Shown piece by piece: positions 1-28,715 of a stretch of DNA of 28,715 bases. Origin of the DNA: a virus; the IMG/VR virus record IMGVR_UViG_3300030104_000763, positions 1 to 28,715 of that record; one strand, given 5' to 3'. The notes under the pieces were generated by a model. That model was not told where the DNA came from, searched no databases, and saw only the letters and a list, made by a program, of their open reading frames with translations. Both the position numbers and the translations under genes were made by a program. Position 1 is the first letter of the stretch. Each line of letters starts with the position of its first letter.

Positions 1-691
1 TGAAGCAGGTGTAGATTTTACAACATTTTTAGAACAAGCATTAGTAGATGCTTCATTAGAACTACATAATTATTTAGATGCAAGATATTCAACACCTTTA
101 GAGAAGATGAAACAAATTGATATAGATACTGCAATTAATTCTGCTACTGCTGAATATGACCCTATTATTATAAAATCTGTATGTTATATTGCATCTGCTA
201 ATTTGATTAGAGCAAAAGAAGGTTCATCAGAAGAAGCAGATTATTATATGAGTTTAGTTACTAATTCTGAAAGGTCAGGCATATTAGATAAATTAAATGA
301 TGGTATTTATAAACTATCACATGAAGTAGATGATAAAGATAAAAGTGGTAAAATACAATACAGAGTAGATTCTAATGGTTCAATGGATTTAGTAGAACTA
401 GATGGTGAATATGTAGGTGAACCATATGATAGATTAAAAGTATCAATAAGCACAGGTGGTGATTATGGCACAGCAGAATTTACTGTTAGTTATATGTCTG
501 ATGATCAACTTGAAGGTAAAACAACAACACCTAAAATAATATCAGGTGGTTTGCAACATTTATTTTCAGGATTATATGGTAGATTTACAGGCTCATCAGC
601 ACACACTTCAGATTATTGGATTATTGAAGTATATGGTAGCCATAGGAAACAGACAAATAAAAGCAATAGCACTATTGAATTGAGGAGATAA
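1..691 (+). CDS. Head-tail adaptor protein, DUF1320/Mu gp36-like (5' partial)
   Basis: The reading frame is open from base 2 of the window, so the start lies outside; the ATG at 107 is internal. The visible part begins with a stretch ending in DASLELHNYLDARYSTPL, which fits the DUF1320 (Mu gp36) pattern of an 'alanine-rich helix, DAS, YL, RY, PL' core, followed by a helix holding CYIASANLIRA. Family members join the head portal to the tail. After about residue 80 the sequence turns acidic and beta-rich, making the protein longer than a minimal DUF1320 protein. The next gene starts at 691 on the last base of this TAA stop, so the two are translationally coupled. The family call is from motif resemblance only. 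Confidence 0.6.
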   Translation, partial: EAGVDFTTFLEQALVDASLELHNYLDARYSTPLEKMKQIDIDTAINSATAEYDPIIIKSVCYIASANLIRAKEGSSEEADYYMSLVTNSERSGILDKLNDGIYKLSHEVDDKDKSGKIQYRVDSNGSMDLVELDGEYVGEPYDRLKVSISTGGDYGTAEFTVSYMSDDQLEGKTTTPKIISGGLQHLFSGLYGRFTGSSAHTSDYWIIEVYGSHRKQTNKSNSTIELRR

Positions 692-1125
692 TGGCTGTAA
701 CCTATGTTAATAATTGGTCAAACATTTTAAAGGCTTTAATGAGCAAAATTAGAGCAGAGATGAAATGTCCTGTATATAGTAATTGGCAAGAAGATAACAA
801 GTCAAATCAGTTTATTAGGATTATACCTACAGGATCAAGTCAGCAAGAGAAGGCTACATTTATGGAAGTCAGAGAATTTAATATGCAATGTCAGTATTAT
901 TTTGTTAGAAGAAATAATAAAGATTTTCAAGAATATGTTTTAAATCAAGTAAGCATATTAGAAGCATTAATACATGATAACATTACATTAGATTTAGCAG
1001 ACAATACTAAAGCAGTTAATGTTACTTTAGGTGGCTGTGATTTTGATGAAGAAGTTGATGGTTATGAAGATTATTTTATAGTGCAATGGGATTTATCTTG
1101 TACACATTTTGGAAATACAGCATAG
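691..1125 (+). CDS. Putative tail terminator / tail completion protein
   Basis: This 144-residue protein has a good ribosome site (gaggag just before TAATGG) and overlaps the upstream adaptor stop by one base. Size, mixed alpha/beta character and position between a DUF1320-like adaptor and the tail tube gene match tail terminator/completion proteins, which form the ring closing the tail at the neck. An acidic patch (DFDEEVDGYEDY, near residues 113-124) precedes a last beta strand ending at HFGNTA. I see no sequence motif that fixes the family, so the call rests on gene order. It could be another neck protein. Confidence 0.5.
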   Translation: MAVTYVNNWSNILKALMSKIRAEMKCPVYSNWQEDNKSNQFIRIIPTGSSQQEKATFMEVREFNMQCQYYFVRRNNKDFQEYVLNQVSILEALIHDNITLDLADNTKAVNVTLGGCDFDEEVDGYEDYFIVQWDLSCTHFGNTA

Positions 1126-1132
1126 GAGAAAT

Positions 1133-1327
1133 ATGAAAGTAAAACCATATAAAGAAAAATTAAGAAAATTTAGTGCAGTTGGTATGCCTTGTACATCTAA
1201 AGAATTTGATGATTTGAAAGATGGCAAAGAAATATCATTGCCTATAGAAGCAGCAGAACTAATGCAATCAATGGGCTTGGTTCAAATGATAAAAAACAAT
1301 AAAAAAAATACTAATAAGGAGAAATAA
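1133..1327 (+). CDS. Small tail-module protein of unknown function
   Basis: A 64-residue protein. I place the start at ATG 1133, not the upstream TTG at 1109, because AGGAG at 1123-1127 is well placed for it. It is basic at both ends, with a central acidic segment (EFDDLKDGKEISLP) followed by a helix AAELMQSMGLVQMI and a lysine/asparagine tail. Small proteins of this kind often lie directly before the tail tube gene in phages; whether they act as connectors or assembly factors is not known from sequence. The next gene starts at the base after this stop. Confidence 0.6.
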   Translation: MKVKPYKEKLRKFSAVGMPCTSKEFDDLKDGKEISLPIEAAELMQSMGLVQMIKNNKKNTNKEK

Positions 1328-2425
1328 ATGAGTATAAGTAAAGTTATTAGACCTATTAGTGATGTTAGAGTTGGAATCAAGGCTGAATCAGCATTTGGTG
1401 CAGGTTTAGATAATGATGGTACAGATGGAACAGCATACAGACAGTTACCTGTGGTTCAAGTAACAAAACCAACTTTTAATGTTACTAGAGAATCAAGATT
1501 GTTATCAGGCAGAGGTTTGGTAAAGCACAAAGATGATACTATAATTAATACAAGAGGTGGTACAGTTGTAATGCCATTTGAGTGTATTGCAACACCAAAA
1601 TTGTTAGCACAGCATTTAGCATTAGTGTTACAAGAACATTCAGAATCAGGTTCATATAAACATTTATTTGAAGTTGGTGGACAAGGCTCTGAAACTGCAC
1701 AGATTGGTGGAACAATATCAAATAACATTCCACATACAGTTAATTTAGCATACTATCCACAAGCATCAGGTGGAACAAGAATATCAGGTGCAATGGTATC
1801 TGATCTTACTTTATCACTTGATTATGGTTCAAATGGTGGATATATGGGAATGAGTGGTAACTACTTTAGTGGGTTTTCTAATCCATTAGCAGGTGCTACA
1901 TCATTAGAAACTGATTTTACTATTGGTAATTGGACAGCACCTGAAGCAACAGGATATTACAATATTGGAGATATGAGTACAAAAACTTTGACTTCAGATG
2001 GTTCAGCAAAAGATTTAGTATTAAAATCTATGAATCTTAATATAGCAAATGGTGTTAATAGAGTAGGATTTAATTCTAATGGTGATGCTGAAATGTATTC
2101 TATACCTGAATATGCTATTACAGGTGATATGACTATTAAACTAGATGATAACTTTGATTATACATCAGGTGCAAATGTAGTGCAAGATTTTCTTGATGGT
2201 GATACATTAGCAGTTGCAATAAACATAGGTGATGGCACATTATCATCAGTTGGTGAATTAAATATGCAAATGAATATTCAATACACAGGAGATCCTGCAC
2301 AAGATATAAGTGAAAATGGTATATTCCATACACTTGCTTTTGAATGTGTAGATATTGGTACATCAGATAACAATGAAGCATTAGAAATTGAATTGTTTAA
2401 TGGTGAATCACAATCTTCTTGGTAG
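1328..2425 (+). CDS. Major tail tube protein
   Basis: A 365-residue protein directly upstream of the frameshifted chaperone pair and the tape measure gene, which is the standard place for the tail tube subunit. The N-terminus (residues 8-20, PISDVRVGIKAES) and the long run of short glycine-, serine- and threonine-rich strands suit a beta-barrel tube protein, possibly with an added surface domain because simple tube proteins are usually 150-250 residues. There is no sheath gene next to it, which argues for a siphovirus. It starts three bases after an AAGGAG site (taaggagaaataa). The family is inferred from order and composition. Confidence 0.65.
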   Translation: MSISKVIRPISDVRVGIKAESAFGAGLDNDGTDGTAYRQLPVVQVTKPTFNVTRESRLLSGRGLVKHKDDTIINTRGGTVVMPFECIATPKLLAQHLALVLQEHSESGSYKHLFEVGGQGSETAQIGGTISNNIPHTVNLAYYPQASGGTRISGAMVSDLTLSLDYGSNGGYMGMSGNYFSGFSNPLAGATSLETDFTIGNWTAPEATGYYNIGDMSTKTLTSDGSAKDLVLKSMNLNIANGVNRVGFNSNGDAEMYSIPEYAITGDMTIKLDDNFDYTSGANVVQDFLDGDTLAVAINIGDGTLSSVGELNMQMNIQYTGDPAQDISENGIFHTLAFECVDIGTSDNNEALEIELFNGESQSSW

Positions 2426-2432
2426 AATAAAT

Positions 2433-2450
2433 AAATAAAGGATAAGGACA
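2433..2450 (+). repeat. 18-base repeat AAATAAAGGATAAGGACA at a translation start
   Basis: The first copy of the repeat found again at 13628-13645. Here its last A is the first base of the tail chaperone start codon ATG; in the other copy the ATG follows directly. Both genes therefore share almost the same ribosome loading site. Confidence 0.8.
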
Positions 2451-2716
2451 TGAAGAAACTCAAAATTGAGGGTGAGGGTTTTAAACCTTTTGAGATAGAA
2501 GTTAGAGAACCAAACCTTGATGAAAGAGAAGATTTAAATGCTCTTTTATATAAGATGTTTAATGAAAAGAATGGTATGTTTGGACCATCTATTAATATTA
2601 TAAGAATGATGACAAAACTTACAGATGATGATATTAATAATTATTCCAATGACCAAATATTTCAAATAGCCATAGAGATTTCAAATTTTGTGAATAAAAA
2701 AAAATTGCTGAAATAA
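2450..2716 (+). CDS. Tail assembly chaperone, short (pre-frameshift) form
   Basis: An 88-residue acidic protein sitting between the tail tube and tape measure genes, the position of lambda gpG-type chaperones. It opens with a beta hairpin (KKLKIEGEGFKPFEIEV) and continues with helices. Near its end the codons read AAT AAA AAA AAA TTG across a run of nine A bases (2696-2704), followed by stop TAA at 2714-2716. In the -1 frame an open frame continues from that A run to 3117, so a fraction of ribosomes probably makes a longer G-T-type fusion. The start region carries an 18-base sequence repeated before the gene at 13646. Confidence 0.75.
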   Translation: MKKLKIEGEGFKPFEIEVREPNLDEREDLNALLYKMFNEKNGMFGPSINIIRMMTKLTDDDINNYSNDQIFQIAIEISNFVNKKKLLK

Positions 2717-3117
2717 TATTTTTAATAAATATTTGGATTTCTATAAAAGGTATTCAAAATGGTGGTGATAATGGCTTTGAATATCCATATAAAGCAATGT
2801 CACCTGTAGATGGAAGATATAAGTTATTTGAATCAAAAGAGGAAGTTTACAAAGAACTTGAAATGTGTTATGATGAACTTATTGAAAAAAGGATAGAAGA
2901 TATTGGTGAAACTTTATATATAGAACATTTTTATTTTGCTAATACTATTGATTTATTAGATATTAAATATCAAAACATAATTAAAAAATATAATTTTAGT
3001 AAGTCCTTTAACACTCCTGCATATCCTTCAATTCAAGAAACACCTGCATCAATAATAGATGATTTTATGATTATTGATAATGAAGTAAAAAAATTTAAAA
3101 TGAAGGAAAAAGAATAA
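2450..3117 (+). CDS. Tail assembly chaperone, long form made by -1 frameshift
   Basis: The second part has no convincing start of its own: the ATG at 2797 lacks a ribosome site, and the frame is open back to the codon after a TAA at 2695, across the A9 run. A -1 slip on A AAA AAA (2698-2704) would join residue 85 of the short form to a sequence starting IAEIIFLINIW and running to the TAA at 3115-3117, for about 222 residues in total. In lambda and many siphophages the frameshifted form recruits the tape measure while the short form coats it. The stop overlaps the tape measure start (TAATG). The slip is inferred from sequence, not measured. Confidence 0.75.
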
Positions 3118-4850
3118 TGCCCAAAGATACACATATAATAGAAGTAAAAGCCACAGGTGCTAAAAAATCTGAAAAAGAAATAAAAGGTGTAAGTGGTGCT
3201 TTAGGTGGACTTGCTAAACAAGCAGGTGTAGCAGCAGCAGCATATTTTGGATCACAAGCATTATTGCAGGGAATTAGGTCATCAATAGATTTGTTTGCTC
3301 AACAAGAAGTTGCAGAAAAAAAATTAAGATTTGCAGCAGGAGCATCTACTGAAGAATTAATAAGACAAGCAAAATCATTGCAACAGGTTACAAGTTTTGG
3401 TGATGAAGCAATTATAGCACAACAAGCATATGTGAAATCATTAGGTGTATCTACAGAGCAAACAAAAGAAATAGTAGCAGCATCAGTTGATCTTGCAGCA
3501 GCAATGGGCATATCACTTGAAAGTGCTGTCATGAATACTACTAAAACATTAAGTGGTATGCAGGGTGAACTTGGTGAAAAGTTACCTGCTGCATTTAAAC
3601 TTTTAACAGCAGAACAATTAAAAGCAGGTGAAGGTATAAAATTTATAAGAGAACAATTTAAAGGTACTGCTGAAGTTGAAGCAAAATCTATGACAGGACA
3701 ACTACAACAAATGAAAAATGCTGTAGGTGATGCAGGTGAAGCATTAGGTGAAACATTAGCACCTATTGTAGTTACTATAGCAGGAAAACTTAAATCAGCA
3801 GCAGAAGCATTTCAAAGTTTTATATTTAATACTACAGCAAGTGATACTGAAATTGCTATAAAAAATTTAAAAGAAATGGGAATTGACACTACTACATTAG
3901 AACTTAATATGGTTAGGCTTGAAAAAAATAAAGCAATGTCTGCTTTAGGAGAAAGTGTAATTACAGTAGGCACTAACATGGACACAGTAGTCAGTAAGCA
4001 AAATGAGTTAAATTCTGCAAATGAAAAACATTTAGAAAGCATGAATCAAAGAGTTGCATTAGAACAAGAAATATTAGAAGCAACAGGTGGACAAAAAGAT
4101 TTAGAAGAAATTTTATTAGATGCACAATTACAAAAAGGTGAAGTATTATCTTTTGCACAAATACAAAGGTTAGAAGAATTAAAAGCAGCAAGAGAAGCAT
4201 TTGAAACTGAACAATTAGAACATGAAGCAAGAATAGAAAATATACAAAAAGAAATAGAAGAAAGACAAAAACTAGAAGAATTAAGATTAAATGAAGTTGC
4301 ATTAGAAGAACAATTAGGTGTTAATAATAAAAAAAATACAGAAGATGAAATAAAAGATGAAGGCAAAAAATCTAAAATAAAAGATAAACTTTCTAAACTT
4401 GATCTTAAAAATAAAGGTACAATTAAAGAAAAGATTAAAGAACTAGATGTTTTTGAAAAAGCAAAAGATATTAAAGAAGGCATAAGAACTGCTTATGGAA
4501 TTGGTGCTGATGCTTTTAGATATGGAACTAAACTTGGTGGACCTGTTCTTGGTGCAGTATTAGGTGCTGTAGGTTTAGCAGGTGGTTTAGCATATCAAAA
4601 GAAAATTATGGCTGCACAATATGGTGCTGATTTTGTAACATCAGGTCCTCAATTAATGATGGTTGGTGAAGGTAGTGGACCTGAAAGAGTGCAAGTAACA
4701 CCACTTGTTGATGAAAATATTAATGGACCACAAGGTGGCAATATTAATCTTACTATAAATTCTCCTATAATGTCAGAAGAATATACTGAAGAAGTTATAA
4801 TTCCACAGATTAAAGAAGGATTAAGATTAGGTGGAGATATAGGAATTTAA
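3117..4850 (+). CDS. Tape measure protein
   Basis: A 577-residue protein. Its order is: basic N-terminus, alanine/glycine-rich hydrophobic helix (around residues 27-50), long helical region, a charged coiled coil (about residues 300-440, with many E/K/Q heptads), a second glycine/alanine-rich hydrophobic segment (about 475-495), and a beta-like C-terminus. This helix-rich, two-hydrophobic-segment layout after the chaperone pair is typical of tape measures, which set tail length and help deliver DNA. Using the usual 1.5 angstrom per residue, the tail would be around 85-90 nm, short for a siphophage. The start overlaps the chaperone stop by one base. Confidence 0.85.
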   Translation: MPKDTHIIEVKATGAKKSEKEIKGVSGALGGLAKQAGVAAAAYFGSQALLQGIRSSIDLFAQQEVAEKKLRFAAGASTEELIRQAKSLQQVTSFGDEAIIAQQAYVKSLGVSTEQTKEIVAASVDLAAAMGISLESAVMNTTKTLSGMQGELGEKLPAAFKLLTAEQLKAGEGIKFIREQFKGTAEVEAKSMTGQLQQMKNAVGDAGEALGETLAPIVVTIAGKLKSAAEAFQSFIFNTTASDTEIAIKNLKEMGIDTTTLELNMVRLEKNKAMSALGESVITVGTNMDTVVSKQNELNSANEKHLESMNQRVALEQEILEATGGQKDLEEILLDAQLQKGEVLSFAQIQRLEELKAAREAFETEQLEHEARIENIQKEIEERQKLEELRLNEVALEEQLGVNNKKNTEDEIKDEGKKSKIKDKLSKLDLKNKGTIKEKIKELDVFEKAKDIKEGIRTAYGIGADAFRYGTKLGGPVLGAVLGAVGLAGGLAYQKKIMAAQYGADFVTSGPQLMMVGEGSGPERVQVTPLVDENINGPQGGNINLTINSPIMSEEYTEEVIIPQIKEGLRLGGDIGI

Positions 4851-7800
4851 TGGCATTAATAAGTCAAAACTTTAAGAATGATACTGTAAGCACTACTATT
4901 GATGTAAAACCATTAATTGTACTTGCTACACAAGATTTAGAAAATGATAGATATAATATATTAGATGTTTTTTCAACTGATAATGTTGTTTTAAAAGACA
5001 ATTATGATAATAGTCATCAAGCAAAAGAAATATTAGATAAAATATCATCTATAAAAAATGCTGTAGATTATGATAAAAAAAGATTAAAAATAAACACATT
5101 TAGATTTACTCTTAAAAATTATTTTGATCCTACAAAAACATTAACAAGTTCAGATAAATATAAAGTAAAAGAAGGTGAATTGCCTGATAATAAATTTGTT
5201 GGTACTTATGTTATTTTATATTATAAATCACAATCTACAAACACTATTAATATAGATTTAAATCCTACTTTGTCTAATGATGATTGTTCTATTATGTTTA
5301 CAGGTATAATAAATAGAGTAGATCAAGATGACAAGTCAATTAAAATACAAGCAGAAGATAATGTTCAAAGTTATATATCAGATGTAAGTTTACCAAGAGC
5401 AAAAGCAAATGATATACTATTAACAAACAAATTTACAAATTTAGAAAAAGATGGTGTTATATCAATGACTTATGGCAGAGCAGATAGAGTGCCTACATAT
5501 GTTATAAATGGTATAAGTTATGTAGATTTATATAATACAGCAGGATTTTATACTACAAGAAAAAATTTAACAACACAAGGAATACCTTTTCCTGTATATG
5601 GCACAACTTCTGTAGTTAAAGGTAGCAATGATTATATTTCAAAACAAACTAATAGTGTTCCAACTTCAGGATATATAAATGCAGAGGAAATAGAATATAC
5701 AGAACAATTAACAGGGGATATAATACCAGAATTAACTAGACCTCATGATGCTCCTGATTTTCAAGCAACAGGTGTAGATTTTGTTGTTCCTATAGGAGCA
5801 GTTTCTGATTTAACAGGTCATAATTCTATATTTAATTTAACAACAGATTGGCACATTGAAGATTATGGTGGTTATTTTTATAATTTTCAAACAAGAAATG
5901 AGTTAAAATATTACAGAGAAGATGATACATATTTAATAGAAAATACAAGTTTAGGTTCAGGTTGGGGTAGCCCTATTTTTTATCACCCTTCTACACATAA
6001 TCATAAAGATGGAAGGTGGAAAATTTATTTTTTACCTCAAAAAATAAAAGTTTCTTCAATAATGGGTTTAAATAATTATCATTTGCCACAAGAAGAACAA
6101 TCATCATCTGCTGCTTCTGAATTAATAATAAAACCATTAAATGGAAAACAATGGAAAGACATTATAGAAAACAATATGAACTTTCATAATATATATCATG
6201 ATATACCAATAGATAGTGAAGCAATTTATGAAGGCACAGGAACTATTGTATTGCAATCTAAAACAACTGCTGATTTTAGTACAAGTGAACTCTATACAGA
6301 AGGTAGCCAAGATATAGAAGTAGATAAAATAATAATGTTTGAATATTTTAATAATGGTTCAGAAGGTCCTGTTACAGTATATGACATGGGTCAGGCTTCA
6401 GAATATGTAAATCAAAATCAAGGGCAAGGTGTTTATAAAAGATGGACAGGTATTGGTGAAATTGCTGTTAAAGAAATTGTACAAGATGGTGCAATTAGAT
6501 ATTCAAGTGTTATTGGAAGAAAAGATGCAGGTTCAACAGAGAACTTACAATTAGTAAATAATTTAATAGAATGGCAACAACAGAACCTAACAGAAGATGA
6601 TGTCACTTTGTCTATGGTTATTAATGGAGCAGATGAAACAATACCTACAGATTTTGAAAATTGGACTACTGCAATAGAAACATATTTAAATGGAGTAGTA
6701 AACACAGAAATAGATGGAAGTATATATTGGTATGGAGATAATTGGGAATCATTTACTGTGTCTTTTTCACAGCCAATATGTTCAGGTCTTATGGTAGCAA
6801 ATGAAGGTAATATACCTTATGGTTTAGGACAAGGTCAAACTACAGATTTTATAATTGGTGATTCTAATATTTTTAATATAGATGATAACAAACTTATGAA
6901 GATTAGAAATGTTTGGAGTTATTTATTTGAACAATCTTTTACTAAAATTATGAATAATGTTTTAGAATATGAAGCAAGACAATATTTAAATGCAAAAGTA
7001 TCAGAAGGAGTAGATGTATATATTTCAACAGAGCCATTACAAAATAATATGTCTGATGTTTATCATGTTTATCATGAAGTTTTTCATGGTGAAGAAATAG
7101 TTGGTTATTATAATTTTAAACAACAATTAAGCAAAATGATGCAAAATATTTTCTTATCACAAAATGAAAATTATCATTTGTATGGTTTAATAGATGAATC
7201 TCCTACTTACTTTCAAGACAAGTGGAACAATGATTATGCAGATTTAAGAAAGTGTTTTTATAGAAGAATGTTAAAGTTTATCTATCAATCAGATTTAAAT
7301 TATGATCCTGTAGATGATATGTTTAATTTTCAAGTAGATTACAATCTAAATACTTTTGATATAGATGATTTTGTAATACATATAATAACTTATGTTGATG
7401 ATGTTTTAAACACAATTAATAAAGGTGTATTTGATTATTTGTCAGCACAAAATGAAGAAAGAAATGGTATATATGAATTTGGTTTGCAATATAATGATAT
7501 AACTACTTTAGAAAATGAGATAAGACAATATGGTACAATTTATGAGTATGAATATCAAACTGATAGTATTATTAATAAACCTATAGATATTATAATTGAC
7601 ATTTTAAGGAGGGAAATGGATTTTGGTGTTAATGATAATGGATTTCTAGATACTACATTTTATGATGAGCAATCTATATATAAATCAAGAGATGTTTATT
7701 CTAATTGGAAAATGGGTTTTTGCATACATGAAGAAATAGATGGTAAAAAATTAATAGAAAACATTTTATCTGAAACTATGAGTTATTTTACTTTTACTCC

Positions 7801-8734
7801 TGATGGTAAATTTTCATTAGTTACTTTAAAAGAAAAATACACAATAAAAGATATTGATCATTTTATAAAAGAAGATGACATTTTAAAATATAAATTTTCT
7901 AAAACAAAAAAAGAAGATTTAGTATTGCAAAGTAAATTGTTTTATAGATATGATAATGGTTATGGTAAATATTTATTTTCAACTGAAACATTAAAAATAG
8001 AAAATTTATTGCCTAATTATGATGGCTACAATTACTACAATTTAAATGAAACAACAGGCTATAAAGAAAGAAATTTAAGATACCATTCTGAAACAGATAC
8101 AGTTAATTTATATCATAAAAATTATTTATTAAATAATTGCAACCAACATTTACAAGTAAAATTAGAATTGCCACTTAATTATGCAGATGTAAAAATAGCA
8201 GACATAATTAACTTACCATTAATTAATAATGATGTAGTTTTTGGATTAGATTATAGCAAAGTGCAGATGTTAAATGGACAGCCTATTTATCCTGCATTTA
8301 TAGTAACATCAGTAGATATTAAATTAGATAAAGTATTATTAGAAGCATATCAATTACATTATTTAGGAACTGATGGATTGCATGGATTTGCATTAGAAGG
8401 TGAAGAACTAACAGTAGTTGGTAATTTGAATGAGTACAATTCAAAATATCCTGATATACATAATTGGAATTATATAAAAGAAGAAGATAGAAGTCCTGAT
8501 TATACATATATACAAGGTGCAGAGATACCTTATGGTGATGCTAATGCAGATGGTAATATAGATGTTGCTGATTTAGTGTCAGTTGTAAATCATGTTTTAG
8601 GAATACAAACACTTAATGAAGGTGATGCAACAAGAATTTCTAAATATAATTTTAATACTAAAACTATAAATCCAACTGCTGATGTTATAGATGTTACAAA
8701 AGTAGTTGAGCTAATGGATACAATGTGGGAATAG
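4850..8734 (+). CDS. Large tail tip/hub-like protein with C-terminal dockerin-like repeat
   Basis: A 1294-residue protein directly after the tape measure, where the tail hub or tip protein normally lies. The first 200 residues are beta-rich and resemble hub N-domains (RLKINTFRFTLKNYF, then IMFTGIINRVDQDDKSIKIQ). The middle is rich in tyrosine, aspartate and asparagine. A later part (about 980-1060) includes ENILSETMSYFTFTPDGKF, resembling hub-like domains. The last 70 residues contain a dockerin-type calcium loop, GDANADGNIDVAD (1229-1241), and a weaker second copy, ADVIDVTKVVELM (about 1277-1289). Arginine is scarce and always AGA or AGG. The hub role is inferred from order; the dockerin-like motif is visible directly. 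Confidence 0.65.
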   Translation: MALISQNFKNDTVSTTIDVKPLIVLATQDLENDRYNILDVFSTDNVVLKDNYDNSHQAKEILDKISSIKNAVDYDKKRLKINTFRFTLKNYFDPTKTLTSSDKYKVKEGELPDNKFVGTYVILYYKSQSTNTINIDLNPTLSNDDCSIMFTGIINRVDQDDKSIKIQAEDNVQSYISDVSLPRAKANDILLTNKFTNLEKDGVISMTYGRADRVPTYVINGISYVDLYNTAGFYTTRKNLTTQGIPFPVYGTTSVVKGSNDYISKQTNSVPTSGYINAEEIEYTEQLTGDIIPELTRPHDAPDFQATGVDFVVPIGAVSDLTGHNSIFNLTTDWHIEDYGGYFYNFQTRNELKYYREDDTYLIENTSLGSGWGSPIFYHPSTHNHKDGRWKIYFLPQKIKVSSIMGLNNYHLPQEEQSSSAASELIIKPLNGKQWKDIIENNMNFHNIYHDIPIDSEAIYEGTGTIVLQSKTTADFSTSELYTEGSQDIEVDKIIMFEYFNNGSEGPVTVYDMGQASEYVNQNQGQGVYKRWTGIGEIAVKEIVQDGAIRYSSVIGRKDAGSTENLQLVNNLIEWQQQNLTEDDVTLSMVINGADETIPTDFENWTTAIETYLNGVVNTEIDGSIYWYGDNWESFTVSFSQPICSGLMVANEGNIPYGLGQGQTTDFIIGDSNIFNIDDNKLMKIRNVWSYLFEQSFTKIMNNVLEYEARQYLNAKVSEGVDVYISTEPLQNNMSDVYHVYHEVFHGEEIVGYYNFKQQLSKMMQNIFLSQNENYHLYGLIDESPTYFQDKWNNDYADLRKCFYRRMLKFIYQSDLNYDPVDDMFNFQVDYNLNTFDIDDFVIHIITYVDDVLNTINKGVFDYLSAQNEERNGIYEFGLQYNDITTLENEIRQYGTIYEYEYQTDSIINKPIDIIIDILRREMDFGVNDNGFLDTTFYDEQSIYKSRDVYSNWKMGFCIHEEIDGKKLIENILSETMSYFTFTPDGKFSLVTLKEKYTIKDIDHFIKEDDILKYKFSKTKKEDLVLQSKLFYRYDNGYGKYLFSTETLKIENLLPNYDGYNYYNLNETTGYKERNLRYHSETDTVNLYHKNYLLNNCNQHLQVKLELPLNYADVKIADIINLPLINNDVVFGLDYSKVQMLNGQPIYPAFIVTSVDIKLDKVLLEAYQLHYLGTDGLHGFALEGEELTVVGNLNEYNSKYPDIHNWNYIKEEDRSPDYTYIQGAEIPYGDANADGNIDVADLVSVVNHVLGIQTLNEGDATRISKYNFNTKTINPTADVIDVTKVVELMDTMWE
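8522..8731 (+). other. Dockerin type I-like calcium-binding domain in the large tail protein
   Basis: Residues about 1225-1294. The first loop, D-A-N-A-D-G-N-I-D-V-A-D, has acidic or amide side chains at positions 1, 3, 5, 9 and 12 and glycine at 6, and is followed by the hydrophobic helix LVSVVNHVLG. This matches the dockerin/EF-hand-like pattern. The second copy keeps the ending (D-V-I-D-V-T-K-V-V-E-L-M) but its loop is degenerate, so one or two calcium ions could bind. In cellulosomes such repeats bind cohesins; in a virion the partner is unknown. Confidence 0.65.
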
Positions 8735-8735
8735 C

Positions 8736-9446
8736 ATGATAAATACACTAAACATAGATAAACACAATGTAAGTTTGCAAACTGAATTGCATTATAAAGC
8801 AATAGAAATTATATTTCAAGGCAAATTATCTATAAAAAGTTTATTACCTAATGATTATTTATTAAAAAAGGGTGTTGGTAAATTAATCATATTAAAGTTT
8901 AATCAAAATGAAGAATTGTTTAAAGATTTATTTAGTTACACAGGTGCTTGTATTATTATAGAAGCAACATTGATAGATTCAGAACTTAATAAACATAAAT
9001 TATCAATAAATACAAACTATTTAACTACATGGAATAGAATGACCACTACACTAAAACAAGATGGCACACAATTAGTTAAAACATGGGAAGGTTTATCTGA
9101 TAATTATGAAAAGTTAAATGGATCAATAAGGAATGATGGATATGAAAAAACTATTTATATAGATGATGGAACTAAAACTAATACTAAAATACAACAAAAA
9201 ATTATGACATATCCTAACACATATAAAAAAGATAGAAATATAAAGATTTTAGGCAATCAATACACAGATGGTGCAAAATACAAAGAAAAGGGCAAAAACA
9301 CACCATATAAAGGCTTATATCATGTATATTTAGATACATTAAAGGTGATGACAGGTGAAATGCCACAAGAATCATCAAAACAATTAGTAAAATTAACAAA
9401 AAAGAAAACTAAAGGTTTAGTTAGAAAAATTAGAAGGAGTTATTAA
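8736..9446 (+). CDS. Tail-module protein of unknown function
   Basis: A 236-residue protein that I cannot assign to a family. It starts two bases after the large tail protein's stop and ends by overlapping the next start by one base, so it is part of the tail operon. The N-terminal half is mixed alpha/beta with no membrane segment. The C-terminal third is strongly basic, ending in LTKKKTKGLVRKIRRSY. Position suggests a tail tip, baseplate or adhesion-linked protein. A role in binding nucleic acid is also possible from the basic tail, but nothing in the context supports it. Confidence 0.55.
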   Translation: MINTLNIDKHNVSLQTELHYKAIEIIFQGKLSIKSLLPNDYLLKKGVGKLIILKFNQNEELFKDLFSYTGACIIIEATLIDSELNKHKLSINTNYLTTWNRMTTTLKQDGTQLVKTWEGLSDNYEKLNGSIRNDGYEKTIYIDDGTKTNTKIQQKIMTYPNTYKKDRNIKILGNQYTDGAKYKEKGKNTPYKGLYHVYLDTLKVMTGEMPQESSKQLVKLTKKKTKGLVRKIRRSY

Positions 9447-10474
9447 TGGCTATTGCAAATTACCAAATCCCTACCAAATTAACATTTTATCCAAGTTATC
9501 TGCAATATGCTTATGCAGCAGGACTTATTAATGGTGTAGATTTTAACACACAAAATGACATTACAGAAGAAGATATTTATAAGTTGGCAATATTAGACCC
9601 ATCAAATACAAGCAAGTTTGAATTTGCATTAGATGATTATATAGCATTTGATTTAAAAAACACTAATTGGAATTTTGATTTTGGTATGATGTTAGGACAT
9701 GATGCTTTAGAAGATGGTATATTTTTATTGCCTAATGCTTTTAGTAAAACAGAAGAAGGAATGGTGCAAGACCAAGTATTATCTACATCAGCATTAGTTA
9801 ATTGGTTTGATTCACCTTCTGCTTTAATAAATGGTTGGAGTGCTTTTACAATGTCTAACCTACCTAATGATAAAAATGGCATAGGATTAAATTGTGCTAA
9901 TCAAGGTGGTGTTATTAATATTGGTAGTTTGGTTTTTGGTAAATCTTGGACAGCACCACAGAATGTAGATTTAAATGCAAGTGTTAGTTATAACTATGGT
10001 TATAGTCAAAAGAAAACTATTGGTGGTAAAACTATATCACAAATGAATTATTACAAGCAATCTAAATGGTTATTAGATGCATGGGAACTTTCAGATACAA
10101 AATCAGATACAAGAACAGAAGCAACTGAATCAAGAAATGGATTAAGAACTTGGACAGCAAGTTGGAGTTTCTTGCAAGATAAATACACAATGAATCAAAA
10201 TAATATGCAAAATAGTAAAGGGTGGTCAGTTGATGATAGTAGTGAATATGCTACAGGTGCAGATGGAACAAGTTTATACAATTCAAGTGATGGCATAGAT
10301 TTTTTTACATCTGTTATTAAAACCACAATGGGTGGGCATCTTTCTTGTATTGTAAAAATATCTGAATCTAATAATCCTGATCAATGGGCAATAGTTAGGA
10401 TTAAGAAATATCAAATAAGTCAGAAAAGTCCTAAACTAATAGATGTTAAATTGACTTTGGAAGAACAAGTATAG
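9446..10474 (+). CDS. Putative minor tail protein
   Basis: A 342-residue protein, the last gene of the tail operon, directly before an intrinsic terminator. It has a good ribosome site (agaaggag) and a one-base overlap with the previous stop. The sequence is rich in tryptophan, asparagine and serine, with short repeated aromatic patterns (TNWNFDFG, RTWTASWSFLQDKY) suggesting beta-sheet structure like receptor-binding or tail-tip proteins. No enzymatic motif or membrane segment is visible. I do not recognise the family; function comes only from place and composition. Confidence 0.5.
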   Translation: MAIANYQIPTKLTFYPSYLQYAYAAGLINGVDFNTQNDITEEDIYKLAILDPSNTSKFEFALDDYIAFDLKNTNWNFDFGMMLGHDALEDGIFLLPNAFSKTEEGMVQDQVLSTSALVNWFDSPSALINGWSAFTMSNLPNDKNGIGLNCANQGGVINIGSLVFGKSWTAPQNVDLNASVSYNYGYSQKKTIGGKTISQMNYYKQSKWLLDAWELSDTKSDTRTEATESRNGLRTWTASWSFLQDKYTMNQNNMQNSKGWSVDDSSEYATGADGTSLYNSSDGIDFFTSVIKTTMGGHLSCIVKISESNNPDQWAIVRIKKYQISQKSPKLIDVKLTLEEQV

Positions 10475-10480
10475 CCTAAA

Positions 10481-10492
10481 TGTCCTTATCCT
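10481..10492 (-). repeat. Inverted 12-base copy of the translation-start repeat
   Basis: TGTCCTTATCCT is the reverse complement of AGGATAAGGACA, the core of the repeats at 2433-2450 and 13628-13645. It lies between the stop of the last tail gene and the terminator hairpin, so the RNA made here could base-pair with the ribosome sites of both genes. Confidence 0.6.
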
Positions 10493-10510
10493 CTAATGGC
10501 TATGGAAATG

Positions 10511-10541
10511 CCCTGCATTATGTATGTGTGCAGGGTTTTTT
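10511..10541 (+). terminator. Rho-independent terminator after the tail operon
   Basis: Perfect 7-bp stem CCCTGCA (10511-10517) with TGCAGGG (10529-10535), an 11-base loop, then six T bases. It lies 37 bases after the stop of the last tail gene and before the early small genes, so it probably ends the late tail transcript. Confidence 0.85.
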
Positions 10542-10659
10542 CTCCTCTATAAATTAAAAAAACTTAAAAAAAAATTAAATTAATTGTTGCAAATGTCCTT
10601 AAAGCAATATTAAGTTATTAGTGTTGTAAGGGAAACAAATTAAAAAATGGAGAGTAACA

Positions 10660-10812
10660 ATGTTAACAGAAAAAGAAATGATTAAAATATTTGAAGATAA
10701 AAGTTGGGATAAACTAAATAAAAAAGAATCAATCCAATTTGATAATTTTATGTTTGGTGAAGAATTTATGAAATCTGATGATAAAGGTAGTAAAAAGCAA
10801 TATAGAATATAA
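10660..10812 (+). CDS. Small early protein, unknown (50 aa)
   Basis: A 50-residue protein starting MLTEKEMIKIFEDKSW and ending KGSKKQYRI. Its start follows GGAGAGTAACAATG, a translation start cassette repeated before the next gene and nearly repeated before the one after. It is highly charged, without membrane segment or known motif. It is the first gene after the probable early promoter, a place where phages often keep small host-takeover or anti-defence proteins, though nothing here proves such a role. Confidence 0.6.
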   Translation: MLTEKEMIKIFEDKSWDKLNKKESIQFDNFMFGEEFMKSDDKGSKKQYRI

Positions 10813-10836
10813 ATAATAGGGAAAAGGAGAGTAACA

Positions 10837-10974
10837 ATGAAATTTTTAAGCATAAAAGAAACAAGCATAAAATATTCAATTAGACAAGATATATTAAAAA
10901 TGAATAAAACACAATTAAAACTTGTTATAGAATCAATTAATAAAAGAATTGAACAATTAAATGAGGAAAAGTAA
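10837..10974 (+). CDS. Small early protein, unknown (45 aa)
   Basis: A 45-residue basic helical peptide (MKFLSIKETSIKYSI to RIEQLNEEK) with a strong ribosome site AAAAGGAGAG and the same GGAGAGTAACAATG cassette as the gene before. The second half, from QLKLVIESINKRIEQLNEE, looks like a single amphipathic or coiled-coil helix. No family recognised. It is probably co-transcribed with its neighbours. Confidence 0.55.
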   Translation: MKFLSIKETSIKYSIRQDILKMNKTQLKLVIESINKRIEQLNEEK

Positions 10975-10976
10975 CA

Positions 10977-11150
10977 ATGAAAAATAAATTTGAATTACAA
11001 ATAGTTAGATTTTTTACTTGGTTAATGTTTTTTGTACTAATTGCATTAATATCAAATCACTTAATCAGAGGATTAAATTGGCTACCTTTGTGCATACTAT
11101 TATTACCTTCATTTATGATGGTTAATATTATAGAAAAGGAGTTTGAATAA
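10977..11150 (+). CDS. Small membrane protein with two hydrophobic segments (57 aa)
   Basis: A 57-residue protein with two probable membrane segments: residues about 11-27 (FFTWLMFFVLIALIS) and 35-52 (WLPLCILLLPSFMMVNII), joined by a short loop with one arginine. The N-terminus has lysines and the C-terminus is acidic. The start follows GGAAAAGTAACAATG, a variant of the cassette before the two previous genes. Its place in the early module rather than the lysis cassette argues against a holin. Superinfection exclusion or another inner-membrane task is possible, but not shown. Confidence 0.55.
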   Translation: MKNKFELQIVRFFTWLMFFVLIALISNHLIRGLNWLPLCILLLPSFMMVNIIEKEFE

Positions 11151-11323
11151 TGTTTAATTATCCTATAGACCCTAATTCAGATAAGTTTGAATTTTTCTTG
11201 AATTGGCTTGTAGATGAAAAAGATTTTAGTGGTAAAGAAATTATTGATGTGATGTATGGTTCACATAGATATGTAGGTAAAATGAATGAATATTTAAAAT
11301 GGGAGGATAATAATGGACATTAA
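11150..11323 (+). CDS. Small early protein, unknown (57 aa)
   Basis: A 57-residue acidic protein starting MFNYPIDPNSDKFEFFLNWL. Its ATG overlaps the previous stop by one base (TAATG), with AAAAGGAG upstream, and its end overlaps the next gene by 11 bases. The overlaps on both sides and good ribosome site support a real gene. No recognised domain. Confidence 0.55.
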   Translation: MFNYPIDPNSDKFEFFLNWLVDEKDFSGKEIIDVMYGSHRYVGKMNEYLKWEDNNGH

Positions 11324-11699
11324 GGCTTTAGCAAAAGAATATAATTTAAAGCATGAGGATTTTTGGAAATGTCATAATAGTTGGATATTAACACATGATG
11401 CTTGTACAAAGATAGGACACATGGAAAACATTAAATTGATTAAGATAGAATCTATATATCAATCTGAAACTTCTTGTAGATTTTTAATTACAATGGGAAG
11501 GTTTAAAAATGATACTTGTCTTAATAGCATTACAACAGTTGGTGAAGCAGATACTAAAAGTGTAAAAATGCCTTACATTGCATCAATGGCAGAAAAAAGA
11601 GGGTATGATAGGGCTATATTAAAATTAATTAATGCTTATGAATATGGTATATATTCAGAGGTAGAAGCAGAGGACTTTAAAAAGGAGAATAATAAATGA
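11313..11699 (+). CDS. Putative ssDNA-annealing/recombination protein
   Basis: A 128-residue protein. The C-terminal part MPYIASMAEKRGYDRAILK (about residues 88-106), followed by LINAYEYGIYSEVEAEDF, resembles the conserved end 'AMAEKR..DRVILKL......YSEDEA' that I know from phage annealing/ssDNA-binding proteins of the Rad52/Erf-like or related groups. Such proteins pair complementary strands in phage recombination and replication. Its neighbours (SpoVG-like DNA binder, nuclease, RusA) fit. It is short for a full annealase, so it may be a reduced or related form. The family call is tentative. Confidence 0.4.
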   Translation: MDIKALAKEYNLKHEDFWKCHNSWILTHDACTKIGHMENIKLIKIESIYQSETSCRFLITMGRFKNDTCLNSITTVGEADTKSVKMPYIASMAEKRGYDRAILKLINAYEYGIYSEVEAEDFKKENNK

Positions 11700-12067
11700 A
11701 AATAAGTAGAATGAATAAGGGCAGTTATGGTAAAGTTAGAGCATTCTTTGACCTTGATACTAAAGAAGGCTTTACAATTAAAGGTTTTAAAATAGTAGAA
11801 GGTATCAATGGTTTGTTTGTATCTATGCCATCTCAAAAAGATAAAGATGGTGAGTATCTTGATACAATATTTGCATCTAAAGAATTAAGAGCAAAACTAA
11901 ATGAACTTGCTATTAATCATTATAATGGTAATGAAGATCCAAATATTAAATCAATGACATTAGATGAAGTAAGAGCAAAAAGAACTAAAATGAGTGGTGG
12001 AATGTCTGAACAAGCAAGATTACAGGAATCTGATTCTCTTGCTGATTTAGATGATGTACCATTTTAA
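11696..12067 (+). CDS. SpoVG-like nucleic-acid-binding protein with SSB-like C-terminal tip
   Basis: Residues about 10-76 follow the SpoVG pattern: GSYGKVRAFFDLDTKEGFTI, then a strand and turn (FKIVEGINGLFVSMPSQKDK) and DGEYLDTIFA before a helix. SpoVG proteins are small DNA/RNA-binding regulators. Residues 80-123 are an added tail that is flexible and charged and ends DSLADLDDVPF, which closely resembles the acidic SSB tip (ending DDDIPF) that recruits replication and repair partners. No separate SSB gene is visible in the early module, so this protein may fill that place. It overlaps the previous stop by four bases (ATGA). The SpoVG call is good; the SSB role is inference. Confidence 0.75.
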   Translation: MKISRMNKGSYGKVRAFFDLDTKEGFTIKGFKIVEGINGLFVSMPSQKDKDGEYLDTIFASKELRAKLNELAINHYNGNEDPNIKSMTLDEVRAKRTKMSGGMSEQARLQESDSLADLDDVPF

Positions 12068-12077
12068 TTAAAACTTG

Positions 12078-12135
12078 GCAGGGTGCATGGTTTCCTATTA
12101 CACACCCTATTGTTACTCAACTCTGTGTACCCTGC
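12078..12135 (+). promoter_or_regulatory. Possible alternative RNA hairpins before the HTH gene
   Basis: GCAGGGT (12078-12084) can pair with ACCCTGC (12129-12135), enclosing ACACA (12100-12104) paired with TGTGT (12124-12128). AGGGTG (12080-12085) can pair instead with CACCCT (12103-12108). The two folds share bases, so only one can form at a time. The segment is GC-richer than its surroundings and lies in the 93-base gap between the SpoVG-like and HTH genes. It could act as an attenuator or protein-binding RNA site. No T-run follows. Confidence 0.35.
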
Positions 12136-12160
12136 TTCCCTATTCTAAAAGGAGAATTAA

Positions 12161-12352
12161 ATGAATGAATTAATTAATACTGATATGTTCACACTAAAAA
12201 TGTGGCTTACAGAAAATGAAAGAAGTGCATCTTGGCTTGGTAGAAAATGTAATGTATCTGCTACAACTGCACATTATTGGATTAATGGTAAATACAATCC
12301 AACTAAAAAACATCTTGTTAGAATTAATGAGATAACAGGGCTAAACTTATGA
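12161..12352 (+). CDS. Small helix-turn-helix DNA-binding protein
   Basis: A 63-residue protein consisting almost wholly of a Cro/C1-like helix-turn-helix: SASWLGRKCNVSATTAHYWI (residues about 24-43), then NGKYNPTKKHLVRINEITG, the usual helix 3 to helix 5 course ('LA...GVS...V..W..G...P....L..I...TG'). It has a strong ribosome site (AAAGGAG) and ends by a four-base overlap with the next gene. It probably regulates phage transcription. No antisense partner gene or lysogeny module is visible, so a Cro-type regulator of early genes is more likely than a prophage repressor. Confidence 0.75.
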   Translation: MNELINTDMFTLKMWLTENERSASWLGRKCNVSATTAHYWINGKYNPTKKHLVRINEITGLNL

Positions 12353-12873
12353 AATATAAAACTATATATGCTGATCCTGCTTGGTCTGAAGTGGGGGGGG
12401 GTAAAATTAAGAGAGGTGCTGATAAACATTATTCAGTTATGAAAACAAAAGATATTATAAATATGAAACATTTGGTTGGTAAAGTTAGTGATGAAAATTG
12501 TCATTTATATCTTTGGGTAACAAATAATTTTCTTAAAGATGGCTTAAAAGTAATGGAAGAATGGGGATTCAGATATGTAACTATGATTACTTGGGCAAAA
12601 GATAGATTTGGTTTAGGTCAATATTTTAGAGGTCAAACAGAACAATGTTTGTTTGGAATAAAAGGAAAGTTGCCATATAAAGTAGTTGATGGTAAAAGGC
12701 AGCAATCAACAACTTTAATAAATGCTAAAAGACAAAAACATTCTAAAAAACCATTAGAAATGTATGAATATATAGAAAAAGTAAGTTATGGTAATTATTT
12801 AGAATTGTTTGCAAGAGAAAAAAGAGATGGTTGGGATAGTTGGGGAAATGAAATTAACAAAATGGAGTTTTAA
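12349..12873 (+). CDS. MT-A70 family adenine N6-methyltransferase
   Basis: A 174-residue protein matching the phage MT-A70 group along its length. It has IYADPAW (residues 6-12, the DPPW catalytic motif with alanine for the second proline), KHYSVM, CHLYLWVTNNFL, GFRYVTMITWAKD, GLGQYFRGQTEQCLFGIKG, then KPLEMYEYIE and LELFAREKRDGWDSWGNE at the C-terminus. It transfers a methyl group from S-adenosylmethionine to adenine N6, probably in phage DNA as protection from restriction. Right after the DPAW motif the gene has nine G bases (12393-12401, coding VGGG), a slippage-prone tract. Start overlaps the HTH stop by four bases. Confidence 0.85.
   Translation: MKYKTIYADPAWSEVGGGKIKRGADKHYSVMKTKDIINMKHLVGKVSDENCHLYLWVTNNFLKDGLKVMEEWGFRYVTMITWAKDRFGLGQYFRGQTEQCLFGIKGKLPYKVVDGKRQQSTTLINAKRQKHSKKPLEMYEYIEKVSYGNYLELFAREKRDGWDSWGNEINKMEF
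12393..12401 (+). repeat. Nine-base poly-G tract inside the MT-A70 gene
   Basis: Nine consecutive G bases at codons 15-18 of the methyltransferase. It is by far the longest G run I saw in this AT-rich window. A change by one base would stop the protein soon after, just downstream of the catalytic motif. It may be a phase-variable switch or an uncertain homopolymer call. Confidence 0.8.
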
Positions 12874-12877
12874 AATT

Positions 12878-13633
12878 ATGAGTGGTTGGATCAGTTTACA
12901 TAGGAAGATACTAAAGAATCCTATATTAAAAAGAAACAAACAATATTCTAACTTTGAAGCATGGGTATGGTTATTATTAAGAGCAAACTATGATGATGCT
13001 AAAGTGCTTATAGGTGGCACTTTATATAGGCTTAAAGAAGGACAAATGATTACATCATTAAAGAAACTACAATTACAATTTGGTTGGGGTAATAGTAGAT
13101 TAAATACTTTTTTGAAATTGCTTAAAGATGATGGAATGATTGATTACAAATCTAACACACAACTAACACAGATAACTATACTAAATTATAGTGAGTTACA
13201 AGGATTCCAAACTGCAAACAAATCACAACCAACCCACAAACAAACTGCAACCAAATCACAACCAAATACAAATAATAAGAATATAAATAAAGAGAATAAA
13301 GAAATAAGAACACATAAATTTTTTAAGAAAGTTGAGCATATCTTTAATGAAAAGTATAATGTGTATCCTAAATCTATATTAGCAGAGTTTTGTGATTATT
13401 GGACAGAATCTAATCCTAATGGTAGGCAATTAAGATTTGAACAGCAGAAAGTATTTGATATAAGTAGAAGATTAAGCACATGGATCAAAAGAAGCAATAC
13501 TGATGAAACAGAACTTGTAAAGAAAGAACAGATAGTACAACAAAGGTACAAGGAACAGCAGGAAAGATTAAGAAAAGCAAATACTGATGTAGCATCTGAT
13601 GATGAAAGAAAACAAGCACTAGGACTAAAATAA
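12878..13633 (+). CDS. Putative replication initiation protein (phage O/DnaD-like)
   Basis: A 251-residue protein. I choose ATG 12878 (MSGWISLHRKILKNPIL) because this opening is typical of phage replisome organiser/initiator proteins, and GGAG lies just upstream; the frame itself is open further left into the methyltransferase gene. Residues about 25-110 look like a winged helix (EAWVWLLLRANYDDAK, GQMITSLKKLQLQFGWGNSR, LLKDDGMIDYKSN). A low-complexity linker rich in N, K, T and Q (about 120-155) leads to a helical C-terminal domain and a charged tail. Family members bind the origin and load the host helicase, which fits a phage with no polymerase or helicase gene here. Confidence 0.7.
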   Translation: MSGWISLHRKILKNPILKRNKQYSNFEAWVWLLLRANYDDAKVLIGGTLYRLKEGQMITSLKKLQLQFGWGNSRLNTFLKLLKDDGMIDYKSNTQLTQITILNYSELQGFQTANKSQPTHKQTATKSQPNTNNKNINKENKEIRTHKFFKKVEHIFNEKYNVYPKSILAEFCDYWTESNPNGRQLRFEQQKVFDISRRLSTWIKRSNTDETELVKKEQIVQQRYKEQQERLRKANTDVASDDERKQALGLK

Positions 13634-13645
13634 AGGATAAGGACA
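13628..13645 (+). repeat. 18-base repeat AAATAAAGGATAAGGACA at a translation start
   Basis: Identical to 2433-2450. It ends directly at the start codon of the following gene in both places and includes the stop codon of the gene before. The last 12 bases occur inverted (TGTCCTTATCCT with a T in place of the next base pairings) at 10481-10492. It contains a good Shine-Dalgarno-like AAGGA. Confidence 0.8.
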
Positions 13646-14077
13646 ATGGCAAGTAGATTTGATAGTGTAGAAAAAAGAATGGAGTTTAATGCTCCTGAAA
13701 AGTATTTTGAATACAAAATGGACCTTATAAAAAGAAAATATATAAATTATGGATTACATAGTGGTTTTGGAAGAATAGATAGGTTTGTAAGAAATACACC
13801 TGATTACATTTTACAAAGTGGTGATTATAATACCACACCACATTTTGTTGAAGTAAAAGGCAGTAGATATAATTTTAAAATAAAAGTAAATGATTATAGA
13901 GAATATGTAAAATGGAATAAAATAATGCCATTAGATTTTTATTTTTTTTCTTATGAATATGAAGAAGGTAAATTTGTTGGATTTGATAAAATACAAGAAA
14001 AGCAAACATTAGCAGAAACAGGTATGTATGATGACAATAATGAAGAATATTTTATAGTAAAATGGAGTGATGTATGA
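13646..14077 (+). CDS. PD-(D/E)XK-type nuclease, probable
   Basis: A 143-residue protein with the core TPDYIL (residues 51-56) and FVEVKGS (67-73), giving the D...(E)-V-K active-site layout of PD-(D/E)XK nucleases such as VRR-NUC and small phage nucleases; a further lysine-rich strand KIKVNDY follows. Conserved Y-E-Y and W-N residues follow. It could cut branched or damaged DNA during phage recombination, or degrade host DNA. It lies between a replication-initiator-like gene and RusA, which favours a DNA-processing role. The start carries the 18-base repeat. Four-base overlap with the next gene. Confidence 0.65.
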   Translation: MASRFDSVEKRMEFNAPEKYFEYKMDLIKRKYINYGLHSGFGRIDRFVRNTPDYILQSGDYNTTPHFVEVKGSRYNFKIKVNDYREYVKWNKIMPLDFYFFSYEYEEGKFVGFDKIQEKQTLAETGMYDDNNEEYFIVKWSDV

Positions 14078-14274
14078 GCAATATGGTTAAGAAGAATCTT
14101 AAAATAAAAGAAAAAGTATGTAAAAATTGTGGAATAAAAGTAGATGATGATAATGGTGCAAGGGTAAATGGTTATTTAAAAAGGCAATGCAGAGAATGTA
14201 GAAGAAAATTCCATAATGAACTTAATAAAAAGAAAAGAGATAGATTAAAACTATTTAAGGAGTGGTATGGATAG
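14074..14274 (+). CDS. Small zinc-finger protein
   Basis: A 66-residue, strongly basic protein with two CxxC pairs: CKNC (about residues 16-19) and CREC (about 39-42), 19 residues apart, forming a probable zinc ribbon, followed by a lysine/arginine-rich helix. It overlaps both neighbours (ATGA at its start, 8 bases with RusA at its end). Such small proteins are common beside phage resolvases and nucleases and may bind DNA; the precise role is unknown. Confidence 0.65.
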   Translation: MSNMVKKNLKIKEKVCKNCGIKVDDDNGARVNGYLKRQCRECRRKFHNELNKKKRDRLKLFKEWYG

Positions 14275-14629
14275 TGATATATTAGAAGTTAAAAAGAAAA
14301 TACCAAGTGGTAATCAGATCATAAGAAACCATTGGGCAGTTAACAGAAGAAATAAACAAGAATGGGCATTGCTTGTAAGGAATCAAATGAGGTTAAGAAA
14401 AGTAAAAAAAGCAACTGCTGATGATAAATATACTTTACTGATTATATCCTATAGGAAAAGAAAATTAGATAAGGACAATCTATATACAGGTTGTAAATCA
14501 TTAATAGATGCTTGTGTAGAAGAAGATTTAATATTTGATGATTCACCTGATTATGTGGATCTAAAAGTTGAGCAATATAATGCTAAAGAAGAACATACAA
14601 TGATAATTAGAAAGATTATAAATGATTGA
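14267..14629 (+). CDS. rusA: RusA-like Holliday junction resolvase
   Basis: A 120-residue protein of the usual RusA length. The opening IPSGNQIIRNHW and the core KLDKDNLYTGCKSLIDAC (from residue 67) followed by LIFDDSPDYV (about 88-97) give the three acidic residues expected at the active site: D68, D70 and D91/D92. RusA enzymes are dimers that cut four-way DNA junctions, resolving recombination intermediates and branched concatemers before packaging. It overlaps the zinc-finger gene before it and the methyltransferase after it, as part of the DNA-metabolism operon. Confidence 0.9.
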   Translation: MDSDILEVKKKIPSGNQIIRNHWAVNRRNKQEWALLVRNQMRLRKVKKATADDKYTLLIISYRKRKLDKDNLYTGCKSLIDACVEEDLIFDDSPDYVDLKVEQYNAKEEHTMIIRKIIND

Positions 14630-15284
14630 TTTAATATTAGATGATTGTATGAATGTAATGAGTAAATATGAGGATAATCACTTTGACTTGGCTATTGTAG
14701 ATCCACCTTATGGATTAGATGTTGATAGTTGGGATATAGTAAAACCAACAAGACCAAACTATACAAAAATGGTAGAGCAAGGATATAAAAAATATAAGTA
14801 TAAAGGTTGGGATAAAGAAATTCCTAAAAAAGAATATTTTAATGAATTGTTCAGGGTATCCAAAAATCAAATTATATGGGGTGGGAATTATTTTACAGAT
14901 TTTTTATATGCAAGTAGAGGTTGGGTATATTGGAACAAAGGAGATTCACACATAAAATCATTTAATTTTTCACATGGTGAACTTGCATGGACAAGTTTCA
15001 AAAAAAGATTATTAAGTTATCAAATATCACCTTTTCATAATACAAGAGGTGGAAAAGACAAAATACACCCAACAGAAAAGCCTGTAAAATTATATGAATG
15101 GCTATTACATAACTATGCAGAAAAAGGGCAGAAGGTATTAGATACTCATTTAGGAAGTGGTAGCATAGCAGTAGCAGCACATTATTTTGGAGTAGATTTA
15201 GTGGGTGTAGAAATAGATGAAGAATACTATAACAAAGCTAAAGAAAGAGTAAATGAATTAACAAAACAAGAAACATTGTTTTAG
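14622..15284 (+). CDS. DNA adenine methyltransferase (DPPY type)
   Basis: A 220-residue methyltransferase with the catalytic motif VDPPYGLD (DPPY at 27-30), KIHPTEKPVKLYEWLL (HPTEKP at 149-154) and the S-adenosylmethionine-binding VLDTHLGSGSIAVAA (173-181 core), then VGVEIDEEYY. Motif order, catalytic first and SAM-binding last, marks the beta class, usually N6-adenine (less often N4-cytosine). It lacks a partner restriction enzyme, so it is an orphan phage methyltransferase, probably guarding phage DNA. The target sequence cannot be read from the protein. It is the second methyltransferase in this module. It overlaps RusA by eight bases. Confidence 0.9.
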   Translation: MIDLILDDCMNVMSKYEDNHFDLAIVDPPYGLDVDSWDIVKPTRPNYTKMVEQGYKKYKYKGWDKEIPKKEYFNELFRVSKNQIIWGGNYFTDFLYASRGWVYWNKGDSHIKSFNFSHGELAWTSFKKRLLSYQISPFHNTRGGKDKIHPTEKPVKLYEWLLHNYAEKGQKVLDTHLGSGSIAVAAHYFGVDLVGVEIDEEYYNKAKERVNELTKQETLF

Positions 15285-15327
15285 TAATTGTTTTTATAAT
15301 ATATTAATAATGTTATATTACAATTAC
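15284..15327 (+). promoter_or_regulatory. Inverted repeat before the terminase genes
   Basis: Perfect 8-base arms GTAATTGT (15284-15291) and ACAATTAC (15320-15327) around a 28-base AT-only-like spacer that contains TATAAT (15295-15300). It lies just before the small terminase gene. It could be an operator or packaging-related site, or a weak terminator for the early operon (T-run after the left arm). Confidence 0.4.
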
Positions 15328-15332
15328 ATATT

Positions 15333-15701
15333 ATGGCTAAAAATACACAAAATAAAGAAGATAAAGTAACACCTGTTACACTTTCTGATAAAAAAGAAAA
15401 GTTTCTTAAAGCATATAAAAGTAGTGATTGTAATGTTGCTAAATCATGCAGAGCAATTAAAATATCAAGGCAGACATACTACAGATGGAAAGAGGATCAG
15501 CAATTTAAAGATGCTTGTTATGAGATAGAAGAAGGATTGATAGACAATGCAGAAAGTAAACTGCAAGACCTAATTAACAAAGGCAATCCTGTAGCCATAT
15601 TTTTTTATTTAAAAACTAAAGGCAGAAGCAGAGGGTATGATGAAAGACAAACTATTGACATAAACAAACCATTTGATAAGATAGAACTTGAAGGCATCTA
15701 A
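15333..15701 (+). CDS. terS: Small terminase subunit
   Basis: A 122-residue protein directly before the large terminase. It has a helix-turn-helix: KKEKFLKAYKSSDCNVAKSC (from about residue 20) then ISRQTYYRWKEDQQFKDACY, the typical 'A..L.IS..TYYRW....F' order of small terminases that recognise the packaging site. The middle helices (EGLIDNAESKLQDLINKG) suit the oligomerisation core, and the end carries KTKGRSRGYDERQ. It overlaps the large terminase by 14 bases. Confidence 0.85.
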   Translation: MAKNTQNKEDKVTPVTLSDKKEKFLKAYKSSDCNVAKSCRAIKISRQTYYRWKEDQQFKDACYEIEEGLIDNAESKLQDLINKGNPVAIFFYLKTKGRSRGYDERQTIDINKPFDKIELEGI

Positions 15702-16974
15702 TCTAATATTAAAAAAAGAGAACTACTTGCCACACCAATGGGATTTCCTAACAAAGAAAGGTAATCCAAAAGCAAGAATAAGTGCATTGGTTGGAGGTTT
15801 GGGCTGTGGAAAGTCAAGAGCCTTAATAAGTAAAACTGCTATGTGTTTAGTAAACAAAGTAAGTCCTACTACAGGCAAATCAAATGGCTTGATCTTATAT
15901 CCTACTTACTCATTAGCAGATGAAGTATTTGTACAGCCTTTTATAGAATTGCTAGAGAAGTGCAATATACCTTATACTTATAATATTGCATCACATAAGT
16001 TTAGAACTGTATATGGTGATATTAAAATATATGTCACTAATCAGGCACATAAGATTGTTGGTAGTAATTATACATGGGCAGGAGTTGATGAATTAGATAT
16101 TGAATCATATAAGAATGCTGATATTGCTATATCAAAAGCATTGGGTAGGTTGAGAGGTTGTGAAGATGCTGAACTATTTATTACTACTACACCTGAAGGT
16201 TATTCTTTTTGTTATGACTTTCTTATTACTAAAGCATCACCTGATAAAGTTTTGATACATGGTAAGACAACAGACAATCCTTATCTACCTAAATCTTACA
16301 TACAATCTTTAAGAGATAATTATGATGAGAACTTATTAAAGGCTTATCTTGATGGTGAATTTACTAACTTACAAAAAGGAAATACATATCATGGTTTCAG
16401 TAGAGAAAAAAATGTTAAAGAATGCTTATACAATAGAAGTAAACCAATCCATGTGGGCTGGGATTTCAATCTATTACCACAATGTGTGTGCATCATACAA
16501 GAACAACCACATAGTCCTAACATACAAGTCATAGATGAAATACAGTTAGATACTGATGGAAGTGGTGATGTATTAACAGAAAGAATGTGCAGAGAAATTA
16601 AGAGAAGATACCCTAACACAAAGTACAATGCTTATCCTGATGCAACAGGTGCAGCAAGGCATTCATCTGCAAGATATAGTGATATAGAAATTATAAGAAG
16701 AAATGGTTTTATGGTTCATGTAAGGCACATTAACCCATTAGTAATTAATAGAGTTAATAGTATGAACAACAATCTTGCTAAAGATAACATGATAATTGAT
16801 CCTAAATGTAAAGGACTTATAAGAGATTTAGAACAGGTAGTAAACAAAGAAGGCACAAGAGATATAGACAAGACAACTAATAAAGAATTAACACACTTAT
16901 CAGATGCACTAGGTTATTATGTTGATTATAAACACCCAACTGTTAAGCCTGTGTTAGGTACAACTGATAGATAA
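15688..16974 (+). CDS. terL: Large terminase subunit
   Basis: A 428-residue packaging motor. The ATPase has Walker A GGLGCGKS (36-43), Walker B AGVDELD (131-137) and the coupling TTTPEG (166-171). The nuclease has VGWDFN (D259), IDEIQ (282-286), YPDATG (D318) and LSDALGYYV (D406), as in RNase H-like terminase nucleases. There is no ATG near the start: the frame opens after a TAG at 15682 and the first usable starts are TTG 15688 or TTG 15727, so initiation is non-standard, probably coupled to TerS translation. It cuts concatemers and pumps DNA into the head. Portal and MuF neighbours suggest an SPP1-like headful strategy. Confidence 0.92.
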   Translation: MKASNLILKKENYLPHQWDFLTKKGNPKARISALVGGLGCGKSRALISKTAMCLVNKVSPTTGKSNGLILYPTYSLADEVFVQPFIELLEKCNIPYTYNIASHKFRTVYGDIKIYVTNQAHKIVGSNYTWAGVDELDIESYKNADIAISKALGRLRGCEDAELFITTTPEGYSFCYDFLITKASPDKVLIHGKTTDNPYLPKSYIQSLRDNYDENLLKAYLDGEFTNLQKGNTYHGFSREKNVKECLYNRSKPIHVGWDFNLLPQCVCIIQEQPHSPNIQVIDEIQLDTDGSGDVLTERMCREIKRRYPNTKYNAYPDATGAARHSSARYSDIEIIRRNGFMVHVRHINPLVINRVNSMNNNLAKDNMIIDPKCKGLIRDLEQVVNKEGTRDIDKTTNKELTHLSDALGYYVDYKHPTVKPVLGTTDR

Positions 16975-16986
16975 AAGGAGCAAGGT

Positions 16987-18333
16987 ATGATTCCAAATGC
17001 AGGTGAATTAGCAGTATTAATGAGCAAGTTTGATGTAGCACAGAAAAGAAAGAATAGGTGGAAGCAGTCAAGATATGAAGCAATGGATTACTACAAAGGT
17101 GATACTAATGAATATACATCACATTACTTTAGTAATTCTACATTACAAAAGGTAGTAACAGGCAATGTTAATGTTACTAAAAGAGTAATAGACAGAGTGT
17201 CTTTAGTATATATGACACCACCTAAAAGATTATATACTAATGAAGAAACATCTAATCTATTTATTGATAAAGATTTAAAACTACAAAGGCTTGAAAGAAT
17301 AACTAACCTGCTTGATGCTGTGCTTTTAAAACCATGTTGGAGAATGGGTGAAAATGGTGGACACATTGAATATGATATTATATGGGATTATGAACCTATG
17401 TTTGATGAAGATCCATTAAATCCTACTGCTATAGTGTACCCTATTGCAAAGAAATCATCTGTGCTAGATACTACTCCTGAACTATGGTCATATTGGGATT
17501 CAGAGAATCATTTTACTTTTGATGCTAATGGCAAGATATACACTAATGAAGATAACCCTGATATGTTTAATCCATATGGCAGGTTACCATTTGTTGAATG
17601 TTACAGAGAAGGCAAACCTGAAATGGATTATTTAGATACTAATTCATCTAGTGATTTGATTGCTACTAATCTATCTATCAATGTAGCAGAAACAAATAAG
17701 AATGCTAATGTAATGTTCCAATCATTTGGATATATGTTTGTTAATGGATCTGGAATAGATAAAGATAGTATTGAAGTTGGACAAGACAAGATCAATTTTC
17801 TTGGTGTAGATGGTACTATAAACATAGTAACACCACCCAATGCAATACCTGCACTTGATGAATCAATTAAATCATCATATAAGATGTTAGCACAGAACTA
17901 TCACTTGCCTACTTCTTTTGTTGAAGGCACTACTGCTGAATCAGGAGTAGCATTAAGATTAAGAAACCAAGAACTGCAAGATGATAGGAAGTCAGATGTT
18001 ACAAGATGGAGAAACCTAGAACATGAATTGTTTGAATTAGAGAAACTAATGATAGCAGTAGAACTTGGTAAAGATGCAGGTGATTTAGAAGATGTTGATT
18101 TTAGTGAATCAGTAGATATACTATCAGACCAAGAGCAAAGAGATAAATGGGAATGGGAACTATCACATGGTCTTATTGATAAGGCTGATATTATGATGCA
18201 AAAGAATCCTGATTTAACAAGAGAAGAAGCAGAAGATTATCTGTTTGATAGAAAAGAACAAGAGTTAGAAACAGAAGAAGCAGAAGCACCACAAAATACT
18301 TTGCTTGAAGCATTAGCAAAGCCTGTAGAATAA
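16987..18333 (+). CDS. Portal protein (SPP1 gp6-like)
   Basis: A 448-residue protein directly after TerL, with an AAAGGAG ribosome site. The layout matches SPP1-type portals: an N-terminal helix, a YYKGD stretch (around residue 36), a conserved stretch TKRVIDRVSLVYMTPPKRL (about 64-82), wing strands, then a stem/clip part near FVEGTTAESGVALRLRNQEL (about 312-331), and an acidic C-terminus with LEAL. Twelve copies form the head vertex ring through which DNA is packaged and ejected. The stop overlaps the next start by one base. Confidence 0.88.
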   Translation: MIPNAGELAVLMSKFDVAQKRKNRWKQSRYEAMDYYKGDTNEYTSHYFSNSTLQKVVTGNVNVTKRVIDRVSLVYMTPPKRLYTNEETSNLFIDKDLKLQRLERITNLLDAVLLKPCWRMGENGGHIEYDIIWDYEPMFDEDPLNPTAIVYPIAKKSSVLDTTPELWSYWDSENHFTFDANGKIYTNEDNPDMFNPYGRLPFVECYREGKPEMDYLDTNSSSDLIATNLSINVAETNKNANVMFQSFGYMFVNGSGIDKDSIEVGQDKINFLGVDGTINIVTPPNAIPALDESIKSSYKMLAQNYHLPTSFVEGTTAESGVALRLRNQELQDDRKSDVTRWRNLEHELFELEKLMIAVELGKDAGDLEDVDFSESVDILSDQEQRDKWEWELSHGLIDKADIMMQKNPDLTREEAEDYLFDRKEQELETEEAEAPQNTLLEALAKPVE

Positions 18334-18629
18334 TGGCTGAATATCAAGGCAAACAAGTTAAGTTAAACAAACCTTCAAGGATTACTAAAGGACAAGCAGG
18401 ATATGGTAGAAAGAAGTTCCAAGTTTATGTGCAAGATGGTGATAAAGTAAAGAAGGTTATGTTTGGTGATCCTAATCTATCTATAAAAAGATTTAGTGAT
18501 GCTAATAGAAAGTCATTTAGGGCAAGGCATAAGTGTGATAGCAATCCACCTAAAGATAAAACTAAAGCAAGGTATTGGAGTTGTAGGTTTTGGGAATCTA
18601 AAAAGACAGTATCAGAACTACTTAAATAA
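18333..18629 (+). CDS. DUF5872-like small basic protein of the head module
   Basis: A 98-residue, strongly basic protein. KFQVYVQDGDKVKKVMFGDP then NLSIKRFSDANRKSFRARHK, followed by cysteines at CDSNPP and YWSCRFW, strongly resembles a small protein found near portals in many marine phage genomes (DUF5872-like: 'KFGDPN..IK...P.RRKSFRARH.C......YWSCR.W'). Function is not known; the positive charge and cysteine pair suggest binding of DNA or a metal. Translation is coupled on both sides by one-base overlaps. Confidence 0.75.
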   Translation: MAEYQGKQVKLNKPSRITKGQAGYGRKKFQVYVQDGDKVKKVMFGDPNLSIKRFSDANRKSFRARHKCDSNPPKDKTKARYWSCRFWESKKTVSELLK

Positions 18630-19345
18630 TGGCTAACCAATCAGACATAGACAATTCAGCACAAATAATTGCAGACCTTGTAGATAAAGCAAGAACAGAA
18701 TTAGTTAATGATTTATATAAACTTGGATTAAACACAGATGATGCAACAGCATTTGCCCAATCATTGCTTGATTTAGATGTAGAAGGAACTTTAAAAAAGA
18801 AACTACAAAAGGCTACATCAGCATATGCTAATGCACATAGGCAAGTATTAGAATCAACTATTGGCTTTGCAGAAATAGAAGCAGCCACATTAACTACATT
18901 TGCACAATTAAATGAACAAATATTTGATAACTCAATTATAAGAACTATATCAGGCAATATAAAAACAGAAGTATCAAAAGGAATATTAGCAGGATTGACA
19001 GCAGATGAAATACTAGTAAATGTATCAAGTTCAAGTATATCTAATGCACAGATGCAAACACTTGTTAATACTACACTAAATTCTTATTCAAGAACAATTA
19101 CAAATCAAATGATGAATGTAGCACCTGCAAATACAAAGTATGTTTATATAGGACCTGTAGATGAGAAAACAAGACCTGAATGTTTATCTATGGCAAGTGC
19201 TGGAAGAATAACAGAATCACAAATAAAATCAAAATTTGGTGCTTCTGTATTAGTAGATGGTGGTGGATTTAATTGCAGACACAAATGGGAAATAGCATCT
19301 AGTGAAGGAGTAGAACTATTTGAAGGAGATAAAGTAAATGCTTGA
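18629..19345 (+). CDS. MuF-like head morphogenesis protein
   Basis: A 238-residue protein right after the portal region. The N-terminal 120 residues are helical. The C-terminus carries the MuF/SPP1 gp7 signature: KYVYIGPVDEKTRPECLSMA (about 171-190) and a glycine-rich ending with FNCRHKWE. These proteins ride in the head with the portal and act early in DNA ejection and assembly. No toxin domain is attached, unlike long MuF proteins of some other phages. It overlaps the next gene by eight bases. Confidence 0.85.
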   Translation: MANQSDIDNSAQIIADLVDKARTELVNDLYKLGLNTDDATAFAQSLLDLDVEGTLKKKLQKATSAYANAHRQVLESTIGFAEIEAATLTTFAQLNEQIFDNSIIRTISGNIKTEVSKGILAGLTADEILVNVSSSSISNAQMQTLVNTTLNSYSRTITNQMMNVAPANTKYVYIGPVDEKTRPECLSMASAGRITESQIKSKFGASVLVDGGGFNCRHKWEIASSEGVELFEGDKVNA

Positions 19346-19766
19346 TCTTAAATTCTTTTTAAGAGTAGGACCTAATACAAGAGATAGATATAGAAAGCAT
19401 ATCTTTGAAGATGCTAAAGATGTTTTTGGTAAGTCATTCAAAGGCTATACAAAAAAATATAGTGAAAGAAAAAAAGCAAACAAATTTAAAAGACAGGCAT
19501 CACAATATGCAAGTAGCAATGCACCTGTATTAACATCTGATTTATTAAGAGATTTTAGTTTAATCAAAACAATGACAAATGGATTCCAATTAGGATTTGC
19601 TGCATTTGGTGCAAGAGTACAACATTTAAAAAAGATGGGCAGAGTATTGTCAGCACCTAACCAAGCATTGCCTAATGGTGTAATCCAATATTTAAGTAAA
19701 GAAGCAAGTATATATATTAAGAAGAAATTGCCTAAAGGTAAAAAAAGATATAGAATTGGAAAATAA
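19338..19766 (+). CDS. Virion morphogenesis-like protein
   Basis: A 142-residue, very basic protein. The core 'APVLTSDLLRDFSLIKTMTN' then 'GFQLGFAAFGARVQHLKKMG' resembles the gpG/gpS virion morphogenesis group, where a 'pL..tG.L..s' turn and a glycine-rich strand occur before a lysine-rich end. Homologues are tail completion or head-tail joining factors. Here it lies between MuF and scaffold. The family resemblance is loose. Confidence 0.45.
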   Translation: MLDLKFFLRVGPNTRDRYRKHIFEDAKDVFGKSFKGYTKKYSERKKANKFKRQASQYASSNAPVLTSDLLRDFSLIKTMTNGFQLGFAAFGARVQHLKKMGRVLSAPNQALPNGVIQYLSKEASIYIKKKLPKGKKRYRIGK

Positions 19767-19821
19767 TTTTATATATATTATGATTAAGATTTTTCAACAA
19801 TAACTCACAAAAGAGGTACAA

Positions 19822-20385
19822 ATGTCAGAAGAAAAAGTAGAAACTCAAGCAACTCAAGATACAGAGGTTAAAAATCCCAGCACAAATGCTGAACAAAAAA
19901 ATGTTCCATATGATAGATTTGCAGAAGTTAATCAAGCAAAAAATGATCTTGCAACTCAAAATGGTAAACTCCAAGCACAGATTGATAAGATGAATGAAAC
20001 TCAAAAGCAACAACAACAAGCAAAACTTGTAGAAGATGGTAAACTACAAGAAGCACTTGGTATTGTTAGCAAAGAAAGAGATACATTTAAAACACAGGCA
20101 GAGCAATGGAATCAATATCAGGCTGATAAAAGAGAATCATTAATGGGCAAATTAACTGATGACACAGATAAATCTATTGCAGAAGGCTTGAATGATTTAA
20201 ATAAACTAGAAACATATGTTAATAAAGTTACTAATGTTAATTCACCATCAACATCAACTGCAAGAGCCACAAGTGGTAAAACAGGAGATATGGGTGGCTA
20301 TTCTTCTTGGGAAGAATTTGCTATGAAAGACCCAAAGGGTGCTGAAAAAGCAATAGAAGAAAGCACAGTAAACTTTATTAAATAA
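19822..20385 (+). CDS. Capsid scaffold protein
   Basis: A 187-residue protein immediately before the capsid gene. It is acidic, low in aromatics and dominated by a coiled coil (about residues 28-110, with VPYDRFAEVNQAKNDLATQN leading into many E, K and Q heptads), preceded by a disordered N-terminus and followed by a serine/threonine/glycine linker and a short C-terminal helix (EEFAMKDPKGAEKAIEE). This matches phage scaffolds, which guide capsid assembly and leave before maturation. Start follows AAGAGGTACAA. Confidence 0.85.
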   Translation: MSEEKVETQATQDTEVKNPSTNAEQKNVPYDRFAEVNQAKNDLATQNGKLQAQIDKMNETQKQQQQAKLVEDGKLQEALGIVSKERDTFKTQAEQWNQYQADKRESLMGKLTDDTDKSIAEGLNDLNKLETYVNKVTNVNSPSTSTARATSGKTGDMGGYSSWEEFAMKDPKGAEKAIEESTVNFIK

Positions 20386-20447
20386 AACTCTGTCAAAATG
20401 AAGGCTAACAAGCAGTTGAAAGACAGATAAATATTTAGGAGTATTTC

Positions 20448-21341
20448 ATGGCAAATACAGATGTAGGTGTTGCAGCAGGTGGTTTAGGAAAAACCATTGC
20501 AGCAGCAATAGTTCAATTTAACAAAGCATCAGTTACTCCTGCTACTATTTCAATGGCAGCAGCAGTTAAAGGATCAAACACAGTTCAATTTCCTGTTTAT
20601 AGCAAATTAGCAACAAGTGCTGTTACTAATGAAGCAACAGGAGATGAAGATACAGAAGTAGCAGCAACAAGCATTACAACTGCTGCAACTAATGTTGAAG
20701 TATTAAGAAATCATATTAATGCAAGAGTAACAGACCTTGCTGCATATGGTAACTCTGATGCTTTAATGGTGAATGCAGGGCAAGTGCTTGGTAATGCAGT
20801 AGCAGCAGAATTTGACACAAACATATGTGCTTTATTTGATGGCTTTGCAACAACTAAAGGTTCAGATGATTCTTTAAGATTCCTTGATATTATGGATGCA
20901 GTTGCTTCATTAGAAACTAATGATGCTCCAAGACCATATTCAGCAGTATTACACCCACAACAAATGTATGGTTCATTTGGATTATCAAATGAGTTGGCTT
21001 TAACAGCAACTAATTCAAGTGTAGGTGCATTTGCACATGGTGGTGCATCTTCTGTAGGTGAGCAGTTTTATGGTGCAGGATTTGTAACTTCTCTTGCAGG
21101 TATAGCATTCTATACTTCACCACAAGTTGCAGATGGTGATACAGGCAGAAAAAAAGGTGCAATCTATGCTAAAACAGCATTAGGTGCAGGTTACATTGAT
21201 TTTGGTGGTGGTAACTTTATTGAGTTAAGAACTGAAAGAAATGAACTTGGTGCATCAACAAACTTGGTTGCAAATGGTTATTGGGCAGCAAGTGAATTAG
21301 TAGATTTACATGGTGTAGAAATACATACTGAAATCTCATAG
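20448..21341 (+). CDS. Major capsid protein
   Basis: A 297-residue protein after the scaffold, with HK97-type features: N-terminal helix (AAAIVQFNKASVTPATISMA), an extended strand region, a long central helix (NAGQVLGNAVAAEFDTNIC), the P-domain part RPYSAVLHPQQMYGSFGLS (about 163-181), and a C-terminal sheet region (FGGGNFIELRTERNELGAS; NGYWAASELVD). It closely resembles capsid proteins of uncultured marine siphophages. It has ribosome site AGGAG and a strong hairpin just after the stop. It would be the most abundant virion protein. Confidence 0.88.
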   Translation: MANTDVGVAAGGLGKTIAAAIVQFNKASVTPATISMAAAVKGSNTVQFPVYSKLATSAVTNEATGDEDTEVAATSITTAATNVEVLRNHINARVTDLAAYGNSDALMVNAGQVLGNAVAAEFDTNICALFDGFATTKGSDDSLRFLDIMDAVASLETNDAPRPYSAVLHPQQMYGSFGLSNELALTATNSSVGAFAHGGASSVGEQFYGAGFVTSLAGIAFYTSPQVADGDTGRKKGAIYAKTALGAGYIDFGGGNFIELRTERNELGASTNLVANGYWAASELVDLHGVEIHTEIS

Positions 21342-21370
21342 TAAGCAGTAAGTAAGTAATGACAAGCAAA

Positions 21371-21397
21371 AGGGTGGCATTGTTGGAGTGCCACCCT
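21371..21397 (+). terminator. Strong hairpin after the capsid gene
   Basis: Perfect 9-bp stem AGGGTGGCA (21371-21379) with TGCCACCCT (21389-21397) and a 9-base loop. There is no clear T-run after it, so it may be a partial terminator, or a 3' stability/processing structure that raises capsid mRNA level over downstream genes. Confidence 0.65.
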
Positions 21398-21411
21398 GAT
21401 GTATAAAAATT

Positions 21412-21702
21412 ATGGCTGATAAAAAAAATATTATAAAAAAAGATAGACCAATAAAAGATATTGGCAATTTAAACAATAAAGAATTTGGTTGTGAACTTGA
21501 TCCTAATAAAAAACTATGCTTAACTGAAGATAAAGATAAAGGACAACAAGCATATTATAAAGGTTCAAAGATGAAGTACATGGATTATATGCAAGAAGTA
21601 ACTGATAGAATTAGCAGAAATAGAAATGGAAAAGGTGTTGAAAACATTGGTTTCTTTGGTGGTGTAAATTTTGATAAGAATGGAAAAATTATTAAATCTT
21701 AA
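21412..21702 (+). CDS. Small unknown protein after the capsid gene
   Basis: A 96-residue, very lysine-rich protein with KEFGCELDPNKKLCLTED (two cysteines 12 apart), AYYKGSKMKYMDYMQEV and a glycine-rich end GVENIGFFGGVNFDKNG. No clear ribosome site before the ATG, which sits after the capsid hairpin. No domain recognised. It may be a minor head protein or a head-associated DNA-binding protein. Confidence 0.55.
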   Translation: MADKKNIIKKDRPIKDIGNLNNKEFGCELDPNKKLCLTEDKDKGQQAYYKGSKMKYMDYMQEVTDRISRNRNGKGVENIGFFGGVNFDKNGKIIKS

Positions 21703-21713
21703 ATGGAGAAATA

Positions 21714-21881
21714 ATGAAAGAAAATAAAAAAGAAGTTAAAAAAGAAAATAAAAAAGCAGTTAAAAAAGCAGTAAGCAAAGTAAAGATAACTAAACCAAGT
21801 GGCAATGTTATTTACAGAGAAAGTTATGAAGGTTTAGCAAAGCAGTATGAATCTAAAGGCTGTAAAGTAGAGGAGGTTTGA
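21714..21881 (+). CDS. Small lysine-rich protein (55 aa)
   Basis: A 55-residue protein whose first 20 residues repeat a K-K-E-V/K-K-A-V pattern (ENKKEVKKENKKAVKKAV), followed by a small folded part with VIYRESYEGLAKQYESKG. It starts after AATGGAG and ends where the next gene's strong AGGAGG site begins. The highly positive N-terminus suggests a nucleic-acid-binding or capsid-interior peptide. Confidence 0.55.
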   Translation: MKENKKEVKKENKKAVKKAVSKVKITKPSGNVIYRESYEGLAKQYESKGCKVEEV

Positions 21882-21882
21882 T

Positions 21883-22395
21883 ATGCCATATGGTAAAAGT
21901 AATTATAAAGTAATAAGAGTAACACCTACATTAGACACAAGTGAATATGTAGCAGGAGATGTTATATTTAATTCTGTAGCAATACCTAATGCTGTAATTG
22001 GTAATGGTGGTTGTTCTAAATTAGTAGCTGCATTTGTACAGAGTGAAAATGCAACTAATCTTGAATGTGAAATAATATTTACACAAAGTGCTGCAACTTT
22101 TGGAACTGTTAATGCAACAGCAAACATTTCAAGTGCAGATTTAAGAACAGCAGGAATGCTAGGGTATATGTCATGTGAAGCAGCAGATGATACTACTAAT
22201 TTTCTTGATAATTCTGAAATAAAAAGAATATATGATGGAAGAAGTGATGCAAGTGCTTCTACTCCAAAAGCAGACCCTATATTGTTACAAGCAGCAGATG
22301 ATTCTACTTCTGTTTATTTTGCATTATTAGGTGGTACTACTATTACTTATGGAGCAGATGATTTACAATTTATATTCCATATTGAATATAGATAG
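21883..22395 (+). CDS. Putative head decoration/fibre-like protein
   Basis: A 170-residue protein with the best ribosome site in the window (AGGAGG at 21871-21876, six bases before the ATG). It is beta-rich and acidic with many small residues (VAGDVIFNSVAIPNAV; SKLVAAFVQSENATNLECE; TSVYFALLGGTTITYGADDL), a form common in phage appendage or decoration proteins encoded near the capsid. The strong translation signal suggests it is made in large amount. No specific family recognised. Confidence 0.5.
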   Translation: MPYGKSNYKVIRVTPTLDTSEYVAGDVIFNSVAIPNAVIGNGGCSKLVAAFVQSENATNLECEIIFTQSAATFGTVNATANISSADLRTAGMLGYMSCEAADDTTNFLDNSEIKRIYDGRSDASASTPKADPILLQAADDSTSVYFALLGGTTITYGADDLQFIFHIEYR

Positions 22396-22797
22396 ATGTC
22401 TATAATAGCAGACATTAAAAGACATGAAGGCTATTCTAAAAAGGTTTACAAAGACACACTAGGTTATGACACAATAGGGATAGGCTTCTTGGTATCTTCA
22501 TTAGAATTAGATGAAGATGTTTGTGATATTATTCTTGAAAGAAGGTTGATCAAGAATGAAAGAGTTTTAGAAAGAAAACTTTTATATTACAGAGATTTGC
22601 CACAGCCTGTTAAAAATATCCTACAAAATATGTATTATCAATTAGGCAATAGATTGTTCAAGTTTGTTAAAACATTGCATTATGTTGAGAATCACAAGTT
22701 TCAAGCAGCAGGCATAGAGATGCTTGATTCATTATGGGCTAAACAAACACCTAACAGAGCAAAAGAATTAAGTGAAGAAATGAGAAATTGTGAATAA
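22396..22797 (+). CDS. T4-type lysozyme (GH24 endolysin)
   Basis: A 133-residue peptidoglycan hydrolase. The start ADIKRHEGYSKKVYKDTLGY then DTIGIGF places glutamate at residue 11, aspartate at 20 and threonine at 26, the same numbering as the T4 lysozyme catalytic triad. The histidine usual after GIG is phenylalanine here. The helical C-terminal part contains NILQNMYYQLGNRLFKF and the WAKQTPNRAKEL end typical of the family. It cleaves the N-acetylmuramic acid–N-acetylglucosamine bond at lysis. It has no signal peptide, so it needs a holin. Smaller than T4 lysozyme (164). Confidence 0.92.
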   Translation: MSIIADIKRHEGYSKKVYKDTLGYDTIGIGFLVSSLELDEDVCDIILERRLIKNERVLERKLLYYRDLPQPVKNILQNMYYQLGNRLFKFVKTLHYVENHKFQAAGIEMLDSLWAKQTPNRAKELSEEMRNCE

Positions 22798-22987
22798 AAA
22801 AGACACAGAAGTTGTGATTACACATTTAGAATACATCAAAGAAAAAGTTGATGCAAATTACAATCATTTAAAAGAATTGAATGGCAGAGTTAGAAAGAAT
22901 GAAGTATCTATTTCTTGGATCAAAGGGATAGGCTTAACAGTTACATTTGTAGTATCATCATTTATAACTTACTTTATGAAGGAGTAA
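22790..22987 (+). CDS. XhlA-like membrane protein (holin/lysis accessory)
   Basis: A 65-residue protein. It starts with GTG 22790 overlapping the lysozyme stop by eight bases. The N-terminal part (to about residue 40) is a charged coiled coil (HLEYIKEKVDANYNHLKELN) and the C-terminus is one membrane segment (IKGIGLTVTFVVSSFITYFM), the layout of XhlA-type proteins. These act with holins or anchor lysis complexes at the membrane. Its overlap with the endolysin supports a lysis role. Confidence 0.7.
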   Translation: MNKKDTEVVITHLEYIKEKVDANYNHLKELNGRVRKNEVSISWIKGIGLTVTFVVSSFITYFMKE

Positions 22988-22988
22988 A

Positions 22989-24185
22989 ATGGGCTTAATA
23001 TGTCCTGTTTGTTTTTCAAAGCAATTAAGAAAAGATGGTTGGGTACATGAAAAACAGAGATGGTTATGTAAAAAATGTATGGGCAAAACTATATGTCCTT
23101 TAAACTCTGATGATGCAGAGATACTAACAGAAAATGTAAAACTTGCAAAACAAAAGCAATCCTACCAAGACCTTAATAGAATAGAAAGAAAAACCTTTAG
23201 AGAATATGCAAGGGTAGAAAATGCTGTTGGTATGTACAGCAATAAATTAGCACAGATTTTTGACAAATATCAATTAAACAAACTTACTAAATCACACAAA
23301 AGAACTTCATCAGCAGTTGGTGTATTGCAGTTTAGTGATGTGCATTTTAATGAATTGGTTGATTTAGAGCATAATAAGTATGACTTTAGTGTTGCATCTA
23401 AAAGATGTAAATACTTTGTTAAAAAGGCTATTATGTACTTTAAATCACAAAATATAAGCAATATACTAATAGCACAAACAGGTGACCTGTTAAATAGTGA
23501 TAGAAGATTAGATGAATTGTTATCAATGGCTACTAATAGAGCAAAGGCTACTTTTTTAGCAGTAGATATATTTCAACAAGTGATTTTGGATTTAAATAAA
23601 CATTTTAATGTATCAGTTGCATCAGTTACAGGCAATGAATCAAGAGTAAAAGATAATTGGGGCTGGAGTAAAATGTTAGCATCTGATAATTATGATTATA
23701 CTATATTTCAAACATTAAAGTATTTATTTAAAGATAGTAAAGTTAATTTTATTAATGGTGATCCTACTGAATTAGTAGTTGAGGTAGCAGGTCAGAATTT
23801 ATTAATGTTGCATGGTAATGGTGCAATTAAAAAAGGATTAGATACAAGTATAACACAGATTATGGGCAGATATAAAGCAAGAGGAACAAACATAGATTAT
23901 GTTATATTTGGTCATATACATAGTGCAAGAGTGTCTGATAGTTTTTCAAGAAGCAGTAGCATGGTAGGTGCTAATGATTATTCAGAGAAAGCATTGAATT
24001 TAGCAGGTAGGGCATCACAAAATTGTTATATATTTTATGACAATGGTAATAGAGATGGTGTAAAGATTGATCTGCAAAACTATGATGAAGATATGTATGA
24101 TATAAACAAATCATTAGAATCATATAATGCTAAAAGTCATGACAAAGTAAATAGTGGAACAACAATATTTAAAGTGGTAGTATAA
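22989..24185 (+). CDS. Zinc-ribbon plus calcineurin-like metallophosphoesterase
   Basis: A 398-residue two-domain protein. Residues 1-38 are a zinc ribbon (CPVC at 5-8, CKKC at 27-30) of the type seen in DNA-binding and transposase N-termini. Residues about 108-345 are a metallophosphoesterase: SDVH (116-119), GDLLNSD (165-171), GNES (215-218), LHGNG (H275) and FGHIHS (GHIH at 308-311). The usual GNH has glutamate in place of histidine. Such enzymes hydrolyse phosphodiesters, as in SbcD/Mre11-type nucleases or cyclic nucleotide enzymes. It sits inside the lysis cassette, an odd place for DNA metabolism; its substrate is unknown. Confidence 0.85.
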   Translation: MGLICPVCFSKQLRKDGWVHEKQRWLCKKCMGKTICPLNSDDAEILTENVKLAKQKQSYQDLNRIERKTFREYARVENAVGMYSNKLAQIFDKYQLNKLTKSHKRTSSAVGVLQFSDVHFNELVDLEHNKYDFSVASKRCKYFVKKAIMYFKSQNISNILIAQTGDLLNSDRRLDELLSMATNRAKATFLAVDIFQQVILDLNKHFNVSVASVTGNESRVKDNWGWSKMLASDNYDYTIFQTLKYLFKDSKVNFINGDPTELVVEVAGQNLLMLHGNGAIKKGLDTSITQIMGRYKARGTNIDYVIFGHIHSARVSDSFSRSSSMVGANDYSEKALNLAGRASQNCYIFYDNGNRDGVKIDLQNYDEDMYDINKSLESYNAKSHDKVNSGTTIFKVVV

Positions 24186-24493
24186 TGGATTGGTTTGATA
24201 TAGTAGATAGATATGGCATTGCAGTTGCAATGAGTGTTGTGATGGCTTTGTATATATGGAAAAGCACAAAGTTTATACAAGATGAATTGACAAGAGAATT
24301 AAGAGAATCTTTTGGTAGATTAGAAGGCATATTGGTTAAGTTAATTGACCAACAAAAGAAGATGCAGTTAGAACAAAAAGGTATTGAAAACTCTTACAAA
24401 ACATTAGTAGAAGTTATTGCTAAATTAAGTGGCAATGGATTAAGAGAAAAGTTTTTAAGAATGCAGGAAAGAAATGATAATAAAAAATATTAG
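24185..24493 (+). CDS. Holin-like membrane protein (BhlA-like layout)
   Basis: A 102-residue protein with one N-terminal membrane segment (YGIAVAMSVVMALYIW, about residues 10-25) followed by a long charged coiled coil (LEGILVKLIDQQKKMQLEQK) and a basic end. One transmembrane helix plus a coiled coil is the layout of BhlA/UviB-type holins and related bacteriocin-release proteins. It starts on the last base of the phosphoesterase stop and lies among lysis genes, so it is a good candidate for the holin. Confidence 0.6.
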   Translation: MDWFDIVDRYGIAVAMSVVMALYIWKSTKFIQDELTRELRESFGRLEGILVKLIDQQKKMQLEQKGIENSYKTLVEVIAKLSGNGLREKFLRMQERNDNKKY

Positions 24494-24572
24494 CACAAGA
24501 TGTCTTATATTATTATTATGGATATTAGATAAATTAGTGATGTTCCTATTATTTACATTAAGCAGAATATGA
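24474..24572 (+). CDS. Very small hydrophobic peptide (32 aa)
   Basis: MIIKNISTRCLILLLWILDK then a second hydrophobic stretch LVMFLLFTLSRI. It starts 20 bases inside the end of the holin-like gene, with AGGAAAG upstream, and overlaps the following gene by four bases (ATGA). This chain of overlaps, and the otherwise unexplained 75-base gap, suggest a real membrane peptide of the lysis cassette. It is too short for homology evidence. Confidence 0.4.
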   Translation: MIIKNISTRCLILLLWILDKLVMFLLFTLSRI

Positions 24573-24784
24573 CAAAAGATAAACAAATAGATATATTATG
24601 GAAGGCAGTAAATAAACAAGGAAGATACATAGAGCAACTTGAAATACAGGTTGCATCTTTAAAGAAAGATTCACATCCTCCTATCTTCAAAGAATCACAA
24701 TATAATAATTTGGTTCAAAGATTAGAGTTTGTTGAAGCATTTATAAATCAATTAGAATTAATAAGCAAAGGAGAAATGAACTAA
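24569..24784 (+). CDS. Small coiled-coil protein
   Basis: A 71-residue protein mostly made of helices: KQIDILWKAVNKQGRYIEQL and, after HPPIFKESQ, a second helix LVQRLEFVEAFINQLELI. No membrane segment. Its start overlaps the small hydrophobic peptide and its stop overlaps the next start by one base, tying it to the lysis cassette. It may pair with one of the membrane proteins. Confidence 0.55.
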   Translation: MTKDKQIDILWKAVNKQGRYIEQLEIQVASLKKDSHPPIFKESQYNNLVQRLEFVEAFINQLELISKGEMN

Positions 24785-25062
24785 TGGAATTTTTAACTAA
24801 CAACTTAACATTATTAGCAGGTGGAACAACAGCAGGTTTAGTATTATGGTTACTTAAAAGAATACCTAATCATAAGATATATGATACAGTAGAGAATTGT
24901 GCATATGCTTTAGGTAATTTAATGACATTGAGATTATCTAAAATGAAGTGGACTAAAGACCTATGGAATGCTACAATAGAACCATACTTTATTGACTTAA
25001 TAGATAATACTGTTGGTGCATTTATCAATGGATTTATCAATGGATTAAGGAGTGATAAGTAA
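24784..25062 (+). CDS. Membrane protein of the lysis cassette (second holin candidate)
   Basis: A 92-residue protein with a hydrophobic N-terminal segment (LTLLAGGTTAGLVLWLLK, about residues 8-25), then a soluble helical part with KWTKDLWNATIEPYFIDLID and an end FINGFINGLRSDK that contains a short repeat (FINGFING). Similar small proteins with 'W..TIEP...DLIDN' occur in marine phage lysis regions as I recall, usually without a proven function. It could be a holin or holin partner. One-base overlaps with both neighbours. Confidence 0.55.
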   Translation: MEFLTNNLTLLAGGTTAGLVLWLLKRIPNHKIYDTVENCAYALGNLMTLRLSKMKWTKDLWNATIEPYFIDLIDNTVGAFINGFINGLRSDK

Positions 25063-25214
25063 TGTTTCAAGTATTATTAGGCAAATGGATTGCTAAAAAA
25101 GGTGGTGTAACTGCATTGCTTATAGTTGGTGACCTTATCACAAAGATTACTAAATCAGAGAAAGATGATAAGATGTGGAAGAAAATCAGACCTATTATAA
25201 AGAAGTATAGATAG
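25062..25214 (+). CDS. Small basic membrane-associated protein (50 aa)
   Basis: A 50-residue protein with a short hydrophobic stretch (GGVTALLIVGDLI, about residues 14-26) and a strongly basic C-terminus (KKIRPIIKKYR). Its ATG overlaps the previous stop and its TAG shares a base with the GTG start of the fibre gene. A ribosome site AAGGAG lies upstream. It may anchor to the membrane or bind a partner in the lysis or fibre module. Confidence 0.55.
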   Translation: MFQVLLGKWIAKKGGVTALLIVGDLITKITKSEKDDKMWKKIRPIIKKYR

Positions 25215-26623
25215 TGTCATACAACATAGCAGATATTAAAAATAGATTAAGTGGATTCTATCAAAGAGTTATAAAAAACATTATAAGTTTAGGTGATGAT
25301 AGCACATTAGAATCTGATCTAAAACCACTAAAGGTTGGTGAAAAAAATACACCTATTGAATTATCTGAATCTGAAGTAAATGTAAGAGGTACAATTAATG
25401 CAGAAGCAATCAATGTTAAAGGCTCTGCTGTGCAAACAGGAACAGATGCAGGTGCTACACAATTAAGTGAACTATCAGATGTAACTTATTCATCAGGTGA
25501 TTTAACAATAACTGATTTAGATACTATAGTTTCTAGTGGTGATGTAACTGTAGATTCAGGTGGTAAGATTAGTTTAGATTCTACTAATGATTCAAATGGT
25601 GCAATAGATGGAACTACTTTCAAAACAGCAGGTACTGAATTTGCTGCAATAACTTCACATCATGCACTATCAACTTTAACTTTATATGAAGCAGGTGGTT
25701 CAAGCACAGATGACTATTTTACAATATCAGTAGATGCAGCAGGTGCAACTACTTTAGAAACTGTAGATGCAGGTGGTTCAGCAGGAAATATAACTTTAAA
25801 TCCTGATGGTGGTGTACTTGTATCAGGTGCTGATTTAACATTAGATGCTACAAAAGAAGTTGTATTAGATGGTAGTGGTGGACACACAAAAATATCAGAA
25901 TCAGTAGCAGATTTTATGAATTTTCAAGTTGGTGGGGAAGATTTGATGGCTATTCAAGAAAAAGCATCTACTTCAGTTGCACAATCAAGCAAAATATGGT
26001 CAAATTGTCCAATTCTTTTAAAAGATTTAGGTGGAGTAGCAGATACTCCTGCAAGTGGATATGGTGCTTTATATGTTAATAGTGATGTGTTATATTTTAA
26101 AACAGATGGTGGAACTGCAAGCAATTTATTAGCAGGTGGTGGAACTACAAGATGGACAAGAAATACAGGTGGATATATAACAAACAAAACAAGCACAACT
26201 TTATATTATTTTCAATACAGACCTAATAGTGAATTTTGGAGCAATTCAGATTCATCTCCTACATCAATCAATCAATATGATGCTCCTGCTTGTCAGTTTC
26301 ATGCTCCTGCAGATGGAACACTAACCAATATAACTGCTTCAGGATATGTTAATGATACAGGAGCAACAGATCCATTTAAATTTTATGTATATAAAGGAAC
26401 TCCTGCAAATGATGCTACAAGCACAAGTTTAACTTTAATAGGAACTTCAGATGCTCCTGCTACAATTTCAAGTGCAGGAAAAACATTTTCTATAAATACA
26501 GATATTAGTTCAAGTAATTCTTTTTCTGCAGGAGATGCAATATTTATTATGTGGAAGAAGGATAGCAATACAGGAAGTCAAGATGTTTATTTTAGTATAA
26601 CAATTAGTGGAGAATATGACTAA
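25214..26623 (+). CDS. Tail/head fibre-like protein
   Basis: A 469-residue protein initiated at GTG 25214 (no ATG nearby). After a helical N-terminal 30 residues that may attach it to the virion, it is a long run of short beta strands rich in G, S, T and D (SGDLTITDLDTIVSSGDVTV; GNITLNPDGGVLVSGADLTL), like triple-beta-helix fibre shafts, with a compact C-terminal domain (about residues 310-469) containing the W, Y and F residues (RWTRNTGGYITNK; FKFYVYKGTPAND) that could contact host surface. Fibre proteins set host range. Confidence 0.7.
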   Translation: MSYNIADIKNRLSGFYQRVIKNIISLGDDSTLESDLKPLKVGEKNTPIELSESEVNVRGTINAEAINVKGSAVQTGTDAGATQLSELSDVTYSSGDLTITDLDTIVSSGDVTVDSGGKISLDSTNDSNGAIDGTTFKTAGTEFAAITSHHALSTLTLYEAGGSSTDDYFTISVDAAGATTLETVDAGGSAGNITLNPDGGVLVSGADLTLDATKEVVLDGSGGHTKISESVADFMNFQVGGEDLMAIQEKASTSVAQSSKIWSNCPILLKDLGGVADTPASGYGALYVNSDVLYFKTDGGTASNLLAGGGTTRWTRNTGGYITNKTSTTLYYFQYRPNSEFWSNSDSSPTSINQYDAPACQFHAPADGTLTNITASGYVNDTGATDPFKFYVYKGTPANDATSTSLTLIGTSDAPATISSAGKTFSINTDISSSNSFSAGDAIFIMWKKDSNTGSQDVYFSITISGEYD

Positions 26624-26757
26624 TGGATTTAATTGATAAAAAATCTGAAAAATATTTAGATGTAGCAAAAGATTCAAATGAATCTTCAGATGCAGTCTTA
26701 TTAAGAGAAATTGTAGAGAAAGTCAATGAAATAGTTGAATGGATTAATAATCAATAA
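26623..26757 (+). CDS. Small acidic helical protein (44 aa)
   Basis: A 44-residue protein (start MDLIDKKSEKYLDVAK, end EIVEWINNQ) that is one or two amphipathic helices, overlapping the fibre stop by one base. Its place between two fibre-like genes suggests a fibre chaperone or small fibre-associated subunit. No homology visible by eye. Confidence 0.5.
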   Translation: MDLIDKKSEKYLDVAKDSNESSDAVLLREIVEKVNEIVEWINNQ

Positions 26758-26842
26758 GAATCATTGATTGTGCATAAATAATTTATATGTATAAAAATAA
26801 AAATAATATGTTATATTATAATCAAATAAAAGGTAAAAATTA
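26758..26842 (+). promoter_or_regulatory. AT-rich gap with a possible promoter
   Basis: This 85-base gap contains an exact TATAAT (26817-26822) 21 bases before the next start codon, but no clear -35 box. In such an AT-rich sequence a chance match is quite likely. No terminator hairpin seen. Confidence 0.25.
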
Positions 26843-27640
26843 ATGAGTTTGACTAACAAATCACCATCAGAAACATACAAAGATTTAATGTATGTTGATA
26901 ATTCTAATAATGGTGTAGATTCTACTAAAAGAGCAGTTAAGTCAGGTGAAGGTTCATCTTCAGCAATTAGTGTATCAGATAGAGGATTGTTAGTTAAATC
27001 AGCAACTGATAATACATCAGCATTAGATGTGCAAAATTCAGGTGGAACAAGTAAGTTTTTAGTTGATACTACAAACAATTATGTCAAAGCAAATGGTGTT
27101 CATGTAAACACACAATATAAAACTTTTTCATTAGATGCTAACATAACATCAGCAAATACAGCAGGTTATCATTATCCATTGTCAGCAACAGGCAATTATT
27201 TAGGATATGGTGGTTTGGCAGATCAAGTAAATGCTTTAGGAAATGGAACTGACCCTGCAACTTCAGTTACTTTTTCTGATAGTGCTGATAACAAGGCAAG
27301 TAATTGGACACCATTAATATGGTATGTTCCTGATGCAATTACAATAGATTCAGTTGTTGCATTAGAAGGTGCAGATGCAGCAACAGGAGATACTACAAGG
27401 TTTCATTTAATGGGTTATGATTTTACATCAGGTGCATCAGCAGGACTAACTAATGGTGTGTTGTTAGCACATAATTCAGATACAACTAATGCAGGTGATG
27501 AACAAATATATAAAAGCACACTAACAATAGATAGTGCAAATGTAAGTGCAGGACAAGTAGTAATAGCAACTTTTGAATCAGATTCAATTAATTCAGATTA
27601 TAGTTACCAAATGATAGTTAAATATCACATTACAGGTTAA
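26843..27640 (+). CDS. Fibre/appendage protein
   Basis: A 265-residue protein with the glycine-, serine-, threonine- and aspartate-rich beta composition of phage fibres. Residues 1-80 carry an attachment-like part (SPSETYKDLMYVDNSNNGVD; RGLLVKSATDNTSALDVQN), and the rest forms a probable C-terminal head domain with NWTPLIWYVPDAITIDSV and HITG at the end. The layout is common in appendage proteins of uncultured marine phages, where several successive fibre genes occur. An AAAGG site precedes the ATG. Confidence 0.65.
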   Translation: MSLTNKSPSETYKDLMYVDNSNNGVDSTKRAVKSGEGSSSAISVSDRGLLVKSATDNTSALDVQNSGGTSKFLVDTTNNYVKANGVHVNTQYKTFSLDANITSANTAGYHYPLSATGNYLGYGGLADQVNALGNGTDPATSVTFSDSADNKASNWTPLIWYVPDAITIDSVVALEGADAATGDTTRFHLMGYDFTSGASAGLTNGVLLAHNSDTTNAGDEQIYKSTLTIDSANVSAGQVVIATFESDSINSDYSYQMIVKYHITG

Positions 27641-27648
27641 GGAGCAAT

Positions 27649-28715
27649 ATGGCAGATAAAAAATTACAAGCAAATTTAACATTATCTACAGATACAGATT
27701 ATGATTGTACTTATTCAGATACATTTGAAGATGTATTTGTAAGTAATTTTGTAGTTGAAAATCTTGATAAGTTTACACAAATACAAGAAGGAACAAGAAC
27801 AAAAGGATTAGGTAGTATAGAAACTGCAAAAGCAGTATTGATTAAGAATACAGGTAATATATGTGCAGAGATCCTTATAACAGCACAAGATTATAAAGAT
27901 ACAAGTTCAGTTGATGCTGCTAACAATGTAGATGTTGGTGGTGGTGGTGCAACTAAATTAAGAAGTTTTTCAATGCTATTACCTGCACAAAGATTTGTGT
28001 TTTTACCTAATACAAGAATGATTAGTTATTCATCAACAGATGATACTTCTGATGGTAGTCTTATTTATCAATCAGCAGCAAATGCACCTGTAGGTGCTGT
28101 TTCTATAGAACCTAAAGATATTAATAGTGGTAATAGTTATAGAGATGTTAGGCTAATTAATAGTGCTACTTATGGAACAGGTACAGCAGTTTTAGTTAAT
28201 GATGGTGATGCTACTGCAACTTCAACAGAACTAACTGTAGATGACCACCATTGGCTTAAAGAAGGTGACAAATTGATGATGATAGTTGGAGGTGTTAAAG
28301 AAATAGTACAAATAACATTTATGCAAAGTGATACTACAATAAAAATATCAAGAGCATTAGATGGCTCTAAAGCAGTAGTTATTGCTGATAATACTACATT
28401 AGTATATGCTTTCCATAATGGATATTTACCATTTGATACATCAAGAGTTCAAACAGATGCTAATGGTAGATTTAAGCAGCATGGTGCATTCTTTGGTTAT
28501 GCAAGAACAGCAGATGCAGTAGTTGATGGTTTAGTTCCTGGATCTGTAAGCATAGGTCCTTTTTATACTGAAGGTGGATATTTAGATTGGGGATTAAGTG
28601 GTTTGACTGCTAATACAGAAACAGGTAGCAGAACACTCAACGATCCTATGTTTGACAAATTGACAGAAAGTGAACAAGCTAATTTATTAAAAACTCAGAA
28701 CTTGATGAGACAAGA
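27649..28715 (+). CDS. Fibre/appendage protein, open at the right window edge (partial)
   Basis: This frame starts at ATG 27649 with ribosome site AAGGAG and stays open to the edge (355 codons). The start (DKKLQANLTLSTDTDYDCTY), the loop QIQEGTRTKGLGSIETAK, many polar beta strands, and SVSIGPFYTEGGYLDWGLSG near residue 308 resemble virion appendage proteins. From about residue 330 the character changes: SRTLNDPMFDKLTESEQANL is helical and charged, with an in-frame ATG at 28648. That tail may be the beginning of the adaptor gene seen at 1-691, because the frames match if the ends are joined. The only CG of the window (28641-28642) lies exactly here. Confidence 0.6.
   Translation, partial: MADKKLQANLTLSTDTDYDCTYSDTFEDVFVSNFVVENLDKFTQIQEGTRTKGLGSIETAKAVLIKNTGNICAEILITAQDYKDTSSVDAANNVDVGGGGATKLRSFSMLLPAQRFVFLPNTRMISYSSTDDTSDGSLIYQSAANAPVGAVSIEPKDINSGNSYRDVRLINSATYGTGTAVLVNDGDATATSTELTVDDHHWLKEGDKLMMIVGGVKEIVQITFMQSDTTIKISRALDGSKAVVIADNTTLVYAFHNGYLPFDTSRVQTDANGRFKQHGAFFGYARTADAVVDGLVPGSVSIGPFYTEGGYLDWGLSGLTANTETGSRTLNDPMFDKLTESEQANLLKTQNLMRQ

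Follow-up and report, generated by a model that had tools for sequence, protein, structure and literature searches.

Why should the tail-tip protein of a phage end in a dockerin? Cohesin–dockerin pairs are among the strongest modular protein joints known, and they occur in cellulosomes and in other secreted proteins of bacteria and archaea. For the stretch analysed here (the window; 28,715 nucleotides, positions 1 to 28,715 of the IMG/VR record IMGVR_UViG_3300030104_000763), the original prediction, made from the letters alone, placed a dockerin/EF-hand-type calcium loop and a weaker second copy at the C-terminus of a tail tip protein, and suggested that the module docks a separate virion or host component. 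The features concerned are:

3117..4850, plus strand: tape-measure protein (PHROG phrog_28, E 1.4e-5)
4850..8734, plus strand: predicted tail-hub (central tail-tip) protein, an ORF of 1294 aa immediately downstream of the tape-measure gene
7559..8377, plus strand: predicted hub domain, model residues 25-297 (VIA Z 18.8 to 8rk3_b and 8vjh_A; 17.2 to lambda 8iyk_F)
8378..8536, plus strand: linker from the hub domain to the dockerin module, ending ...QGAEIPYG, delimited by alignments and by a dockerin-less subclade whose protein stops where the linker begins
8537..8617, plus strand: dockerin repeat 1, with calcium loop DANADGNIDVAD (8537-8572) and F-helix (Pfam Dockerin_1 positions 1-24; helix at model residues 360-370)
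8644..8731, plus strand: dockerin repeat 2, degenerate and, in the alignment, interrupted by 14 inserted residues that L005-L011 lack (a low-confidence helix spans model residues 403-414)
8736..9446, plus strand: F0, 236 aa, candidate dockerin partner, starting 1 nt past the hub stop and adjoining the hub in almost all loci long enough to include it
8736-9014, plus strand: F0 beta-sandwich domain, residues 1-93 (AlphaFold2, cohesin-like fold; the remainder is predicted to be disordered)
9446..10474, plus strand: F1, 342 aa, a conserved, putative tail-tip protein and alternative partner or receptor-binding component, after F0 in nearly all loci

The product of the ORF at 4850-8734 is, on its predicted structure, a siphophage tail hub of the gpJ/gp27 kind. 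AlphaFold2 models the last 415 residues of this product (mean pLDDT 72) with a domain whose fold matches, in VIA comparisons, the hubs of JBD30 and Chi (Z 18.8, 233-237 residues aligned), lambda (17.2), T1 (15.9), the marine siphophage R4C (14.2) and T5 (12.0), and its gene comes directly after the tape-measure match at 3117-4850, which upholds the description of the protein as a tail tip protein. Both the hub-domain fold (Z 12-19) and the position of the gene after the tape measure are shared with lambda gpJ, T5 pb3 and the hubs of JBD30, Chi and T1. In those phages, the hub continues into fibre or other domains as one polypeptide, and in lambda-like siphophages it runs on into the central receptor-binding fibre; here, in contrast, a short linker and the dockerin end the chain. 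Close relatives of the window hub were sought among annotated phages, as were relatives of two dockerin tails and of the L088 hub, and none was found; the L053 hub matches annotated phages at its dockerin end only, in two faecal phage contigs. GTDB genomes scanned for a host or prophage with two hub profiles likewise gave no relatives.

Is the C-terminal module a dockerin? The loop D-A-N-A-D-G-N-I-D-V-A-D lies in frame at 8537-8572 (plus strand), 54-65 codons upstream of the hub stop, with every calcium-ligand position filled; a search for its DNA pattern gives a single match in the window and no match in 100 dinucleotide shuffles, bearing out the predicted loop. The weaker second copy is also present, in degenerate form (N-F-N-T-K...I-D-V-T-K, with Lys at ligand positions 5 and 12), and aligns with the complete second repeat of relatives such as L006 (D-T-D-N-S-G-S-L-D-V-V-D), so that at most one canonical calcium site is left. 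An HMM search with the last 70 residues, as originally proposed, gave Dockerin_1 (PF00404) as the top Pfam family (E 8e-4), but at 20.0 bits the match stays under the curated 22.9 bits and spans positions 1-24 of the 57 in the profile, that is, the first repeat only. The structure-prediction check came out in favour of the module: the C-terminal 66 residues of the model match dockerins solved by crystallography or NMR, namely 8x3a (probability 0.99), 2ccl_B (TM 0.65 by target, 26% identity) and 4fl4, a fold match of moderate confidence given a local pLDDT of only 35-70. Because the window copy scores under the Pfam cut-off, matches over its first repeat only and is degenerate in its second, the window sequence by itself falls short of proving a dockerin.

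It is the relatives that settle the identity of the module. Searching IMG/VR with the hub brought in 13 loci at first, 30 in the next round and 80 in a later one, and nearly every complete hub among them ends in the module. PF00404 matches 51 of 54 sampled hub C-termini (best E 9.7e-17), with scores over the Pfam cut-off in L005 (26.2 bits), L009 (24.6) and L052 (36.1), and with both repeats spanned in L005 and L009. A profile of the hub tails finds the Clostridium thermocellum dockerin 1ohz_B at 8.8e-11, crystallised type-I dockerins of cellulosomes heading its list, and a smaller hub-tail profile (A1) likewise ranks dockerins first. Moreover, among 122 unique hub C-termini, 104 have the module in terminal position (E <= 1e-5), the others being mostly cut fragments or bearing the module elsewhere, with one small subclade truly devoid of it. 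Both repeats are canonical in most relatives: the ligands at positions 1, 3, 5, 9 and 12 are Asp (98%), Asn (83%), Asp (96%), Asn (87%) and Asp (98%) in repeat 1, and Asp (86%), Asn (79%), Asp (84%), Asn (85%) and Asp (94%) in repeat 2, and a hydrophobic V/I-L pair occupies loop positions 10-11 of each. Since the relatives match Dockerin_1 and dockerin profiles and keep the calcium ligands, the hub C-terminal module is almost certainly type-I dockerin-like and, judging by those ligands, would bind calcium. The window copy, being under the Pfam cut-off, might by itself be taken for an acidic, Asn/Asp-rich loop that resembles a dockerin by chance. Persistence of the motif in homologues had been set beforehand as the test of that reading, and the motif is kept; family-wide conservation, the profile matches and the absence of the pattern from the shuffles make a chance match vanishingly improbable, and the homologues refute it.

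The phage module resembles the type-I cellulosomal dockerins, such as that of C. thermocellum Xyn10B (1ohz_B), in the profile match, in its two tandem D-x-N-x-D-G-x-I-N-x-x-D loops, each with a helix after it, and in being a small C-terminal module on a linker. It differs from them in being borne by a phage tail hub and not by a secreted enzyme, with no recognisable cohesin in the genome. C. thermocellum dockerins carry a Ser-Thr recognition pair (PMC5772552), in place of which the phage dockerins have V/I-L at positions 10-11; the Ser-Thr pair is species-specific and not family-defining.

The link between hub and dockerin is no product of the search design. A dockerin-loop DNA pattern, chosen independently of the hub, matched at least 120 IMG/VR stretches; among the matches listed, 57 of 119 loci have the loop inside an ORF identified as a hub by an HMM from which the dockerin had been taken out, and in 51 of those 57 it lies at most 110 residues from the hub C-terminus. 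Conversely, a scan of the distant clade with hub-only patterns, though these were built from dockerin-bearing members, found the module on essentially all complete hubs; in the one exception (L227), a frameshift has left the dockerin in the ORF that follows.

Comparison of the sequences also indicates that the module is portable. In the dockerin-less subclade (L036 and L038-L041), the last residues are ...QLHYLGTDGVHGFV, and the chain breaks off at the very point at which the linker would start, so that linker and module are missing as a whole; in L049, L071 and L121 the module is internal; and at L149:2143-3954 (minus strand) a 604-residue paralogue of F1 has a complete dockerin inserted mid-protein. 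Besides a dockerin hub, L149 carries three consecutive F1-type genes, L035 has a decayed copy of the module, and L042 and L043 form a single 36.8-kb contig with a dockerin-type hub at each end, which could represent a terminal overlap or two hubs. The module also changes faster than the hub, with 63% identity as against 94% between L018 and L019, 64% as against 85% between the window and L003, and dN/dS of 0.35-1.3 as against 0.11-0.32 (a rough measure, from few codons). Such a difference fits the expectation for an element that determines specificity.

The gene content of 21 contigs was compared in search of a partner present or absent together with the module; all tail families also occur in the dockerin-less contigs. 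The sole marked co-variant is a 102-residue membrane/coiled-coil family (24185-24490 in the window), which 7 of the 8 close genomes with a dockerin and 8 of 9 distant ones encode, and which is absent from near-complete genomes in which the module is decayed or missing. This co-variation is probably a coincidence, and the protein, of membrane/coiled-coil type, was judged unlikely to be the dockerin partner.

What, then, might the dockerin hold? The gene next to the hub encodes F0, the first 90 residues of which are modelled by AlphaFold2 with a pLDDT of 80-92 as a beta-sandwich of nine to ten strands. In a VIA comparison of this model with the PDB, cohesins take every one of the first nine rows (2vo8, Z 8.9; 6kgc_A, 8.6; 2jh2, 8.4, among others) and the majority of the best 50; about 100 residues align with 2vo8 and 2jh2 of C. 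perfringens and 2xdh of Archaeoglobus (Z 8.4-8.9, rmsd 3.1-4.3). Values near 8 are common, however, the 8.9 of F0 being slightly above the usual level of models without clear matches, and some non-cohesin beta-sandwiches (YcnI and the GH20 N-domain, Z 8.0) lie within 1 Z of the best. Foldseek ranked CBM2 and Ig-like folds over cohesins, CBM2 first, all at E > 0.01. Cohesins and CBM2 domains share one superfamily in SCOP, and the two groups of matches thus indicate the same fold family. F0 differs from cohesins in length (about 93 residues as against about 140) and in having no sequence or profile similarity to them: none of 78 F0 sequences matched PF00963, and profile-profile comparison by hhalign with six PDB cohesins, all verified as such, gave no signal (probability about 0). 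The search for cohesin domains in the phage that had originally been proposed was also negative, PF00963 being found neither in the 29.9-kb record of the window nor in 44 other phage records. On the evidence of the model, the likeness of the F0 N-domain to cohesins is suggestive. In a 108-kb viral contig, L137:9962-10699 (minus strand) encodes a domain that by eye looks like a cohesin (DVAGFQFTL...VVLGFSFDGSVIPAGSGTL), followed by a dockerin; a Pfam search with this first domain gave no cohesin match, and its comparison with F0 was not significant.

F0 is retained in the dockerin-less subclade, in which position 22, small in 97% of the other sequences, is M, K or Y, position 29 (Gly in 95%) is N, K or S, and the hydrophobic positions 53 and 55 are mostly polar. 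Since the exceptions in control lineages are similar in number, a tie between these losses and the loss of the dockerin remains a hint only. Distance correlations with the hub controlled gave 0.08 for dockerin and F0, as against a partial correlation of 0.27 for dockerin and F1 with F0 also controlled, and so weakly favour F1 over F0 as the co-evolving partner.

We propose that the hub chain ends not in a fibre but in what would be a calcium-organised, two-helix plug on a flexible linker of roughly 50 residues. Each of three hub subunits, in a presumed trimer, would display at the tail tip a dockerin loaded with calcium, which would grip a separately encoded tip protein through a non-covalent, calcium-dependent joint; the best single candidate for the gripped protein would be the F0 beta-sandwich, with F1 as the alternative. 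A contact of the dockerin with a partner, and a role for it in adsorption or assembly, are what we infer from the computed features. A docking role within the virion, whether F0, F1 or another virion protein is held, is on balance probable; for a calcium-dependent, cohesin–dockerin-like joint within the tip, with F0 and F1 as the best candidate and the alternative, the chances seem evenly balanced. The suggestion that a separate virion component is docked is thus plausible, given a neighbour predicted to be cohesin-like, but it found no support from PF00963 in the 45 phage records. That F0 is the partner is a tentative proposal. Equally tentative is the fuller reading, in which a large, uncultured group of phages supplies the two halves of the joint from its own genes, a hub dockerin and, next door, a divergent minimal cohesin, forming an exchangeable, calcium-dependent coupling for a tip part that other siphophages fuse covalently to the hub.

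The partner could instead belong to the host, the dockerin being a receptor-binding element that hijacks a host docking system by binding a cohesin protein on the cell surface. The lack of a Pfam cohesin in the phage records, the faster change of the module and its loss in one subclade, as a host switch might produce, are all consistent with this. However, neither the GTDB scans nor the annotated phages disclosed a host, and hence there is no host cohesin to show; moreover, loop positions 10-11 retain their hydrophobic V/I-L pair across divergent phages, which suggests a single conserved partner and not varied host receptors. We consider host docking unlikely.

Within the virion, the dockerin might grip F1 or the distal fibre proteins (about 25.2-29.5 kb) and not F0. 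F1 is as conserved next to the hub as F0 is, and its divergence correlates with that of the dockerin even when hub and F0 are controlled; on the other hand, profile searches with F1 give no cohesin-like match, and the F1 paralogue of L149 itself bears a dockerin, and would thereby resemble the plug side of a joint more than the socket side. An F1 or fibre partner in place of F0 appears quite unlikely. The module might also have no cohesin-type partner at all, and serve as a dockerin-derived, calcium-stabilised terminal cap or a clasp of the trimer. The absence of a recognisable cohesin beside it and the degenerate second repeat of the window would agree with such a part, but most relatives keep both repeats canonical, including surface positions 10-11, and insertion of the module at other sites and in the F1 paralogue argues for a portable binding module; a cap or clasp is an improbable reading. 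The joint within the tail tip is the one we prefer.

The dockerin domain itself is known; what appear to be new are its group-wide place on a phage tail hub and the possible cohesin neighbour. Gene 40 of Vibrio phage VvAW1 is similar to a dockerin type-I protein and was possibly acquired from a bacterium, near a putative attP (PMC3558961). Both it and the hub module are dockerin-like and carried by a phage, but the VvAW1 gene was not described as a tail component (PMC3558961). For an E. coli phage protein, a dockerin is mentioned in a structural comparison (PMC5967307). These two reports are the nearest in the open-access full-text literature, in which no account of a tail-hub dockerin came to light. 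A hub dockerin conserved in a whole phage group would place a joint of this type in the virion, for the first time in that literature. If the proposal is correct, it would account for a calcium requirement in assembly or adsorption, and it suggests a route by which tip proteins could be swapped without rebuilding the hub.

Two further observations concern the contigs themselves. The ends of the 29.9-kb record (29592-29924 and 2-688) encode the same gene family, which suggests that the record is a circularly permuted, near-complete genome. Nine loci in other viral contigs encode serine proteases of the trypsin-like type that end in a dockerin and are interrupted by a single in-frame TGA (L064:3217-4425, L070, L100, L102, L133, L143, L145, L152 and L163). 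The TGA sits exactly at the Cys codon TGT (SWGYGC) of the intact relatives L062, L148 and L160, and sequence capable of forming a hairpin, with a compensatory change, lies 3' of it, the folding energies alone not being significant; these loci are candidates for recoding of UGA to selenocysteine or cysteine in virus-like contigs.
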